Shown here piece by piece: positions 1 to 64,000 of a stretch of DNA of 64,000 bases. A model generated the notes under the pieces. It had not been told where the DNA came from and searched no databases. It saw only the letters and a list, made by a program, of their open reading frames with translations. The first letter of the stretch is position 1. Each line of letters begins with the position of its first letter. Origin of the DNA: Mesoterricola silvestris (lineage in GTDB: Bacteria; Acidobacteriota; Holophagae; Holophagales; Holophagaceae); contig NZ_AP027080.1 in assembly GCF_030295405.1 (NCBI RefSeq), positions 2,790,001 to 2,854,000 of the forward strand, given 5' to 3'. A program made the translations under genes and the position numbers.

Positions 1-789
1 CTCGCCGCCGGGGCCGGTGCGGGCCCGGAGGCGGGAGGCCTGGATTTCCATGAGGGCGGCGAGCCCGTGGGACTCCGCCTCGCCGGGCGCGAGCTCCGCC
101 AGGATCCGGCCCAGGCGCAGGGCCTCCTCGCACAGGGCGGGCCGGGTCCAGTCGGCCCCGGAGGTGGTGGCGTAGCCTTCGTTGAAGATGAGGTAGATGA
201 CGCCCCGCACCGAGTCGATGCGGGCCCGGAATTCCGGGCCCCGGGGGGCCTCGAAGGGGGCCCGGGCCTCCGCCAGGGCCTGCTTGGCCCGGACGATGCG
301 CTGGGCGACGGTGGGCACCGGCACCAGGAAGGCCCGGGCGATCTCCTCGGTGCTGAGGCCCCCCAGCAGCCGGAGGGTGAGGGCCACCCGGGCCTCGGGG
401 GCCAGGACGGGATGGCAGGCGATGAACATGAGCCGCAGCAGATCGTCGCCAATGGGGTCGTCCAGCGCGGCATCCCGCATCTCCACCGCCGCCTCCTCCA
501 GGGCCTCCCGTTCCCGGGCCATTTCCCCGTGTTTGCGCTCCATCATGCGGGCGCGCCGCACCTGGTCGATGGCCCGGTGCTTGGCGGCGGCCATGAGCCA
601 GGCGCCCGGGTTGTGGGGAATTCCCGCTCCGGGCCACTGTTCCAGGGCCGCCACCAGCGCATCCTGGGCCAGCTCCTCGGCCAGCCCCACATCCCTCACC
701 AGGCGCACGAGACCGGCCACCAGGCGCGCCGATTCCATGCGCCAGACGGCATCGATGGCGCGATGGACCCCGGTGCTAGGGTCTCGCAT
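1..789 (-). CDS. ECF RNA polymerase sigma factor, DUF6596 type (partial, 3' end off the left edge)
   Basis: Reading leftward from an ATG at 789, the frame is open to base 1, so the C-terminus is missing. Region 2 is visible near residues 20-75 (VRDVGLAEELAQDAL, then AWLMAAAKHRAIDQVRR). Region 4 follows near residues 115-175, with a helix-turn-helix (LSTEEIARAF, then TVAQRIVRAKQ). The next part (RGVIYLIFNEGY) is typical of the long sigma subfamily that carries a SnoaL/TPR-like C-terminal extension. It would direct RNA polymerase to alternative promoters in the cytoplasm. Its start overlaps the end of the YCII gene by 14 bp, so the two are probably co-transcribed and coupled, a pairing common for this subfamily. 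No anti-sigma gene is visible. The trigger is unknown. Confidence 0.88.
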   Translation of the reverse strand, partial: MRDPSTGVHRAIDAVWRMESARLVAGLVRLVRDVGLAEELAQDALVAALEQWPGAGIPHNPGAWLMAAAKHRAIDQVRRARMMERKHGEMAREREALEEAAVEMRDAALDDPIGDDLLRLMFIACHPVLAPEARVALTLRLLGGLSTEEIARAFLVPVPTVAQRIVRAKQALAEARAPFEAPRGPEFRARIDSVRGVIYLIFNEGYATTSGADWTRPALCEEALRLGRILAELAPGEAESHGLAALMEIQASRLRARTGPGGE

Positions 790-1201
790 CCACCTGCGCC
801 CTCAGGCAGGCTTCCTGCTCCCGGAGGCCGGGGGCGAGGTCGGGGCCGAAATCCTCCGGTTCCAGGAGGGGGCGGATCTCGGCCTCGCCCCATTCCCCCG
901 TGGGATTGGGGCACCGCTTCACCCATTCGATGGCCTCGTCCAGGGAGCGCACCTGCCACAGCCAGTATCCGGCGATGAGTTCCTTGGTTTCGGCGAAGGG
1001 GCCGTCCACCACGGTGCGGTCCTTGCCCTGGAAGCGCACCCGGGCCCCCCGGGAGCTGGGGTGGAGGCCTTCGCCGTCCAGGAGCACCCCGGCCTTCACC
1101 AGCTCGCCGTTGAACCGGCCCATTTCGTCCATCAGGGCCTTGCCGGGCATGACCCCCGCTTCGGTGTCGCCGGTGGCCTTGATCAGGATCATGACTCTCA
1201 T
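776..1201 (-). CDS. YCII-family protein (partner of the ECF sigma factor)
   Basis: A 141-residue cytoplasmic protein beginning MRVMILIKAT. It has the conserved block DGPFAETKELIAGYWLW followed by a SLDEAIEWVKRCP helix, which marks the YCII / DGPF-domain family. The ATG at 1201 is preceded by AGGAAGG at good spacing. Longer upstream frames lack a ribosome site and the family's N-terminus is at this Met. The gene overlaps the sigma factor gene by 14 bp and is read first. YCII proteins are ferredoxin-fold and mostly of unknown biochemical role. Their repeated linkage to DUF6596 sigma factors suggests a regulatory or sensory function, but that is inference. Confidence 0.85.
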   Translation of the reverse strand: MRVMILIKATGDTEAGVMPGKALMDEMGRFNGELVKAGVLLDGEGLHPSSRGARVRFQGKDRTVVDGPFAETKELIAGYWLWQVRSLDEAIEWVKRCPNPTGEWGEAEIRPLLEPEDFGPDLAPGLREQEACLRAQVDARP

Positions 1202-1410
1202 GGCGCCTTCCTTTCGTTGAAAGGGACGGGAGGGACCCATCCTACTCATGCGTCGAAGAACCGGAACCCTTTTCGACAGCCCGGGCCGAAAAATTCCATC
1301 CCCCTGTCGAATCCCGCGGGGTCCGTTCGACGCATGGGTAGCCCCACCCTTCCAGGCGACGTCCTCGAAGGCGATACCAACCCCCACCCTTCCACCCCAG
1401 GAGACCCGCC

Positions 1411-1848
1411 ATGGCCCAGGTCAGCACCTACCTCAACTTCCCCCGATGCACCGAGGAGGCCTTCCAGTTCTACCGGAAGGTCTTCCGGAGCGAATTCCGG
1501 GGGCCCATCCTGCGCGTCGGGGACGCCCCCGGCTGCGGCGACCAGCAGCCGGCTGGTGAAGCGGACAAGAACCTCGTGATGCACGTGGCGATGCCCATCC
1601 TGGGGGGCCACGTCCTCATGGGGTCGGACGTGCCTGAGAGCACGAAGTTCAAGGTGGTCCAGGGCAACAATGTCCTCATCAATCTGGAACCCGACGACCG
1701 CACCGAGGCGGACCGCCTCTTCAAGGCCCTGTCCGAGGGGGGCACCGTCGAGATGCCCCTCCAGGAGATGTTCTGGGGGGATTATTTCGGTTCGATCGTG
1801 GACCGCTTCGGCATTCATTGGCTGTTCAACTGCGCCAGCAAGGTCTGA
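1411..1848 (+). CDS. VOC-superfamily PhnB-like protein
   Basis: A 145-residue protein with the N-terminal pattern of PhnB/glyoxalase-like VOC proteins (STYLNFPRCTEEAFQFYRKVF). The second half contains the typical EADRLFKALSEGG and MPLQEMFWGDYFGSIVDRFGIHW. VOC domains bind metal and catalyse varied chemistry, and PhnB-like members usually have no known substrate. An AGGAG site lies about 9 bases before the ATG. It is transcribed divergently from the YCII-sigma pair with a gap of about 210 bp. This family also accompanies YCII and DUF6596 sigma genes elsewhere, so a shared regulon is plausible. Function beyond family is not assigned. Confidence 0.85.
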   Translation: MAQVSTYLNFPRCTEEAFQFYRKVFRSEFRGPILRVGDAPGCGDQQPAGEADKNLVMHVAMPILGGHVLMGSDVPESTKFKVVQGNNVLINLEPDDRTEADRLFKALSEGGTVEMPLQEMFWGDYFGSIVDRFGIHWLFNCASKV

Positions 1849-1893
1849 ACGCATACCATCCCCTGACCGCCGCCCCTCGCTCCCGCCTGGGGC

Positions 1894-2342
1894 GGCGGCT
1901 GCCGTTTGGACATCCCGGCCCGCCCAAGCATGCCCTGCCGGGGGCCGCGGATTGATTCAGCCGGGTTCCCACCGGGGGCGCGACCCACCAGGGTCCCAAC
2001 ACCCTGCGCCGACCCACCGGGAGCGCTTGCGCAGCAGCAAGCTGCTGCTGGCGCTTGCCGTGGTCCATGGACGATGGATGGCGGAAAACGTGGGCGCAGC
2101 GACCCTGCCCTCGGATAACCGAGTGCTGAAGGAGCGCACCCCACGTTCGCCTTCACCCGCCGTCCATGGATGACGGCAAGCGCATTCGCAGCAGCTTGCT
2201 GCTGCGAATGCGCTCCCGATGGGTCGGAGCGCCGGGTCGGGACCCCATGGCCCGACACGTCCCTCCGGAACCTCGTCGCTCAAACCTGCAGCCGCCGGCA
2301 GGCCATGCCTGGTTGGGCTGCAAGGTCCAAACGGCAGCCGCC
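1894..2342. repeat. Large imperfect inverted repeat (about 208-bp arms)
   Basis: The 586-bp gap between the VOC gene and the next kinase holds a long inverted repeat. The left arm is about 1894-2101, the right arm about 2136-2342, with a spacer of roughly 35 bp. Each arm contains its own palindrome around GCAGCAAGCTGC, and the outer ends match as GGCGGCTGCCGTTTGGAC and its complement. The arms are imperfect, with many substitutions but shared order. No reading frame with coding character is seen. A shorter relative of the outer part (GCATGCCCTGCCGGGGGC) recurs at 23691. This looks like a REP/MITE-type non-coding element, possibly two units in head-to-head orientation. Confidence 0.75.
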
Positions 2343-2391
2343 TCCCCGGCGGTTTATGGAGAATTTACGCGAAGAGGACGCCCCCCCACCC

Positions 2392-2397
2392 TATAAT
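2392..2397 (+). promoter_or_regulatory. Candidate -10 element (TATAAT) for the 2435 kinase
   Basis: A perfect TATAAT lies 38 bases before the TTG start, in a locally AT-richer patch between the inverted repeat and the gene. No convincing -35 is at the ideal 17-bp distance; TTTACG sits about 22 bp upstream. The downstream leader contains GGGAG 8 bases before the start. Confidence 0.4.
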
Positions 2398-2434
2398 CAC
2401 ACCTTCATGTCCTTAATGAACGGGAGCCCCTCCG

Positions 2435-5400
2435 TTGACCCCCCCGACCCCGTCCCATCCCGCCGAACCGAGCCGGCTGCCTTTGGGCCTGGTGCTTACG
2501 TTCTGTCTGGGTGTCGCCCTGGTGGGCCTGGGCTCGTACGTCATCCAGAAGGGGCTCGTCCGGCGAAGCGCCCTGAATCAACTATCCATGGTGGCGGATT
2601 TGAAGGTGGAGGAGATCGGGGCGTGGATGGAGGCCCGGAAGGCCAGCGCCCTGGAGGACAGCATGGGGACGGCCATGGCCCTGGACGTGGACCGGCGGCT
2701 GCGCACGGGCCGGTGGAGCGAGGGTGGGCAGGAGCAATGGCTGACCCGCATCCGGGCCCTGGAAGGCCTCCACGGGTACCGGGACGTCAGTCTGCTTGGC
2801 CCCGACGGGGCCCTGCTCCTTTCCAGCCGCGGCCTTCCCTCCGGGCCGGACGCCCTGGAGCGGGAGGCCCTGGAGGCCGCCCGGCGGGCCACGGCGCCCT
2901 TCTTCACCTCCATCCACCTCGACGCGGATTTCCCGGAGCGGCCCCTGACCCTGGACCTGGTTTCGCCCCTGGTGGCCATGGACAAGGGCGGGAGCCGGGT
3001 GGTGGGGTTCATGGCGTACCGCCTGGATCCCGGCGTCTTCCTGTTCCCCCTCCTGCGGAAATGGCCCATGGTCACGGAAAGCGCCGAAACGATCCTGGCC
3101 GAACGGCAGGGGGGGGACGCGGTCTTCCTCAGCGAACTGCGCCACACCCGGGAGCCCGCCCTGGCCCGCCGGGTCCCCCTGACGTCGCGAACGGTCCTGG
3201 CGGTGCAGGCCCTCTCCAAGAACCCGGGCCTGCTGGAAGGCGTGGACTACCGGGGCATCCCGGTGCTGGGCGCGGGGCGGCCCGTGCCGGGGACCCCCTG
3301 GGTCCTGGTCGCCAAGCAGGACAAGGCCGAGCTTTTCCGGCCCCTGCTGGCGCGCACCCTGGGCCTGACCCTGGCGGCCTCCGCGGTGCTCCTGGCGATC
3401 TTCCTGCAGATCCGCGCCCTGCTGCAGCGGCGGAACCGGCTCATGCAGGCCAACAGCGAGGCCCAGTACCAGGCCCTCTTCGACAGCATGGCCGATTCCG
3501 TGTTCCTCATCGGTCCGGACAACCGGTTCCTGAACGCCAACCGGGTGGCGGTGGAGCGGCTGGGCTACTCCCTGGAGGAACTGAGGGGGCTGGGGCCCGC
3601 GGATATCAACCCTCCGGAGGCGGCCCCCGCGGTGGGCGAAGTCCTGGCCACCCTCGCGCGGGAGGGCCAATCGACGTTCGAGACCGTCCACCTGGGCAAG
3701 GACGGGACCCCCATGCCCGTGGAGGTCCGTTCCCGCCGGGTGGTCATCGGCGGGCAGACCGTGATCGTCAGTTCCGCCCGGGACATTTCGGACCGCCTCG
3801 CCCAGGAGGCGGAGATCCTGCGCATGAACCAGCTCTATGCCGCCCTGAGCCAGGTGAACCAGGCCATCGTGTGGTGTCCCACCCGGGAAGCCCTCCTGAA
3901 GAAGATCTGCGAGGTGATGGTGGACTTCGGGAAATTCCGCCTGGCCTGGATCGGATGGGACGACCCTTCGACCCACGAGGTGGCGGTCGTGGCCAGCCAC
4001 GGGGACGACCAGGGCTACCTGGACGGGATGCGGGTGCGCAGCGACGATTCGCCCCTGGGCCGGGGTAGCGTGGGAACGGCGATCCGTACCGGACGGCCCA
4101 GCATCTTCCGCGATATTCCCGGCGCGCCCGCCTTCCAGCCCTGGCGGGACCGGGCCGAAAGGTCCGGGATCGTCTCCTCCGCGTCCCTTCCCATCAGCCA
4201 GGGCGGCGCGGTGGTGGGGGCCCTGACGGTGTACGCGGCGGTGGCCGACGTTTTCGGCCCCCACGAACTGGCCCTCCTGGAGGAGGCCGCCGGGGACATC
4301 TCCTTCGCGCTGGATCACCTGGAACTGGACGCCCGACGCAAGAAGGCGGAGGAGGAGCTCAGGGCCAGCGAGGCCAGGCTTGTGCGGGCGGAAGGCGTCG
4401 CGGCCTTCGGCAACTGGGATCTGGACCTGGAAACCAACATCGCCAGCGTCTCCCAAGGCGCCTGCCGGATCTACGGCCTCGCCCACTCCAGGTTCGTCAT
4501 GCCGGAAGTGCAGGCCCAGGTACTTCCCGCCTACCGGCCCATCCTGGACGCCGCCCTGCGGGACCTCGTGGAAGCGGGCACGCCCTACGACGTGGAGTTC
4601 GAGATCACCCGGGCCGACAACGGCCAGCTGCGGACCATCCATTCGGTGGCGGAATACGATCCCGCCAGGCGCACCGTCTTCGGGGTCATCAAGGACATGA
4701 CCGAGCGCAAGCAGATGGAGGACGTCCTGAAGGAGCGGGAGTACTTCTTCCGGGAGTCCCAGCGGGCCGCGGGCATCGGTTCGTACCGCGCGGATTTCGT
4801 GGGCGATTCGTGGACCTCCTCGGCGGTGCTGGACGCCATCTTCGGCATCGGCCCGGATTTCGCGCGCACCATTCCGGGCTGGATGGAGCTCATCCACCCC
4901 GAGGACCGGGAGGGCATGTCCCGATACCTGGCCGAGCACGTCATCGGCGGCCGCAGGCCCTTCGACCGGGAATACCGGATCGTCCGGCGCAGTGACGGGG
5001 CCGTGCGTTGGGTGCGGGGCTGCGGGGAGGGCGTGTTGGACGCCCAGGGCACCTGCGTGGGCCTGATGGGCACCATCCAGGACATCACCGATTCCCGCCT
5101 CGCCGCCCAGGAGAATGCCCTCCTCCAGGCCCAGCTGGTCCAGGCCCAGAAGATGGAAAGCCTGGGCGTGCTCGCCGGCGGCGTCGCCCACGACATGAAC
5201 AACGTGCTCGGGGCGGTGCTGGCGCTGTCCTCCGCGCACCTCACCCTGCACCCCGAGGACAGCGCGACCTTCAAGGCCTTCGACACGATCCGCAAGGCCG
5301 CCACCCGCGGCGGCAAGATGGTCCAGAGCCTCCTCCACTTCGCCCGCAAGAACCCCACCGAAAGGCGGTCCATCGACTTCAACGCCCTGATCCTGGAGGA

Positions 5401-6256
5401 GGCGAGGCTGCTGGAGCGCACGACCCTGGCCAAGGTGCGGCTCGAGCTGAACCTGGCCCCCGACCTGCGCAGGATCCTCGGGGATCCGGGCTCCCTGGCG
5501 GGGGCGGTCATGAACCTCTGCGTGAACGCCGTGGACGCCCTGGGCGACAACGGCGTCCTGATCCTCCACACCCGCAACCTCGGCGGGGACCGGGTGGAGG
5601 TGCGCATCGAGGACAACGGATGCGGCATGCCCGCGGAGGTGCTGGAGAAGGCCATGGATCCCTTCTTCACCACCAAGGGCGACGGCAAGGGCACGGGCCT
5701 GGGCCTGTCCCTGGTGTACGCCACCGTGAAGGCCCACGGCGGCACCGTGGAGATCCAGAGCGAGCCCGGACAGGGCACGCGGGTCCTCCTGCGCTTCCCG
5801 GCCGAAGCGGCCCCTCCGGTGGAGCCCCAGCCGGAACCGGCCCCGGGGCCGGAGGCGCTCCCCGCCCCGTTCAAGGTCCTGGTGGTGGACGACGACGACC
5901 TGGTGCTTTCCTCCACCCAGATGGTGGTGGAATTCCTGGGCCACACCCCCTTCACCGCCGCCGGCGGCGAGGAGGCCCTGGACCGGGTCCGGCAGGGCCT
6001 GCGCCCCGACCTGGTGATCCTGGACATGAACATGCCCGGGCTCGGGGGGGCGGAGACCCTGAAGGAACTCCGGCCCCTCCTCCCCACGGTGCCCGTCCTG
6101 CTCGCCACGGGCCGGGTGGACCAGGGGGCCCTGGACCTGGTGGCGGCGCACCCGCACGTGCATCTGCTCCCCAAACCGTTCAGCATGCAGGATCTTCAGA
6201 AGATGCTCCGGAATCTCCCCATCCCCAGCCTGGGAGGGACCGCATCGAAGGGCTGA
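2435..6256 (+). CDS. Membrane hybrid histidine kinase (periplasmic sensor, PAS-GAF-PAS-PAS, kinase, receiver)
   Basis: A 1273-residue inner-membrane sensor. Transmembrane segment 1 is at about 16-38 and segment 2 at about 306-330, enclosing a periplasmic domain of some 265 residues (dCache-like by size and position, inferred). The cytoplasmic order is PAS (about 341-455), GAF (about 466-640), PAS (about 654-760), PAS (about 768-880), dimerisation helix with phospho-acceptor His919 in the box AHDMNN, HATPase (DNGCGM and GTGLGLS motifs), and a C-terminal receiver with Asp1197 in ILDMNMPG. I chose the TTG start because GGGAG precedes it and a hydrophobic helix follows directly. It converges on another hybrid kinase of the same sub-family with only 37 bp between stops. 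The ligand is unknown. Confidence 0.9.
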   Translation: MTPPTPSHPAEPSRLPLGLVLTFCLGVALVGLGSYVIQKGLVRRSALNQLSMVADLKVEEIGAWMEARKASALEDSMGTAMALDVDRRLRTGRWSEGGQEQWLTRIRALEGLHGYRDVSLLGPDGALLLSSRGLPSGPDALEREALEAARRATAPFFTSIHLDADFPERPLTLDLVSPLVAMDKGGSRVVGFMAYRLDPGVFLFPLLRKWPMVTESAETILAERQGGDAVFLSELRHTREPALARRVPLTSRTVLAVQALSKNPGLLEGVDYRGIPVLGAGRPVPGTPWVLVAKQDKAELFRPLLARTLGLTLAASAVLLAIFLQIRALLQRRNRLMQANSEAQYQALFDSMADSVFLIGPDNRFLNANRVAVERLGYSLEELRGLGPADINPPEAAPAVGEVLATLAREGQSTFETVHLGKDGTPMPVEVRSRRVVIGGQTVIVSSARDISDRLAQEAEILRMNQLYAALSQVNQAIVWCPTREALLKKICEVMVDFGKFRLAWIGWDDPSTHEVAVVASHGDDQGYLDGMRVRSDDSPLGRGSVGTAIRTGRPSIFRDIPGAPAFQPWRDRAERSGIVSSASLPISQGGAVVGALTVYAAVADVFGPHELALLEEAAGDISFALDHLELDARRKKAEEELRASEARLVRAEGVAAFGNWDLDLETNIASVSQGACRIYGLAHSRFVMPEVQAQVLPAYRPILDAALRDLVEAGTPYDVEFEITRADNGQLRTIHSVAEYDPARRTVFGVIKDMTERKQMEDVLKEREYFFRESQRAAGIGSYRADFVGDSWTSSAVLDAIFGIGPDFARTIPGWMELIHPEDREGMSRYLAEHVIGGRRPFDREYRIVRRSDGAVRWVRGCGEGVLDAQGTCVGLMGTIQDITDSRLAAQENALLQAQLVQAQKMESLGVLAGGVAHDMNNVLGAVLALSSAHLTLHPEDSATFKAFDTIRKAATRGGKMVQSLLHFARKNPTERRSIDFNALILEEARLLERTTLAKVRLELNLAPDLRRILGDPGSLAGAVMNLCVNAVDALGDNGVLILHTRNLGGDRVEVRIEDNGCGMPAEVLEKAMDPFFTTKGDGKGTGLGLSLVYATVKAHGGTVEIQSEPGQGTRVLLRFPAEAAPPVEPQPEPAPGPEALPAPFKVLVVDDDDLVLSSTQMVVEFLGHTPFTAAGGEEALDRVRQGLRPDLVILDMNMPGLGGAETLKELRPLLPTVPVLLATGRVDQGALDLVAAHPHVHLLPKPFSMQDLQKMLRNLPIPSLGGTASKG

Positions 6257-6293
6257 GTCACCGGCGCCGCCTTCCCGGCCTTCCCATCCGGAT

Positions 6294-8516
6294 TCAGGCC
6301 TGCCACCCCAGGCATTCCTGCAGCTTCGCCACCGTGAAGGGCTTGGGCAGCAGGGAGACCCTTTCGTGGGCTCCCACCAGGTCCAGGACGGCCTGGTCGG
6401 GCCTTCCGGTGATGATCAGGACGGGCAGATCCGGCCGCAGCGCGCGCACCCGCGCCAGGGTCTCGGCGCCGCCGATGCCGGGCATGTTCATGTCCAGCAG
6501 GAGGACCGAAGGCCTCATGCCGCCCTCCAGCAAAGCGATGGCCTCCTCGCCCCGGGTGGCGAAGGCGGCGGGGTGGCCCAGGGCTTCCAGGATCTCCAGC
6601 AGGGAGCCGCGGAACAGGTCGTCGTCGTCCACCACCAGGACCTCCAGGCGCGAGGGCGGGGCATCCGGGGCGGGCGCGGGCGGGGCCGGAGCCGCCGCGG
6701 GGCGGAGCCCGCAGGCCGGGAAACGGAGCGTGACGCAGGTGCCCCTGCCCACTTCGCTGCGGATCTCCAGGGTGCCCCGGTGGGCCTCCACGATGCCGTA
6801 GACCATGGTGAGGCCGAGCCCCGTGCCGCTGCCCTGGGGCTTGGTGGTGAAGAAGGGGTCCTGGGCGTGCTCCAGCACCTCCCGGGCCATGCCGCAGCCT
6901 TCGTCCTCCACCTGCACCTCGACCGTATCCGTCCCCAGGTTGGCCGTCCTCAGGCAGAGGCGCCCCTGGCCGGCCATGGCGTCCACGGCGTTGACGCACA
7001 GGTTCATCACGGCCCCCATGAGCGCCGCGGGATCGCCGAGCACCGGCCGCAGGTCCGGATCCAGGCTGAGATCCAGCTGCACCTTGGCCAGGGTGGTGTG
7101 GGAGAGGATCTCCACCTCCTCCCGGAGGATCAGGTTCAGGTCCAGTTCCCGCTCCTCCGCGGGGCGCTGCCGGGCGAAGTTCAGGAGGGTGCGCACCATG
7201 TCCCCGCCCCGCACCGCGGCCTTGGCGATGGTGTCCAGGGCCCGGTGGATGCGGGTCCCCGGCACCTGGGTCTCGAGGTTGGATTCCGCGTAGCCGAGGA
7301 TGGCGGCCAGGACGTTGTTCATGTCGTGGGCGATGCCTCCGGCGAGGACGCCCAGGCTCTTCATCTTCTGGGCGTGGTGGAGCTGGGCCTCCAGGCCCGC
7401 CTTCTCCTCCACGGCGCGCACCCGGGTGGCGATCTCCAGCCGGAGCTTGCGGTTGAGCTGGAAGAAGGCCAGGGTGGTGCCGCCCAGCACCAGGCCCAGG
7501 AGGATGGCGCCGCCCAGGGCCAGGAGCAGGCGCTGGTGCTTCTCCCGGTCCGGGGTCCCGGGATCGTAGAGGAAGCCGTCCAGGGGGAAATTCGGGGGCA
7601 GGAGGCCCAGGGCCGCGTAGGTGTCGGCGATGTGCATCCAGCGGCCGCGGTACATGTAGCCCATTTCCACCATGCCGGGCTGCAGCAGCGGAACCATCCG
7701 CTGGGCCTCGAACAGCAGGTAGTCCCGGCCCCGGGGCTGGCCGTACCGGGCCAGGATGAGGTCCACCAGTTCCTCGGGATGGGCCATGGCGTACTTCCAG
7801 CCCTTCATGCTCGCTTCCAGGAAGGCCCGGGTCCGGACGGGATGGCCCCGCAGTTCGCGCTCGGACGTGAACAGGTTGTCCCCGTAGAAGTCGATGCCGC
7901 CCATGCGGGGCGAGAGCTCGATGCAGTCCTGGCGGGCCACCTTCATGAAGTAGGGTTCGTTGGTGGAATAGGCGCTGATGCAGTCCACCCTCCCCTTCAC
8001 CAGGTCCCCGGGATCGAAGCTGTGCTTGAGGCGGATCAGGGACGAATCGGCCACGCCCTCCGCCCGCAGGTAGGCGTTGAGTTCATCCGTGCGCTCCTCC
8101 AGCATCACCCGCTTGCCCACCAGGTCCTGCACGGTGGCGATGCCCGAACGGGCCCGGGCCATGAGGATCACCGGCGAATGCTGGAAGACCACGCCCAGCA
8201 CCACCACGGGATTCCCGGCCTGGCGCGCCATGAGGAGGGAGCAGCCCCCCACCCCGTACTGGGCCCTGCCGTCCACCACCTCCTGGACCACGTCCCGCCC
8301 CGGCTCGGCCTCGCGGATCGTCACGTCCAGGCCCGCATCCCGGTAGTAGCCCTGCTGGACGGCGGCGTAGTACCCGGCGAACTGGAACTGGTGGTGCCAC
8401 TTCAGTTGAAGGGTCACGGGGTCCAGGGTGGCGGGGGAGGCCCCCAGGACGCCGCACAGCCCCATGAAGACGATCCCGCGAATCATGACGGTGCGCCAGG
8501 ATTTGGTAATTCGCAT
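6294..8516 (-). CDS. Hybrid histidine kinase with NMT1/THI5-like periplasmic binding domain
   Basis: A 740-residue protein. After an N-terminal signal/anchor (IRGIVFMGLCGVLGAS) comes an NMT1/THI5-like substrate-binding domain of about 220 residues. It starts LQLKWHHQFQFAGYYAA and includes GVGGCSLLMARQAG, as in thiamine-pyrimidine (HMP) and other SsuA/NMT1 binding proteins. A transmembrane helix lies near 330-355, followed by a dimerisation helix with His397 (AHDMNN), an HATPase domain, and a receiver with Asp675 (LLLDMNMPG). Here the binding protein is built into the sensor rather than feeding an ABC transporter. It likely senses a small organic ligand outside the inner membrane; which one cannot be told. 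The start at 8516 gives the best signal sequence. Confidence 0.88.
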   Translation of the reverse strand: MRITKSWRTVMIRGIVFMGLCGVLGASPATLDPVTLQLKWHHQFQFAGYYAAVQQGYYRDAGLDVTIREAEPGRDVVQEVVDGRAQYGVGGCSLLMARQAGNPVVVLGVVFQHSPVILMARARSGIATVQDLVGKRVMLEERTDELNAYLRAEGVADSSLIRLKHSFDPGDLVKGRVDCISAYSTNEPYFMKVARQDCIELSPRMGGIDFYGDNLFTSERELRGHPVRTRAFLEASMKGWKYAMAHPEELVDLILARYGQPRGRDYLLFEAQRMVPLLQPGMVEMGYMYRGRWMHIADTYAALGLLPPNFPLDGFLYDPGTPDREKHQRLLLALGGAILLGLVLGGTTLAFFQLNRKLRLEIATRVRAVEEKAGLEAQLHHAQKMKSLGVLAGGIAHDMNNVLAAILGYAESNLETQVPGTRIHRALDTIAKAAVRGGDMVRTLLNFARQRPAEERELDLNLILREEVEILSHTTLAKVQLDLSLDPDLRPVLGDPAALMGAVMNLCVNAVDAMAGQGRLCLRTANLGTDTVEVQVEDEGCGMAREVLEHAQDPFFTTKPQGSGTGLGLTMVYGIVEAHRGTLEIRSEVGRGTCVTLRFPACGLRPAAAPAPPAPAPDAPPSRLEVLVVDDDDLFRGSLLEILEALGHPAAFATRGEEAIALLEGGMRPSVLLLDMNMPGIGGAETLARVRALRPDLPVLIITGRPDQAVLDLVGAHERVSLLPKPFTVAKLQECLGWQA

Positions 8517-8619
8517 AGAATCACGGAGCTCCGGATGCGGTGGAGGAATTTGAGGAAGTATACCCACCGCCGCGGGGCCTGTCCCGCCATGCCTTCCGAC
8601 GGTCCGGTTTCGCCGTTCC

Positions 8620-8643
8620 CGACGTATGCGTTAAGATACATCG
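8620..8643. promoter_or_regulatory. Imperfect palindrome upstream of modA (candidate molybdate operator)
   Basis: CGACGTAT, an 8-base spacer, then ATACATCG form a near-perfect two-fold symmetric site (7 of 8 positions) 22 bp before the modA start, in the divergent region shared with the kinase gene. Its AT-rich, GTAT/ATAC character and the ModE-like gene just downstream make a ModE-type operator plausible. I could not compare it with a curated consensus. Confidence 0.35.
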
Positions 8644-8664
8644 AACCCCCTTGAAGGAGCGCCC

Positions 8665-9441
8665 ATGAAGCGTCGCACCCTGCTGTCCGTCCTCTTGAGC
8701 GCTTGTCTCGCCTTCGCCCTGCCCCTGCGGGCCCAGGCGGCGCCCCCGGCCATCGCGGCGGCGGGGGACCTCCGGGGCGTCCTGGAGGAACTCACGGGGG
8801 CCTTCGAGGCCCGGCATCCCGGCGCCCACTTCCAGCTCACTTTCGGGGCCTCGGGCAACCTCACGGTCCAGATCCAGCAGGGCGCGCCCTTCGATATCTT
8901 CCTGGCGGCGGACACGGGCTTTCCGGAGACGGTGGTGAAGGCGGGCCTGGCCACCGGGGACGGGACCTTCCCCTACGCCAAGGGCAGCCTCACCCTCTGG
9001 GTGCGCAAGGACCTCCACCTGGACCCCGCCCGGGACGGCCTCCGGGTGCTCCTCCATCCCTCCGTGAAGAAGGTCGCCACGGCCAACCCCCAGGTGGCGC
9101 CCTACGGCCGCGCCGGGGACGCCGCCCTGCGCCGGGCGGGCCTTTTCGAGGCCGTGAAGCCCAAGCTCGTCTTCGGGGACAACATCGCCCAGGCCGCCCA
9201 GTTCCTCCAGGCCGGGGCCGCCGAGGCGGGCCTCATTTCCGGGTCCCAGGCCCGCAACCCCGTGCTCCAGAACGCGGGAACGGCCTGGAAGGTGCCGGCC
9301 GACGCCTACCCGCCCCTGGTGCAGGCCGGCGTGATCCTGAAGCGCACGGCGCACCTGGAGCGGGCCCGGGCCTTCATGGCCTTCCTGGTGGGCCCCGACG
9401 GGCAGGCCATCCTCGCCCGCCACGGCTTCGCCCGGCCCTGA
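8665..9441 (+). CDS. modA: Molybdate ABC transporter substrate-binding protein
   Basis: A 258-residue exported protein with a clear signal peptide (KRRTLLSVLLSACLAFALPLRAQA). The mature part follows the ModA pattern: IAAAGDLRGVLEELTGAFE, then TFGASGNLTVQIQQGAPFDIFLAAD, then ALISGSQARNP-like and GQAILARHGF at the end. It captures molybdate or tungstate in the periplasm for a ModBC transporter. A strong GAAGGAG ribosome site precedes the ATG. It is followed 24 bp later by a ModE-like regulator, but no modB or modC is in the window, so the permease and ATPase must be elsewhere or shared. Molybdate versus tungstate specificity cannot be read from the sequence. Confidence 0.92.
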   Translation: MKRRTLLSVLLSACLAFALPLRAQAAPPAIAAAGDLRGVLEELTGAFEARHPGAHFQLTFGASGNLTVQIQQGAPFDIFLAADTGFPETVVKAGLATGDGTFPYAKGSLTLWVRKDLHLDPARDGLRVLLHPSVKKVATANPQVAPYGRAGDAALRRAGLFEAVKPKLVFGDNIAQAAQFLQAGAAEAGLISGSQARNPVLQNAGTAWKVPADAYPPLVQAGVILKRTAHLERARAFMAFLVGPDGQAILARHGFARP

Positions 9442-9465
9442 TCCCCCGGCCCGAAACCGGTCAGA

Positions 9466-9894
9466 ATGGAAGGATCCACCCCCCGGCCCCCCTTCCCTGA
9501 CCTCCCCTGGTGCCCCGTGCCGAACGCCGCCCCCCCTTCCTTCTCCATCAAGCTCCGCATCCTGCACGGCGAGGTCTTCGCCTTCGGACCCGGCAAGGCC
9601 GCGCTCCTGGACGCCATCGGCAGGCTCGCGTCCATTTCCGCCGCCGGCCGGGAGATGGGCCTCAGCTACAGCAAGACCCGCCGGCTGGTGGACGAGATGA
9701 ACGCCTCCTTCCGCACGCCCCTGGTGGAAACCTCCCGGGGCGGAAGCGAGCGCGGGGGCGCCACCGTGACCCCCACCGGCCGGAGGGTGCTGGACACCTT
9801 CCGCGCCATGGAGGCCCAGGCCATGGAGGCCGCCCGGGGAGGCTTCAGGCGCCTGGCCAGGGACCTGGCCGCCCCGGAACCGCCCGGGGAGTAG
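9466..9894 (+). CDS. ModE-like molybdate-responsive regulator, DNA-binding domain only
   Basis: Up to 142 residues with the LysR-type helix-turn-helix found in ModE N-termini. The key stretch runs GEVFAFGPGKAALLDAIG, then SISAAGREMGLSYSKTRRLVDEMN, then TPTGRRVLDTFR. The C-terminal molybdate-binding di-mop domain of full ModE (about 260 residues) is absent, so this is the short form. It would bind DNA near molybdate genes. How it senses metal, if at all, is unclear. The first ATG (9466) has no ribosome site and codes a proline-rich leader; an in-frame GTG at 9517 is an alternative start closer to the family N-terminus. It follows modA, so an operon is likely. Confidence 0.82.
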   Translation: MEGSTPRPPFPDLPWCPVPNAAPPSFSIKLRILHGEVFAFGPGKAALLDAIGRLASISAAGREMGLSYSKTRRLVDEMNASFRTPLVETSRGGSERGGATVTPTGRRVLDTFRAMEAQAMEAARGGFRRLARDLAAPEPPGE

Positions 9895-9897
9895 ACT
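9892..9897 (+). promoter_or_regulatory. TAGACT -10-like hexamer exactly 6 nt before the padR-like ATG
   Basis: The hexamer fits the TANNNT pattern and places the expected transcription start on the A of the ATG at 9904. No Shine-Dalgarno sequence precedes this ATG, so a leaderless transcript is possible. The same spacing is seen before 20222 and 22792. Confidence 0.35.
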
Positions 9898-9903
9898 CGA
9901 AGG

Positions 9904-10455
9904 ATGCCCCGCACCCGCGCACCGTTCACCCTGGAACTGACCCTCATCGGGATCCTCGACCGGACCCCCATGCACGGCTACAACCTCTGCAAGGCCGTCC
10001 AGGCCCTGGACGGCTTCGACCTGGTGTGGAAGGTCAAGCAGAGCGCCCTGTACGCCCTGGTGGACAAGCTCGAGGCCCAGGGCCTCCTGGAATCCGACCT
10101 GATCCCCGGGGAATCCCACCCCTCCCGCAAGGAACTGCGCGTGACCCCCGCCGGAAGGGCCGCCCTGGACGCCTGGGTGGACACCCCCGTGGAAAGCGTC
10201 CGCCAGATGCGCCAGGACTTCTTCGGCCGGCTCTACTTCGCGCGCCTGTCCGGCCCCGACCGGGCCCGCCGCCTGATCCGCGCCCAGCACCAGGCCTGCC
10301 AGGCCTGGCTGCGCCACCTCCAGGGCCGGCTGGAAACCGAACCCGGCGACTACCTCCACATCGTCCTTTCCCACCGCCTCCAGATCGTCCAGGCGACCCT
10401 GGCCTGGCTGAAGGATTGCGAAGCGTCGCTGCCCAGGGACGGGACACGTACCTAA
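9904..10455 (+). CDS. PadR-family transcriptional regulator
   Basis: A 183-residue cytoplasmic protein. The PadR winged helix occupies about residues 8-85 (LELTLIGILDRTPMHGYNL, then SALYALVDKLEAQGLLES, then wing residues SRKELRVTPAGRAALDAW). A helical C-terminal dimerisation region ends about residue 175 (the VirR-like part). PadR proteins usually repress genes for efflux or stress response and respond to phenolics, drugs or other ligands. The effector here is unknown. It follows the ModE-like gene by 9 bp but may have its own promoter. Its last 4 bases overlap the end of the convergent pyrophosphatase gene. No neighbour is an obvious target. Confidence 0.88.
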   Translation: MPRTRAPFTLELTLIGILDRTPMHGYNLCKAVQALDGFDLVWKVKQSALYALVDKLEAQGLLESDLIPGESHPSRKELRVTPAGRAALDAWVDTPVESVRQMRQDFFGRLYFARLSGPDRARRLIRAQHQACQAWLRHLQGRLETEPGDYLHIVLSHRLQIVQATLAWLKDCEASLPRDGTRT

Positions 10456-12107
10456 TCCACGACGACCCGCGCGAACTGCCTCGCCAGGTGCGGGAGGAGC
10501 TGCTTCTTTCGGCTGACCACGGAATCGAGCTGGAAGAGGTTGGATTCCAGGCGGGGGTAGTCGATGGCCTCGATGAGGTGTTCCTGGCCCGCCACCAGGA
10601 GGAGGCTGTTGTTCAGGGAGATGTCCGTGACCAGGAGGCAGGCGAAGGCCAGGCGCTTTTCCCGGGCCAGGATCTCCAGCTCCTCGGCCAGCACGGGCTT
10701 GAGCCGCTCGAAGTGCTCGAAGCCCACCTCCTCGATCTGGGCCACGGCGAGGTTCCAGGGGCCTTCGGTGTACTCCTTGCAGTCCATGCGCAGGGCCGCC
10801 CGGGGGGTGGAGAGCTGCAGGGCCGAACCCATGGCGAAGAAGGCCTCGGCGAAGGCCTGCACGTCGAAGCCCCCGGCTTCCCCCAGCCAGGCCAGCATGT
10901 CCCGGTCCACGGGGGTCGTGGTGGGGGAACTGAGGTTCAGGGTGTCGGAAATGATGCCGGCGGCCATGCACTTGGCGATGCCCGTGGGGGGCGCCATGGC
11001 CTCGCGCCGGAAGCACCGGGCCACCATGGTGCAGGTGGAGCCCACCGTATCGTTCTGGAAGCGGATGGGCGCCCGGGAGATGAGGCCGCCGCCCACCCGG
11101 TGGTGGTCCATCACTTCCAGGATCTCGGCCTCCTCGGCGCCGCTGACGGCCTGGGCCAGTTCGTTGTGGTCCACCAGCACCAGGCGCACCGGCTCGGGGC
11201 TGGCCAGGTCCTCCTTGGTGAAGACGCCCAGGAGGTCCCCCCCCTCGCCCACCACGGGGAAGAGCTCCTGGTTCAGGGGGTGCACCTCCTTGCGCACGGA
11301 CCGGGCCAGGTGCTTCTCCTTGTACTTCCGGAACGTGCGGTCCACGGCGGAATCGATGATCTTGGCGCCGCGGATCATCATGGCGGTGCTGGCGGTGTCC
11401 AGGGGGCTGCCGATGACCGTGACGCCCTTGGCCCGGGCCTCCTCCAGGAGGTCGGGGGCCAGGCCGTGGCCGCCGGTGACCACCAGGCACCGGGCGCCGA
11501 ACTGGATGGTGGGGCGCTGGATGGTGGGCCGGTCCCCCACGACGATGAGGGTCTGGCCGGGGTCCCGCTCCCGCAGGCGCGGCATGAAGTTCTCGCAGCT
11601 CATGGCCCCCACGCTGAGCACCAGGGCATCCACCCGGTGGGGGTCCACGGCGTGGAGGAAGGTGCCGGAAAAGGCCTGGCGGATGTGCTCCAGGGTGGTG
11701 CGCACCAGCCGGGGGCTGTCGCTGCCGGCGGCGTCGGGCATGAGGAGTTCCAGGAGCCGGGAGAGGCTCAGCATGCCCGTGAGCCCCCCCCGGGCGTCCA
11801 CCACGGGCATGGCGTGGAGCCGGTGGGCCTGCATGCGCCGGTACACGGCGAAGAAGGGCTCGTTCTCCCGGGCCGTCACCACGTCCCGGTTGCAGAGCTG
11901 GCCCACGGTGGGGTGCACGTCCATGAGCAGCCTGGGGTGCTCCAGACCCGCCTCCTTCAGGACGAAATGGGTGCGCGGATTCACTTCCCCACAGCAGGCG
12001 GCCACCGCGTCCGGGATGTGGGCGTTGCGCAGGAAGTGGGCGTAGGAGATGGCCGCGCAGATGGAATCGGTGTCCGGATTCCTGTGGCCAATGACGTAGA
12101 CGGGCAT
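10452..12107 (-). CDS. ppaC: Manganese-dependent inorganic pyrophosphatase, CBS-DRTGG type
   Basis: A 551-residue soluble family II pyrophosphatase that hydrolyses PPi to two phosphates. The DHH domain has IGHRNPDTDSICAA at residues 6-19, a later LVDHNE and the signature DHHRVGG, all metal ligands. The C-terminal DHHA2 domain ends with SRKKQLLP. Between the first and second DHH parts is an insert of about 250 residues with two CBS domains (MPVVDARGGLTGMLS; LFPVVGEGGDLLGVF) around a DRTGG domain. That insert explains why it is much longer than the simple form of about 310 residues. In this subfamily adenine nucleotides and diadenosine polyphosphates bind the CBS pair and tune activity. A good AGGGAG site precedes the ATG. 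Confidence 0.93.
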   Translation of the reverse strand: MPVYVIGHRNPDTDSICAAISYAHFLRNAHIPDAVAACCGEVNPRTHFVLKEAGLEHPRLLMDVHPTVGQLCNRDVVTARENEPFFAVYRRMQAHRLHAMPVVDARGGLTGMLSLSRLLELLMPDAAGSDSPRLVRTTLEHIRQAFSGTFLHAVDPHRVDALVLSVGAMSCENFMPRLRERDPGQTLIVVGDRPTIQRPTIQFGARCLVVTGGHGLAPDLLEEARAKGVTVIGSPLDTASTAMMIRGAKIIDSAVDRTFRKYKEKHLARSVRKEVHPLNQELFPVVGEGGDLLGVFTKEDLASPEPVRLVLVDHNELAQAVSGAEEAEILEVMDHHRVGGGLISRAPIRFQNDTVGSTCTMVARCFRREAMAPPTGIAKCMAAGIISDTLNLSSPTTTPVDRDMLAWLGEAGGFDVQAFAEAFFAMGSALQLSTPRAALRMDCKEYTEGPWNLAVAQIEEVGFEHFERLKPVLAEELEILAREKRLAFACLLVTDISLNNSLLLVAGQEHLIEAIDYPRLESNLFQLDSVVSRKKQLLPHLARQFARVVVD

Positions 12108-12177
12108 CGAGGCTCCCTGCGGGCGTGGAAAAGAATGAATCCTTTTCTATCACGATTCCGCGCGGGGCCGGCGCGCT

Positions 12178-14445
12178 TCAGGACCCCAGGGCCGTGATCT
12201 CCGTGATCCTGCGGGCCAGGTGGGCCTTGGAGAAGGGCTTGAGGATGCTCAGGGCCCTGCCGTCCCGCTCCAGCAGTTCGCCGGTGGCCTCGTCCAGGAA
12301 GCCGGTGGCCAGAAGGACAGGCAGACGTGGGCGGAGCCGGCGCAGGCCCTTGAGGGTCTCCACCCCGTTCATGCCGGGCATGTTCAGGTCCAGGATCACC
12401 AGGTCCAGGTCGTCCCCGGAGCCGATGCGGGCCAGGGCGGCCGGGCCGTTGGAGGCGGTGGCCACGGCGTGGCCCAGGACCTCGAGCAGGTCGGGGATGG
12501 TGGAAAGGATCAGGGGGTCGTCGTCCACCAGCAGGATCCGCAGGGGGCCCGGGGAAGGCGGCGCGGAGGGGGCGGCGGGGGCCGGGGCCTGCCCTCCGGT
12601 CCCCGCGGGCAGGCTCAGGGTGACCCGGGTGCCCTGCCCCGGCGCGCTGCGGATGGACAGGTTGCCCCCGTGGGCCTTGAGGGTGGCGTAGGCCATGGAC
12701 AGGCCCATGCCGGTGCCCTTGCCGATGGGCTTGGTGGTGAAGAAGGGCTCCATGGCCCGGGCCAGCACCCCCTCGCTCATGCCTTCTCCGGAATCCTCCA
12801 CGTGCACTTCCACCGTGCCCGGCGGCACCGTCCGGGTGCGCAGGGTGAGGGTGCCGCCCCCGGGCATGGCGTCCACGGCGTTGACGCAGAGGTTCATGAG
12901 GGCGCTGGAAAGGGTGCCCCCCTCCCCCATCACCTTCGGCAGGCTCGGCTCCAGGTCCATGACCAGGTGCACCTTCTGCAGGGTGGTGCGGGCCAGGAGG
13001 TCCATCTCCTCGGCCACCATGGCGTTCAGGTCCAGCCATTCGGGCTCCCGCAGGTCCTTGCGGGCGAAGTGGGTCAGGCCCTTCACCAGGTCCCGGCCCC
13101 GGGCGCAGGCCCGTTCGATGAGGGCGAAGCGGTCCGCCAGGAAGGGGTCCCCCGCCACGTGGGCCGCCACGGTTTCCGTCATGGCCTGGATGGCGCCCAG
13201 GACGTTGTTCATGTCGTGGGCCACGCCGCTGGCCAGACTGCCCAGGCTGTCCAGTTTCTGCATCTGGTTGCGCTCAGCGTCCAGCTTGCGCTGGAGTTCC
13301 TCGGCGGTGCGCCGCTCCCGGTTGTCCAGGGCCATGACCAGGAGGAACCGCTCCCCGCCCGCATGGAAGGGCTCCGCGAAGAAGAGGCAGGGGATGACCT
13401 GGCCGTCGCGGCTGCGGATGGGCAGCTCCAGGTTCTGCACGCTCCGGGACCGTTCCAGGGCGGCGATCATGCGCCCCCGCACCTCCGGCTCGAAGACTCC
13501 CAGCTCCACGGAGGTGCGCCCCACCACCTCCTCCCGCTGGAAGCCCAGCATCTGGCAGTACCGGTCGTTGACCTCCAGGATGAGGCCATCCTCCAGGCGG
13601 CTCAGGGAGGCCAGGAGGGGGGAATTGTGGAAGGCCTTGTGGTACTTCTCCTCGCTGATGCGCAGCTGATCCTCGGCGCGCTTGCGGTCGGTGATGTCCC
13701 GGCCGATGCCCAGGACGCCGATGGGCCGCCCATCGGGGCCCAGGATGGGGGTCTTGATGGTCTCCAGGGATTCCCGGTGGCCGTCGTCCCGGAAGGTGAT
13801 CTCCTCCTCGTTGACCGTGGGCCGGCCCGTGGCCAGGGCCCGGCGGTCCTGGTCCCGGAAGAAGTCCGCGAGGGCCTTGTCCACGAAGTCATAGTCGGTC
13901 CGGCCCAGGATCTCCCCCTTGGGCGCCCCGAAGAACCGCTCGAAGCGGGGGTTGCACTCCAGGTACACCCCTTCGGGATCCTTGAGCCAGATGAGGTCGG
14001 GGAGGGTGTCCAGGAGGGTCCGCAGGAAGGCGGCGCTCTTCTGGCGGGCGCCTTCGGCCTTCTTGATCTCGGTGATGTCCCGGGCGTAGACGATGCGGGT
14101 GCGGGGCGCGCCGCCGGGATCCCGCACCAGGGTCGCGTCCACCAGGACGGGAAAGGTGCTGCCGTCCTTGCGGACATTGACCGTCTCGAAGACCAGGTGC
14201 CCCTGGCTCTCCAGGTTCCTGCGGATCTCCTCCAGGCGGAAGGCCATGGACGGGCCGAGGACGCGGCCCAGGTTCATGCCCACCATCTCCTCGGGGGTGT
14301 AGCCCCGGGCCTGGGCATAGGCCGGGTTCACCTGCAGCAGGTCCCCCGTGGCGTGGTCCACCATGGCCAGGGGCAGGGCCGAAGCGGCCACCGCTTCCCA
14401 GGAGGGCTGCATGCCGGGGTCTGGGGCGGGGGTGCGCTGGGACAT
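12178..14445 (-). CDS. Soluble multi-PAS hybrid histidine kinase with C-terminal receiver
   Basis: A 755-residue cytoplasmic protein with no transmembrane segment. Three PAS domains occupy roughly residues 15-135, 140-265 and 268-385 (for example YARDITEIKKAEG and GIGRDITDRKRAEDQL ending PAC motifs). Then come the dimerisation helix with His410 (VAHDMNN), HATPase (DSGEGM, GTGMGLS) and a receiver with Asp686 (ILDLNMPG). The kinase core is closely similar to those at 2435 and 6294, suggesting three paralogues in 12 kb. It lies 70 bp upstream of ppaC on the same strand, so co-transcription is possible. PAS ligands (heme, flavin, small molecule) cannot be told. No output regulator is adjacent, so the receiver may pass phosphate to a separate partner. 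Confidence 0.9.
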   Translation of the reverse strand: MSQRTPAPDPGMQPSWEAVAASALPLAMVDHATGDLLQVNPAYAQARGYTPEEMVGMNLGRVLGPSMAFRLEEIRRNLESQGHLVFETVNVRKDGSTFPVLVDATLVRDPGGAPRTRIVYARDITEIKKAEGARQKSAAFLRTLLDTLPDLIWLKDPEGVYLECNPRFERFFGAPKGEILGRTDYDFVDKALADFFRDQDRRALATGRPTVNEEEITFRDDGHRESLETIKTPILGPDGRPIGVLGIGRDITDRKRAEDQLRISEEKYHKAFHNSPLLASLSRLEDGLILEVNDRYCQMLGFQREEVVGRTSVELGVFEPEVRGRMIAALERSRSVQNLELPIRSRDGQVIPCLFFAEPFHAGGERFLLVMALDNRERRTAEELQRKLDAERNQMQKLDSLGSLASGVAHDMNNVLGAIQAMTETVAAHVAGDPFLADRFALIERACARGRDLVKGLTHFARKDLREPEWLDLNAMVAEEMDLLARTTLQKVHLVMDLEPSLPKVMGEGGTLSSALMNLCVNAVDAMPGGGTLTLRTRTVPPGTVEVHVEDSGEGMSEGVLARAMEPFFTTKPIGKGTGMGLSMAYATLKAHGGNLSIRSAPGQGTRVTLSLPAGTGGQAPAPAAPSAPPSPGPLRILLVDDDPLILSTIPDLLEVLGHAVATASNGPAALARIGSGDDLDLVILDLNMPGMNGVETLKGLRRLRPRLPVLLATGFLDEATGELLERDGRALSILKPFSKAHLARRITEITALGS

Positions 14446-14573
14446 CGCCGTTCTCCGCTGACCATCCTGCCGCTTCCCGGGCCCCCAGGGAAGGCCGGAT
14501 CGCCCGGAGGCGCAGGGATTTCACATCCGGATCCCCCGGGCCCCGCCTTATACTCGGTCCAGGAGAGCGGCCC

Positions 14574-14876
14574 ATGACGCAGGAACTCAAGGCGGAGGAT
14601 CTGATCGCGACGGAGCAGGACGGCACCCGTCGCATCAACCATGACCTCCTCAGCGAGTACGGCCTGTTCAACCTGCCCCGTCCCATCATGCGCAGCGCCC
14701 TGCTGGTGTACTACGAAAACGCACGCCGCCAGGGACACTCCAGCGGCCGGAAGGTGCAGGTCCTCATCAACCTCACCAACGCCATCGCGCGGTTTCCCCG
14801 GGAAGTGGCCATCAATTTCACCCGCGGGCCCGCCTACCACCGGAACATGAAGCTCCTGGCCCGCTATTCCAAGTAG
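14574..14876 (+). CDS. Small protein of unknown function (100 aa)
   Basis: I do not recognise the family. It is a basic, soluble, probably helical protein (TEQDGTRRINHDLLSEYGLF, then VQVLINLTNAIARFPREV, ending KLLARYSK) with no signal peptide or cysteine. AGGAG precedes the ATG by 9 bases, and a TATACT hexamer at 14549-14554 may be its -10. It stands alone between the divergent PAS kinase gene and a convergent unknown gene. Codon use matches the neighbours, so it is likely a real, native gene. Confidence 0.7.
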   Translation: MTQELKAEDLIATEQDGTRRINHDLLSEYGLFNLPRPIMRSALLVYYENARRQGHSSGRKVQVLINLTNAIARFPREVAINFTRGPAYHRNMKLLARYSK

Positions 14877-14896
14877 CCGGGGCTCGCCGGGCGGTC

Positions 14897-15484
14897 TCAG
14901 TTCCGCTCGGCCTGGTCCAGGAGTTCCAGCAGGCGGCGCAGGTCCCGCTTGGCGCCCGTGACCGAACGGTTGGCCAGGTCGTCCTGGAGCACGCCCAGGT
15001 AGTCGTGGATCCGCCGGACCTCGGGGGCGCGGTGGCCCCCGCACTGGTCCAGGTAGGGCTGGAAGGCTTCGGCCACGTTGGGCACCTGGTCCCAGGCCCG
15101 GGCCTCCACCCGGCACCAGGCCAGCATGGTGGCCGCGTCGGCCACCAGCCGCGCACGGTTGCGGCTGGGCCGCATGTGGCCGAGGATGGTGCCGCCCAGG
15201 CCCAGGGCCGACTCCGCCATGAAGCGGGGTTTGAGCCCCGCCAGGGCGTCCAGGCCCCGGTCGATGGCCTGGATCTCCCCGTCGGCGAGGACGGACGCGT
15301 GGTTGCGCTTGGCGTGTTCCCAGGCCTTCCGGGACGCCACGACGAGGGCGGGCAGTTCGGATTCGCGGCCGTCGATGAAGGCCTCGGCCACCTCCTCCAG
15401 GGCCTCCACGAAGGCCCCGAAGGATCTGGGCGCCACCGCTGCGGGTTGAACGATTGCAGGGGGCGCCACGGCCATCATCAGCAT
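14897..15484 (-). CDS. Protein of unknown function, predicted all-helical (195 aa)
   Basis: The family is not recognised. The start at 15484 is preceded by AAGGAA at good spacing. The first 25 residues are Ala/Pro/Val-rich, and the rest reads as amphipathic helices (SFGAFVEALEEVAEAFIDGRE; AWDQVPNVAEAFQPYLDQCGG; GAKRDLRRLLELLDQAERN). There is no convincing signal peptide, membrane helix or metal motif. It converges with the 14574 gene, 20 bp apart. About 100 bp separate it from the DUF2911 gene on the same strand, enough for its own promoter. Nothing in the context shows its role. Confidence 0.65.
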   Translation of the reverse strand: MLMMAVAPPAIVQPAAVAPRSFGAFVEALEEVAEAFIDGRESELPALVVASRKAWEHAKRNHASVLADGEIQAIDRGLDALAGLKPRFMAESALGLGGTILGHMRPSRNRARLVADAATMLAWCRVEARAWDQVPNVAEAFQPYLDQCGGHRAPEVRRIHDYLGVLQDDLANRSVTGAKRDLRRLLELLDQAERN

Positions 15485-15587
15485 CAGGGGTTCCTTTGTA
15501 CTCGGGTGCGGTGTGCCCCGCCCCCGGGCGTCGCCAGGGAGGAACCTTGATTTTCCGGTACCCGGGCTTCCCGACGCAAGCCCTACG

Positions 15588-16616
15588 TCACTGCAGCTTC
15601 GCCAGCTCCGTCCGGATGCGGGCCCGCTGATCCTCCGCCCGGACCATCCCCAGAGCCTGCTGGTAGTTCTTGAGGGCGCCCGCCTTGTCGCCCTTGGCGG
15701 CGAGGCCCTCGGCGAGGCTGTCGTACGCGTTCCAGGAATCCGCATGGTCCTTGACATTCCTGCGGAAGAGGTCCAGGGCTTCGTCCACCTTGCCCTGCCC
15801 CAGGAGGGCGTAGCCCAGGTTGTTCACCTCGGCCTCGGTGGCCACGGCCATGGCCCGGGTGCGCAGGGCGGCGGCGCCCGCGGCGTCGCCGCGCTTGTCC
15901 GCCAGGAGGGCCTTGGTGCGAAGGGCGCCGAAGGTCTCCTTCATCTCCAGGGAGCGGTCCACCCAGGCCTGGGCCTCCTCCAGGTTCACGTCGTGGCGCA
16001 CGCACCAGCCCGCCGCGCCGGCCCACCCTTCGGCGGAAAAGCGCGGGAGGCCCCGCAGCTGCTCCCGCAGGCTCGCCACCACCACCTGGTTGGTGTCCAC
16101 CTCGATGCGCAGGGGCACCCGCAGCTTCTCCCACCGCAGGGAAAGGGTGGCGGCGCCGTCGGTGACCTCGTCGAAGGCGTACTCCAGGCGGTCCAGGGCC
16201 TCGGCGGCCACGGGGGTGACGGTGAAGCGGGCGGCATCCTCCCGGGGGTCGTAGCTGAAGCTGCCCCAGGCGTGGCTCTCGTTGCTGAAGATCACCGTCC
16301 AGGCCGCGGCGGTGGGCAGCATGTGGAGGCCGTAGGTGCCCGCGGGGAGGGCCACCCCGCCGGCCTTCACCGGGGTGGAGAAGGTCACGGTGGTGTTCTC
16401 GTTGGCGCCGGCCCGCCAAACCTGCCCGTAGGGCACGAGGCCGCCCCATACCTTGCGTCCGTGGACGGAGGGACGGGCGTACGTGACGGTGATGTCCGTC
16501 AGCCCGACCGTCTGGGCCACCTGGGCCCTGGGGCTGGCCTGGGGAAGGACGAGGGGGGGCGTCTGGGCGGCCAGGGCCGAGGCCGCGAGAAGAAGGCCGA
16601 AGGGAGCGCGATGCAT
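15588..16616 (-). CDS. Secreted DUF2911 protein with C-terminal TPR region
   Basis: A 342-residue exported protein: a signal peptide ends at ALAAQ. A DUF2911 domain covers about residues 25-175, with the hallmarks RPSVHGRKVWGGLVPYGQVW, RAGANENTTVTFS and LPAGTYGLHMLP. The second half holds tetratricopeptide-like helices (EVNNLGYALLGQGKVDEALDLF; SWNAYDSLAEGLAAKGDKAGAL). DUF2911 proteins are periplasmic or outer-membrane associated and of unknown biochemical function; TPRs suggest protein contacts. The ATG at 16616 has a GGAGG site, and upstream in-frame residues are arginine/proline-rich noise. It follows the CHASE/HAMP gene by 19 bp and could be the last gene of that operon. Confidence 0.85.
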   Translation of the reverse strand: MHRAPFGLLLAASALAAQTPPLVLPQASPRAQVAQTVGLTDITVTYARPSVHGRKVWGGLVPYGQVWRAGANENTTVTFSTPVKAGGVALPAGTYGLHMLPTAAAWTVIFSNESHAWGSFSYDPREDAARFTVTPVAAEALDRLEYAFDEVTDGAATLSLRWEKLRVPLRIEVDTNQVVVASLREQLRGLPRFSAEGWAGAAGWCVRHDVNLEEAQAWVDRSLEMKETFGALRTKALLADKRGDAAGAAALRTRAMAVATEAEVNNLGYALLGQGKVDEALDLFRRNVKDHADSWNAYDSLAEGLAAKGDKAGALKNYQQALGMVRAEDQRARIRTELAKLQ

Positions 16617-16635
16617 GGGAACCTCCGGGCCCAGG

Positions 16636-17703
16636 CTAGGCCTCCCCCGGCGGAAGGCCACCGGCCGGGGGTGAGCCGTGGGATTCCGGGGACCAACCGG
16701 GTCCCCCCGGGACGCGGCGGCCTCCCTCCCGGTCCGGGGTCCCCTCCTCCAGGAGCCCCTGGCACCACCCGGGGCCGAGGCGGTCCAGGGTGAGGCGCAG
16801 CCACCGGTCACCGGGACCGGAAGGGTCCGGCAGGCGCAGGGTCGCCAGGGCGGACCCGGAGGCGCGGCAGCGGGCCAGGGCCTCGGCGACGGCGCCGGCC
16901 TGGGCCCCGAAAAGGGAGGCCGCCGGAACCCCCGGGAGGGCCTCCCGGCCCAGGAGGCGCCCCAGGCCTGGACCCGAGGCCTCCAGGCCCCCATCGGCCC
17001 CCACCAGGAGGAGATGGGCCCTCCCCTCCCGGGCGGCCCGGGGGGGCTCCTTCCACGCCGCCTCCAGCATCCGCTCCAGGAGGGCGTTCACGTCCCGCAC
17101 CAGCTGGCCCAGTTCGTCCCGCGCGTGGCCCTGGGGGATGCCCAGCCGGCCCCCGGCCTGGAGGTCGCGGCTCAGGCCGGCGAGGGGGGCGGCGATCATC
17201 CGGTGCACCGTGAGGGCGAGGCCTCCGGCCAGGATGGCCAGGATCCCCAGGGACCACGCCCGGAAGAGCCCCTCGGCGCGGGCGCCCTGGCGGCGGGCTT
17301 CCCCGGGGTCCGGGACGAGGACCAGTTCGCCCAGAACGGAATCCGGGGCGAAGGGGCTCGGGAGGGGCCGGGAGACCGCGGGGGCCCCGGGACCCGGCGC
17401 CATGCGGCCCGCCTCGGCCAGCACCCGGCCCCCGGCCAGGATGCGGGCGCCCTGCACCGCCGGGGTGCCCAGGAGCCCCCGCACCACCTGGTCGGCCAGG
17501 ACCCCGTCGTCGGCGAAGCACGCGGCGCTGGCCGAGGGCGCCACCACGTCCAGCAGGGTCCCCAGGAGCTCCCGCTGGCGGGCCCGCTCCCGGCGCCGGG
17601 CCAGGGCCCCCCCGCCGGAGCTGAGGGCGGCCAGGCCGAGCGCCAGCGCGATGCCCATCACCCGCAGGGTCGTCCTGGCGACGATGCCGTGCCGGAGGTT
17701 CAC
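16636..17703 (-). CDS. Membrane sensor-like protein: periplasmic domain, HAMP, PAS-like, no output domain
   Basis: A 355-residue inner-membrane protein. Transmembrane segment 1 is near residues 12-32, a periplasmic domain of CHASE8-like length follows to about 185, and segment 2 (SLGILAILAGGLALTVHRMI) leads into a HAMP helix (APLAGLSRDL, then DELGQLVRDVNALLERML). A degenerate PAS-like region forms the tail, which has no kinase, cyclase or methyl-accepting domain. The GTG start overlaps the TGA stop of the preceding gene (GTGA), so translation is coupled. It probably transmits a periplasmic signal from the PstS-like partner to an unknown cytoplasmic effector. The role is inferred from architecture and context. 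Confidence 0.75.
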   Translation of the reverse strand: MNLRHGIVARTTLRVMGIALALGLAALSSGGGALARRRERARQRELLGTLLDVVAPSASAACFADDGVLADQVVRGLLGTPAVQGARILAGGRVLAEAGRMAPGPGAPAVSRPLPSPFAPDSVLGELVLVPDPGEARRQGARAEGLFRAWSLGILAILAGGLALTVHRMIAAPLAGLSRDLQAGGRLGIPQGHARDELGQLVRDVNALLERMLEAAWKEPPRAAREGRAHLLLVGADGGLEASGPGLGRLLGREALPGVPAASLFGAQAGAVAEALARCRASGSALATLRLPDPSGPGDRWLRLTLDRLGPGWCQGLLEEGTPDREGGRRVPGGPGWSPESHGSPPAGGLPPGEA

Positions 17704-18128
17704 GGTTCGGCCCTTTCGGACAGAAGAAGCACGGTGCGCACGCGGCGGTCCACCCGGCTCCGCTCCACGAACCCGATGGCGCCGCGGTTCATGGCCACCA
17801 CCTGCAGGGTCTCCTCGGCGCTCAGGGTCTGGCGCGGGGGCTGGGCCTGGCCGGAGAAGTAGAGGCGGGCCCAGAAGGCCCGCACCTGCGGCAGCGGCAG
17901 GTTGGCCAGGATCTCGTAGAACCTCGCCCGGGGCCCCTCGGGGTGGATCTGTTCCACCGGAAGGGCCACGAGGCCCGAGGGAAGGCGCCGGGTGCGGCCC
18001 ATGAAGAGGTTCGTGGCCTCGGTGCGGGAAAGGCGGCTGACGCCGCTTTCGGGATTGACGATCACCGCCAGGGGCTCCTGCCCCCGCAGGGCGGCCCCCA
18101 GGGCGAGGGCGAGGAGGAGGCGCCTCAT
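17700..18128 (-). CDS. Small PstS-like periplasmic binding protein (142 aa)
   Basis: A short exported protein: the signal peptide RRLLLALALGAALRGQ is followed by AVIVNPESGVSRLSRTEATNLFMGRTRRLPSG in shorter form of the PBP-like fold. It ends with the YFSGQAQPPR and VAMNRGAIGFVE motifs typical of small phosphate-binding-like proteins. It is about half the length of true PstS, covering one lobe plus hinge. It is coupled on both sides: its ATG overlaps the porin stop (ATGA) and its stop overlaps the GTG of the HAMP gene. It is more likely a sensory ligand-binder for the membrane partner than a transporter component, since no pst genes are nearby. Confidence 0.78.
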   Translation of the reverse strand: MRRLLLALALGAALRGQEPLAVIVNPESGVSRLSRTEATNLFMGRTRRLPSGLVALPVEQIHPEGPRARFYEILANLPLPQVRAFWARLYFSGQAQPPRQTLSAEETLQVVAMNRGAIGFVERSRVDRRVRTVLLLSERAEP

Positions 18129-19402
18129 CGTCCACCACCCAGGGTGAAGTCCAGGGTGAGGGAGAGGACCGTCTCCCGGCCGTCCCAGGTGGCGGGCCCT
18201 CCCGGCCTGGGGTTGTAGAAGAGCCCCGTGGCGTCGTGGGAGCGGATGCGGTCCACCTGGACCTTCAGGTCGGCCGTGGGGGCGAAGTCCCACCGGAGGC
18301 CGGCCGACAGGGTGTGCTGGTCCACGCCCCGGCCCCGGGCGAGGGTCCTGAGGGCTTCGGCCAGCCCCCGGGCCGCGGGCGCCCCGGGGCCGGTCAAGGC
18401 AGGCAGGGCTCCCAGGTAGGGCAGCGGGGTCCGCCGGGTGACGTTCCGGGCGAACATCCCGAAGGGCACCACCGGGCCCACCCGGCAGCCCAGGGACGCG
18501 AACCCGCTCCAGGCGGGCTGGAACAGGATGCTGTCGGACGCGGCATGGCTGAGGGCGCCCTGCACCTGCCAGGGATCCCCATCCCAGGCCACGCTCCCGT
18601 TGGCCGAACGCAGGGTCCGCCCGCGGGTGTCGAAGGCGTCCGCGGACGCGGCGATCCCGGGATCCCCCAGGAGGCCCGCGAAGGTCCGCAGATAGCCCTG
18701 CAGGGCCGGCACGGGCTCCGGGAGATTGTTGGGGAACCGCAGGACGGTGCCGCCCAGGCGGGCCCTGAATCGCCCCGCCGTGAACTTCACCGCCCCCCCG
18801 AAGACCCTGCCGCCGCGCACGTCCCACTCGCCCAGGTGATCGGCGGGCACATGGTCCACCAGGGACCCGGCGAAGGCCTTCACCTGGAGCGCGCCGCCCC
18901 CGTCCAGGAGGAAGGTCCACTCGGCGTCCAGCCCGCGCATGCCCGTGAGGGGCACCGGGGCGAAAACCTCCACCGGCGGCCGCACCCAGAGGTAGGTGAA
19001 GCCCACGTTGGCCAGGTCCCCCAGGGGAAGGATATCGAAGCTCAGCAGCCCCGCCCGCACCAGGAGCCCCGGAGAAGCGCTCCAGGCCAGGGAGGCCCAG
19101 GTGGGCCTGGGACGGAAGGTGTTGTCGCTGCGAAGGCGGCTGACCACCTGGAAGGTGCCGAGGAGGTTCTCCCCGATCCTTCCGCTGGCCTGGACCCCGA
19201 AGCGGGTGTCCAGGTCCCAGGCGGTGCGGTCATAGATCCCCTTGGAACTGGAGGCATCCCGGCGGAACCCCACCTCCCGGGTATCGCCCCGGGCCGCCCC
19301 CAGGGTGCCGAAAGCACTGAACTGAAGATTTCGCCCAGGTTCCTGGGCCACAAGCGTGGCCGCCGCCCAGAAAGCCAGGGCCCCTGCACCCCACCAAAGC
19401 AT
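18125..19402 (-). CDS. Outer-membrane porin-like beta-barrel protein
   Basis: A 425-residue exported protein. The start at 19402 has GGAG at correct spacing and gives a clean signal peptide (LWWGAGALAFWAAATLVAQ). The remainder alternates polar and aromatic residues in short beta-strands with frequent turns, and it ends in an aromatic-rich final strand (ETVLSLTLDFTLGG). There is no catalytic motif, and it resembles trimeric porins or the phosphate-porin-like group by general layout only. It is the first gene of a three-gene operon in which each junction is a 4-base stop/start overlap. I infer passage or capture of an anion across the outer membrane; the substrate is unknown. Confidence 0.75.
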   Translation of the reverse strand: MLWWGAGALAFWAAATLVAQEPGRNLQFSAFGTLGAARGDTREVGFRRDASSSKGIYDRTAWDLDTRFGVQASGRIGENLLGTFQVVSRLRSDNTFRPRPTWASLAWSASPGLLVRAGLLSFDILPLGDLANVGFTYLWVRPPVEVFAPVPLTGMRGLDAEWTFLLDGGGALQVKAFAGSLVDHVPADHLGEWDVRGGRVFGGAVKFTAGRFRARLGGTVLRFPNNLPEPVPALQGYLRTFAGLLGDPGIAASADAFDTRGRTLRSANGSVAWDGDPWQVQGALSHAASDSILFQPAWSGFASLGCRVGPVVPFGMFARNVTRRTPLPYLGALPALTGPGAPAARGLAEALRTLARGRGVDQHTLSAGLRWDFAPTADLKVQVDRIRSHDATGLFYNPRPGGPATWDGRETVLSLTLDFTLGGGR

Positions 19403-19522
19403 GAATCTCCAATCAAATGAAGCTTGCCCCTTCAAGATATTGAGTCTTCATATCATTTTCAAACACGAATTTCCGTTTTCGCGCACAAGTGGGTAAGTTC
19501 TTGGATCGAGGTGCCCGCGCCC

Positions 19523-20161
19523 ATGCTCCAGCCCACCGTTCGCTCCCCCTTCCCGCTCACCTGGGGCTTTTCCACCCGGCTGGATGATCCGTCCATCCTC
19601 CCCCGGGTGCGCCTCAAGCAGGTGCACGGGTGCGGGGTGGTGCCCGCCACCGGCGGAATCCAGGCCGCCGACGGCATCTGGACCCGGGAACCCGGATGCG
19701 CCGTGGGGGTGCGGGTGGCGGACTGCGTCCCCGTGCTCCTGGCCGGCCTCACCCCCCAGGGTCCCTGGGCCGCCGCCCTCCACGCCGGATGGCGGGGCGC
19801 CGTGGCCGGCATCCTCCGCCAGGGCGTCGCCGTCTTCCGGAGCCAGGGCGGGCGCCCCGGGGACCTGGTCTGGGCCCTGGGCCCGGCCATCCTGAAGTGC
19901 CACTTCGAGGTGGGTGGGGAGGTCCTGGACGCCGCGGCCCAGGACCCCGCCTGGAACGACGCCCTGGCCACGCCCGGCCCCCGGGGGAAGCCCCACCTGG
20001 ACCTCCATGGGTTCCTGCGGGCCCAGGCGCTGGATCTCGGCATGGACCCCGGGAAGGACGGAACGGTGGCCCGGTGCACGTACTGCGAGCCCGAGCTGCT
20101 GTACTCCTACCGGCGGGGGGATGTGGAGGGGCGGCAGTGGGGCTGGGTGCGCATCGGGTGA
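19523..20161 (+). CDS. pgeF: Purine nucleoside phosphorylase / polyphenol oxidase family protein (YfiH/laccase domain)
   Basis: A 212-residue cytoplasmic protein with the metal-site pattern of the family: LKQVHGCGV, RVADCVPVLL and ALHAGWRGAVAGI supply His, Cys and His ligands. ARCTYCEPELLYSYRRG is near the C-terminus. Members remove misincorporated L-Ser from peptidoglycan precursors (PgeF) and show adenosine deaminase/phosphorylase activity. The ATG at 19523 is preceded by GAGG. Upstream in-frame codons would extend over the divergent porin promoter and are unlikely coding. It is divergent from the porin operon and 60 bp ahead of an MFS gene with its own candidate promoter. Confidence 0.86.
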   Translation: MLQPTVRSPFPLTWGFSTRLDDPSILPRVRLKQVHGCGVVPATGGIQAADGIWTREPGCAVGVRVADCVPVLLAGLTPQGPWAAALHAGWRGAVAGILRQGVAVFRSQGGRPGDLVWALGPAILKCHFEVGGEVLDAAAQDPAWNDALATPGPRGKPHLDLHGFLRAQALDLGMDPGKDGTVARCTYCEPELLYSYRRGDVEGRQWGWVRIG

Positions 20162-20206
20162 GGCGCCGCCGGCGGCTCCCCGCGGGCATTCCAGACCCGG
20201 CCGGTA

Positions 20207-20215
20207 TGCTATGAT
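20207..20215 (+). promoter_or_regulatory. Extended -10 (TGCTATGAT) placing the start of transcription on the MFS ATG
   Basis: TG-n-TATGAT ends 6 bases before the ATG at 20222, so the predicted +1 coincides with the start codon. No ribosome site is present. This suggests a leaderless transcript. Confidence 0.45.
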
Positions 20216-20221
20216 CGGCCG

Positions 20222-21862
20222 ATGACGGAATCGGCACCCGTGCGCACACGGCTCCTGGACCCGCTGGCGTCCCGCATCTTCATGATGGTATGGATCGCCA
20301 ACATGGCCTCCAACGTGGGCACGCAGATCCAGAGCGTGGGCGAGAAGTGGCAGATGGCCCACCTCACCTCCTCGCCCCTCTTGGTGGCGCTCATCGAGAC
20401 GGGGACGACCCTTCCCGTGCTGCTGCTGGGGCTCTCGGCGGGGGCGCTGGCGGATATCGTGGACCGGCGCAGGCTGCTGCTGGGCACCCAGGTGTTCATG
20501 CTGGGGTGCGCGGGGCTCCTTTCGGGGCTCACGTTCCTGCACCAGATCACGCCCATGGTGCTGCTGGTCATGTCCTTCCTCATCGGCACGGGGTCGGCCC
20601 TGAGCATGCCGGCCTTCCAGGCCATCGTGCCCGAGCTCCTGGACCGGGAGCACCTGGCGGGGGGCGTGGCCCTCAACAGCGCCGGCTTCAACGTGAGCCG
20701 GGCCCTGGGCCCGGCCCTGGGCGGGCTCGTGGTGGGGCTCCTGGGCGCGGGCTGGGCCTTCGCGCTCAACGCGGTTTCCTTCCTGGCGGTGGTGGCGGTG
20801 CTGGCCTCCTGGGAGAGGCGGCCCTCCCGGTCCAGCCTCCCCGGGGAGCGCTTCCTGGGGGCCCTGAAGGTGGGCTACCGGTACGCGCGGCACAGCCGGC
20901 CCTTCCAGATCATCCTGCTGCGGGCCCTGGGCTACTCCTGGTTCGCGGGGGTCATCTTCTCCCTGCTGCCCTCCCTGGCCATCCTGAACCTGCACCTGGG
21001 CTCCGAGGCCTTCGGCGCCCTCATGGGGTGCGTGGGGGCCGGGGCGGTGGCCGGCGTGTTCTTCCTGGGGCCGCTGCGGGAGCGCTTCGGCACCAGCACG
21101 ATCCTCGCCGGCTACTCCCTCCTGGCCGCCCTCTGCCAGGGCGTCATGGCCTACGTGCCCCACACCCCCACGGTGGCCCTGTGCCTGTTCTTCTCGGGGG
21201 TGAGCTGGCTGGGGATCCTCTCCACCATCAACACCGCCATCCAGCTTTCCGTGCCGCCCTGGGTGAAGGCCCGGGCCTTCGGCACCTACCATACGGTGTG
21301 GGGCGGCGCCATGGCCCTGGGCGCCGCCTTCTGGGGCGCCCTGGCCCAGCGGGCCGGGATCCGCGCCACCATGGGGCTCTCGGCCCTGGGCATGGTCCTG
21401 GCCCTGGCCGCCCTGCACCGCCTGCGCATCACCGCCTTCGACGAGGACCTGGACCTGGGCCCCCACCACGACGCCCCCCACGCCCCCACGGCCATCCCCC
21501 CCGAAGCCGGTCCCATCCTGGTGCAGATGGAGTACCGGGTGCTCCCGGAACGCCGGGAACGGTTCCTGGCCGCCATGGAGGAGGTGCGCCGCCTGCGCAT
21601 GCGCGACGGCGCCATGCGCTGGGCCCTCTTCGAGGAGCCCGACCGCCCCGGCTCGCCCCGGTTCCTGGAAAGCTGGTTCAGCTCCACCATGGGCGAGCAC
21701 CTCCGCCAGCACCACCGCGCCACCGCCCAGGACCGCGCCGTGCTGGCCGCCGCCTACGCCCAGGTGGAGGACGGCCTTCCCGAGACCCGGCACCTGGTGG
21801 TGGTGGAGGACCACGATTCGAGCCTCCTCCAGCGCATCTGGCAGGGCTGGACCGGGGAATGA
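20222..21862 (+). CDS. MFS exporter fused to a C-terminal ABM-like domain
   Basis: A 546-residue protein. Residues about 15-415 form a major-facilitator transporter of the EntS/DUF894 (MFS_3) type with 11-12 hydrophobic segments. Family signs include the loop GALADIVDRRRLLLGTQ, with its acidic-basic pattern, and SRALGPALGGLVVG. The last 100 residues (VQMEYRVLPERRERFLAAM, then RWALFEEPDRPG, then LESWFSSTMGEHLRQH) look like a dimeric ferredoxin-fold antibiotic-biosynthesis-monooxygenase (ABM) domain, a known fusion in this MFS group. It probably exports a siderophore-like or toxic small molecule across the inner membrane. The substrate and the purpose of the fused domain are unknown. It stands alone with its own promoter. 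Confidence 0.88.
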   Translation: MTESAPVRTRLLDPLASRIFMMVWIANMASNVGTQIQSVGEKWQMAHLTSSPLLVALIETGTTLPVLLLGLSAGALADIVDRRRLLLGTQVFMLGCAGLLSGLTFLHQITPMVLLVMSFLIGTGSALSMPAFQAIVPELLDREHLAGGVALNSAGFNVSRALGPALGGLVVGLLGAGWAFALNAVSFLAVVAVLASWERRPSRSSLPGERFLGALKVGYRYARHSRPFQIILLRALGYSWFAGVIFSLLPSLAILNLHLGSEAFGALMGCVGAGAVAGVFFLGPLRERFGTSTILAGYSLLAALCQGVMAYVPHTPTVALCLFFSGVSWLGILSTINTAIQLSVPPWVKARAFGTYHTVWGGAMALGAAFWGALAQRAGIRATMGLSALGMVLALAALHRLRITAFDEDLDLGPHHDAPHAPTAIPPEAGPILVQMEYRVLPERRERFLAAMEEVRRLRMRDGAMRWALFEEPDRPGSPRFLESWFSSTMGEHLRQHHRATAQDRAVLAAAYAQVEDGLPETRHLVVVEDHDSSLLQRIWQGWTGE

Positions 21863-21893
21863 ACCAGCGCCTCCGCCATTTATCTACAGATCG

Positions 21894-22064
21894 CCCCTTC
21901 TTTATCCTGCCTTTTCCCGTAAATCCTATTCATCCCTGTTACGGCAGGGCCGGTGCCAGGATGGGTCGGCGTTGACGTCCCGTCTGTCTCGACCCATTCA
22001 ATCGCTGGCCCTGCTGGAACGGGGATGAAGAGGATTTTGGGGAAAAAGCAGGATAAAAAAGGGG
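21894..22064. repeat. Palindromic repeat family member R1
   Basis: A 171-bp non-coding palindrome. Arms of about 75 bp pair CCCCTTCTTTATCCTGCC to its complement near 22047-22064 and continue through TTCATCCCTGTTACGGCAGGG. The centre (about 21970-21990) is unpaired. The same core and ends recur at 39612 (R2) and 55601 (R3). It fills the gap between the MFS stop and the convergent O-methyltransferase stop, so it may also act as a two-way terminator. Confidence 0.8.
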
Positions 22065-22071
22065 CAAGCCC

Positions 22072-22731
22072 CTACCGCTTCCTCGCCAGACTGAGCCCGT
22101 CGCCGATGGGCACCATGGACAGATCCACGCGCTCGTCCCCCAGGAGCCTGGCGTTGAGGCGCTGGATGGCGGCGGTGTCCGGGTCCGTGGCGGGATGGGC
22201 GACGCGGCCTCCCCACAGGACGTTGTCGATGGCGATAAGGCCGCCGGGGCGCAGCAGGGCGAGGCAGCGCTCATAGTAGGCCTCGTACGAGGTCTTGTCG
22301 GCGTCGATGAAGGCGAAATCAAAGGTTCCGCCCTGGCCCGCCGCCAGCCTCGCGTCCAGGGTTTCCAGGGCCGGGCCCAGGACCAGTTCGATGCGCTCGG
22401 CGACCCCGGCCCGCTGCCAGTGGGGGAGGCCCAGGGCGGTGTATTCCGCGCTGAGGTCGCAGGCCAGGAGGTGGCCATAGGGCGGGAGGGCCAGGGCCAC
22501 GGACAGCGCGCTGTACCCGGTGTAGACGCCGATCTCCAGCGTCCGGCGGCCTCCCAGGAGCTTCACGAGCAGCTGCATGAACTGGGCCTGCTCGGGGGCG
22601 ATCTGCATGTGGGCGCCGGGAAGCCCGGCGGTGGCCTTGCGCAGGGCGGCCTGCTCCGGGTGCTCCCTCAGGGTGGCCGCCTGCAGGTAGGCCCAGGTGG
22701 CGTCGTCGAGGGGGAGGGTGCGGTTGGTCAT
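22072..22731 (-). CDS. Class I SAM-dependent O-methyltransferase (CCoAOMT/MdmC type)
   Basis: A 219-residue cytoplasmic enzyme. The SAM site is LEIGVYTGYSALSVALAL at about residues 65-82. A metal/substrate site FIDADKTSYEAYYE follows at 141-154, and LRPGGLIAIDNVLWGG at 160-175. These are the signatures of cation-dependent catechol or caffeoyl-CoA O-methyltransferases. It transfers methyl to a hydroxyl of a catechol-like acceptor; the bacterial substrate is unknown. The start at 22731 has a GAGG site. It is divergent from a DMT exporter 60 bp away, which could share a promoter region but not necessarily a pathway. Confidence 0.9.
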   Translation of the reverse strand: MTNRTLPLDDATWAYLQAATLREHPEQAALRKATAGLPGAHMQIAPEQAQFMQLLVKLLGGRRTLEIGVYTGYSALSVALALPPYGHLLACDLSAEYTALGLPHWQRAGVAERIELVLGPALETLDARLAAGQGGTFDFAFIDADKTSYEAYYERCLALLRPGGLIAIDNVLWGGRVAHPATDPDTAAIQRLNARLLGDERVDLSMVPIGDGLSLARKR

Positions 22732-22779
22732 GGGGGCCTCGGAGGTGGGAGAGGATACCAACCCTCCCGCCCCTTTTGG

Positions 22780-22785
22780 TAGTCT
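22780..22785 (+). promoter_or_regulatory. TAGTCT -10-like hexamer exactly 6 nt before the DMT transporter ATG
   Basis: The hexamer fits TANNNT and would start transcription at the ATG (22792). No Shine-Dalgarno is seen, only a G-run. This is the third case of this spacing in the window. Confidence 0.35.
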
Positions 22786-22791
22786 GGGGGC

Positions 22792-23679
22792 ATGGAACGA
22801 ATCCTCGACCGCGTGCCGGAGCGGAGCAAAGGTCTGGCCTACCTGGTCGCGGCCTCCCTCCTGTGGAGCTCCAGCGGGATCTTCATCAAGGTCCTCACCC
22901 TCTCCGCCTTCCACATCGCGTGCTACCGCTCCCTGGTGTCGGCCCTGGCCATCGCCGCCATCCTGGCGCTGCGGGGGCGCCCGTGGACCCTGCCCCGGGA
23001 CCCCCTTTCCGTGGCGGGATCCTGCATCTACGCCTTGGTGCTGGTGCTCTTCGTGGTGGCCACCAAGCTCACCACGGCGGCCAACGCCATCTTCCTGCAG
23101 TACGCCGCGCCCATCTACCTGCTCTTCCTGGAGCCCTGGATCTTCCGCAAGCCTTTCGCCCGCAGGGACTTCTGGGCCGTGGCGGCCTGCCTCGGGGGCA
23201 TGGCGCTCTTTTTCGCCGGCCACCTGGAGAAGGGCGGCCTCGCCGGCAACGTGCTGGCCCTCGTCTCGGGCTTCCTCCTGGCCCTGTTCTCCCTGATCCT
23301 GAAGTGGAAGCGCGAGACCCGGCCCGGCCACGACCCCATCGGCATGGTGGTCCTGGGCAACCTGGTGGTGGCCCTGATCTGCCTGCCCAAGGTGCTCCCG
23401 TCCCCCCAGGTCACCCTGAACCAGGGCCTGATGCTTCTCTACCTGGGCATCTTCCAGCTGGGCATCGCGTACATGTTCTTCACCGCCGGCATGCGCTACC
23501 TGTCGGCCACCGCCGCCCTCATCACCTGCATGCTGGAGGCGGTCTTCAACCCGGTCTGGGTCTTCATCGGCGTGGGGGAGCGGCCCTCGCCCTTCGCGCT
23601 GGCGGGGGGGACCGTGATCCTCTCGGTGATCCTCTGGTACAACCTCCGCAAGGCGCCCGTGCCGGAGCCGGTGGACTGA
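22792..23679 (+). CDS. EamA/DMT-family transporter
   Basis: A 295-residue inner-membrane protein with about ten hydrophobic helices arranged as two EamA repeats. The first opens LAYLVAASLLWSSSGIFIKV and the second begins near residue 155 (GNVLALVSGFLLALFSLIL). The conserved ending TAALITCMLEAVFNPVWVFIGVGE matches RhaT/YdcZ-like drug/metabolite exporters. The likely role is export of amino acids or metabolites; the substrate is not predictable. It is monocistronic by position, divergent from an O-methyltransferase and followed by a palindromic element. Confidence 0.9.
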   Translation: MERILDRVPERSKGLAYLVAASLLWSSSGIFIKVLTLSAFHIACYRSLVSALAIAAILALRGRPWTLPRDPLSVAGSCIYALVLVLFVVATKLTTAANAIFLQYAAPIYLLFLEPWIFRKPFARRDFWAVAACLGGMALFFAGHLEKGGLAGNVLALVSGFLLALFSLILKWKRETRPGHDPIGMVVLGNLVVALICLPKVLPSPQVTLNQGLMLLYLGIFQLGIAYMFFTAGMRYLSATAALITCMLEAVFNPVWVFIGVGERPSPFALAGGTVILSVILWYNLRKAPVPEPVD

Positions 23680-23682
23680 GGA

Positions 23683-23760
23683 CGGCCCACGCATGCCCTG
23701 CCGGGGGCTCCAGGGGCGTTCGGCGGGGCAGGCCTGGGCGGGCCGAAACGTACGGACCCG
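23683..23760. repeat. Short palindromic element related to the 1894-2342 inverted repeat
   Basis: GCATGCCCTGCCGGGGGC at 23692 matches the sequence at 1927. The second half, read in reverse, gives CGGCCCGCCCAGGC, matching 1916 closely. The two halves therefore form one inverted unit of about 75 bp between the DMT and flagellin genes, non-coding. Confidence 0.5.
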
Positions 23761-23762
23761 GA

Positions 23763-23786
23763 CGGGGCCCGGAATCCCGGGCCCCG
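23763..23786 (-). terminator. Strong hairpin downstream of the flagellin gene
   Basis: A perfect 10-bp stem (CGGGGCCCGG / CCGGGCCCCG) with a 4-base loop lies 22 bp beyond the flagellin stop. No T-tract follows on the minus strand, so termination strength is uncertain. Confidence 0.45.
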
Positions 23787-23807
23787 CCGATCCGAGGGTC
23801 AGGTCCG

Positions 23808-24629
23808 CTACTGCAGCAGCGCGAGGACCTGCTGGGCGTTCTGGTTGGACTTGCTCAGGGCGCTGGTCCCGGACTGCTGGAGGATCTGGAACTTGGTGAG
23901 GTTCACCACTTCGTCCGCGATGTTGGCGTCCTGGATCTGGCTCATGGCGGCGGTGAAGTTCTGCACCTGGATGCCCAGCACATCCGACGTGGCGTTCAGC
24001 TGCTGCTCCGAGGCGCCGATGGAGGCGCGCATGGTGCTCACGGAGGCCAGGGCGGTGGTGAGGAGCCCGGCCACGGTGCCGGCGCCGCCGATGGTGAGCA
24101 GGTTGTTGGAGGTGGTGATGCCCAGGGCCGTGACGGCGTCGGGCGAGAGCACCTGCATGTCCAGGTTGAGGATGCCGTAGTCGCCGGCGGCCACCGTGAG
24201 GGTCTGGGGCACGCTGGTGAAGATGGCCTGCCCGTTGAAGTTGGTGTTGTGGCCGATGTTGATCATCGTCTTGACGATGTTCTGGAATTCGGCGTCGAGG
24301 TTGGCGCGGTTGGAGTCGCTGATGGTGCCGGTCTGGGCCTGCTGGGCCAGCTGGGCCGCCCGGGTGAGCAGCTGCGTCACCGAATCCAGGGTGCCGTCGG
24401 CCACCTGCATGTAGGACACGCCGTCGTTGGTGTTGCGCTGGGCCTGCCCGGCGACCTTGATGTCGGCGCCCAGCTTGTTGGCGATGGCCAGGCCCGCGGC
24501 GTCGTCGGAGGCCTTGTTGATGCGCTTGCCGGTGGTGAGCCTCTCGATGACCTGTCCCAGCTGGTTGCCCGAAATGGACAACTGGCGGCTGGCACCGATG
24601 GCGGAGAGGTTGTTCAGGATTGAGCTCAT
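23808..24629 (-). CDS. fliC: Flagellin
   Basis: A 273-residue filament protein. The N-terminal D0/D1 helix is classical (SSILNNLSAIGASRQLSIS, then RLTTGKRINKASDDAAGLAIANKL). The C-terminal helix is DEVVNLTKFQILQQSG, then ALSKSNQNAQQVLALLQ. The variable central domain is short, giving a small flagellin without D2/D3. It is exported by the flagellar type III system and polymerises outside the cell. GGAG precedes the ATG. No other flagellar structural gene is adjacent and no sigma-28 promoter is obvious in the 258 bp upstream, where I see no other feature apart from G-rich stretches. Confidence 0.95.
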   Translation of the reverse strand: MSSILNNLSAIGASRQLSISGNQLGQVIERLTTGKRINKASDDAAGLAIANKLGADIKVAGQAQRNTNDGVSYMQVADGTLDSVTQLLTRAAQLAQQAQTGTISDSNRANLDAEFQNIVKTMINIGHNTNFNGQAIFTSVPQTLTVAAGDYGILNLDMQVLSPDAVTALGITTSNNLLTIGGAGTVAGLLTTALASVSTMRASIGASEQQLNATSDVLGIQVQNFTAAMSQIQDANIADEVVNLTKFQILQQSGTSALSKSNQNAQQVLALLQ

Positions 24630-24887
24630 GGGGTTCTCCGTGAGATCGGGTGGATGGGAGCGGGCGTACTAGGCGGTAGAGGGCCCCGGGGCGGCGACTC
24701 CTCGGGCGGCGGCCAAACGGGAGGCCTCGGACCCGCACGGGCATTCCTGGACAGCGGGGTGCCCGGATGTGCCTGGTCGAATGAATACATGGGTGCCTCC
24801 AATCCGCAGAGGGCAAAACCTGCTGGGTCGGAGGGAGGGAATCAAGAACGATGCCAGAGCGGAGGGCGGCCCCGGCTGGGGGGGGTC

Positions 24888-27104
24888 TCAGGGGGCGGCG
24901 GCCACCGCGGCCTGGCCCAGGGAAAGGGCGCCGTCATTGGGCGGGAAGGCCGCGGGGCTCAGGGGCCGGAATCCTTCCCGGGCCAGGGCCTCCCGCACGA
25001 GCCGGGTGAGGAGGGCGTTCTGGAAGCAGCCCCCGGTGAGGAGCACCTCCTCCTTCCCCGCCGCCCGGGCCATGGCCACGGCCAGGTCCGCCAGGGCCCG
25101 GTGGAACCGCAGGGCGCAGCACGCCGGGGCCACCCCCCGGGCCCGGTCCCGCAGGAGGGCCGCCACCAGGGGGGCCGGGTCGGCCACCAGGGCCGGGCCC
25201 TCCTGGAATTCCCAGGGATAGGCGCCCCCATCGCCCGAAGCCAGGGCCGCGTGCTCCAGGGCGGCCGCGGCCTGGCCCTCGAAGCCCGGGGCGGACCGCA
25301 CGCCGGTGAGGGCCGCCACCGCGTCGAAGAGGCGCCCGACGCTGGAGGTGAGGGGGCAGTTCACCCCCCGCTCCAGCATGGACCGGATCCCCGCCGCGTC
25401 CCCCAGGGCCTCGCCCCCGGCCAGGGACCCCGTGGCCGCCCACAGGAGGCCCAGGGCGCTGCGGCCCGGGTCCCGCGCGGCCCGGTCCCCTCCGGGCAGG
25501 GGGAAGGGCTTGAGGTGGGCGGTGCGGGTGAAGGAGGCCCCCCCGGCCAGGAGGCCCTCTCCCCCCCAGAGGGTGCCGTCGGCTCCCAGGCCCGTGCCGT
25601 CCCAGGCCAGGCCCGAGACCGGGCCCCCCAGGCCGAGCTCCGCGGCCAGGGCCGCCACGTGGGCGTGGTGGTGCTGCACCCGCGCCAGGGGCAGGCCCCG
25701 GGCCCGGGCCAGGCGCTCCCCGAGCCGGGTGGAGGCGTAGTCCGGGTGGAGGTCGCAGGCCAGCACCGCCGGCTCCACGGCGAAAAAGCGCAGGAAGTCC
25801 TCCACGGTGCGCTCCAGGAGTTCGGCCCCGTCGGCGGTGTGGAGGTCGCCCAGGTGCTGGCTGACCACCGCCTGGCCCCGGTCCCAGAGACAGATGGTGC
25901 TCTTCTGGTGGGCCCCCAGGGCCAGGACGGGGGGGCCCCCCGGGGCCACGGGGTGGGCCAGGGGGGCGAAGCCCCGGGCCCGGCGCAGCAGGGTGGGCCC
26001 GTGGGCGTCCAGGCGCATCACCGAATCGTCCACGGGCCTGAGGATGGGGCGGTCGTGGTCCAGGAACACATCGGCGATGCCCCCCAGGCGTTCCCGGGCC
26101 TGGGCCCCCTCGTGGCACATGGGCTCGTCGGAGAGGTTGCCGCTGGTGCACACCACGGGCCGCCCCACCCGGGCCAGGAGGAGGCGGTGCAAGGGCGTGT
26201 AGGGAAGGAAGGCCCCCAGCCGGGGGTTGCCCGGGGCCACCCCGGGAACGATGGCCGAGGAGGGCCGGCGGGCCAGGAGGAGGATGGGGGCCTCCGGGGA
26301 GGCCAGGAGGGCACGCTCCGGGGCGGACACGCTGCAGGCCTCCTCCAGGGCCTTCCAGTGGGGGAACATCACCGCGAAGGGCTTCTCCTCCCGCCGCTTG
26401 CGCTCCCGGAGCCGGGCCACGGCCGCATCCGAGGTGGCGTCGGCCAGGAGCTGGTAGCCCCCCAGCCCCTTGAGGGCCAGGATCCGCCCCCGCAGGAGGG
26501 CCGAGGCGGCCCCCTCCAGGGGATCCCCGGCGCGGCCGGAGAACTCCAGGCGGGGCCCGCAGACGGGACAGGCCACGGGCTGGGCATGGAACCGGCGGTT
26601 CCCGGGGTCCCGGTACTCCGCCTCGCAGGCCGGGCACAGGGGGAAACCCTTCAGGGCGGTGCGGGGCCGGTCGTAGGGGAGGGCCTCGATGATGGTGAAG
26701 CGGGGGCCGCAGTACGTGCAGTTGGTGAAAGGGTACCCGTGGCGGCGGTCGGAAGGGTCCTCCAGCTCCCGGGCGCAGTCGGCGCACATGGCCAGGTCGG
26801 CGGGCACGGAGGGCCGGGTGTCGCCGCCCTCCCCGCTGGGGCGGATGGCGAAGGCCCCCTGCCCTTCGGGCGCGATCTCCTCCACGGTGACGCCGCGGAT
26901 CCGCGCGGGGGCCGGGGCCTCCCTTTCCAGGGCCGCCAGGAAGCCCTCCAGGGCCTCGGGTGCGCCCTCGGCCTCCACCACCACGCCGTCGGGGCGGTTC
27001 AGCACCCAGCCGCCGAGGCCCCGGTCGCGGGCGATGCGATAGATGAAGGGCCGGAAACCCACCCCCTGCACCACCCCCTCCACCCGCACCCGGATCCGGG
27101 GCAT
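24888..27104 (-). CDS. hypF: Carbamoyltransferase HypF, [NiFe]-hydrogenase maturation
   Basis: A 738-residue cytoplasmic enzyme that makes the CN ligand precursor from carbamoyl phosphate, passing a carbamoyl group to HypE. Domains in order are acylphosphatase-like (1-90, VEGVVQGVGFRPFIYRIA), two zinc fingers (about 105-185: CADC, CTYCG, CPAC, CPVCG), YrdC-like (about 195-380), and a Kae1/TobZ-like transferase domain with the metal motif HHHAH near residue 475. All motifs look intact. It is the last gene of the leftward hydrogenase operon, 3 bp after hypB. No [NiFe] hydrogenase or hypACDE is in the window. Confidence 0.95.
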   Translation of the reverse strand: MPRIRVRVEGVVQGVGFRPFIYRIARDRGLGGWVLNRPDGVVVEAEGAPEALEGFLAALEREAPAPARIRGVTVEEIAPEGQGAFAIRPSGEGGDTRPSVPADLAMCADCARELEDPSDRRHGYPFTNCTYCGPRFTIIEALPYDRPRTALKGFPLCPACEAEYRDPGNRRFHAQPVACPVCGPRLEFSGRAGDPLEGAASALLRGRILALKGLGGYQLLADATSDAAVARLRERKRREEKPFAVMFPHWKALEEACSVSAPERALLASPEAPILLLARRPSSAIVPGVAPGNPRLGAFLPYTPLHRLLLARVGRPVVCTSGNLSDEPMCHEGAQARERLGGIADVFLDHDRPILRPVDDSVMRLDAHGPTLLRRARGFAPLAHPVAPGGPPVLALGAHQKSTICLWDRGQAVVSQHLGDLHTADGAELLERTVEDFLRFFAVEPAVLACDLHPDYASTRLGERLARARGLPLARVQHHHAHVAALAAELGLGGPVSGLAWDGTGLGADGTLWGGEGLLAGGASFTRTAHLKPFPLPGGDRAARDPGRSALGLLWAATGSLAGGEALGDAAGIRSMLERGVNCPLTSSVGRLFDAVAALTGVRSAPGFEGQAAAALEHAALASGDGGAYPWEFQEGPALVADPAPLVAALLRDRARGVAPACCALRFHRALADLAVAMARAAGKEEVLLTGGCFQNALLTRLVREALAREGFRPLSPAAFPPNDGALSLGQAAVAAAP

Positions 27105-27107
27105 CCC

Positions 27108-27857
27108 TCAGGCCCGGGCCGGAGCGAGGCTTTCCACGATCCAGCGGGTCCATTCCTCCAGGCCCTCCCCCGAGGTGGCGGATACCCGGATCACCTTGAG
27201 GGCGGGATTGACCTTCAGGGCGTTGGCCACGCACTGCTCGACGTCGAAGGCCAGGTAGGGCAGCAGATCGATCTTGTTGACCACCATGACGTCGGAGCGG
27301 ATGAACATGTCGGGGTACTTGAAGGGCTTGTCCTCGCCTTCCGTGACCGAGAGGATCACCACCTTGTGGGCCTCCCCCAGGTCGAAGGCGGCGGGGCACA
27401 CCAGGTTGCCCACGTTCTCCACCAGCAGGAGCGCCCCCTGGGGCGGGTCCAGTTCGGCCGCGGCGTGGCCCACCATGTGCGCGTCCAGGTGGCAGCCCTT
27501 GCCGGTGTTGATCTGGATGGCGGGGGCCCCCGCGGCCCGGATGCGGTCCGCGTCGTGACTGGTCTGCTGGTCCCCCTCGATGACGGCGATGGGCACGGTG
27601 CCGGCGAGGCGCCGGATGGTCTCCACCAGGAGGGTGGTCTTCCCCGAGCCCGGGCTGGACACCAGGTTCAGGGCGAGGATGCCCCGCTGGGCGAACCAGG
27701 CGCGGTTGTCGGCGGCCAGGAGGTTGTTCTTGGCCAGGAGGTCCCGCTCCAGCACCACCCGCCTGCGGGTGCCGGGGGCGGGATGGGGGTGGTCATGGGA
27801 GTGGGCCTTGCCCCCGATTGAGACCCCGTCTCCGCCGCAGCCGCAGGTGGTGCACAT
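27108..27857 (-). CDS. hypB: Hydrogenase nickel-incorporation GTPase HypB
   Basis: A 249-residue SIMIBI GTPase that delivers nickel to [NiFe] hydrogenase with HypA. The N-terminus has the high-affinity nickel motif CTTCGCGG and a short histidine patch (HSHDHPHP). The P-loop is SSPGSGKTT, followed by switch residues [12 protein letters not shown], the metal-site Cys-His stretch [10 protein letters not shown], and NKIDLLPYL. All functional motifs are kept. It lies between the receiver-kinase gene (16 bp gap) and hypF, so it is co-transcribed with [FeFe] hydrogenase genes although its client enzyme is of the [NiFe] type. Confidence 0.96.
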
Positions 27858-27873
27858 GGTCCCTCCCCTGTCC

Positions 27874-29034
27874 CTAGAGGGAAGCTACCGCACCCAGGCC
27901 CGGATGGGAAGCCTCCTTCCGCAGCGAAACCGTGAAGGTGCTCCCGCGGTCGGGCTCGCTCTGGACTTCCACCTTGCCGCCGTAGAGGCTGGCAAGGCGC
28001 TTCAGGATGCTGAGCCCCAGGCCCGAGCCCAGGATGTTGCGGGTCTTCTCGTTGCGGATGCGGCTGAATTCTCCGAAGAGCCTGGCCAGGTCCTCCCGGC
28101 CGATGCCGATGCCGGTGTCGTGCACCGCCACCCGCACCTCCTCGGGCCCGTCCTCGATCTCCACCGTGACCGATCCGCCCTCGTGGTTGTACTTGATGGC
28201 GTTGGAGATGAGGTTGTTGAACATCATCTCCAGCTCGCCAGGGTCGGCCTGCAGGAGCACCTTCCCGGGGGGGCAGAACAGGAGGTTCACGTGCCTTTCG
28301 GCGGCCAGCGCCTGGAAGGTCTCCAGGCTCTGGGTGGCGGCCGCGCACAGATCGGATTCCACGAGGGTCCGCAGCTTCTGGCCGGATTCGATGCGGGTGA
28401 GGTCCAGCAGATCCATGATGAGCTTGCGCATGCCGTCCAGCCTCAGGATGGACCGGTCCAGGAGGTGGTCGTAGCCGGCGATGGCGTCGCCCGCGGCGTG
28501 GTCCCGCAGGATCCGCAGGTTGCCCTCCACCGCGGCCAGGGGCGATTTCAGTTCGTGGGCCAGGACGGAGAGGAACTCGAACCGGATCTGCCGGCGCTCC
28601 CCGGCGAGCTTGCGGGCCTGGGCCTGGATCATGTAGTGCTTGGCGGTCTTGTGGACGGCGGCCTTCACCTCGATGGGGGTGAAGGGCTTGGCCAGGAAGT
28701 CGAAGGCGCCGATCTTGGTGGCCTGCACCGCGGTCTCGAGGCTGGCGTAGGCGGTGATCATCACGATCAGGGCCTCGGTCTTGGCCTCCATGAGGGCCTG
28801 GAGCACGTCCAGGCCGGACATGCCCGGAAGCTTGTAGTCCAGGAGGATGATCTGGGGCGGGTCGGCGGCGGCGGCCTCCAGGGCGGCCTCGCCGGAATCG
28901 GCGGTGGAGATGCGGAAATCCACGTCCACCTCGATGTCCTCGAAGCTCGTCGTGTAGGCCTTCAGGGCGCGCTCGATGGAGAGGCGCATGCCCAGTTCGT
29001 CGTCCACCACAAGGAGGTGCAGGGTCTGGTGCAT
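27874..29034 (-). CDS. Receiver-histidine kinase fusion (REC-HisKA-HATPase)
   Basis: A 386-residue soluble protein. An N-terminal receiver (about 1-125) has Asp66 in ILLDYKLPG and conserved Thr/Lys sites ([14 protein letters not shown]). It is followed by a dimerisation helix with His160 (LAHELKSP), then HATPase motifs [17 protein letters not shown] and [12 protein letters not shown]. Both phosphorylation sites are intact, so it can relay from an upstream kinase or be controlled by its own receiver. The gene begins 7 bp after the hydrogenase-like kinase gene, strongly suggesting that kinase or the stand-alone receiver as partner. No DNA-binding output is fused. I infer a phosphorelay reading hydrogenase or redox state. 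Confidence 0.9.
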
Positions 29035-29041
29035 GGTTTCC

Positions 29042-31093
29042 TCAGTGCCCTTGACGGGCGGCGCGGGGCAGCTTGACGCGGAAGGTGGTGCCCCGGGGCC
29101 CCGCCTCCGGATCGGGATTGGATTCCACCGAGATGTCGCCCCGGTGGAGCTTGACGATGCCGTACACCACCGGAAGCCCCAGGCCGGTGCCCTTGCCCAT
29201 GAGCTTGGTGGTGAAGAACGGCTCGAACATCCTGTTCAGGTTCTCCTTGGGGATGCCGATGCCGGTGTCCTTGACCTCGATGATCAGCCACTGGTCGTCG
29301 GCGCGGGTCGCCACCTGGAGCCGGCCTCCGTCGGGCATGGCGTCGAAGGCGTTGCCCACCAGGTTCACGAACACCTGGATCATCTGGTCCCGGTCCAGCT
29401 CGACCATGGGGCTGCCGTCCGTGTGCACCGCCTCCACCGTCACCCCCGGGGGCACCGGCAGGTTGGCCAGGGAGGTCTGGATCACCTCCCGGATATCGTT
29501 GAGGTTGTGGGCCACCTTGTTCTGGCGGGCGAAGTCCAGGAGGCCGGCCACGATGCGCTTGCAGCGGTTGGCCTGCTCCGCGATCATCTGCAGGTCCTCC
29601 CGCAGGGGGCTGTTCTTCTCGCACTCGTCCAGCAGGAGGTGGGTGTACATGAGCACCACCCCCAGCGGGTTGTTGATCTCGTGGGCCACGCCCGCGGCCA
29701 GCTGGCCCATGCTTGCCAGGCGCTCCGAGTGCATCAGGGTCTCCTGGGTGGAGGCCAGCTTCTCGTTGGCGTGGCTCAGCTTGCGGATGGTGTTGAGGTT
29801 GTCGTCGATGACGAAGGGCAGGCACATCTCGCTTTCGGCGAAGCCCCTGCCGATGGCCAGGGCGTGCTCGCGGCAGGTGTGGTAGCCGCAGGCCCCGCAA
29901 TTGAGCTCATGGGCCTCCGAGTACTTGCCCATGCGCTGCATGATGGCGTGGAGCTCCGTGGGGCTCATGGGCTCCAGGCGCTGGTCGTTGGCGGTGAAGG
30001 TGCGGGTCAGGTCCAGGCTCTGGAAGCGGTCCACGTTGCGCTGCCACAGTTCCGTGTCCAGCTGGGTGGCCCGGAAGCGGTTGTAGTGGCTGACCCGGGC
30101 CCGGCGCTTGAAGAGGGTCTCCTGGGTGCTCAGGCCGGGGCCCGCGATGCACCCGTTGCAGCTCAGCAGCTCCACGAGCCGGGCGTCCATGGTGCCGGTG
30201 GCGAACTCCTCCAGCACCGAGGTGAAGCCCTCGATGCCGTCGGTGGCCACCACCTCGTTGGCCACCAGGTCCTCGGGGATGGATGCCGCCTGCAGGAAGC
30301 CCCGGGTGAGGGGAAAGAGGCTGCCCAGGTTGGGGTGGGGCGGATCGAAATCCTGGGGCTCGCAGTCCTCGATGCGCAGGTCGTTGCGCTGGGCGAGCTT
30401 GCGCAGCTCCCGGAAGGTGATGGCCACGTCGGGGGCCCCTTCGATGTCCGGATCCCAGGCCTCGGCCTTCTTGGCCACGCAGGGCCCCACGAACACCACC
30501 TTGATGCCGGGGTGCAGGATCCGCAGGACGCGGGACATGGCCACCATGGGGCTGACGATGGGGGAGAGGTTGGGGATGAGCTCGGGGTGGTAGCGCTCCA
30601 CGAACCCCACCACCGCCGGGCAGGTGGTGGCGATGTACTGGGCCCGGGGATTGAGGATCATCAACTGGCGGTACTGTTCGGCCACCAGGTCCGCCCCGAA
30701 GGCCACCTCGGCCACCAGGGAGAAGCCCAGCTTGCGAACCATTCCCACGAGAACGCGGAAGTCCATTTCCTGCTGGAATTCCACCGGGAACGAGGGGGCC
30801 AGGATGGCCGCCACGGGCTGGCCGGAGCCCAGCAGCTCCTCCACCTCCTTCACGGTGGAGACGATGCGCTTGGCCTTCTGGGTGCAGACCCGGATGCAGT
30901 TGCCGCACCCGATGCAGCGCTCGGCCACCACTTCGGCCTGGCTCTTGGTGATGCGGATGGCCTTGGCGGGGCAGGTGCGCACGCAGGTGTAGCAGATGCG
31001 GCAGCGGTTCTTGAGGGTGCGCACGAAGCCGCGCACGGCGGGACCCTCGAACGGCTCTCCATTGCTGGATGGGTCGCGCAGGGGTTCCGCCAT
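29042..31093 (-). CDS. [FeFe]-hydrogenase-like sensory histidine kinase
   Basis: A 683-residue soluble protein. Residues 31-70 bind two [4Fe-4S] clusters (Cys31/34/37/41 and 60/63/66/70). An [FeFe]-hydrogenase large-subunit domain (about 90-385) keeps four H-cluster-type cysteines: Cys158 in TTCP, Cys205 in GPCVAKKAE, and Cys312/Cys315 in SCNGCIAGPG. The L1 and L3 motifs are the degenerate kind seen in sensory group C/D enzymes. A further Fe-S domain follows (Cys399/402/407/424, GACGYHTC). The C-terminus is a kinase with His471 (VAHEINNP) and GTGLGL. No PAS domain is present. It likely senses H2 or redox state and phosphorylates the flanking receivers. Function is inferred from family and operon. 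Confidence 0.9.
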   Translation of the reverse strand: MAEPLRDPSSNGEPFEGPAVRGFVRTLKNRCRICYTCVRTCPAKAIRITKSQAEVVAERCIGCGNCIRVCTQKAKRIVSTVKEVEELLGSGQPVAAILAPSFPVEFQQEMDFRVLVGMVRKLGFSLVAEVAFGADLVAEQYRQLMILNPRAQYIATTCPAVVGFVERYHPELIPNLSPIVSPMVAMSRVLRILHPGIKVVFVGPCVAKKAEAWDPDIEGAPDVAITFRELRKLAQRNDLRIEDCEPQDFDPPHPNLGSLFPLTRGFLQAASIPEDLVANEVVATDGIEGFTSVLEEFATGTMDARLVELLSCNGCIAGPGLSTQETLFKRRARVSHYNRFRATQLDTELWQRNVDRFQSLDLTRTFTANDQRLEPMSPTELHAIMQRMGKYSEAHELNCGACGYHTCREHALAIGRGFAESEMCLPFVIDDNLNTIRKLSHANEKLASTQETLMHSERLASMGQLAAGVAHEINNPLGVVLMYTHLLLDECEKNSPLREDLQMIAEQANRCKRIVAGLLDFARQNKVAHNLNDIREVIQTSLANLPVPPGVTVEAVHTDGSPMVELDRDQMIQVFVNLVGNAFDAMPDGGRLQVATRADDQWLIIEVKDTGIGIPKENLNRMFEPFFTTKLMGKGTGLGLPVVYGIVKLHRGDISVESNPDPEAGPRGTTFRVKLPRAARQGH

Positions 31094-31108
31094 GGCTTGG
31101 ACCTCCCG

Positions 31109-31501
31109 TCAGAGTTTCATCAGTCTCCGGGCCTCGGCCCTGAGCTGCTCGGGTCGCACCGGCTTGTCCAGCACCAGGTCCGCCTTGACCCAGGAGGCGG
31201 CTTCGTCGGACTGGGGGTGGAAGTCGAGGCCGGTGGCGGCCTTGACGGCGGTGAGCAGGATCACGGGGGTCTCGGGGTAAAGGCGTTTCACATGGTGGCA
31301 CAGCACGAATCCCGAATCCATGTTCTCCATCATCAGGTCCAGCACCGCCAGGTCGGGGATGGTGGTGAGCAGGGCCTCCTCCCCCTCCTTCTGGCCCTGG
31401 GCCCGGATGACGTGGTACCCCTCCGAGGCGAGCACGAAGGACACCTGCTCCAGCAGGTCGATGTCGTCGTCGACTACAAGGACGTTCTTCTTATCGGTCA
31501 T
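31109..31501 (-). CDS. Stand-alone response-regulator receiver
   Basis: A 130-residue single receiver domain: acidic pocket VVDDDID, phospho-acceptor Asp55 in AVLDLMMEN, Thr in LLTAVKA, and Lys in LDKPVRPE. It has no output domain. It sits between hydA1 and the hydrogenase-like kinase, with 13-15 bp gaps on each side, so it is most likely that kinase's direct phosphorylation target or a phosphate shuttle. A close relative with the same MME-x-x-D-x-GF stretch opens the second hydrogenase gene set at 41829, which suggests the pair is functionally matched to the two hydrogenases. Confidence 0.9.
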   Translation of the reverse strand: MTDKKNVLVVDDDIDLLEQVSFVLASEGYHVIRAQGQKEGEEALLTTIPDLAVLDLMMENMDSGFVLCHHVKRLYPETPVILLTAVKAATGLDFHPQSDEAASWVKADLVLDKPVRPEQLRAEARRLMKL

Positions 31502-31514
31502 GGGCCTCGTCTCC

Positions 31515-33236
31515 CTATTGCAGGACTTCGCGTTTCTGGTACGTGGTGTGGAGCAGCTCGTGGCTCAGGTGGCCCAGGGGCTTGCCCAGGAACTCGGTGT
31601 AGAGCCGCTGCACCTGGCTGTTGCGGTGGCTGACCCGCAGGGTGTCGTTGCGGTCGATGGTGTAGAGCGCGGCCATGCGGGCCTTCACCGATTCCGGGTC
31701 GGCCTTGAGGGGCTGGCCCCCGCCGTTGATGCACCCGCCCGGGCAGGTCATGACCTCCACGAAGTGCAGGTCGCTCCGGCCGGCCTTGATCTCGTCCATG
31801 AGCTTGCGGGCCTCGCCCAGGCTGGAGACCACCGCGGCCCCCACCTCCAGGTCGCCCACCTTCACCCGCAGCTCCTTGCTGCCCTTCATGCCGCGGAGGT
31901 CCTGGATGCGATACTCCTTCATCTCCTCGCCCGTGAGGAGGAAGTACGCGCTGCGCACCGCCGCCTCCATGACGCCCCCCGAAGCCCCGAAGAGCTTGCC
32001 GGCGCTGGACCGCTCCCCGAAGGGGGTGTCGGCGCCCTCGGGCGTCAGGGTTCCGGGGTCGATGCCCTTGAGGCGGAAGAGCTCGGCCAGCTCCCGGGTG
32101 GTGAGCACGTAGTCCACGTCCGGCACGTAGTCCCGGCCCATCTCGGGCCGGCTGCACTCGAACTTCTTGGCGGTGCACGGCATGATCGAGACACTGACGA
32201 TGTCCTTGGGATCGAGGTTCTCGCGTTTGGCGAAGAAGCTCTTGATCACCGCGCCCATCATCTGCTGCGGGCTCTTGCAGGTGGAGACGTGGGGCAGCAG
32301 CTCGGGGTAGAACTGCTCCACGAACTTGATCCAGCCCGGGGAGCAGCTGGTGAACATGGGCAGCGGGCCGCCTTGGGTGATGCGCTGGATGAGCTCGCTG
32401 CCCTCCTCCATGATCGTGAGGTCGGCGGTGAAGGAGGTGTCGAAGACCCGGTGGAAGCCCACCCGGCGCAGGGCGGCCACCATCTGGCCGTCGATGTCGG
32501 TGCCGGGCTTGAACCCGAACTCCTCGGCGATGGACACGGAGACGGCCGGGGCGTGCTGCACCACCACCGTCTTGCCCGGGTCGGCCAGCACCCGCATGAC
32601 CTCGTCCACGTAGCTGCGCTCGGTGAGCGCGGCCGTGGGGCACACCAGGATGCACTGCCCGCAGTTGATGCAGCAGCTGACGTTGAGCCCCTCGTCGAAG
32701 GCGGTACCCACGAAGGCCTTGGACCCGCGGTTGATGAAATCGATGGCCGATACGCCCTGCACCTCCTCGCACACCCGCACGCACTTGCCGCAGAGGATGC
32801 ACTTCTCCGGGTCCCTCACGATGGAGGGGCTGGAGATGTCCTTCTCCTTGCGCTTGCGCAGGCCCCGGAACACCCGGTTGCGGATGCCATGCTCCCGGGC
32901 CAGGTCGGACAGGTCGCACTTGCCGTTCCGGGCGCAGTAGAGGCAGTCGTCGGGGTGGTTGGAGAGAAGGAGCTCCACGATGGCCTTGCGGGTCTTCAGC
33001 ACCGTGGGGGTGCTGGTGCGGATCCGCATGCCGTCGGCCGCGGGGAAGGAGCACGCCGGCACGAGGCCCGGGGTGCCCTCCACCTCGACCACGCACATGC
33101 GGCAGGTGCCCGAGGGCAGGAGACCCTCCATGTGGCAGAGGGTGGGGACGTGGATCCCGCCGCGTTTGAGCGCCTGCAGGATGGTGTCTCCCTTCTTGGC
33201 TTCCAGGTTCTGTCCGTTCGCAACAATCGCCAGCAT
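31515..33236 (-). CDS. hydA: [FeFe] hydrogenase catalytic subunit, NAD(P)-linked multimeric type (copy 1)
   Basis: A 573-residue iron hydrogenase. Clusters in order are [2Fe-2S] (Cys34/45/48/62), His-Cys3 [4Fe-4S] (His94, Cys98/101/107), two ferredoxin-type [4Fe-4S] (Cys146/149/152/156 and 189/192/195/199), then the H-cluster with Cys298 in TSCSPGW, Cys354 in MPCTAKKFE, and Cys498/Cys502 in TCPGGCINGGGQP. The residue after Cys298 is Ser where monomeric enzymes such as CpI have the proton-relay Cys. This cluster set matches HydA/HndD of trimeric or tetrameric enzymes that exchange electrons with NAD(P)H and often ferredoxin. It is cytoplasmic, with no signal peptide, and follows hydB1 by 12 bp. 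Confidence 0.96.
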   Translation of the reverse strand: MLAIVANGQNLEAKKGDTILQALKRGGIHVPTLCHMEGLLPSGTCRMCVVEVEGTPGLVPACSFPAADGMRIRTSTPTVLKTRKAIVELLLSNHPDDCLYCARNGKCDLSDLAREHGIRNRVFRGLRKRKEKDISSPSIVRDPEKCILCGKCVRVCEEVQGVSAIDFINRGSKAFVGTAFDEGLNVSCCINCGQCILVCPTAALTERSYVDEVMRVLADPGKTVVVQHAPAVSVSIAEEFGFKPGTDIDGQMVAALRRVGFHRVFDTSFTADLTIMEEGSELIQRITQGGPLPMFTSCSPGWIKFVEQFYPELLPHVSTCKSPQQMMGAVIKSFFAKRENLDPKDIVSVSIMPCTAKKFECSRPEMGRDYVPDVDYVLTTRELAELFRLKGIDPGTLTPEGADTPFGERSSAGKLFGASGGVMEAAVRSAYFLLTGEEMKEYRIQDLRGMKGSKELRVKVGDLEVGAAVVSSLGEARKLMDEIKAGRSDLHFVEVMTCPGGCINGGGQPLKADPESVKARMAALYTIDRNDTLRVSHRNSQVQRLYTEFLGKPLGHLSHELLHTTYQKREVLQ

Positions 33237-33248
33237 CGGGGACTCCGT

Positions 33249-36200
33249 CTAGACCGGTTGGGTGAATTCGATATCGCAGCGCAGGCAGCGGCGGGCTTCG
33301 CAGAGGGCGTGCTCCTCCGGGAGGCACTGATCCACTTCCCGGAAGTTCCCGCGGCGCTCGGCCACGGGCAGGTGCGGCGCATGGGCCCGGCCGGGGCCCT
33401 CCCCCTCCTCCTCCCCGGCGTCCACGGGGGGCACGTACACGGTGGGCAGGGCCACCTTGGGCAGGACCTTCAGCTGGCGCCCCGTGAGGTGCCGGTCGAT
33501 CATCACCGCCGCGTTCTTGCCCGCGGCCACCGCTTCGATGACGGTGCCGGGCCCGGTCACCACGTCGCCCCCGCCGAAGACCCGCTTCTGGGAGGTGATG
33601 TAGGATTCGGGGTTGATCACCAGCCCGCCCCAGGACTTCACCTTGAAGCCGTCCAGGGCTCCGGTCTCGGGTTCCTCGGAAATGGCCACCACCAGGGTGT
33701 CCAGTTCCGCCACGAAGGCGCTGCCGGGAATGGGCACGGGCCGGGCGCGTCCGGTCTCGTCCTTGTCGCCCAGCTCGTTGCGCTGGAACTCGATGCCGGT
33801 GAGGACGCCGCCCTCGGCCTTCACCGCCAGGGGCGTGACCAGGGTCTCCAGGCGGATGCCCTCCTCCAGCGCGGCCTCGATCTCCTCCTTGTAGGCGGGC
33901 ATTTCCACCCGGGTACGGCGGTAGAAGACGGTCACCTCCGTGACGTCCTTCTGGCGGATGGCGACCCGGGCCGCGTCCAGGGCGCTGTTGCCGCCCCCGA
34001 TGATGCCCACGCGGCCCCGGGCCAGGGATTCGCCGTGGAGGTTGAAGGCCTTGAGGAACCGGATGCCGGGGAGGATCCCCTGGGCGTCGTCGCCCTCCAG
34101 GCCCAGGCGCTTGCTCTGGTGGGCCCCCAGGGCCAGGTAGATGGCCTGGTAGCCGTCCTCCTTGAGGCTCTGGACCGTGAAGTCCTTGCCCAGCGCCTGG
34201 TTCAGTTCCAGGGTGACGTTCTCGTTGATCAGGCTGTCGATCTCGGCGCTGAGGACGTTGCGGGGCAGCCGGTAGCTGGGGATGCCCGCCACCAGCATGC
34301 CGCCGGGGCGGTGCTCCCGCTCGAAGACGGTGACCCGGTAGCCCTTCATGCCCAGGGCGTGGGCCGCCGTGAGGCCCGCGGGCCCCGCGCCCACCACCGC
34401 CACCCGGGGCGCGCCCGGCTTGGCGGGTTTCGCCGCGCCCTTGAAGACCCGGGGATCCACCCGGTCCACCACGAAGCGCTTGAGCTCGCGGATGGCGATG
34501 GGATCGCCGCCCGTGGTGCCGCAGCGGCAGCCGGCCTCGCAGGGGTGGTTGCACACCCGGGCGCACACCGAGGGGAAGGGATTGGCGCCGCGGATGGCCT
34601 GGTAGGCGTCGTCGTATTCGCCCAGGGCCACGTGGGCCACGTACTTCCACACTTCCGTGCCCACGGGGCACCCGGCCTGGCAGGGCGCGCCCACCAGTTC
34701 CCGGCAGGCCCCGGCCGGGCAGCGCCGTTCGTAGATGTGGGCCTCGTACTCGTCCCGGAACCACTTGAGGGTGGACAGCACCGGGTTGGGGGCCGTCTGG
34801 CCCAGGCCGCAGAGGCTGCTCTTCTGGATGGCCTCGCCCAGCTCCTTGAGGACCATCACGCCCCGCACCCGCAGCAGGGCGTCCAGGCCTTCCTCGGCCC
34901 GGCGGTTCTGGGTGATGGCCTGGAGGATGTCCAGCATCTGCTTGGTGCCTTCCCGGCAGGGGATGCACTTGCCGCAGCTCTCGGACTGGATGAACTCCAT
35001 GAAGAACTTGGCCAGGTCCACCATGCAGGTGTTCTCGTCCATGACCACGAGCCCGCCCGAACCCATGATGGCGCCGAAGGCCTTGAGCTCCTCGTAGTCG
35101 CAGGCCACGTCCATGTGGGGCTCGGGGATGCAGCCCCCGGAGGGTCCGCCGATCTGCACGGCCTTGGCCTTCTTGCCGTTGGGGATGCCGCCGCCCACGG
35201 CGAAGACCACGTCGCGGATCTTCGTGCCCATGGGCACTTCCACCAGGCCGGTGCGGCGCACCATGCCCGACAGGGCGAAGACCTTGGTGCCCTTGCTGCC
35301 GGCGGTGCCCAGGGCCGCGAAGGCCCCGGGCCCGTTCTGCATGATGGTGGGCACGTTGGAGAAGGTCTCCACGTTGTTGATGACCGTGGGCTTGCCGAAG
35401 ACGCCGGACTGGATGGGATAGGGGGGCCGGGGCCGGGGCATGCCGCGCTTGCCTTCGATGGAGTGGATGAGGGCGGTCTCCTCGCCGCACACGAAGGCGC
35501 CGGCGCCCATCTTGATGATGATGTCCAGGGAGAACCCGCTGCCCAGGATGTTCTCGCCCAGGAGGCCGTAGGCCCGGGCCTGGTCCATGGCGATCTTCAG
35601 GTTCTCGATGGCCAGGGGGTATTCGGCCCGGATGTAGATGTAGGCCTTGGAGGCGCCGATGGCGTAGCAGCCCGTGACCATGCCCTCCAGGAGCCGGTGG
35701 GGGTCGCTCTCGCACACGGCGCGGTCCATGAAGGCCCCGGGATCCCCTTCGTCGGCGTTGCAGATCATGTACTTCTGGTCGCCGGGCGAGGCCAGGGCCA
35801 TCTGCCACTTGCGCCCGGTGGGGAAGCCCGCGCCTCCCCTGCCCCGCAGGCCCGAGGCCAGGACGTCGTCCACCACCTCCTGGCGGGTGCGGGTCGTGAG
35901 GGTCCTGTGCAGGGCGGAGTACCCGCCCCGGGCGATGTACTCGTCGATGGACCGGAAGTCGATGAGGCCGGAATTGGCCAGGACCCAGCGCCTCTGGAGG
36001 GCCAGGAAGGGATGCTCGGCCAGGGGCCGCACCCGGGGCCAGGGTTCCAGGCCCTCCACGGGGAACTGGCCCAGGACCCAGTCCATGGGCAGGCTGCCCG
36101 CGAAGAACCTGTCCAGGAGGGCGTCCACCTTGTCGGCGGTGATGGAGGAGAAGCTCACCCGCGTCCGGCCCGGCACCTGGATGTCCACCAGGGGCTCCTC

Positions 36201-36482
36201 GGAGCACAGGCCGATGCACCCCACTTCCTTGATGTCGGCTTCCAGGCCCTTGGCGGCGCACCATTCGCGCACCCGGGCCAGGGTCCTGTCCGCCCCGGCG
36301 CCCAGGCCGCAGGTGCCCGCGCCCACGAAGATCACGGGCCGGTCCACCCGCTCCCGGCGCAGGCCGGCGATGAGGGCGGGCAGGTCCTCGCCCTGGAAGG
36401 GTCCGTCCTTGAGGGCCGCGAGGAGCTCGGGGGCGGGACGGGCCGGGACGTCCCAGCAGGAGGAGGGGATTCCGCTAGACAT
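33249..36482 (-). CDS. hydB: HydB/NuoF-type flavoprotein fused to a GltD/NfnB-type NADPH-FAD module
   Basis: A 1077-residue fusion. Residues about 45-130 are a thioredoxin-like [2Fe-2S] domain. Residues about 150-575 are the NuoF-type FMN/NADH module (GRGGAGFPTGRKW, CNADEGDPGAFMDR, GAGAFVCGEETAL) with [4Fe-4S] ligands ESCGKCIPC and LCGLGQ. Residues about 585-1077 form a complete glutamate-synthase-small-subunit/NfnB-like part: a Cys-rich [4Fe-4S] region (588-654), FAD site GAGPAG (698-703), NAD(P)H site GGGNSA (829-834), and final CLRC. Thus one chain holds two flavin sites and two nicotinamide sites. It overlaps hydC by 8 bp. I infer a route between NADH, NADPH, HydA and perhaps ferredoxin. 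Confidence 0.93.
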   Translation of the reverse strand: MSSGIPSSCWDVPARPAPELLAALKDGPFQGEDLPALIAGLRRERVDRPVIFVGAGTCGLGAGADRTLARVREWCAAKGLEADIKEVGCIGLCSEEPLVDIQVPGRTRVSFSSITADKVDALLDRFFAGSLPMDWVLGQFPVEGLEPWPRVRPLAEHPFLALQRRWVLANSGLIDFRSIDEYIARGGYSALHRTLTTRTRQEVVDDVLASGLRGRGGAGFPTGRKWQMALASPGDQKYMICNADEGDPGAFMDRAVCESDPHRLLEGMVTGCYAIGASKAYIYIRAEYPLAIENLKIAMDQARAYGLLGENILGSGFSLDIIIKMGAGAFVCGEETALIHSIEGKRGMPRPRPPYPIQSGVFGKPTVINNVETFSNVPTIMQNGPGAFAALGTAGSKGTKVFALSGMVRRTGLVEVPMGTKIRDVVFAVGGGIPNGKKAKAVQIGGPSGGCIPEPHMDVACDYEELKAFGAIMGSGGLVVMDENTCMVDLAKFFMEFIQSESCGKCIPCREGTKQMLDILQAITQNRRAEEGLDALLRVRGVMVLKELGEAIQKSSLCGLGQTAPNPVLSTLKWFRDEYEAHIYERRCPAGACRELVGAPCQAGCPVGTEVWKYVAHVALGEYDDAYQAIRGANPFPSVCARVCNHPCEAGCRCGTTGGDPIAIRELKRFVVDRVDPRVFKGAAKPAKPGAPRVAVVGAGPAGLTAAHALGMKGYRVTVFEREHRPGGMLVAGIPSYRLPRNVLSAEIDSLINENVTLELNQALGKDFTVQSLKEDGYQAIYLALGAHQSKRLGLEGDDAQGILPGIRFLKAFNLHGESLARGRVGIIGGGNSALDAARVAIRQKDVTEVTVFYRRTRVEMPAYKEEIEAALEEGIRLETLVTPLAVKAEGGVLTGIEFQRNELGDKDETGRARPVPIPGSAFVAELDTLVVAISEEPETGALDGFKVKSWGGLVINPESYITSQKRVFGGGDVVTGPGTVIEAVAAGKNAAVMIDRHLTGRQLKVLPKVALPTVYVPPVDAGEEEGEGPGRAHAPHLPVAERRGNFREVDQCLPEEHALCEARRCLRCDIEFTQPV

Positions 36483-36954
36483 GGCTGAACTCCTCGGAAC
36501 GGCATTCTTCCAGGATGCGCTGCAGCTTCATGGGGGTGACCTTGGCGTGGAACTGGCCGTTGATGTTCACCACGGGCGCGAGGCCGCAGGCGCCCATGCA
36601 CGCCACCACCTCCAGGCTGAAAAGGCCGTCGCGGCTGGTTTCGCCGGGGGCGATCTTGAGGGTCTTCTCCACCATGTCCAGGACGCGCCGGCTGCCCTTG
36701 ACGTGGCAGGCCGTGCCCCGGCAGACCATCACGTGGTACTTGCCCCGGGGCTGGAAGCGGAACATGTTGTAGAAGGTGGCCACCCCGAAGATCTTGCTGG
36801 CCGGCAGATCCAGGGCGAGGCCCACGCGGGTGATGGAGGCCTTGGACAGGTAGCCTTCGGCGGCCTGGACCTCCTGCAGGATGGGGATGAGGTGGTCGCG
36901 CCCGGCATCGGGGTGACCCTCGAGGATGGTCTCAACGCTCTTCATGTCGGCCAT
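36475..36954 (-). CDS. hydC: HydC/NuoE-type [2Fe-2S] subunit (copy 1)
   Basis: A 159-residue thioredoxin-like [2Fe-2S] protein of the NuoE/HndA family. The four ligands are in CRGTACHVKG and CMGACGLAP. The N-terminal helical bundle (IPILQEVQAAEGYLSKASITRVG) matches NuoE. It passes electrons between the HydB flavin and HydA. The ATG at 36954 has AAGGAG eight bases upstream and lies inside the end of rex (23-bp overlap), so translation of the two is linked. It is the first enzyme gene of the leftward operon. Confidence 0.94.
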   Translation of the reverse strand: MADMKSVETILEGHPDAGRDHLIPILQEVQAAEGYLSKASITRVGLALDLPASKIFGVATFYNMFRFQPRGKYHVMVCRGTACHVKGSRRVLDMVEKTLKIAPGETSRDGLFSLEVVACMGACGLAPVVNINGQFHAKVTPMKLQRILEECRSEEFSHV

Positions 36955-37588
36955 TCCGGCGCTCCTTTGAGGGATGAGTGGTGAAGTAGGCGAGCTTTTC
37001 CAGGTAGGTGGTGATGACGATCTCTTCCAGCGCGACGTTCACCGGCACCCGCAGGGCCACCGGCGCGAAATTGAGGATCCCCTTCACGCCCGCGTGCACC
37101 AGCTGGTCCGCGGCCCCCTGGGCGGCGGCGGCGGGCACGCAGAGGATGGCCAGGGTGATGGCCTCCCGGGCGATGACGGCCTCCAGGGAATCCATGGGAT
37201 GGCACTTGACCCCCGCGTGCACCCGGTTGCACTTGGCGGGGTCCGTGTCGAAGGCGGCCTTGATGCAGAGGGTGGAGCGGCTCGCCTCCAGGAAGCTGAT
37301 GAGGGCCCGGCCCAGGTGCCCCGCGCCCACCACGGCCACGGCGTGGGTGCGGTCCAGGCTGAGGGCCAGGTCCAGCTTCTCCATGAGGGCCTCCACCTCG
37401 TAGCCGTGGCGGGGGACCCCCTGGGTGCCGATGGCCATGAGGTCCCGGCGCACCTGGGAATCCGCCGTGCGCATGGCGGCGGCGATCTCGTGCGAGAAGA
37501 GATGGGTGCGGTGCCCCGGCGCCTGTTCCGTGAGGAAGGTGCGGTAGCGTGCCAGGCGTTCGACGATCTTCCCCGAAATGGGCTTCAT
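36932..37588 (-). CDS. rex: Redox-sensing transcriptional repressor Rex
   Basis: A 218-residue dimeric repressor. The N-terminal winged helix (about 1-80) contains KIVERLARYRTFL and MRTADSQVRRDLMAIG, as in Rex. A Rossmann domain follows with AVVGAGHLGRALISF, the DTDPAK motif, and CVPAAAAQGAADQLVHAGVKGILNFAPV. Rex binds NADH or NAD+ and leaves DNA when NADH is high, inducing fermentation and hydrogenase genes. GAAAGG precedes the ATG. As first gene of the hydrogenase operon it probably controls that operon and itself, since a TGTGA-N6-TCACA site lies about 87-102 bp upstream of its start. Confidence 0.95.
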   Translation of the reverse strand: MKPISGKIVERLARYRTFLTEQAPGHRTHLFSHEIAAAMRTADSQVRRDLMAIGTQGVPRHGYEVEALMEKLDLALSLDRTHAVAVVGAGHLGRALISFLEASRSTLCIKAAFDTDPAKCNRVHAGVKCHPMDSLEAVIAREAITLAILCVPAAAAQGAADQLVHAGVKGILNFAPVALRVPVNVALEEIVITTYLEKLAYFTTHPSKERRNGRHEER

Positions 37589-37652
37589 GAAAGCCTTTCG
37601 TGAAAAAGTGCTACAACGTGACAGAGTGTTACGATATATTGTAGACTGAAGT

Positions 37653-37674
37653 CAGAAGACCAAGATGTCTTCTG
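37653..37674. promoter_or_regulatory. Second palindrome in the rex-hydG intergenic region
   Basis: CAGAAGAC, 6 bases, GTCTTCTG is an uninterrupted 8-bp inverted repeat abutting the Rex-type site. On the minus strand it covers a possible -35 (TTGGTC) of the rex operon, ahead of AATATA/TACAAT-like -10 candidates at about 37632-37645. It could be an operator for a second regulator. The binding protein is unknown. Confidence 0.5.
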
Positions 37675-37690
37675 TGTGACGGACGTCACA
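37675..37690. promoter_or_regulatory. Rex-type operator (TGTGA-N6-TCACA)
   Basis: TGTGACGGACGTCACA is a perfect TGTGA/TCACA palindrome with a 6-base centre, matching the known Rex operator layout (for example TGTGAACGCGTTCACA of Streptomyces). It lies between the divergent rex-hydCBA operon and the TM1266-hydG genes, so it could repress both directions. The CRP consensus has the same half-sites, but rex is the adjacent regulator gene. Confidence 0.7.
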
Positions 37691-37727
37691 AAGAAGACCC
37701 AATGGTCATCAAATAGGTCCCAATTCA

Positions 37728-37756
37728 TTGACGGTTTTCCCGGGTGGGCCTAATCC
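37728..37756 (+). promoter_or_regulatory. Candidate sigma-70 promoter for the TM1266-hydG unit
   Basis: TTGACG at 37728-37733 is followed after 17 bp by TAATCC, or after 15 bp by CCTAAT. The -35 is good and the -10 weak. The leader to the ATG at 37910 is about 145 bp with no other feature that I can see. Confidence 0.35.
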
Positions 37757-37909
37757 TGGAGTGTCGGGCGCCGGGATCCGTTCCGGTGCCGGTCGCACCC
37801 TCCACCCCACCCCGACCGCAAGGCCAAACCCTGAGCGGAAGGACACGCGGGTACCCGCACGTCCCCTCCGTCCAGGCGCCTCCGGCCGGGCCCCCCAGAA
37901 AGGGCCGGC

Positions 37910-38185
37910 ATGAGCCAGAACAAGCGCCTCGGGGTCGTAGGGATCGTCGTCGAGGACCTCGCCTCGGCGCCGGAGGTCAACGCCATCCTCCATGATTCGG
38001 CCTCCCTCATCGTGGGGCGCATGGGGATCCCCTACCGGGAGCGCGGCGTCTCCATCGTCTCCCTCATCGTCGACGGCACCACGGACGATCTCAGCGCGCT
38101 CACCGGGCGCCTGGGACGCGTTCCCGGCATCGCCGTCAAGACCGCCCTGGCCAGGGAGGTCCCCGCCCCAAGCAAGGAGTGCTGA
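37910..38185 (+). CDS. TM1266-family iron-only hydrogenase system regulator
   Basis: A 91-residue protein with the ACT/NikR-C-like fold pattern of the TM1266 family (KRLGVVGIVVEDL, then VNAILHDSASLIVGRMGIPYRERGVSIVSLIVDG, then LTGRLGRVPGIAVKT). It lacks a DNA-binding domain. The family is repeatedly encoded beside hydE, hydF or hydG and is presumed to sense something during H-cluster assembly, but its mechanism is not established. It overlaps hydG by one base (TGATG), so the two are translationally coupled. AAAGGG lies six bases before the ATG. Confidence 0.88.
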   Translation: MSQNKRLGVVGIVVEDLASAPEVNAILHDSASLIVGRMGIPYRERGVSIVSLIVDGTTDDLSALTGRLGRVPGIAVKTALAREVPAPSKEC

Positions 38186-39606
38186 TGTCCTACGATCCCC
38201 GCTCGTCCAACCCCAACGACTTCATCGACCCCGTCGAGATCGAGTCCACCCTGGCCGAGGCCGCCCTCCAGGCCCGGGACCCCCGGGCCGTGCGGGCCAT
38301 CCTGGACCGCGCCGCCGCCTTCGGGGGCCTCACCCACCGGGAGGCCGCGGTGCTCCTCAACGTGGAGGACCCGGCCATCCTGGGCGAGGTCTTCACCCTG
38401 GCCCGGCACATCAAGGAGCACATCTACGGCCGGCGCATCGTGATGTTCGCGCCCCTCTACCTCTCCGACTTCTGCGTGAACCAGTGCAGCTACTGCGGGT
38501 ACAACCACGACAACCCCATGCCCCGGCGCAGGCTGGACCAGGCGGAGCTGGCCGAGGAGATCCGCGTCCTGGAAGGTCTCGGCCACAAGCGCCTGGCCCT
38601 TGAGGTGGGCGAGGACCCGGTGAACTGCCCCCTGGACTACGTGCTGGAGTGCATCAAGACCATCTACTCCCTGAAGTTCAAGAACGGCTCCATCCGGCGG
38701 GTGAACGTCAACATCGCCGCCACCACGGAGGAGGACTACCGGCGGCTCAAGGACGCCGGCATCGGCACCTACATCCTCTTCCAGGAGACCTACCACAAGC
38801 CCACCTATATGGCCGTGCACAAGGGCCCCAAGCGGAACTACGAGTGGCACACCAGCGCCCATGACCGCGCCATGAGGGCCGGCATCGACGACGTGGGGCT
38901 GGGGGTGCTCTACGGGCTCTACGACTGGAAGTTCGAGACGGTGGGAATGCTCATGCACGCCGAGCACCTGGAGGCGTCCCTGGGCGTGGGCCCCCACACC
39001 CTGAGCGTGCCCCGCATCCGCGCCGCCGCGGGTGTCTCGGCCTGCGATTTCCCGCACCTGGTCTCGGACGACGATTTCAAGAAGGTGGTGGCGGTGCTCC
39101 GCCTGGCCACCCCGTACGCCGGCATGATCCTCTCCACCCGCGAGCCCATGGGCTACCGGGAGGAAGTGATCGCCCTGGGCATCTCCCAGGTGAGCGCCGG
39201 CTCCTGCACCGGCGTGGGCGGCTACGCCCACACGCCCAAACTTGGCTTCGAGGACGCCGTCCCCCAGTTCGAGCCCGCCGACCACCGCAGCCCCACCGAG
39301 GTCCTCAAGGACCTCCTGCGCGACGGCTACATCCCCAGCTACTGCACCGCCTGCTACCGGGAAGGCCGCACCGGCGACCGCTTCATGAAGCTGGCCAAGA
39401 CCGGCCAGATCGCCAACGTCTGCCAGCCCAACGCCCTCCTGACCCTCATGGAGTACATCGAGGACTACGGGGACGAGGAGCTCCGCAGCCTGGGCGAAAG
39501 CCGGATCAAGGAGGAACTGGCCACGATCCCCAACCCCAAGGCCCGGGAGGCGGCGGCCGCCTACCTCCAGCGGATCCGGGGCGGGGAGCGGGATCTCAGG
39601 TTCTAG
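38185..39606 (+). CDS. hydG: [FeFe] hydrogenase H-cluster maturase HydG (tyrosine lyase)
   Basis: A 473-residue radical SAM enzyme that cleaves tyrosine to make CO and CN on iron for the H-cluster. The radical SAM [4Fe-4S] ligands are Cys97/101/104 (CVNQCSYC). ThiH-like core motifs follow (LALEVGEDP, QETYHKPTY, GLGVLYGLYDW, SAGSCTGVGGY). The C-terminal auxiliary cluster site CTAC plus a distant Cys (NVCQPNAL) is present, so it is complete. AAGGAG is five bases before the ATG at 38185; a GTG six bases upstream is less likely. HydE and HydF are not in the window. The rightward hydrogenase genes resume only after a palindromic repeat and a group II intron. Confidence 0.96.
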   Translation: MSYDPRSSNPNDFIDPVEIESTLAEAALQARDPRAVRAILDRAAAFGGLTHREAAVLLNVEDPAILGEVFTLARHIKEHIYGRRIVMFAPLYLSDFCVNQCSYCGYNHDNPMPRRRLDQAELAEEIRVLEGLGHKRLALEVGEDPVNCPLDYVLECIKTIYSLKFKNGSIRRVNVNIAATTEEDYRRLKDAGIGTYILFQETYHKPTYMAVHKGPKRNYEWHTSAHDRAMRAGIDDVGLGVLYGLYDWKFETVGMLMHAEHLEASLGVGPHTLSVPRIRAAAGVSACDFPHLVSDDDFKKVVAVLRLATPYAGMILSTREPMGYREEVIALGISQVSAGSCTGVGGYAHTPKLGFEDAVPQFEPADHRSPTEVLKDLLRDGYIPSYCTACYREGRTGDRFMKLAKTGQIANVCQPNALLTLMEYIEDYGDEELRSLGESRIKEELATIPNPKAREAAAAYLQRIRGGERDLRF

Positions 39607-39770
39607 TCCCGGCCTCCTCCCCATTCATCCCAAAAATCGGCGTTCATCCCTGTTACGCAGGGCCGAGGTTCGGATGGGACGGCGCATTCACGAAGTAGGC
39701 GCGCCGACCCATGGCATCGCTGGCCCTGCGTAACAGGTCGAGTAGCGCGGGGGAACTGCCCCCCCGCGCC

Positions 39771-39810
39771 CTCACGGATCCGGACGTGAGACTCTCACCT
39801 CATCCGGCTC
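39771..39810 (-). ncRNA. Group II intron domain V
   Basis: The catalytic hairpin has helices GAGCCGGAT / ATCCGTG and a GGTGAGAGTCTCAC tip. The stop codon of the reverse transcriptase (39800-39802) falls inside this domain, so coding and ribozyme sequence overlap by about 11 bases. Confidence 0.85.
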
Positions 39811-41080
39811 GTCCTGCCCAGCCTCCAGGTCGTATTCCCAGGGTCCAGTGGTAGAACAGCCCTTCTTGCCGCTGGTGGGCAATGTCGCCCAACCAACGAA
39901 AGGCTGCCGTCCAGTCCCGGTGGAACCGCTTGTATTTCCGTTTGGCCCAGCGGGCCAGGACCAGATTCAGGTAGTCGAGAAGTTCCAGGCACTCCGAGCG
40001 GTGGAACCGCCCATAGTAGTTGACCCATCCCCTGACGATGGGATTGATGAACGAGGCAAGCTCGCTCAGGGTCTTGGTGTTCATCTTCGTCGTCAGTTTC
40101 CACTCCCGGATGGCTTCCCGAGCGGCCTTCTTCGCCTTGTCGCTCATGGCCGGATTGAAGCCCACAAAGAGCTTTCCGTCCCGGGTCTTCACCGACCGCC
40201 CCCGAAAGGTGTAGCTCAGGAAGTCGAAGGCCGTGTGGTCATGGTCCCCCGGGCGCGAATCGTCCTTACAGTAGACGATCTTCGTTTTCTCCGGGTGGAG
40301 TTCCAGCCCCTTGTCCTTCAATCGCCTGCGCACCCCTTCCAGGACGTATTTGGCCTGGGCCAGGCTCACGCAATGGATCACCGCATCGTCGGCATACCGC
40401 TCGAACGGGACGTTCGGAAAGACCCGCCCCATCCAGGCATCGAACGCATAGTGCATGAACAGGTTGGCCAGCAATGGGCTGATCACCCCGCCCTGCGGCG
40501 TTCCCGCCGTCCGTTCCTGCAGGGTTCCGTCCTCCCGTTGGGCCGGGGCCTTGAGCCACCGTTCCACGTACAGGGGGATCCACTTCAGGGCCGAATCCGA
40601 CTCGGTATGGTGCCGAACCGCCTTGAGGATCAGGTCATGCGGCAGGTTATCAAAGAATCCTTTGATATCCAGATCGATGACCCAGTCCAGGCGCCAGCAG
40701 CGCTCCCTTGCCTTTGCTACGGCATCCAGTGCCGAACGACCCGGCCGATAGCCGTAGGAGTCCTCGTGGAACATGGGTTCCACCAAAGGCTCCAATACCT
40801 GCTTGGCTACCATCTGGGCCACTCGGTCCGCCACGGTCGGAATGCCCAAGGGTCTCGTCCGGCCGTCCTTTTTGGGAATCTCCACCCGCTTCACCGGCGG
40901 CGGGAAGTAGCTGCCCGACGACATCCGATTCCAGATCTTGTAGAGGTTGCCCTCCAGATCCTTGTCAAACATCGACAGGGTTTCTCCATCCACGCCCCCT
41001 GCTCCCCGGTTGGCCCGGACCAGACGCCATGCCTCGGCGACCTGTTCCCTGGAAATGCTGTAAGGCTTCGCTTCAGACAC
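39800..41080 (-). CDS. ltrA: Group II intron reverse transcriptase/maturase
   Basis: A 426-residue intron-encoded protein. Reverse-transcriptase blocks are visible in order: RANRGAGGVDGETL, IPKKDGRTRPLGIPTVADRV, SYGYRPGRSALDA, VIDLDIKGFFD, GTPQGGVISPLLANLFMHY, and catalytic FERYADDAV. The maturase/thumb domain follows (INPIVRGWVNYYGRFH, LARWAKRKYKRFHRDW). There is no HNH endonuclease or long DNA-binding tail. The frame is undamaged, so the intron may still be active. I chose GTG at 41080, preceded by GGGGGAAG, because upstream codons have no homology pattern. It splices its own intron RNA and copies it into DNA. Confidence 0.95.
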   Translation of the reverse strand: MSEAKPYSISREQVAEAWRLVRANRGAGGVDGETLSMFDKDLEGNLYKIWNRMSSGSYFPPPVKRVEIPKKDGRTRPLGIPTVADRVAQMVAKQVLEPLVEPMFHEDSYGYRPGRSALDAVAKARERCWRLDWVIDLDIKGFFDNLPHDLILKAVRHHTESDSALKWIPLYVERWLKAPAQREDGTLQERTAGTPQGGVISPLLANLFMHYAFDAWMGRVFPNVPFERYADDAVIHCVSLAQAKYVLEGVRRRLKDKGLELHPEKTKIVYCKDDSRPGDHDHTAFDFLSYTFRGRSVKTRDGKLFVGFNPAMSDKAKKAAREAIREWKLTTKMNTKTLSELASFINPIVRGWVNYYGRFHRSECLELLDYLNLVLARWAKRKYKRFHRDWTAAFRWLGDIAHQRQEGLFYHWTLGIRPGGWAGRAG

Positions 41081-41775
41081 GTGCTCTTCCCCCGGAGGGT
41101 TGACCCGCATTTGAAGCCGGACAGGCCGGTCCCTTGGCTCCACCCGCATTACCGGGCATCGTCGCTACTACGGACCGGTCCGCCCCGGCGCCCCGCTTCG
41201 GTACTCTCGCCCTACGGGGGACTACCCCTCGGACTTCTCCCTTGGCATCGGGACGCTCGGTTCCCACGTTCCACACAAGAGCCTGGACAGGGCTCGCGCC
41301 GCTTCTACGCCGGCCACCGCCCGGACCGTAAGCAGGTCCCTTCCGGGCTTGGTCCCAGGACTTCATCCGGAGCCTGGTTTCGATGGCTTTTGATCTCTTT
41401 CGACGCCTCATCAGCGGTTCACTTTTGTTCGCCTTCCCTGTCCCTACCTGACGGGGGTTCCCCCGCCTTTTCCGGGTCCGCTCACCACCTGGGGTGTCAC
41501 CCCCACGCAGCGCCCGGTGGTTTGGGATCTGGCCCTGCAGCCCGACCCCGGGGGGCCTACCCCCATCTCTCATGCAGCACAGCTGCTATCTCTCAGGTTG
41601 TTTTATTTGGACCTCCTGGGAGATGAAGCGCCTTTCGTGGCGCACGGATGAACGCCGATGTCGGGGATGAAGGAGATGAAGGGCGCAAATTCATCCAACC
41701 AATTCGATCAACTATTCCGCAATGCGACTTCGGTCACATCAAAATTTCTTCCCGTCCGAAAGCCAGGCCCTAGAC

Positions 41776-41800
41776 TTGTGGGATCAAAAGCACCCCACAA
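41776..41800. promoter_or_regulatory. Inverted repeat TTGTGGG-N11-CCCACAA upstream of the second hydrogenase set
   Basis: The two 7-bp arms are perfect and lie 29 bp before the receiver gene at 41829. The outer TTGTG/CACAA halves resemble Rex half-sites but the spacing (25 bp in all) is too long for one Rex dimer. It may be an operator or a small hairpin. No clear sigma-70 promoter is seen between 41684 and 41828. Confidence 0.4.
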
Positions 41801-41828
41801 CTCCATACACCGGCACGGGAGGTCCTCC

Positions 41829-42200
41829 ATGGCCAAGATCCTCATCGTCGATGACGACCCGGATATCGTAGAAGCCAGCACGCTCTTCCTGGAGCGGGCG
41901 GGGCACGACATCGCCACCGCGTTCAACCGCCGGGACGGGATGAAGGCGGTGGAAACGTTCGGGCCCGATCTCCTCATCCTCGACGTGATGATGGAGCAGC
42001 CGGATGACGGCTTCGCCATGGCCCAGGAACTGCGGCGCCAGGGGTGGAAGCGGCCCATCCTCATGCTCACGTCCGTGGCCTCCGCCTCGGGGCTCGCCTT
42101 CGGGCGGGACGACGAGATGGTCCCCGTCGACGATTTCCAGGCCAAGCCCGTGGAACCCGCGGAACTGGTCCGGAAGGTCGCGGCACTTCTGAACGCATAG
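41829..42200 (+). CDS. Stand-alone response-regulator receiver (second hydrogenase set)
   Basis: A 123-residue receiver: LIVDDDPD pocket, Asp52 in LILDVMMEQ, Thr in MLTSVAS, and Lys in FQAKPVEP. It has no output domain. GGGAGG is seven bases before the ATG; the upstream in-frame extension runs into the repeat and intron junction and is non-coding. It resembles the receiver at 31109 (shared MME-x-x-D-x-GF). It is followed 10 bp later by hydC2, and the operon ends with a GAF kinase, its likely phosphodonor. Confidence 0.9.
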   Translation: MAKILIVDDDPDIVEASTLFLERAGHDIATAFNRRDGMKAVETFGPDLLILDVMMEQPDDGFAMAQELRRQGWKRPILMLTSVASASGLAFGRDDEMVPVDDFQAKPVEPAELVRKVAALLNA

Positions 42201-42210
42201 GGGGCGATCC

Positions 42211-42732
42211 ATGCTGATGACCGAACGCGACCGTCTCGCCTCGGAGATCCGGTCCCTGGCCGCCAAGCTGGGCCAGGACCGCACCTCCCTCATCCCGATC
42301 CTCCTCGAAGTGAAGCGGAAGTACCACACCATCGACAGCTACGCCATGCAGGTCATCGCCGACCTGCTGGGCATCCACCCGGTGGAGGTCAACAGCGTGG
42401 TGTCGTTCTACGCCTTCCTGGGGGGCCACCGCCAGGGCAAGTTCGTCATCCGCCTGTGCCGCACCATCTCCTGCGACATGCAGGGCAAGAGCCGGGTGGA
42501 GCGCCAGCTGGAGAACGACCTGGGCATCCGCTTCGGCGAGACCACCCCCGACGGCAAGTTCACCCTGGAGTTCGCCAATTGCATGGGCATGTGCGACCAG
42601 GGCCCCGCCCTGCTGGTCAACGACCGCATCCACACCCGGGTCACCCCCGAGAAGGTGCACGAGATCCTGGAGGCGTGCCGGCGCGTGTTCGGCGTGCACG
42701 CCGCCGAAACCAAGGAGGTGGTGTTCAAATGA
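42211..42732 (+). CDS. hydC: HydC/NuoE-type [2Fe-2S] subunit (copy 2)
   Basis: A 173-residue NuoE/HndA-like protein. The [2Fe-2S] ligands are in CRTISCDMQG and CMGMCDQGP, with the helical N-terminus IPILLEVKRKYHTIDSYAM. It is clearly diverged from copy 1 at 36475, so the two hydrogenases are not a recent duplication. The stop overlaps the hydB2 start (ATGA), giving tight coupling. It transfers electrons within the second hydrogenase complex. Confidence 0.94.
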   Translation: MLMTERDRLASEIRSLAAKLGQDRTSLIPILLEVKRKYHTIDSYAMQVIADLLGIHPVEVNSVVSFYAFLGGHRQGKFVIRLCRTISCDMQGKSRVERQLENDLGIRFGETTPDGKFTLEFANCMGMCDQGPALLVNDRIHTRVTPEKVHEILEACRRVFGVHAAETKEVVFK

Positions 42733-43904
42733 GCCCCCTGCCCACCTACGATTCCATGATCCCCGAGGCCGGCCTGCGGGCCGCCCTCGCCCTGGACCGC
42801 CCCCGGATCATCAGCGAGATCGGCGCCTCCGGCCTGAAGGGCCGCGGAGGCGCGGGGTTCCCCACCGCGGTGAAGTGGAACTTCGCCGCCGCCGCCCAGG
42901 CCGACAAGAAATTCGTCATCTGCAACGCCGACGAAGGCGAGCCCGGGACCTTCAAGGACCGCGTGATCCTGCAGGAGCACGCCGACCTGGTCTTCGAGGG
43001 CATGACCGTCGCCGGAAAGGCGGTGGGGGCCCACGAGGGCATCCTCTTCCTGCGGGGCGAGTACACGTACCTGAGGGGCCACCTGGAGGCCGTCCTGGCC
43101 GGGCGCCGGGACCGGAACCTCCTGGGCAAGGGCATCCTGGGCTCGGGCCTGGATTTCGACATCCGCATCTTCATGGGCGCGGGCGCCTACATCTGCGGCG
43201 AGGAGACCGCCCTCATCGAGGCCCTGGAGGGCTTCCGGGGCGAACCCCGCAACCGGCCCCCCTTCCCCGTCAACACGGGCTTCCTGGGCCGGCCCTCCAT
43301 CGTGAACAACGTGGAGACCCTGGCCTGGGCGGCCTGCATCCTGGGCCGGGGCGCCGACTGGTTCCGCAGCGTCGGCACGGAGAAGTCCACGGGCCGCAAG
43401 ATCTTCAGCGTATCGGGGGACTGCGCGCGCCCGGGGGTGTACGAATTCCCCATGGGACTCACGGTGGCCGAGCTGCTGAAGGAGGTGGGCGGGGAGGACG
43501 CCAAGGCCGCCCAGATCGGCGGCGCCGCCGGCCAGTGCGTGCCCGCCAAGGATTTCGGGCGCTCCATCGCCTTCGAGGACATCCCCACGGGCGGCTCGAT
43601 CATCGTGCTGGGACCGCACCGGGACATGCTGGACGTCCTGCACAACTTCCTCGAGTTCTTCGTGGACGAGTCCTGCGGGCAGTGCGCCCCCTGCCGCCTG
43701 GGCAACACCAAGCTCCTCGAGGGCCTGGAAATGCTCCGGAACGGCACCTGCAGCATGGCCTACCTGAAGGAGCTGTGCGACCTGGGAGGCACCATGCAGG
43801 TGGCCTCCAAGTGCGGCCTCGGCCAGAGCAGCCCCAACGCCTTCCTCTCCGTCGTGGAAAACTTCCGCGAGGAGCTGATGGGCCGAATCCCAACCCACGC
43901 CTGA
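42729..43904 (+). CDS. hydB: HydB/NuoF-type FMN subunit, short form (copy 2)
   Basis: A 391-residue NuoF-like flavoprotein. NADH/FMN motifs are GRGGAGFPTAVKW, CNADEGEPGTFKDR and GAGAYICGEETAL. The [4Fe-4S] ligands lie in ESCGQCAPC and KCGLGQ near the end. Unlike HydB1 it has no thioredoxin-like N-terminus, no C-terminal ferredoxin domain and no GltD/NfnB module, so it is the minimal core. That reduced cluster set raises the question whether this enzyme bifurcates electrons or simply exchanges with NAD(H). It is flanked by hydC2 (overlap) and hydA2 (20 bp). Confidence 0.94.
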   Translation: MSPLPTYDSMIPEAGLRAALALDRPRIISEIGASGLKGRGGAGFPTAVKWNFAAAAQADKKFVICNADEGEPGTFKDRVILQEHADLVFEGMTVAGKAVGAHEGILFLRGEYTYLRGHLEAVLAGRRDRNLLGKGILGSGLDFDIRIFMGAGAYICGEETALIEALEGFRGEPRNRPPFPVNTGFLGRPSIVNNVETLAWAACILGRGADWFRSVGTEKSTGRKIFSVSGDCARPGVYEFPMGLTVAELLKEVGGEDAKAAQIGGAAGQCVPAKDFGRSIAFEDIPTGGSIIVLGPHRDMLDVLHNFLEFFVDESCGQCAPCRLGNTKLLEGLEMLRNGTCSMAYLKELCDLGGTMQVASKCGLGQSSPNAFLSVVENFREELMGRIPTHA

Positions 43905-43924
43905 TCCCACACGAGGATGCGTCC

Positions 43925-45847
43925 ATGAGCACCGATCTTCCAGAGACCCCCCGGCGCGCCCCCTCCAGCCAGCAGGGACAGACCGTCGCGGTGGCCGAGA
44001 ACACCGCCGCCATCGGCGGCACCGTCAGCGTCACCATCGACGGCCAGACCCTGAAGGTGCCCCTGGGCACCACCATCCTGGACGCCGCCAGGCGCATCGG
44101 CGTCAAGATCCCCACCCTGTGCAACCACCCGGACCTGTGCGTGGCGGGCGTCTGCCGCATCTGCTCGGTGGAGGTGGAGGGCCAGCGCACGCTCCAGGCC
44201 GCCTGCGCCTACCCCGTCACCTCGCCCATCACGGTGTACACCCACACCCGCAAGGTGCGCATGGCCCGGCGCCACATCGTGGACCTGATGCTCTCCGAGC
44301 ACTACGGCCACTGCTACGCCTGCGGCCGGAACAACAACTGCGAGCTCCAGACCCTGGCCAAGGAGTACGGGGTGGACTTCTTCCGCTTCGGCCACCCCGA
44401 GAAGCCCGCCCACGCCATCGACCACTCCAGCTACTCCGTGGTGCGCGACAACAACAAGTGCGTGCTGTGCCGGCGCTGCGTGCGCACCTGCATCGACCTG
44501 CAGGACGTGGGCACCATCGAGGTGCTGGGCCGGGGCCGCACGAGCCACGTCTCCACCTTCCTGGAAAAGCCCCTGGGCAGCGTGGTGTGCATCAACTGCG
44601 GCCAGTGCATCAACCGCTGCCCCACGGGCGCCCTGCGCGCCAACGACCCCACCGACGAGGTGTGGGAGGCCATCCACGATCCAAGGAAGCACGTGGTGAT
44701 CCAGACCGCCCCCAGCCCCCGGGCCGCCATCGGCGAATGCTTCGGCCAGCCCGCGGGCACCGCCCTGACCTTCGAGCTGAACACGGCCCTTCGCATGTGC
44801 GGCTTCGACCAGGTGTTCGACACCAACTTCAGCGCCGACCTCACCATCCTGGAGGAGGGCACCGAGCTCCTGCTGCGCCTCAAGAAGGCCCTGGTGGACA
44901 AGGAGCCCGCGGCCTTCCCCCAGTTCACCAGCTGCTCGCCGGGCTGGGTGAAGTACCTGGAGCACTTCTACCCCGAGTACATCCCCAACCTCAGCACCGC
45001 CAAGAGCCCCCAGCAGATGTTCGGGGCTGTCATCAAGACCTACTACGCGGAAAAGCAGGGCATCGACCCCAAGGACATCGTCACCGTGGCCCTCATGCCC
45101 TGCTCGGCCAAGAAGTTCGAATGCAACCGGCCCGAGATGGACGACTCGGGGTTCAAGGACGTGGACTACGGCCTGACCACCCGCGAACTGGCCAAGATGA
45201 TCAGCGAGACCGGCCTCGACCTGCCCCGCCTGCCCAAGTCGGACTTCGACGCCCCCTTCGGCACCGCCACGGGTTCGGGCGTCATCTTCGGCGCCACGGG
45301 CGGAGTCATGGAGGCCGCGCTGCGCACCGTCATCGAGCTGGTGGTGGGGGTGAAGGTGGAGGATCTCTTCGAGCACGCCGACATCAAGCCCGTGCGGGGC
45401 TTCGAGGGCGTCAAGTACGCCGAGATCCCCGTCCCGTCCGTGGGACCCGTGCCGGCCATCCTGGCCCCCCTCTTCCCCAGCTGGGACTTCCTCAAGGGCG
45501 CCACCCTCAAGGTGGCCGTGGCCCACGGCACCGCCAACGCCAAGGCGGTCATGGAGGACATCAAGCGGGGCGGGCCCTTCAGCCAGTGCCACTTCATCGA
45601 GTTCATGGGATGCCCCGGCGGCTGCATCGGCGGGGGAGGCCAGCCCATCCCCACCTCCCCGGAGATCCGCAAGGCCCGGGCCCAGGCCATCTACGCCGAG
45701 GATTCCGCCTACGCCGTGCGCAAGTCCCACGAGAATCCCGACGTGCTGAAGGTCTACGCCGAGTTCCTCACCGAAGGTCCCTGCGGGCACCGGAGCCACA
45801 AGCTCCTCCACACCCACTACACTGAACGAGGACGCTACATCGAGTAG
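43925..45847 (+). CDS. hydA: [FeFe] hydrogenase catalytic subunit, NAD-linked type (copy 2)
   Basis: A 640-residue iron hydrogenase with a 33-residue N-terminal extension. Clusters: [2Fe-2S] (Cys66/77/80/94), His126 with Cys130/133/139, two [4Fe-4S] (Cys179/182/185/189 and 222/225/228/232), and H-cluster Cys337 (TSCSPGW), Cys393 (MPCSAKKFE), Cys563/Cys567 (GCPGGCIGGGGQP). The same Cys-to-Ser change after the first H-cluster ligand is seen as in copy 1. All clusters are intact, so it should be active once matured by HydEFG. It has no signal peptide. It is followed 13 bp later by a kinase gene. Confidence 0.96.
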   Translation: MSTDLPETPRRAPSSQQGQTVAVAENTAAIGGTVSVTIDGQTLKVPLGTTILDAARRIGVKIPTLCNHPDLCVAGVCRICSVEVEGQRTLQAACAYPVTSPITVYTHTRKVRMARRHIVDLMLSEHYGHCYACGRNNNCELQTLAKEYGVDFFRFGHPEKPAHAIDHSSYSVVRDNNKCVLCRRCVRTCIDLQDVGTIEVLGRGRTSHVSTFLEKPLGSVVCINCGQCINRCPTGALRANDPTDEVWEAIHDPRKHVVIQTAPSPRAAIGECFGQPAGTALTFELNTALRMCGFDQVFDTNFSADLTILEEGTELLLRLKKALVDKEPAAFPQFTSCSPGWVKYLEHFYPEYIPNLSTAKSPQQMFGAVIKTYYAEKQGIDPKDIVTVALMPCSAKKFECNRPEMDDSGFKDVDYGLTTRELAKMISETGLDLPRLPKSDFDAPFGTATGSGVIFGATGGVMEAALRTVIELVVGVKVEDLFEHADIKPVRGFEGVKYAEIPVPSVGPVPAILAPLFPSWDFLKGATLKVAVAHGTANAKAVMEDIKRGGPFSQCHFIEFMGCPGGCIGGGGQPIPTSPEIRKARAQAIYAEDSAYAVRKSHENPDVLKVYAEFLTEGPCGHRSHKLLHTHYTERGRYIE

Positions 45848-45860
45848 CCCCAGGGGCGCA

Positions 45861-47168
45861 ATGGCCGAGGTCCATCCCATCCTGCACTTCCTCGCCCCCA
45901 CGGGGGCGGGGCCGGCGCGCGTCTTCGACGCCCAGGAGCAGGCCGTCCTGGACCGCGTGAACCAGGAGATCGCCGGGGAGTCCTCCCTGGACGACATCCT
46001 GGACTTCCTCTTCCAGGGCATCCGGGAGCTGTACCCCTGCGACCGCATCGGCCTGGCCTTCATCGAGGACGAGGGCCGGCGCATCGTTGCCCACCGCAAC
46101 CGGACCCTCTACGAGCCCATGCTGCTCAAGGAGGGCTACGCCGAGGATCTCGCGGGCAGCTCCCTGCGCCGGGTGCTGGATTCCAACTGCACGCGGGTCA
46201 TCTACGACCTCCCGCGCTACCTGGCCGACCACCCCGCCAGCGCCTCCACGCGGATCCTGGTGAGGGAGGGCGTGCGGAGCTCCCTCACCTGCCCCCTGAC
46301 GGTGAAGGACCGGGCCATCGGGGTCATCTTCCTCAGCTCCCGGGAGCCGCGGGCCTACACCCCCTACCACGTGCAGCTGTGGATGGCCCTGGCGGAGCGC
46401 CTCAGCCAGGCGGTGGAGAAGGTCTGGCGCATCGAGCAGCTCACCGCCGCCAACCAGGCCTACACCGAGGTGCTGGCCTTCGTCAGCCACGAGCTGAAGA
46501 ACCCCATCGCCAGCATGATCACCGACGCCCGGGTCCTGGAGGGCGGGTACCTGGGCCCCCTGGAGCCCCGTCAGAGCCAGAAGCTGGAGCGCCTCATCGC
46601 CAAGGGCGGCTACCTCCTGGACCTCATCGGGGAGTACCTGGACCTGGCCCGCATGGAGGGCGGCAACCTGGCCCTCCACCCCGTCTCCGCCCCCTTCGGC
46701 CCCGATGTGGCGGACCCCGCCCTGGACCTCGTCCTGCCCCAGCTCCAGGCCAAGGCCATGACCCTCACCCGGGACATCGCCGCGGACCTCCCCCCCGTGC
46801 AGTGCGACCCCGGCCTCCTGCGCATCGTCCTCACGAACCTCCTGGGCAATGCCGTGAAATACGGCCGCGAGGGCGGCGCCGTGACCCTCAGGGCCGAAGC
46901 CACCCCCGCGGGCCTGCACGTCGCCGTGCGCAACGAGGGCCCCGGCTTCCCCCCCGGGGAACGCCCCAAGCTCTTCCGCAAATTCAGCCGCCTCCAGACC
47001 CCCGAACTCCGTGCCCAGAAGGGCACGGGCGTGGGCCTCTACACCGCCTGGCGCATCATCCACCTGCACGGGGGCCGCATGGACGCCACCAGCCAGCCCG
47101 GAGCCTGGGCCGAATTCACCTTCGATGTCCCCCAGCCGCTGCCTCAGGCCCCGGATGACGCCCTGTAG
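45861..47168 (+). CDS. GAF-domain histidine kinase
   Basis: A 435-residue soluble kinase. A GAF domain spans about residues 30-190 (LDDILDFLFQGIRELYPCDRIGLAF, then VRSSLTCPLTVKDRAIGVIFLSS). Then His210 lies in VSHELKNP, with HATPase motifs LTNLLGNAVKYG and GTGVGLYTAW. The glycine-rich D-box is unusual (RNEGPGFPPG), lacking the usual DxGxG aspartate, so activity should be tested. It ends the second hydrogenase set and probably phosphorylates the receiver at 41829. Its last 25 bases overlap the convergent dusB gene. Confidence 0.87.
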   Translation: MAEVHPILHFLAPTGAGPARVFDAQEQAVLDRVNQEIAGESSLDDILDFLFQGIRELYPCDRIGLAFIEDEGRRIVAHRNRTLYEPMLLKEGYAEDLAGSSLRRVLDSNCTRVIYDLPRYLADHPASASTRILVREGVRSSLTCPLTVKDRAIGVIFLSSREPRAYTPYHVQLWMALAERLSQAVEKVWRIEQLTAANQAYTEVLAFVSHELKNPIASMITDARVLEGGYLGPLEPRQSQKLERLIAKGGYLLDLIGEYLDLARMEGGNLALHPVSAPFGPDVADPALDLVLPQLQAKAMTLTRDIAADLPPVQCDPGLLRIVLTNLLGNAVKYGREGGAVTLRAEATPAGLHVAVRNEGPGFPPGERPKLFRKFSRLQTPELRAQKGTGVGLYTAWRIIHLHGGRMDATSQPGAWAEFTFDVPQPLPQAPDDAL

Positions 47169-48136
47169 TGCTTGAGCTTTTCCAGCTCGGCGACGATCGT
47201 CGCGTGGTCGTTGCACTCCTGGAGGCCCTGGCGGAAATGCACGCCCCCGGGCAGGCCCTTGGTGAACCAGGAGCCGATCTTCTTCATCTTGTGCAGGGCC
47301 TCCCGGGGCTCCAGGAGCTCCATGAGCATCCCGAAGAAGGCGATGCAGAGGTCGATGCGCTCGGCCTCGGTGACCTCCAGGCCGGGCTCCATGATCTGGC
47401 GGAAGATCCAGGGGTTGGTGAGGGCCGCGCGGCCGATCATGACGCCGTGGCAGCCGGTTTCCGAAGCCATGCGCAGGGCGTCCGCGGGGGTGTTCACGTC
47501 CCCGTTGCCGATGATGGGAAAGCGGGTTCCGGCGTCCACGGCCCGGGCGATGAGGGACCAGTCCGCGTGGCCCTCGTACTGCTGGGCGCGGGTGCGGGGG
47601 TGGATGGCCAGGGCCTGGACGCCCTCGGCCTCGAACATGCGCAGGAAGTCCAGGTACTCGGCCTTCTCCTTCTGGCTGCTGTCCCAGCCGGCGCGCATCT
47701 TCACGGTGACGGGCAGGTCCACGGCCTTGACCATGGCCTTGACGCAGGCCTCGGCCAGGCGGATGTCCCGGAGCAGGGCGGAGCCGGCCCCGCCCTTGGT
47801 GACGTTGCTGGCGGGGCAGCCCATGTTCAGGTCGATGAGGTCGGCGCCCGCGTCCCGGGCCAGGCGCGCCGCATCGGCCAGGTGCCCGGGATCGCTTCCG
47901 GCCAGCTGCATGGCGAAGGGGTGCTCCCCCTCGGCGGCCATCATGCGCTCGGCCTTGCGGGCGTGGCGGATGAGCGCCTCGCTGCTGATCATTTCCGAGA
48001 CGGTGAGGCCCACGCCGCCCACCCCCCGGATCATGCGCCGGAAGGGCTGGTCCGTGATCTCGTGGAGGGGCGCCATGACCAGCGGCGGCTGGACCCGCAC
48101 GGGCCCGATGCTGAAGGAGGAATCGGGGAACGTCAC
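47144..48136 (-). CDS. dusB: tRNA-dihydrouridine synthase
   Basis: A 330-residue flavoenzyme that reduces uridines in the tRNA D-loop. FMN barrel motifs are present: PLVMAPLHEITDQPFRRMI, NMGCPASNVTKGGAGSALL (with the catalytic Cys), VTVKMRAGWD, AIHPRTRAQQYEG and PIIGNGDVNT. The GTG start overlaps the stop of the CHMI-like gene by four bases (GTGA), showing coupling. It is the last gene of a four-gene leftward operon beginning with the Ser/Thr kinase. Confidence 0.94.
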   Translation of the reverse strand: MTFPDSSFSIGPVRVQPPLVMAPLHEITDQPFRRMIRGVGGVGLTVSEMISSEALIRHARKAERMMAAEGEHPFAMQLAGSDPGHLADAARLARDAGADLIDLNMGCPASNVTKGGAGSALLRDIRLAEACVKAMVKAVDLPVTVKMRAGWDSSQKEKAEYLDFLRMFEAEGVQALAIHPRTRAQQYEGHADWSLIARAVDAGTRFPIIGNGDVNTPADALRMASETGCHGVMIGRAALTNPWIFRQIMEPGLEVTEAERIDLCIAFFGMLMELLEPREALHKMKKIGSWFTKGLPGGVHFRQGLQECNDHATIVAELEKLKHYRASSGA

Positions 48137-48507
48137 GGGGCCTTTACGCTCGTGGCCTTGAAGTAGCAGTCCTTGCGCATGCCCCGCACCTCCACGGTGA
48201 GGTCGGCCTGCAGCGTCTCCAGGCTCCGGGCGAAGTGGGCCTTCAGGAGGTCCAGGGCGCCCTGGCCCACCTTGGTGAGCGTCGCTTCGTCCCGGCCCTC
48301 CAGCACCAGGATCGTCAGGTGCACGAAGGCCAGGTCCCGGGCCCCGCCGGCCATGCGGAACTCGTCGCACCGGTAGGCGCGGCTCTTGATGTCCTTGAGG
48401 TGGAAGGGGCAATCCTCGGACAGGAACCGGTGGAGCTGCTCCCAGAAGGCCTGGAAATCAGGCTGTTCGGCGATGGTGGGCGTGTACTCGAGGGTCGTGT
48501 GGGGCAT
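48133..48507 (-). CDS. CHMI-like tautomerase (5-carboxymethyl-2-hydroxymuconate isomerase family)
   Basis: A 124-residue protein starting M-P-H-T-T-L-E-Y. Removal of Met exposes Pro, the catalytic base of the tautomerase superfamily. The body matches CHMI (FWEQLHRFLSEDCPF; DIKSRAYRCDEFRMAGG; FVHLTILVLEGRDEATLTKVGQGALDLL). In aromatic degradation CHMI isomerises a hydroxymuconate, but no other degradation gene is nearby and it is coupled to dusB, so the true substrate here is unknown. It is preceded by a membrane protein gene three bases upstream. Confidence 0.85.
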   Translation of the reverse strand: MPHTTLEYTPTIAEQPDFQAFWEQLHRFLSEDCPFHLKDIKSRAYRCDEFRMAGGARDLAFVHLTILVLEGRDEATLTKVGQGALDLLKAHFARSLETLQADLTVEVRGMRKDCYFKATSVKAP

Positions 48508-48510
48508 GGC

Positions 48511-49455
48511 TCACTTTCCGGAAGCCTGGGCTTCCAGCTCCATGATGACAGCCTCCACCTCCGAGTCGTTCCTCCAGAAGAGGGCCGTGACCCGGAGGAA
48601 CCACCCGATGAGCCATGCGTTGGCCAGCACCGCCAGGGCCTGGAAGCCCAGCAGGGTCCACACCCGGAGGGGGGTCCCGCCCCCCAGGCGCCAGCCCAGG
48701 AGGAGCACCAGGAACGGCAGGCCGGCCCGCACCGCCACGCCGCCCACCACCAGGACCGTCCACTGGACGGGGTGGGTCCACAGCCGCAGGAAGCTGGAAC
48801 GCAGGTGGCGGCCCAGGGCCCGGGAGGACCCCAGGTTCCAGCCGGGAGCCCCGGCGCGGTCCAGGCGGCAGAGCCAGGCCTGGACGAAGAACACGGACAC
48901 GAAGGACAGGCGCAGCAGGACCCCGCCCACCCAGTCCAGCCACCCCAGGCCCTGGATGCCGGTCTCCGCCAGCGTCCGGAGGGTCCAGAAGAGGGCCGTG
49001 CCCACCAGGGCCAGGGGCAGGGCCGCGAGCACCAGGGCATCCGCGAAGCCCCAAAGCCAGGCGGCGAACCCCGCGGGAACCCCCGCGGCCCGGGCCTGGA
49101 CCTTCCAGCCGGCCCACAGGAACCACGCCAGGGCCCCCAGGGCCGCCAGGGGCGCGAAGGGGCCGGTCCAGTGGTCCTTGAGCCCGCCGTTGACCGCCAG
49201 GTCCCACAGGTCGCGGACGGTGATCAGCTCGCCCCAGTACGAGGGCAGGCCGCTCCACCCGGCCAGGGCCTTGAGGTGCATGGCCCAGAGGGTGCTGGTG
49301 AGCACGTGGAAGCAGAGCCAGCCCCCCAGGAGCCCGAGCCCCCACCGGCCGCCGCCCCCGGCCAGGGCCGCGCCCAGGAAGGACCAGGGCCCCGCGGGGG
49401 CGGGGGTTTCCCGTCCGGAGGCGTCGAGGGGGGAGGCTTCGTCAGGCATGGGCAT
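48511..49455 (-). CDS. Multi-spanning membrane protein of unknown function
   Basis: A 314-residue protein with about six hydrophobic segments (for example LGLLGGWLCFHVLTSTLWAM, PLAALGALAWFLWAGW, ALVLAALPLALVGTALFW). The short N-terminus is Pro-rich and polar, and the end (DSEVEAVIMELEAQASGK) is acidic. I recognise no family motif. It sits between the Ser/Thr kinase gene (16 bp gap) and the CHMI-like gene (3 bp), so it is co-transcribed and may be a target or partner of the kinase; that is inference. Confidence 0.75.
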   Translation of the reverse strand: MPMPDEASPLDASGRETPAPAGPWSFLGAALAGGGGRWGLGLLGGWLCFHVLTSTLWAMHLKALAGWSGLPSYWGELITVRDLWDLAVNGGLKDHWTGPFAPLAALGALAWFLWAGWKVQARAAGVPAGFAAWLWGFADALVLAALPLALVGTALFWTLRTLAETGIQGLGWLDWVGGVLLRLSFVSVFFVQAWLCRLDRAGAPGWNLGSSRALGRHLRSSFLRLWTHPVQWTVLVVGGVAVRAGLPFLVLLLGWRLGGGTPLRVWTLLGFQALAVLANAWLIGWFLRVTALFWRNDSEVEAVIMELEAQASGK

Positions 49456-49471
49456 CCAGAAACGCTATCAC

Positions 49472-51382
49472 TCAGAACCGCATATTCAACCTGAAATCGC
49501 CCGTGAGGTCCACGGACTGGGCCGCCCCGGTGCGCCCGTGCACGTTCACGGCGTGGCGGCCCTTGACCACCTGGATGGGGGTATTGCCGTCGCTCTCCAC
49601 CTGGGTGGCGATGCCGTCCACCACCACCGTCCCGGAATTGGGGAAGGTGTTGACGGTGAGGCGGCAGAGGCCCGGCAGGGGCACCGTGGCGGCCTGGCCC
49701 GGGGCCACGGTCACGTTCAGGGTCTCCCGCAGGAAGACCCGCGCGTTGACCACCTCCAGGCGGTGGCCGCCGGGGGCGGCGCTCAGCGTGCCGCCCTCCT
49801 TCACGTCCCCGGCGTCCTTGCCGTCGATCTTCACGCGGACGGAATAGGGTGCGGTGAATTTCAGGGTCCCGGGGGCGTTGACGTCCACGGCCCTGGGCTC
49901 GGCCCCGGCGCGGGTCTGGGAGGCCGGCACCAGGGTGAACACCTGGGTCCCGGGGGTCTCGCCCTCGTTGAACCGGGTGGCCACCAGCAGGTCGCCCTTG
50001 GTGCAGGTGAGGTCGTGCTTCACGGACTGGTCCCAGGCCTTGACCGTCAGGGGCGTGGCGCCGTCGAGCTTGACGGAATCCAGCACCACGGTGGCCCCTT
50101 CGGGGCTGGTGCGGATGGTCTCGGTGGACGTCAGGGCCTCCAGGACGGGCTTCGGCGCGCCCTGCCCGGGCTGGAAGCGGTAGTCCAGGGGCTTGTAGCC
50201 CTTCTTCTCGAACCGGAGCGCGTCCCCGGCCTTGAGCGCCAGGGGCAGCGGGGTGGTGCCCACCTCCAGGCCGCCCCTGAGGGCCCGGGCCCCGGGGGGA
50301 ACGGTGTCCACCATCACCGGGCCGGGCCCGGAGCGGAACAGCAGGAACCCGCCCACCGCCGCCGCGGCCGCCAGGGCCGCCACGGTGCCGTAGAGGGCCC
50401 CGCGGCCCCCCTTGGCGCGCACGGGGGCGGCCATGGACCGGATCTCCGGCGCGATCGCCTCCATGGGGTCGCGGTGGAGGGTGCCCCCCGTGTGCTCGGA
50501 CTTGAGGTTTCCCAGGAGCTGCATGCGGTCGGTACGGCCCAGGTCCTTGGTGCCGTCCAGGAGGTCCTTCACGAAGGCCGAGCAGGTGGGGTGGCGTTCC
50601 GCGGGATCCTTGGCCAGGGCCCGGGTGAAGATGCGCTGCCAGGCTTCGGGCAGGAGGCCCTCCACCGGCGGCTTGATTTCCACGGGGGGCTCGTTGACGA
50701 TCCGGTAGAGGATCGTGTTGATGGAAGTGCCGGGAAAGGGAAGACTTCCGCTCAGGAGCTCGAAGGTGAGCACGGCGAAGCTGAAGAGATCGGAGGCGGC
50801 CTGGGCGACGCCTTCTCGGATCTGCTCGGGGCTGGCGTAGCTGGGGGTGCCCAGGAAGGTGCCGGTCTGGGTCAGGGAGGCGTCCTCGCGCTTGGCGATG
50901 CCGAAATCCATCAGCTTGGGCTTGCGGTCCTGGGTGATCATCACGTTCCCGGGCTTGACGTCCCGGTGGACGATGCCCTTGTCGTGGGCGTGGTCCAGGG
51001 CCGTGGCGATGCCCGCGGCGATGACCAGCTTCTCCTTCAGGGTGAGGCCGGCGCCCTCCTTGATCAGCGCGTCCAGGGGCTTTCCGGGCACGAACTCCAT
51101 GGCCAGGAAGGGCCCGATCTCGCTGTCGCCCACGTCGTAGATGGTGACGATGCCCGGGTCGTTGAGCACCCCGGAAACCTCGGCCTCCCGCTGGAACCTC
51201 GCCAGGAACTCCTTGCGCTCCTGCTCGCTGCCGATGGCGTTGAGCCGGACCACCTTCACGGCCAGCTTGCGCTTGATGCGGGGATCCTCCGCGAGATACA
51301 CCGAGCCCATGGCGCCCGCCCCGAGCAGCGATTTGATCTCGTACCGCCCGATGTTCTTGGGGAAATTTCCGACTTCGTCCAT
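49472..51382 (-). CDS. Membrane Ser/Thr protein kinase with PEGA-like extracytoplasmic repeats
   Basis: A 636-residue Hanks-type kinase. The kinase domain (about 12-275) is complete: glycine loop GAGAMGSVY, Lys43 in AVKVV, HRDVKPGN with Asp141, Asp159 in MDFG, and GTPSYASPEQ. A transmembrane helix lies near residues 340-360 (TVAALAAAAAVGGFLLF). The exterior half has several PEGA-like beta repeats (VDTVPPGARALRGG; IRTSPEGATVVLDS; VNTFPNSGTVVVDG), which often contact cell envelope or carbohydrate. It heads a four-gene operon, divergent from a glycosyltransferase across about 150 bp. The start has only a distant GAGAAGG, so the exact start is uncertain. Confidence 0.92.
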   Translation of the reverse strand: MDEVGNFPKNIGRYEIKSLLGAGAMGSVYLAEDPRIKRKLAVKVVRLNAIGSEQERKEFLARFQREAEVSGVLNDPGIVTIYDVGDSEIGPFLAMEFVPGKPLDALIKEGAGLTLKEKLVIAAGIATALDHAHDKGIVHRDVKPGNVMITQDRKPKLMDFGIAKREDASLTQTGTFLGTPSYASPEQIREGVAQAASDLFSFAVLTFELLSGSLPFPGTSINTILYRIVNEPPVEIKPPVEGLLPEAWQRIFTRALAKDPAERHPTCSAFVKDLLDGTKDLGRTDRMQLLGNLKSEHTGGTLHRDPMEAIAPEIRSMAAPVRAKGGRGALYGTVAALAAAAAVGGFLLFRSGPGPVMVDTVPPGARALRGGLEVGTTPLPLALKAGDALRFEKKGYKPLDYRFQPGQGAPKPVLEALTSTETIRTSPEGATVVLDSVKLDGATPLTVKAWDQSVKHDLTCTKGDLLVATRFNEGETPGTQVFTLVPASQTRAGAEPRAVDVNAPGTLKFTAPYSVRVKIDGKDAGDVKEGGTLSAAPGGHRLEVVNARVFLRETLNVTVAPGQAATVPLPGLCRLTVNTFPNSGTVVVDGIATQVESDGNTPIQVVKGRHAVNVHGRTGAAQSVDLTGDFRLNMRF

Positions 51383-51530
51383 GCGGGTATGCCCAACCTT
51401 CTCGTTTAATGTGGCAGGATTGTGACGAAAAAAGGGTGAAAAACCTGTGGAAAAACCAAGGATTCCTGACAAGCTTGGAAGATATAGTAACGCTCGCCCG
51501 AGGGGCAAGCATGCCTGGAGAGCAAAAACG

Positions 51531-53060
51531 ATGGACGTCCTAAAGACGGTGGTGCTCGTCACCTACTTCACGATCCTCAGCATCCTGAGTATCTATGGGG
51601 CTCATCGGCTCTGGATGCTGCTCCTGTACTTCCGGCACAAGAGCCATCCCCCCCAGCCCAAGGGCGGCCGCGACTTCGAGCCCATGGTCACGGTGCAGCT
51701 GGCCGTGTTCAACGAGATCAACGTCGTCGAGCGCCTCATGGACCACGTGGTGAAGATGGACTGGCCCAAGGAGAAGCTCGAGATCCAGATGCTCGACGAC
51801 TCCACCGACGACACCGTCCGGGTGGCCCAGGCCGTGTGCGAGAAGTACCGCAACCTCGGCTGGGACATCTCCTACATCCACCGCACCGACCGCACCGGGT
51901 ACAAGGCCGGCGCCCTGGACAACGGCCTCAAGACCGCCAAGGGCGAGTTCGTGGCCATGTTCGACGCCGACTTCCTGCCCACCGTGGACTTCCTCCGCCA
52001 GGGCGTGCCCCACTTCGCCGACGACAACATCGCCTTCGTGCAGGGCTGCTGGGACCACCTGAACCGCGACTTCTCGCTGCTCACCCAGGTGCAGGCCATC
52101 CTCCTGGACGGTCATTTCGTCTTCGAGCACACCGCCCGGCACCGCTCCAGGGCCTTCTTCAACTTCTCCGGCACCGCCGGCATGTGGCGCGTCTCCGCCA
52201 TCGCCGACGCCGGGGGCTGGGAGCACGACACCATCACCGAGGACGCCGACCTGTCCTACCGGGCCCAGCTCAAGGGCTGGCGCGGCGTCTACCTCAAGGA
52301 CATGGTCGTCCCCGCCGAGCTCCCCGTGGAGGTCAACGCCTTCAAGAGCCAGCAGCACCGCTGGGCCAAGGGCAATGCCCAGGTCATCCGCAAGCTCATG
52401 AAGACCATCCTCTTCAGCAAGGAGAGCCTGCACACCAAGGCCGAGTGCTGGTTCCACCTCACCGCCAACTGCAACTACATGCTCATGGTCATCCTGGCCG
52501 TGATCATGGTGCCCAGCATGTATTTCCGCGCCGGCACCCCCCCCCTGACCCTCCTGCTCACCGACGGTCCCTTCTTCCTCCTCAACGCCGTGAGCGTGGG
52601 CCTCTACTTCGGCCTGTCCCAGCGCGAGGTCTACAACAACAAGAACTGGACCAGCCGCCTGAAGTACGTCCCCGGCCTCATGAGCCTGGGCATCGGCCTC
52701 TGCCTCAACCAGTCCAAGGCCGTGCTCGAGGGCTTCTTCACCGACGACATCGAGTTCAAGCGCACCCCCAAGCTGGGCGTGGACGAGAAGGGCAACGGCG
52801 CCACCACCAGCAACGCCAAGGCCTACAAGGTGCCCAAGAGCCTCATCACGTTCCTGGAGCTGGCCTTCGCCTTCTACTACTTCGGCGCGGTGGTCGTGGC
52901 CGTCTACATCCGCAAGTGGGCCTCGGTGCCCTTCCTCTGGCTGTTCTTCAGCGGGTTCGCCTACATCAGCTTCATGTCCCTGGCCGACGTCAAGATCTTC
53001 CGCCGGCTGGCCATGGAGGAGCTGGAGGACGACGAGACCGAATCCACGCTCGTCCAGTAG
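51531..53060 (+). CDS. Family 2 processive glycosyltransferase, CslA/cellulose-synthase-like
   Basis: A 509-residue inner-membrane enzyme. A short N-terminal membrane helix precedes the GT2 catalytic domain with LDDSTDD, FDADFLP, TEDADLSYR and QQHRWAKG, the D,D,D,QxxRW set of processive beta-glycan synthases. Several C-terminal membrane helices follow (LMVILAVIMVPSMYF; FLELAFAFYYFGAVVVAVYI). It resembles bacterial homologues of plant CslA/CslC glucomannan or glucan synthases. It polymerises a nucleotide-sugar into an exported polysaccharide; which sugar is unknown. GGAGAG precedes the ATG at 51531. It is monocistronic, ending in a strong hairpin. Confidence 0.92.
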   Translation: MDVLKTVVLVTYFTILSILSIYGAHRLWMLLLYFRHKSHPPQPKGGRDFEPMVTVQLAVFNEINVVERLMDHVVKMDWPKEKLEIQMLDDSTDDTVRVAQAVCEKYRNLGWDISYIHRTDRTGYKAGALDNGLKTAKGEFVAMFDADFLPTVDFLRQGVPHFADDNIAFVQGCWDHLNRDFSLLTQVQAILLDGHFVFEHTARHRSRAFFNFSGTAGMWRVSAIADAGGWEHDTITEDADLSYRAQLKGWRGVYLKDMVVPAELPVEVNAFKSQQHRWAKGNAQVIRKLMKTILFSKESLHTKAECWFHLTANCNYMLMVILAVIMVPSMYFRAGTPPLTLLLTDGPFFLLNAVSVGLYFGLSQREVYNNKNWTSRLKYVPGLMSLGIGLCLNQSKAVLEGFFTDDIEFKRTPKLGVDEKGNGATTSNAKAYKVPKSLITFLELAFAFYYFGAVVVAVYIRKWASVPFLWLFFSGFAYISFMSLADVKIFRRLAMEELEDDETESTLVQ

Positions 53061-53077
53061 CTCATTCGCCGCTTCGC

Positions 53078-53116
53078 AACCGGAACCTGGGCTCCCCCAG
53101 GTTCCGGTTTCGTTTG
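53078..53116 (+). terminator. Intrinsic terminator after the glycosyltransferase gene
   Basis: A perfect 14-bp stem (AACCGGAACCTGGG with its complement) around a CTCC loop, followed by TCGTTTGG, lies 18 bp after the stop. The stem is strong and the T-run short. It separates the glycosyltransferase from the next operon. Confidence 0.8.
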
Positions 53117-53139
53117 GGGCCGGGATGGTAGGCTGGAGC

Positions 53140-53424
53140 ATGGCCCGCACCCCGCCCCGCCCCAGCGCCGTCGCCCTGCGCTACGCCCCCGAGGCCCCCT
53201 TCGGGGACCTGGCCCCGCGCCTGGTGGCCAAGGGCGAAGGGCTCCTGGCCGAGCGCATCGTGGCCCTGGCGAAGCAGCACGGCATCCCCGTGGAGCGGGA
53301 CCCGGACCTGCTGGCCGCCCTGGAGCCCCTGCAGGTGGACCAGCTGGTGCCCCCGGAGCTCTTCCAGGCGGTGGCCATCATGCTGGCCGCCATCTACCGC
53401 GCCAACGCAGGAGCCCCTTCGTGA
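53140..53424 (+). CDS. FlhB C-terminal-domain-like protein (YlqH type)
   Basis: A 94-residue protein matching the cytoplasmic tail of the flagellar switch protein FlhB. The stretch SAVALRYAPEAPFGDLAPRLVAKGEG is followed by helix LLAERIVALAKQHGIPVERDPDLLAALEPLQVD and VPPELFQAVAIMLAAIY. The autocleavage NPTH motif and the membrane part are absent. Such stand-alone tails (YlqH) are known, and some can partly replace the FlhB tail in export. The start is uncertain: ATG 53125 and 53140 are both possible, and a TAGGCT hexamer at 53129-53134 suggests a very short or absent leader for 53140. Its stop overlaps the GTG of the PHP gene. Confidence 0.8.
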   Translation: MARTPPRPSAVALRYAPEAPFGDLAPRLVAKGEGLLAERIVALAKQHGIPVERDPDLLAALEPLQVDQLVPPELFQAVAIMLAAIYRANAGAPS

Positions 53425-54269
53425 TCGACCTCCACAGCCATTCCATCTTCTCGGACGGCACGGACACCCCCGAGGCCCTGGCGGCCCTGGCCCAGGACGC
53501 GGGCCTCCGGGCCCTGGCGCTCACGGACCACGACACCCTGGAGGGCCTGGAGCGGTTCCTGGCCTGCCAGTCCCGGGTGGACACCGAGCTGGTGCCGGGC
53601 ATCGAGCTCAGCTGCCGCTACCTGGGGCGGGTGCTCCACGTGCTGGGCCTGTTCGTCGATCCCGGCAACGCGCGCTTCCGGGCCCGCATCGAGGACATGC
53701 GGCAGCGGCGGGTGGAGCGCAACCGCCTCATGGTGGCCCGGCTCCGGGACCTGGGCGTGGCCATCACCTGGGAGGAGGTGGCGGCCCTGGCCCCCACCGA
53801 TTCCATCTCCCGCACCCACTTCGCCCGGGCCCTGGTCAAGCACGGCGCCGCCGGCAGCCCCCAGGACGCCTTCCGCCGCTACATCGGCGACGACGGCCCG
53901 GCCTTCGTGCCCCTGCGGGACCTGACCCCGAGGGACGCCGCCGCCTGGATCCGCGAGGCGGGAGGCGTTTCCGTGGTGGCCCACCCCGGCCGCTTCAGCC
54001 ACCGGAGCTTCCGGTGGGAGGAGGCCATGGCGGACCTGAGGGACCAGGGCCTCCAGGGCCTGGAGGCCCACTACCCCGACTACGGCCCCGCCGAGCACCA
54101 GTACTTCCTGGAGCTCGCCGCGGCCCTGGACATGGTGCCCAGCGGCGGCAGCGACTACCACGGCGGCCACAAGCCCGGCCAGAACCTGGGCGTGGGCACC
54201 GGCTCCCTCCACGTTCCCGACGCCGTCCTGGACCGCCTCCGGGGGCTGCGCCCCATGGAAACGGTATAG
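53421..54269 (+). CDS. PHP-domain phosphoesterase (RNase AM / YciV type)
   Basis: A 282-residue metal-dependent phosphoesterase. The PHP ligands are all visible: DLHSHSIFSDGTDTP, LTDHDTLEG, GIELS, VVAHPGR and GSDYHGG. Homologues (Rnm/YciV) act as 5'-3' exonuclease on short RNA or hydrolyse 3',5'-bisnucleotides. The GTG start overlaps the previous stop (GTGA) with CAGGAG upstream. It is second in a four-gene operon ending with truA, consistent with an RNA-related role. The precise substrate is not provable here. Confidence 0.9.
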   Translation: MIDLHSHSIFSDGTDTPEALAALAQDAGLRALALTDHDTLEGLERFLACQSRVDTELVPGIELSCRYLGRVLHVLGLFVDPGNARFRARIEDMRQRRVERNRLMVARLRDLGVAITWEEVAALAPTDSISRTHFARALVKHGAAGSPQDAFRRYIGDDGPAFVPLRDLTPRDAAAWIREAGGVSVVAHPGRFSHRSFRWEEAMADLRDQGLQGLEAHYPDYGPAEHQYFLELAAALDMVPSGGSDYHGGHKPGQNLGVGTGSLHVPDAVLDRLRGLRPMETV

Positions 54270-54288
54270 ACTGGCCCTTGAGGTTCCC

Positions 54289-54687
54289 ATGAGCAAGAAG
54301 ATCCTGATCGTCGAGGACGACCCCATCAACGTCAAGTTCATGAAGGTCGTGCTGGTGCGCAAGGGCGGCTTCGAGGTGGTCGTCTCCGAGGACGTGGAGG
54401 AGATCCTGGCCATCGTGGGCGCCGGGGACGTGTCGGCCGTCATCATGGACATCAGCCTCTCCCGCTCCATCCACCTGGGCCAGAAGGTGGACGGCATCTA
54501 CATCACGCGCCTGCTCAAGGCCGACCCGGCCACCCGGGGCGTGCCCGTGATCCTCGCCACCGCCCACGCCATGACCGGCGACCGGGAGCGCTTCCTGGCC
54601 GAGACCGGCGCCGAGCACTACCTTTCCAAGCCCCTCCACGACCCCGATCATTTCCTTGCGGAAGTGAACAAGGTCTTCCCCGCATGA
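54289..54687 (+). CDS. Stand-alone response-regulator receiver (DivK-like layout)
   Basis: A 132-residue receiver: VEDDPINVKFM, Asp54 in VIMDISLSR, Thr/Ala region ILATAHAMTGD, and Lys in YLSKPLHD. A loop insertion after the phospho-site (SRSIHLGQKVDG) lengthens it. It has no output domain. It lies 19 bp after the PHP gene, and its stop overlaps the truA ATG (ATGA). No kinase is adjacent; the partner is unknown. Confidence 0.9.
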   Translation: MSKKILIVEDDPINVKFMKVVLVRKGGFEVVVSEDVEEILAIVGAGDVSAVIMDISLSRSIHLGQKVDGIYITRLLKADPATRGVPVILATAHAMTGDRERFLAETGAEHYLSKPLHDPDHFLAEVNKVFPA

Positions 54688-55520
54688 GGCCGCCCAAGGG
54701 CCTGGCGCCCCGGGCCGGGGGCTACCGCCTCCTGGTGGAGTACGACGGCTCCCGCTTCCAGGGCTGGCAGAAACAGGGCCCCAAGCAGACCGCGCAGGGG
54801 GTTCGCACCGTGGCCGGAACCCTGGAGCGCGTCCTGCAGGAGGCCGGACTCACGGTCTCGACCCTGGGCGGCTCGGGGCGCACCGACGCCGGGGTGCACG
54901 CCCTGGGCCAGGTGGCCCACCTCCACCTTTCGGGAACGAATCCCAAGTACTGGGAACTGCAGCGCATCCTGGACGAGGGCCTGCCCGGGGACGTGGCGGT
55001 GCGGGCCGTGAACCCCTGCCCCGCCGGCTTTCACGCCCGCCACGAGGCCACCGCCCGCACCTATCTGTACCAGCTCAGCCTGCGCCGCACCGCCTTCGCC
55101 AAGCCCTACGTGTGGTGGGTGAAGGCCCCCCTGGATCCCCAGCGCCTCCAGGAGGCCTGGGCGGCCTTCCGGGGAAACCACGACCTGGGCGCCTTCGCGG
55201 ACCTGGCCAAGGGCGAGGACCCCCGCTGCCAGATCCACGCCACGGACTTCCTCCAGGACGGGGCCCTGATCCTCCTGCGGGTGACCGCCGGCCACTTCCT
55301 GCACAAGCAGGTGCGCCGCATGGTGGGCGCCGCCGTCCTCTGCGCCCTGGGCAAGGAGAAGGTGGAGCGCATCGCCCGGGACCTGGCGGCCCCCACCCCC
55401 GAGGCGAACCTCTTCTGGGGCGCCGCCGCGGCCCCGGCCGCGGGGCTCTTCCTGGAGCACGTGCACTATCCCGGCGGCGCGGACCTGGCCCCGCTGCGGG
55501 CGGAGACGCGGGTCCTCTAG
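54684..55520 (+). CDS. truA: tRNA pseudouridine(38-40) synthase
   Basis: A 278-residue enzyme. The motifs are RLLVEYDGSRFQGWQKQ, the catalytic GSGRTDAGVHALGQVAH, ARTYLYQLSL and VTAGHFLHKQVRRMVGAA, all typical of TruA. It modifies uridines 38-40 in the anticodon stem of tRNA. It has a normal length. The ATG overlaps the preceding receiver stop by 4 bp. Confidence 0.96.
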   Translation: MRPPKGLAPRAGGYRLLVEYDGSRFQGWQKQGPKQTAQGVRTVAGTLERVLQEAGLTVSTLGGSGRTDAGVHALGQVAHLHLSGTNPKYWELQRILDEGLPGDVAVRAVNPCPAGFHARHEATARTYLYQLSLRRTAFAKPYVWWVKAPLDPQRLQEAWAAFRGNHDLGAFADLAKGEDPRCQIHATDFLQDGALILLRVTAGHFLHKQVRRMVGAAVLCALGKEKVERIARDLAAPTPEANLFWGAAAAPAAGLFLEHVHYPGGADLAPLRAETRVL

Positions 55521-55600
55521 CCTGGCCAGGGTGTGTCGGCAAACCCCAGGTGCCTTGAAACCGTGATGAAGCGGCTGGTCCAGGTTGAGCGGATCCCGGT

Positions 55601-55762
55601 TCATCCCATCGATCGGCGTTCATCCCGGTTTCCGCAGGGCCGAAGCCGTGGTGGGCCGGAGCGCAGGTTACTCGACGTCCTTGACCCAAAGGCGGCGACA
55701 ACTCCCGGCGAAGTTCGAACGGGGATGAAAAGGATCCGGGGGAAAAGGCAGGATAAGGAACG
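55601..55762. repeat. Palindromic repeat family member R3
   Basis: The left half (GGTTCATCCCATCGATCGGC and on through CGCAGGGCCGAAGCC) is like R2. The right half (AACGGGGATGAAAAGGATCC, then GGAAAAGGCAGGATAAGG) is like R1. The arms are therefore less self-complementary than in R1 and R2, as if assembled from two variants. The remaining bases of the 297-bp gap between truA and the next gene show nothing else. Confidence 0.75.
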
Positions 55763-55817
55763 TCGGGTCAAGGCTGGACCCAGATCACCGAGAACAACCT
55801 ATCGATTCATGACCTGG

Positions 55818-56678
55818 CTAATTGGCCCGGTAGACCCGCACGCCGAGGGGATCAGCCAGAGGGGTCTCGTAGAGCCGGCGCACCTCGTCCAGATTGGTGA
55901 TGAGGAAATCCAGGGAATTGCCCAGCTTGCTGAGGAACAGGCCTCCCCCCAGGCTCATGGCGAAGTGGTCCCCCAGGGCCGGATCGTCGCTCTCCAGCTG
56001 CACCAGATCACCGAAGTGGAGGGGGTCCTCCCCGGACAGCTCGTGCCACTTGGGCGCGTCGAACTGGGGCCGGAGCCAGAGGATTTCCGAGAAATGGACG
56101 AAGTGGATGAAGGTATAGCAGTTGAAGGCGGAACAGGAATCCCGGGCCGCGGCCAGCGCCGCCTCCGGATGGGCCTTGAAACGTCCGAACTGCCGCCAGA
56201 TCCAGCTGTGGCCGAGGCTGGCCTCCTGGGCCTTGAGGGCCTGGTGGCGCAGCATGATCCGGAGCAGGTTGGCCGCCTTGGCCGGGCGGGTGAAGCTAAC
56301 CGGCCGGCGGTGGACCACGCGGCCCCGGTCCAGGTACTCGATCGACCACTGGACCGGGGCGGGGAAGGCCATCAGGAGGCTTTCGCCCAGGTCCTCATCG
56401 GTCACGGCATAGCCGCTCACGCGCACCTCGAAGGGATGATGGAGGCAGGGATTGATCATCAGGAAATCATCCTCCCCGGGATCCTTCGCCCCCGAGTACC
56501 ACCGGCTTGGGGGGCGCTCCCCCTGGACGCCGATGTACGTTTCCTCAGCCACGTTGATCGCCAGCACGGCCTGGATCGGTTCCCGGGCCTGCAGCGGGCC
56601 GCGCCCCCAGAGGGCGAGGAGGCCCACGGCGGCCAGGACGCGCCACAGGGTGGATGGGATGGAGGGGGCGGGGGACAT
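55818..56678 (-). CDS. Secreted protein, possibly NlpC/P60-like
   Basis: A 286-residue exported protein (signal peptide VLAAVGLLALWGRGPLQA). The N-terminal half is beta-rich (AVLAINVAEETYIGVQGE; FEVRVSGYAVTDEDLGESLL). The C-terminal half has SCSAFNCYTFIHFVHFSE, with a candidate nucleophile Cys, then HFGDLVQLESDDPALGDHFAMSLGGGLFLSK, where a His precedes a glycine-rich turn. This order, Cys helix then D-x-Q then His-strand, is that of NlpC/P60 or CHAP-type peptidases. The assignment is tentative; it could be inactive. It has no operon partner: FGE-like genes follow upstream on the same strand with a 93-bp gap. Confidence 0.6.
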   Translation of the reverse strand: MSPAPSIPSTLWRVLAAVGLLALWGRGPLQAREPIQAVLAINVAEETYIGVQGERPPSRWYSGAKDPGEDDFLMINPCLHHPFEVRVSGYAVTDEDLGESLLMAFPAPVQWSIEYLDRGRVVHRRPVSFTRPAKAANLLRIMLRHQALKAQEASLGHSWIWRQFGRFKAHPEAALAAARDSCSAFNCYTFIHFVHFSEILWLRPQFDAPKWHELSGEDPLHFGDLVQLESDDPALGDHFAMSLGGGLFLSKLGNSLDFLITNLDEVRRLYETPLADPLGVRVYRAN

Positions 56679-56771
56679 GGTGCTCCGGGGGCGATTGCCG
56701 TTGGCCTGCCAGATCTGGATGGGCGGCCCGGGTGAAAGGTTTCATTCCCGGTGACCCAAAGGGGTCCGGCC

Positions 56772-57923
56772 TCAGGGTGTCCTCGGGGGTCCCAGGACCA
56801 CCCGGAAACCCTGATCATTGGCGAGGGATCCCGGAAAGCGGGCCCCCCGGTAAGCGATGCGGAAGAACCGGGGATTCGTGAGGATCCAGCCCCCGCCCCG
56901 GAGGACCCGGGCGCTGCCCGTTGGGGGTCCCACCGGGTCCGGGTCAATGCCTGACCGGAGGCGGTAGGGGCCGTACCAGTCCTGGCACCACTCCCAGAGG
57001 TTGCCGGACATGTCATAAAGCCCCCAATAATTGGGGACCAGCAGGCCCACGGCCTCGGCGCCCTGCTTCCCAATCCACGCGTAGTTAGGGTAGGCCTCGA
57101 AGCTGTCGCCCCAGTACCACGGCGTGAGGCTACCGGCCCCGCAGGCGTATTCCCACTCCGCCTCCGTGGGCAGGCGGAAGACGTATCCCGGAGGGCACAG
57201 GGGACAGAACGTCGTCATCTCGGCATTCAGCCGGGCCAGGAAGGCCAACGCATCGTCATAGGTGACCTGCTCAACCGGCAGCCGTGGGCTGGGCGGCGTC
57301 TGGAACGCGCTGGGATTGTTGCCCATGACCTGCTGCCATTGGGCTTGGGTCACCAGGAAGGTCCCCATGTAGAAGTTCCTGGTGATGGCCACGTCATGCG
57401 GGGTTTCGTCGTCCTCGTGGTAGGGGTCCCGTTCGGAGGACCCCATGCGGCGGACCCCCCGGGGAATGGGGGTGAGGTCCAGCGGCAGGCCCTCGGCCAA
57501 GGTCACCCGCAGCGGATCCACCGTCAGCGTCACGGGACTGCTGGTCACCTGCCCGGCCCCATCACTCACGGTCACGGTCACGGAGCTCCCCGACAGCCCG
57601 GGCCTGGGAAAAGGGAGCGTGCAGGTGGCGGTGGGAGTGCCCACCCCGACCCCATTGACCCGCCACAGGTAGCTCAGTGGGGTCGCCCCGGTGGCGACGA
57701 CCGAGAACGTGGCCGGTTGGCCTTCCGTTACGACCGTGTCCACGGGCGGGACCGTGATGACCGGATCCCCCGCGCGGGGGGTGCCCAAGGGGGAGGCGCC
57801 CAGGGCCTGGCGGGACCTGCCCCCGCAGGCCGTGGCGAAGCCCAGGACCACGCCCAGCGCCAGGGCCAGCCCCGGGCGGGGATCCGGGGAATGGGATCGT
57901 TCAGGCTCAGGGGGTGTCAACAT
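56772..57923 (-). CDS. Lipoprotein with Ig-like region and FGE-sulfatase (SUMF1-like) domain, copy A
   Basis: A 383-residue protein. The lipobox region is LALGVVLGFATACGG. An Ig/PKD-like segment (about 55-140: VDTVVTEGQPATFSVVATG) precedes an FGE-sulfatase domain (about 150-380: FYMGTFLVTQAQWQQVMG, FRLPTEAEWEYACG, GLYDMSGNLWEWCQDWYG, RVLRGGGW, FRIAYRGARF). The two catalytic cysteines of true formylglycine-generating enzymes, expected after RGG-W, are missing, and no sulfatase gene is near. So it is probably a binding or scaffold member of this C-type-lectin-like fold. It is a tandem duplicate of the next gene, 14 bp apart. Confidence 0.88.
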   Translation of the reverse strand: MLTPPEPERSHSPDPRPGLALALGVVLGFATACGGRSRQALGASPLGTPRAGDPVITVPPVDTVVTEGQPATFSVVATGATPLSYLWRVNGVGVGTPTATCTLPFPRPGLSGSSVTVTVSDGAGQVTSSPVTLTVDPLRVTLAEGLPLDLTPIPRGVRRMGSSERDPYHEDDETPHDVAITRNFYMGTFLVTQAQWQQVMGNNPSAFQTPPSPRLPVEQVTYDDALAFLARLNAEMTTFCPLCPPGYVFRLPTEAEWEYACGAGSLTPWYWGDSFEAYPNYAWIGKQGAEAVGLLVPNYWGLYDMSGNLWEWCQDWYGPYRLRSGIDPDPVGPPTGSARVLRGGGWILTNPRFFRIAYRGARFPGSLANDQGFRVVLGPPRTP

Positions 57924-57937
57924 GGTTGGTTCCGGCC

Positions 57938-59095
57938 TCAGGGTGTCCTCGGGGGTCCCAGGACCACCCGGAAACCCTGATCATCATAATGAAATTCCGG
58001 CCGTAGGCCCCCCCGGTAGGCGATGCGGACGACGTGGGGATTCGCGAAGAAGAAGCCCCCGCCCCGGGTGACCCGGTATTCGCCCGTGGGGGGTCCCACC
58101 GGGTCCGGGTCAATGCCTGACCGGAGGCGGTAGGGGCCGTACCAGTCCTGGCACCACTCCCAGACGTTGCCGGACATGTCATAAAGCCCCCAATTATTGG
58201 GACGCAGTTGGCCCACGGCCTCGGTGACCTGCTTCCCAATCCACGCGTAGTTTGGGTAGGCCTCGAAGCTGTCGCCCCAGTACCACGGGGTGAGGTTACC
58301 GGCCCCGCAGGCGTATTCCCACTCCGCCTCCGTGGGCAGGCGGAAGACGTATCCCGGAGGGCACAGAGGACAGAAGGTCGTCATCTGGGCATTCAGCCGG
58401 GCCAGGAAGGCCAACGCATCGGCATAGGTGACCTGCTCAACCGGCCGCCGTGGACTGGGCGGCGTCTGGAACGCGCTGGGATTGTTGCCCATGACTTGCT
58501 GCCACTGGGCTTGGGTCACCAGGAAGGTCCCCATGTAGAAGTTCCGGGTGATGGCCACCTCATGCAGGGTTTCATCGGACCGGTGGTAGGGGTCCTCTTC
58601 GGAGGACCCCATGACGCGGCTCCCCAGGGGAATGGGGGTGAGGTCCAGCGGCAGGCCCTCGGCCAGGGTCACCCGCAGCGGATCCACCGCCAGCGTCACG
58701 GGATTGCTGATCACCTTCCCGGCCACATTACTCACGGTCACGGTCACGGTCACGGAGATCCCCGACAGCGCGGGCCTGGGAAAAGGGAGCGTGAAGGTGG
58801 GGGTGGAGGTGCCCACCGTGACCCCATTGACCTGCCACAGGTAGCTCATCGGTTGCGCCCCGGTGGCGACGACCGAGAACGTCGCCGGTTGGCCTTCCGT
58901 TACGACCGTGTCCACGGGCGGGACCGTAATGACCGGGCCCCACGCGCGGGGGGTGCCCAAGGTGAAGGCGCCCGGGGCTTGGCGGGACCTGCCCCCGCAG
59001 GCCGTTGCGCAGCCCAGGACCACGCCCAGCGCCAGGGCCAGGCCAGGGCGGGGATTCGGGGAGGGGGGGCGTTCGGGCTCAGGGGGTGTCAGCAT
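57938..59095 (-). CDS. Lipoprotein with Ig-like region and FGE-sulfatase (SUMF1-like) domain, copy B
   Basis: A 385-residue paralogue of copy A with the same layout: lipobox LALGVVLGCATACGG, Ig-like segment, then the FGE-like domain (RLPTEAEWEYACG, GLYDMSGNVWEWCQDW, RVTRGGGFFFANPHVVRIAYRG). It also lacks the FGE active-site cysteine pair. Differences from copy A cluster in the Ig-like region and the last 60 residues, while the middle is nearly identical at DNA level, which suggests recent duplication or gene conversion. The ATG at 59095 has GGAG six bases upstream and matches the start of copy A. It is probably transcribed from the AT-rich region upstream. Confidence 0.88.
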   Translation of the reverse strand: MLTPPEPERPPSPNPRPGLALALGVVLGCATACGGRSRQAPGAFTLGTPRAWGPVITVPPVDTVVTEGQPATFSVVATGAQPMSYLWQVNGVTVGTSTPTFTLPFPRPALSGISVTVTVTVSNVAGKVISNPVTLAVDPLRVTLAEGLPLDLTPIPLGSRVMGSSEEDPYHRSDETLHEVAITRNFYMGTFLVTQAQWQQVMGNNPSAFQTPPSPRRPVEQVTYADALAFLARLNAQMTTFCPLCPPGYVFRLPTEAEWEYACGAGNLTPWYWGDSFEAYPNYAWIGKQVTEAVGQLRPNNWGLYDMSGNVWEWCQDWYGPYRLRSGIDPDPVGPPTGEYRVTRGGGFFFANPHVVRIAYRGGLRPEFHYDDQGFRVVLGPPRTP

Positions 59096-59461
59096 GCTCG
59101 GCTCCAGGGGCCCGGGGTGGGCGGTTCGGGGGGTGCTCATCAAATTATAATTAATTTATTATTTTCCGCCACGACGCACCCCCACCCGGCTCGCGCGCCA
59201 TTAATTTATTGCACAACAAAAACTCCGGGCGGTCCGTCTCCACTCCCCCTTGGTTTCAAGGCAAATCCGAAACCTTTCGAACCGGGCTGCCATTAAAGGA
59301 TCGTATGAATTATTAGGCACGCCAGAACGGGCGTGCGCCCTTGATGCGAACCAGAAGGAGAACCACCTCCCCGAGAGCCCCCCTTTTCACTTCACCGCGT
59401 CGCCTCTCTTCCCACCCTCGATCCCCGGATCGCCCCAATGGCCACCCCCCAAGGAAAACTT
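59096..59461. promoter_or_regulatory. AT-rich divergent regulatory region with spaced direct repeats and a hairpin
   Basis: This 366-bp gap between divergent genes stands out as AT-rich. ATTAATTTATT occurs twice, at 59150-59160 and 59200-59210, 50 bp apart (about five helical turns). Further on, GCACGCC-AGAAC-GGGCGTGC (near 59318) can form a hairpin in the leader of the rightward gene, and GGTTTC/GAAACC form a smaller one before it. AAGGA precedes the ATG at 59462. It probably contains promoters for both directions and a binding site for an AT-preferring regulator. Confidence 0.5.
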
Positions 59462-60631
59462 ATGACCCCGCACCCGAAGAAGCCTGTCTACACCCCCTGG
59501 ATCGTCGCGGCGCTCCTGGCCGCCGCCCCCGCCACCGCCATGGCCGACGCCGTGGACTACCTCCGCACCTCCGTCGCTCCCCGGTACCAGCTGGAGTTGA
59601 ATGAAACCACCTTCGCCCAGAACAACATCAAGAAGGGGCGGGTCATCCTGAAGCAGATCCTGGATGACCAGTACGACTACCTTGCCAGCGACGAAGCCTA
59701 CGGCACCTACGTGGTGGCCGTGATGTGGGCCCTTTTCGACGCCGGCGTGGCCAAGGGCCAGGGGTACGAGCAGGGCAGCTTCGTGGTGGAGGACAAGGAC
59801 TGGCGGCTCTTCGAATTCCTCCGGGGAAACCAGGGCTCCTTCGCCCGCCACTCCAGCCACCTGAAGAAGGCCACCCAGCTCACCCACGCCGGCCACTACG
59901 GCATCGATATCCTGGGGTCCTACCAGGCCGGGTCCGCGGATTGGACGCCCTATTCGAGCCTGAACCCCACGTTCGTGCAGCAGAACATCCTCCCCGCCCG
60001 CAAGGGGACCGTCCTCTTCATCCCCATGGCCGCGGGCACGAAGGTGGGCCTGGAGACCAACCAGCTCTTCATCAAGATGGAGGACCACGGGATCCAGACC
60101 TGGTACGGGTTCGCCAACCATGCCTGGGATTTCGTCACCGGCACCTGCCTGGGAATGAACGATCCCCATGAGACGGCCCGCAAGGAGCGCATCGACAAGC
60201 AGCTCGTCAAACGCTACCAGGCCATGATCAGCACGGCGCCCAATGCCCAGTTCACCGCGGACACCTCCATCGCCCAGGAACTGGGCGTGCGGGCGATGGT
60301 CAGGGAAGCGAACCGCCTGAACGGCGCGCTCGGCGCCAATCCGGGCTTCCGGCGCGCCCATGCCGACTTCACCGCCGCGCTGGACGCCAAGGGCTATGAC
60401 CACCTCGCCATGCGCACCGGCGACGAGGTGATCTTCACCCAGGCCGAGCTTCGCCTGGCCATCGGCGGGCCCTCCGCCGAGATCCGGAACCCCGCCGTCC
60501 CCGACACCTGGGTGACCGATATGGCCGAAGCCGACGATTGGGAACCGGAACCGGCCGCCGCCAGGGCCCAGGAACCCGCCCCGGCGAAAGCCAAGGGCTT
60601 CCTGGGAACCGTGAGTTCCTGGATCTGGTAG
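59462..60631 (+). CDS. Secreted protein of unknown function (389 aa)
   Basis: The family is not recognised. The start at 59462 has AAGGA at good spacing and gives a signal peptide (IVAALLAAAPATAMADA). The mature part is mixed: KKGRVILKQILDDQYDYLASDEAYGTYVV, in two shorter helices, then ATQLTHAGHYGIDILGSYQ, and a basic middle region (PHETARKERIDKQLVKRYQ). An acidic, Ala/Pro-rich linker (DWEPEPAAARAQEPAPAKA) leads to a final GFLGTVSSWIW. There is no cysteine pair or metal motif that I can defend. It is monocistronic and followed by an intrinsic terminator. Confidence 0.72.
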   Translation: MTPHPKKPVYTPWIVAALLAAAPATAMADAVDYLRTSVAPRYQLELNETTFAQNNIKKGRVILKQILDDQYDYLASDEAYGTYVVAVMWALFDAGVAKGQGYEQGSFVVEDKDWRLFEFLRGNQGSFARHSSHLKKATQLTHAGHYGIDILGSYQAGSADWTPYSSLNPTFVQQNILPARKGTVLFIPMAAGTKVGLETNQLFIKMEDHGIQTWYGFANHAWDFVTGTCLGMNDPHETARKERIDKQLVKRYQAMISTAPNAQFTADTSIAQELGVRAMVREANRLNGALGANPGFRRAHADFTAALDAKGYDHLAMRTGDEVIFTQAELRLAIGGPSAEIRNPAVPDTWVTDMAEADDWEPEPAAARAQEPAPAKAKGFLGTVSSWIW

Positions 60632-60648
60632 CCGCCCCCGCACCCCCC

Positions 60649-60678
60649 AACCCTCTCCCCGCCGGGGAGGGGGTTTTT
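60649..60678 (+). terminator. Intrinsic terminator with T-tract
   Basis: AACCCTCTCCCC, loop GCC, GGGGAGGGGG, then TTTTT form a textbook GC hairpin plus T-run, 18 bp after the stop of the unknown secreted gene and before the serine dehydratase genes. Confidence 0.88.
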
Positions 60679-60754
60679 CATTGCGATGCAGTCGCAGCGC
60701 CCATTCCAGGCCACGTACGGTAAATTCGTAGGTTCACGCCTGGAGACCGGAACC

Positions 60755-61423
60755 TTGGGCATCTTCGATATCATCGGCCCCGTCATGGTCGGCCCCAGCA
60801 GTTCCCACACGGCCGGGGCCGTGCGCATCGGGGCCTTCGCCCGCAGGCTCCTGGGGGAGGAGCCGGCCTCGGCCGTCATCGGCCTCCACGGGTCCTTCGC
60901 CGCCACCGGCGAGGGCCACGGCACGCCCCTGGCGCTGCTGGCGGGCCTCCTGGACCTGGCCCCCGACGACGAGGGGATCCCGGCCGCCCGGGAGATCGCC
61001 CTGGAGCGGGGCCTGGAATTCCGGTTCGAGGAGGTGGACCTGGGCGAGGTGCACCCCAATTCCGTGCGCATGTTCCTGGCTTCGGAGGGGACGGAACTGG
61101 CGGTATCGGCCAGCTCGGTGGGAGGCGGACGCATCCGGGTTTTCGACATCGACGGGTTCCAGGTGGATCTGGACGGCGTGTACCCCACCGTCCTCCTGGC
61201 CTACCCGGACCGGGCCGGGGCGGTGGCCATGGTGACCACCATCCTCTCCAACGCCGGCATGAACATCGCGACCCTCAAGGCCCACCGGGCCTCCCGGGGG
61301 GGCCAGGCCCTCATGACGGTGGAGCTGGACCACACCCCCACCGCCGGCGTCCTCAATGCGCTGAGGCACCTTCCCCACATGGACCAGGTGCGGTTCGTAC
61401 CCCGCCTTGGGTTCGGAGGCTGA
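60755..61423 (+). CDS. sdaAB: L-serine ammonia-lyase, iron-sulfur-dependent, beta subunit
   Basis: A 222-residue subunit of the [4Fe-4S] L-serine dehydratase (serine to pyruvate and ammonia). It begins GIFDIIGPVMVGPSSSHTAG, the family signature, and ends with an ACT domain (DRAGAVAMVTTILSNAGMNI). I prefer the TTG at 60755, with GGAG about eight bases upstream, because family proteins start just before FDI. An ATG at 60686 would add 23 residues without ribosome site or homology. The alpha subunit gene follows directly, its ATG touching this stop. Confidence 0.93.
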   Translation: MGIFDIIGPVMVGPSSSHTAGAVRIGAFARRLLGEEPASAVIGLHGSFAATGEGHGTPLALLAGLLDLAPDDEGIPAAREIALERGLEFRFEEVDLGEVHPNSVRMFLASEGTELAVSASSVGGGRIRVFDIDGFQVDLDGVYPTVLLAYPDRAGAVAMVTTILSNAGMNIATLKAHRASRGGQALMTVELDHTPTAGVLNALRHLPHMDQVRFVPRLGFGG

Positions 61424-62311
61424 ATGGCGAACCCCGAAGGCACCCTCGCGTTCTACCGGGCCGAGGCCGAGGAACGGGGCGTGCCCCTGTCCCGGGTCTT
61501 CCTGGACGGGGAGGCCCGCCAGAGCGGAAAGCGCCCCGAAGTGCTCGAAGCCCTCATGCTGGACCGCATGAACGTCATGCGCCAGGCCGTGGCCCGGGGC
61601 CTGGCCCGGCCCCAGCACTCCCGCAGCGGTCTCATCCGGGGCGACGCGGCCCGCATGGAGCGGTGGATCGAGGGCGGCGGATCCCTCCTGGGACCGGCCT
61701 TCTCGCGCCTGGTGGCCGCGGCGCTGTCCGTGGCCGAGGTGAACGCCTGCATGGGCCGCATCGTGGCCTCCCCCACGGCGGGGGCCTGCGGGGTCCTGCC
61801 CGCGGCGCTCTTCCGGGTGGCGGAGGAGAAGGGGTGCCCGGACGAGGCCCTGGTGCGGGCCTTCTTCACGGCCGGAGGCATCGGGCTGGTCATCGAGAAG
61901 CTGGCCTCCCTGAGCGGAGCCGAGGGGGGATGCCAGGCGGAAGTGGGCTCCGCTTCGGCCATGGCCGCCGGCGCCCTGGTGGAGCTCCTGGGGGGCTCCC
62001 CGGCCCAGGTGGACCACGCCGTCGCCTTCGCCCTGGCCAACGTCATGGGCCTCATCTGCGACCCCGTGAGGGGCCTGGTGGAGGTGCCCTGCGTCAAGCG
62101 CAACGCCATGGGCGCCGTGAACGCCGCCGCCTGCGCCGAAATGGCCCTGGCGGGCATGGAGAGCGTGTTCCCGGCCGACGCGGTCATCGAGACCATGGGC
62201 AAGGTGGGGCGCCGGATTCCCGAGGAGTACAGGGAAACCGCCCGGGGCGGATTGGCGGTCCTGCCGCTGACCGGATGCGATTCTTGTGGACAAGGGAACT
62301 TCTGCTCGTAA
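61424..62311 (+). CDS. sdaAA: L-serine ammonia-lyase, iron-sulfur-dependent, alpha subunit
   Basis: A 295-residue catalytic subunit. The motifs are RIVASPTAGACGVLPAAL, GGCQAEVGSASAMAAGA, GLICDPVRGLVEVPCVKRN and the Cys-rich end GCDSCGQGNFCS, which supply [4Fe-4S] ligands. With SdaAB it deaminates serine in the cytoplasm, giving pyruvate for anaerobic growth. It starts immediately after the sdaAB stop, so the two are co-translated. The oxygen-sensitive cluster fits an anaerobic lifestyle. Confidence 0.95.
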   Translation: MANPEGTLAFYRAEAEERGVPLSRVFLDGEARQSGKRPEVLEALMLDRMNVMRQAVARGLARPQHSRSGLIRGDAARMERWIEGGGSLLGPAFSRLVAAALSVAEVNACMGRIVASPTAGACGVLPAALFRVAEEKGCPDEALVRAFFTAGGIGLVIEKLASLSGAEGGCQAEVGSASAMAAGALVELLGGSPAQVDHAVAFALANVMGLICDPVRGLVEVPCVKRNAMGAVNAAACAEMALAGMESVFPADAVIETMGKVGRRIPEEYRETARGGLAVLPLTGCDSCGQGNFCS

Positions 62312-62335
62312 TATGACACATTCAATTCATCCACC

Positions 62336-62980
62336 ATGGGAGAAGCCGCATATGGGCAACGAACAGCATTTCTATGGCTGGGGGGCCTGACCGTGGGCCC
62401 CGAATCCTTTCCCCAGAACGTCGCCCTGCGGGACGACGCGGTCGTCGAGCTCCAGCCCTTGAAGCCAGGTGATATGGAGGACCTCCGGGCCTTCTACCGG
62501 GGCCTCCCCGAGGAGGACCGCCTGGTGCTCAAGGATGACGTCACCACCCTGGAATGGTCCCGGCGCTTCCGCCACCGGCTGGAGACCGGGGAGGTCATCT
62601 CCCTCGTGGCCCGGAGCGGGTCGGCCATCGTGGGCGAAGGCACCCTCTACCGCACCTTCCACGGCTGGACCCGCCACGTGGGCGAGATCCGCGTGGCCTG
62701 CCACGCCGACTACCGCCGCCGGGGACTGGGCACCACCCTGGTCTCCACCCTCGTCAAGCTCGCCACGGACCTGGGCATCGAGAAGATCATCGTGCAGGTG
62801 GTCGCGGACCAGCTGGGCGCGCGCCGGACCTTCGAGAAGCTGGGCTTCCACAAGGACGCCGTCCTGCCCCACCACGTCATGGACCTCAACGGGGCCAAGC
62901 ACGACCTCATCCTCATGGCCAACGACATCCCGCTCATCTGGGCGGCCATGGAGAGCATGAACCTGGAGGTTCCGGTCTAG
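62336..62980 (+). CDS. GNAT-family N-acetyltransferase (possible frameshift at the start)
   Basis: About 200 residues with a GNAT core: LKPGDMEDLRAFYRGLPEEDR, then GEIRVACHADYRRRGLGTTLVSTL (acetyl-CoA loop RRRGLGT), then VADQLGARRTFEKLGF. The open frame from 62336 begins with poor, atypical residues. A better start is ATG 62352, with GGGAGAA eight bases before it, coding MGNEQHFYGWG, but that frame stops after 12 codons. One extra G in the six-G run at 62380-62385 would join it to GLTVGPES and the GNAT frame. The true N-terminus may therefore be lost to an indel, made by slippage, or start at GTG 62393. The substrate is unknown. Confidence 0.8.
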   Translation: MGEAAYGQRTAFLWLGGLTVGPESFPQNVALRDDAVVELQPLKPGDMEDLRAFYRGLPEEDRLVLKDDVTTLEWSRRFRHRLETGEVISLVARSGSAIVGEGTLYRTFHGWTRHVGEIRVACHADYRRRGLGTTLVSTLVKLATDLGIEKIIVQVVADQLGARRTFEKLGFHKDAVLPHHVMDLNGAKHDLILMANDIPLIWAAMESMNLEVPV

Positions 62981-63008
62981 GGCGTGTCCCGGTTTTGCGG
63001 CCCGGGTC

Positions 63009-63033
63009 TTTGACGCAGGCAAGCTGCGTCAAA
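63009..63033. terminator. Hairpin between the GNAT gene and the convergent PBP1A gene
   Basis: TTTGACGCAG, loop GCAAG, CTGCGTCAAA is a perfect 10-bp stem 28 bp after the GNAT stop. No long T-run follows on the plus strand. It is plausible as a terminator for convergent genes. The rest of 62981-63204 is G-rich with nothing else recognised. Confidence 0.45.
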
Positions 63034-63204
63034 GGAGGGGTCTCGCGTTGGGCGCGGCGCGGGTGTTCGCACCCTCCGGCTCCGGCGGGCGTGAGGGGGG
63101 GTGATAGAGGGGGCCCTTTCCGGGGGCCTAGACTCCTTGGCCGCGCTTCGAGATCGGCGGGGGGGAGATGGGGGCGCGCCGACGCTGGACGCCGATGGGC
63201 TGCG

Positions 63205-64000
63205 TCAGGGTACGGGGGGCTGGGGGGCTTCCTGGGGGGGATGCAGGGGGCAGGGCTGGTCCGGTTCGGTGCCGGGGAGGTAGAGTTCCTCCGCCTTCCT
63301 GGGGCAGGCCGGAGTCGCCAGGAGGCCGGTGGCGGGGTCGATGGTGGCGGTGACGATGTCCTCGGGGCGGGGGAAGTCGAGGACGGGGCGGGGTTCCAGG
63401 GCCTTCTCCATGAAGCGGGCCCAGATGGGGGCCGCCACGGCCCCGCCGGTGAAGCCGCGGCCGAGGCTGCGGGGGCGGTCGTAGCCCACCCAGACGCCGG
63501 TGATGAGGTTGGGGGTGTAGCCCACGAACCAGGCGTCCTGGTAGTTGTCGGTGGTGCCGGTCTTGCCGGCGCAGGGGTGCTCCCGGCTGAAGGGCTGGAG
63601 GGACTTGGCCGTGCCGTAGGTGAGGACGTCGCCCAGCATGTTGGTCGTGACGTAGGCGGCCTCCGGGGAGAGGACGGGGGCGAGGGCCGGGGGGAACTCG
63701 GTCCAGACGTCGCGCCGGCGGTCGTGGATTCGGGTGATGGTGCGGGCCTCGGCCCGCACTCCGGCCGCGGCCAGGGGCGTGTAGGCCTGCACCAGGTCCT
63801 TGAGGGTCACTTCGTCGGTGCCCAGGGCCAGGGACAGGCCGTTCTGGGCCCGCAGGGCCAGGCCCATGCGCCCGGCGAAGTCCACGAAGTCGGGCACGCC
63901 GATCTGGTCCAGGATCTTGACCGTGACGACGTTGCTGGAGTGGGCCAGGGCCTCGCGCATCGTGATGTCGCCCAGGCGCTCCCGGCCGTAGTTCAGGGGC
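63205..64000 (-). CDS. mrcA: Penicillin-binding protein 1A, C-terminal part of the transpeptidase (partial)
   Basis: The frame is open to the right edge, so the N-terminus (glycosyltransferase and most of the transpeptidase) lies outside. Visible are PLNYGRERLGDITMREALAHSSN, with the SxN motif (SSN), then the KTG-type motif CAGKTGTTDNYQDAWFVGY. WVGYDRPRSLGRGFTGGAVAAPIW follows, matching class A PBPs. The tail is Pro-rich (PLHPPQEAPQPPVP). It crosslinks peptidoglycan in the periplasm and is convergent with the GNAT gene. PBP1A rather than 1B is chosen from the GYDRP and GGAVAAPIW pattern. Confidence 0.92.
   Translation of the reverse strand, partial: PLNYGRERLGDITMREALAHSSNVVTVKILDQIGVPDFVDFAGRMGLALRAQNGLSLALGTDEVTLKDLVQAYTPLAAAGVRAEARTITRIHDRRRDVWTEFPPALAPVLSPEAAYVTTNMLGDVLTYGTAKSLQPFSREHPCAGKTGTTDNYQDAWFVGYTPNLITGVWVGYDRPRSLGRGFTGGAVAAPIWARFMEKALEPRPVLDFPRPEDIVTATIDPATGLLATPACPRKAEELYLPGTEPDQPCPLHPPQEAPQPPVP

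What the first reader, a model, noticed from the sequence alone, without database searches (positions are those of the whole stretch)
21894..22064. Dispersed palindromic repeat family (R1 21.9 kb, R2 39.6 kb, R3 55.6 kb)
Three non-coding elements of about 160-170 bp share TTCATCC/GGATGAA modules, a GTTACGCAGGGCC-type core and a CTTTATCCTGCC end. R1 and R2 are long palindromes; R3 combines an R2-like left half with an R1-like right half. Spacing of about 17 kb suggests many copies genome-wide. They could be REP-like elements moved by a REP-associated transposase, transcription terminators, or nucleoid/protein-binding sites.
Basis: partly seen in the sequence, partly recalled or inferred. Interest (0 to 1): 0.6.

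Follow-up and report, generated by a model that had tools for sequence, protein, structure and literature searches.

The report
Hairpin jumping repeats from a nuclease cassette
The three palindromes belong to a family of about 200 mobile DNA hairpins in this bacterium that are gene-less remnants of a transposon carrying a small nuclease gene (GxxExxY); genes of this nuclease family sit between similar inverted repeats in many other bacteria, and a group II intron has adapted to live in these hairpins.

Summary
R1, R2 and R3 belong to a dispersed hairpin family: 32 copies in an unbiased 800 kb (about 200 per 5 Mb genome), all intergenic, three quarters between convergent genes. Arms covary between copies. 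The RAYT idea fails: the genome has no Y1 transposase.

R3 is an internally deleted copy (MITE) of an IS5-type transposon. Intact parents run CTAG-TIR-transposase-hairpin arm-GxxExxY nuclease gene-hairpin arm-TIR-CTAG. An intermediate lacks the transposase but keeps the nuclease gene exactly where R3 lacks it. Most symmetrical copies end in another CTAG-flanked inverted repeat. A 91% identical relative shows empty sites. R2 is cut by a 1.9-kb group II intron; all seven introns of the genome sit at this position of the family, and intron EBS1 (GGATGAA) complements the TTCATCC module.

The wider result: GxxExxY genes are bracketed by inverted repeats of short tandem units in 27/30 Acidobacteriota and 16/26 other loci tested, and one such unit occurs in GxxExxY-bearing genomes (12/12) but hardly elsewhere (1/14). 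I found no publication describing this. MITE identity is well supported; a role of GxxExxY in spreading or processing the hairpins is inference.

The parts
21893..22065 (.). R1: long palindrome (arms 21893-21968 and 21990-22065), type I/III hybrid; outer ends not recognisable
   Evidence: between convergent genes
39618..39736 (.). R2, left wing plus core hairpin, up to the group II intron
   Evidence: absent at the syntenic position of G004
39737..41645 (-). mobile group II intron, 1909 nt, inserted in the right arm of R2
   Evidence: Rfam RF01999 and RF00029; seven near-identical copies; exact borders
39800..41149 (-). intron-encoded reverse transcriptase/maturase
   Evidence: TIGR04416 E=2.6e-125; PF00078 and PF08388
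41362..41368 (-). EBS1 of the intron, GGATGAA, complementary to the TTCATCC 5' exon
   Evidence: intron position 278; relatives pair with their own, different targets at homologous positions
41646..41696 (.). R2, right wing displaced by the intron (GGATGAACGCCGATGTCGGGGATGAAGGAGATGAA...)
55517..55520 (.). CTAG at the left end of R3, overlapping the TAG stop of the upstream gene
55528..55815 (+). R3: type III MITE; left TIR GGTGTGTCGGCAAACCC at 55530-55546; right TIR truncated
   Evidence: repeat limits; 85% over 153 nt and 93% over 113 nt to L290, with the GxxExxY gene missing between
55594..55753 (.). R3 hairpin wings and core; same TTCATCC junction that is intron-occupied in other copies

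Best explanation
R1-R3 are members of a family of non-autonomous mobile hairpins. The hairpin (tandem TTCATCC units facing GGATGAA units around a GTTCCCGCAGGGCC/GGCCCTGCGGGAAC core) is the pair of flanking arms of a GxxExxY nuclease cassette whose gene has been lost from the loop. In this genus the cassette is carried by IS5-type transposons that insert at CTAG, and loss of the transposase and nuclease genes gave MITEs (R3 and dozens of siblings) that the transposase can still move in trans through intact terminal repeats. CTAG is rare and is found largely at TAG stop codons, so insertions accumulate at gene ends, above all between convergent genes. A group II intron then adapted its EBS1 to the TTCATCC module and uses the family as its target. 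Shown: family, parents, intermediate, TIR plus CTAG, empty sites, intron site specificity. Inferred: mobilisation in trans, mobilisation of the symmetrical type I copies by an IS5-like enzyme, and any role of the nuclease on the hairpin.
For: Complete parent L287 (G000 ~840.0-841.6 kb): CTAG|GGGCTGTCGGCAAACCC ... transposase in two frames ... wing ... GxxExxY ... wing ... GGGTTTGCCGACAGCCC|CTAG; second copy L288; transposase-deleted copy at 2,781,260; L290, transposase gone and GxxExxY intact between the two R3 halves; R3 aligns to L290 at 85% and 93% with a ~408-bp gap where the gene is. TIR plus CTAG on most type III ends; type I end CCCAAGGTTCCGACCCACCCC has YTAR within 14 nt upstream in 44/57 (CTAG 34/57) against 1.0% (0.5%) background. 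Clean empty sites in G004, e.g. TTCTAGAACC against TTCTAA-element-CTAGAACC. CTAG 303 seen against 2,290 expected by base composition, 104 at predicted stops. Convergent 24/32 (23 if R2 is counted without its intron) against 15% of gaps. All 7 introns in the family; EBS1 match. Type I half is homologous to the GxxExxY downstream flank (score 40 against a shuffled maximum of 25).
Against: No autonomous IS with the type I terminal repeats was found in this genome, so the mover of most symmetrical copies is inferred. R1 and R2 have no recognisable TIRs. One hairpin (2,621,091) is shared with G004, so some copies are old. R3's right TIR is truncated. Only three empty sites are clean within ~120 nt of the element on both sides. 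Transposition was not observed.
Confidence: 0.83

Rival explanations
1. Self-standing REPtron-like system: the GxxExxY PD-(D/E)XK nuclease recognises the tandem-unit hairpin and spreads or repairs it, as RAYT does for REP/REPIN; the IS5 transposon is a secondary vehicle.
For: Inverted tandem-unit repeats bracket GxxExxY in 27/30 Acidobacteriota and 16/26 other loci; one unit occurs in 12/12 GxxExxY-bearing and 1/14 GxxExxY-free genomes, e.g. 74 matches against 2 genes in G138; invariant E-D-ExK and Q residues; arms stay complementary while changing; different carriers, IS5-type in G000/G001 and IS630-like in G004.
Against: In this genome the clean empty sites include the IS-like ends with CTAG, so movement fits the transposase; G000 has ~200 hairpins and only 6 GxxExxY hits; no biochemistry.
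Confidence: 0.3
2. REP elements moved by a RAYT (Y1 transposase).
For: Intergenic, palindromic, high copy number.
Against: No PF01797 match in the complete genome with working controls; elements are 150-310 bp with TIRs and CTAG.
Confidence: 0.03
3. The hairpins are kept mainly as bidirectional transcription terminators or 3'-end stabilisers.
For: 0/32 in genes, 24/32 between convergent genes, 1 divergent; strong hairpins with compensatory changes; one terminator-like site at the R1 edge.
Against: No general T-run; location is explained by CTAG targeting; absence from orthologous sites in G004 shows they are dispensable there.
Confidence: 0.2
4. The family exists because the group II intron spreads it.
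For: All 7 introns lie in it.
Against: About 200 copies against 7 introns; empty copies carry no intron trace; introns of the same lineage live elsewhere in other phyla.
Confidence: 0.02

Closest known systems
MITEs of IS5-type insertion sequences
   Same: Gene-less derivatives sharing TIRs and CTAG/YTAR flanks with a frameshifted transposase element in the same genome
   Different: Core is a long tandem-unit hairpin derived from a nuclease passenger cassette; several TIR types share one hairpin family
REP/REPIN elements with RAYT (REPtrons; PMC3116915, PMC8266576)
   Same: Dispersed intergenic palindromes; a nuclease gene flanked by inverted copies; gene-less copies outnumber the gene
   Different: Associated gene is a PD-(D/E)XK-type GxxExxY protein, not a Y1 HUH transposase; hairpin is much longer and made of tandem 8-10-nt units
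BrickBuilt MITE of Porphyromonas gingivalis (PMC4596501)
   Same: MITE that contains a tandem repeat, always intergenic
   Different: Direct 23-nt minisatellite, not inverted units around a nuclease gene; relationship not tested
Mobile elements that target REPs, including a group II intron in Pseudomonas putida KT2440 (2 of 9 copies; PMC1525189)
   Same: Mobile element using palindromic repeats as a safe target
   Different: Here 7 of 7 introns are in the repeat and EBS1 complements the repeat module

Membership tests
IS5-type MITE (R3, type III) | Autonomous relative with transposase in the genome | tested here: met
   PF13340 hits 840186 and 139065 inside TIR-bounded elements
IS5-type MITE (R3, type III) | Shared terminal inverted repeats | tested here: met
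   GGTGTGTCGGCAAACCC / GGGTTTGCCGACACACC on siblings; R3's own right TIR is truncated
IS5-type MITE (R3, type III) | 4-bp CTAG/YTAR target duplication | tested here: met
   CTAG or YTAR at one or both ends of most copies; empty sites
IS5-type MITE (R3, type III) | Transposition in trans | not testable with these tools
   needs an experiment
IS5-type MITE (type I symmetrical copies) | Autonomous relative with the same TIR | tested here: inconclusive
   TIR and CTAG present but no transposase element with that TIR found among PF13340 hits
REP/RAYT | Y1 (RAYT) transposase in the genome | tested here: not met
REPtron-like (gene bracketed by its repeat) | Nuclease gene flanked by inverted copies of the repeat | tested here: met
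REPtron-like (gene bracketed by its repeat) | Nuclease acts on the repeat | not testable with these tools
   no experiment; no PDB relative by sequence
Intrinsic terminator | Stem followed by T-run, termination activity | tested here: inconclusive
   one weak site at the edge of R1; activity not testable

The most novel reading that the evidence does not exclude
GxxExxY proteins define a widespread, undescribed REPtron-like system: a PD-(D/E)XK-type nuclease with its own inverted tandem-unit repeat, whose gene-less copies (including CACAGAG-, GATGAACACAGATGAA- and TTCATCC-type intergenic repeats) are maintained or spread by that nuclease across bacterial phyla.
Probability: 0.35. Interest if true: 0.88.

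Novelty: new variant of a known kind. Interest (0 to 1): 0.68.

Why it matters
It gives a large intergenic repeat class a parent and links a nuclease family of unknown function (GxxExxY) to a DNA substrate that can be tested directly. It also shows two layers of parasitism: an IS5-type transposon that targets stop-codon CTAG sites, and a group II intron whose targeting sequence matches the transposon's hairpin. If the GxxExxY rule holds, many anonymous repeats in environmental genomes can be explained at once.

Tried and rejected
RAYT: none in the genome. Rfam: only the intron matches in the window. 'Same spread as the intron': rejected by copy number. First gene finder mis-seeded on antisense ORFs in this 68% GC genome and was discarded; the second recovers HydG correctly. 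IMG/VR scan for close GxxExxY relatives found none. PDB has no sequence relative of GxxExxY. Literature: 'GxxExxY' in 2 papers, PF13366 in 1, unit sequences only in unrelated papers, none found that describes flanking repeats; most subscription journals were not searched.

Full report
Observation. The window is G000:C1:2790001-2854000 of a single-contig 4.99-Mb, GC-rich (68% in an 800-kb sample) genome. The three elements exist. R1 is a 173-bp palindrome with z = -14.7 for DNA folding. R2 is half of an element: the rest lies 1.9 kb further on, behind a group II intron. R3 is a less symmetrical copy. Same-genus genomes carry 2 to 48 strand hits, other families none.

Anatomy. The hairpin has outer wings of tandem TTCATCC units (about 9 nt apart) facing GGATGAA units, then GTTCCCGCAGGGCC/GGCCCTGCGGGAAC, then a variable centre. 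Between copies the arms change together: 17 pairs with changes on both sides against 8.0 in shuffles, 50 against 18.7 cells, none of 500 shuffles as high, and the signal drops sharply when partners are slid by one column. This fits selection for pairing or copy-correction between arms; the data do not separate the two.

The parent. A 950-bp relative near 2,781,260 contained the two ends of an IS5-type transposase and a GxxExxY gene. Family searches then gave six GxxExxY hits and five DUF4096 hits in the genome. L287 is complete: CTAG, TIR GGGCTGTCGGCAAACCC, transposase in two overlapping frames, wing with TTTATCC and TTCATCC, GxxExxY (TIGR04256, PF13366), wing with GGATAA, the inverted TIR, CTAG. 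L288 is a second one. L290 lost the transposase but keeps the nuclease gene between exactly the two halves that touch in R3; R3 aligns to L290 at 85% over 153 nt and 93% over 113 nt with ~408 bp missing. R3 also keeps the last codons of the transposase (sequence comparison). So R3 is a MITE of this transposon, itself now truncated at the right end. Dozens of siblings, 82-91% identical over up to ~290 bp, are in the genome, with few matches in G004.

Other copies. Symmetrical (type I) copies have different outer ends, CTAG-CCCAAGGTTCCGACCCACCCC; YTAR lies within 14 nt of 44 of 57 such ends against 1% by chance. Their core half is homologous to the downstream flank of the GxxExxY gene (score 40, shuffles at most 25). 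No transposase with these ends was found in the genome, so their mover is inferred.

Mobility and location. In the syntenic, ~91% identical genome G004 several sites are empty; three are clean on both sides, e.g. TTCTAGAACC against TTCTAA-element-CTAGAACC. R2 is absent there and, judged by the ~300-bp spacing, in G005; at R1, G004 has an open reading frame instead. One hairpin is shared by both species. CTAG is about 7-fold rarer than expected by base composition and a third of it lies at predicted stop codons. Of 32 elements none lies in a gene, 24 lie between convergent genes (23 if R2 is counted without its intron) and one between divergent genes, against 100 convergent among 653 gaps (my own codon-usage gene calls). 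CTAG targeting explains this without a termination function, which stays possible.

The intron. The genome has seven group II introns, all of one near-identical 1909-nt type, and all seven lie at the same place of the family, after ...GTTCATCC in six and ...GTCCATCC in a divergent seventh. EBS1 in a domain-I loop is GGATGAA, the complement of TTCATCC. A 7-nt match alone is not rare by chance, but its adjacency to the splice site and the homologous position of the EBS1 of relatives, which pair with a different target, support it. Those relatives in other phyla mostly sit in the YADD codons of reverse transcriptase genes of other group II introns.

The general rule. For 30 GxxExxY loci from 30 Acidobacteriota genomes, left and right flanks are complementary beyond the 99th percentile of 600 random pseudo-genes in 27 cases (p = 3e-19); for 26 loci from other genomes, mainly Bacteroidota, in 16 (p = 8e-13). 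The arms are tandem short units: CACAGAG, CGCAGAT, GATGAACACAGAT, CACCGAG, CATCCCCG. One unit pattern, ACCACAGAGNNCACAGAG, occurs in 12/12 chosen GxxExxY-bearing genomes and 1/14 without (Fisher p about 1e-6, my arithmetic), with up to 74 matches for 2 genes and many +/- pairs 40-120 bp apart, that is gene-less hairpins. The positive genomes were chosen by hand, several because this unit had been seen, so this figure is biased upward; within-family contrasts (f8, f10) point the same way. GxxExxY has invariant E28, D67, E77-x-K79 and Q91, the signature of PD-(D/E)XK nucleases.

Verdict. An ordinary mechanism (IS5-type MITE) explains R3 well and the others probably. The unexpected part is the cross-phylum bond between GxxExxY genes and tandem-unit hairpins, for which the papers searched gave no description. 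Whether the nuclease acts on the hairpin is untested.

Noticed in passing
window 39737-41645: Group II intron lineage (RF01999) whose relatives in other phyla are inserted in the YADD codons of RT genes of other group II introns (nested introns); here retargeted to the hairpin repeats.
   Followed up: partly
window 38179-39606 and 42211-45847: [FeFe] hydrogenase maturase HydG followed, beyond the intron, by a response regulator and hydrogenase-like subunits; the intron sits between hydG and this group.
   Followed up: no
L213:13950-14900 and L244 (G004): GxxExxY next to a hairpin of CCGAGG units and downstream of an IS630-like transposase end: a second IS family as possible carrier.
   Followed up: partly
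L291 (G000 777510): GxxExxY flanked by another inverted repeat (GCTGGGGCGCTG units); a similar hairpin (GCGCCTCCGCGTTTGATTG) occupies the R2 site in G004.
   Followed up: partly
window 21862-22074: At the R1 site G004 has an open reading frame resembling ThpR (RNA 2',3'-cyclic phosphodiesterase, from memory) that is missing in G000, so R1 arrival may have come with a deletion.
   Followed up: no
L023 and L024 (G000 1699528 and 374088): Two hairpin copies nearly identical including flanks: recent duplication or transposition of a longer unit.
   Followed up: no
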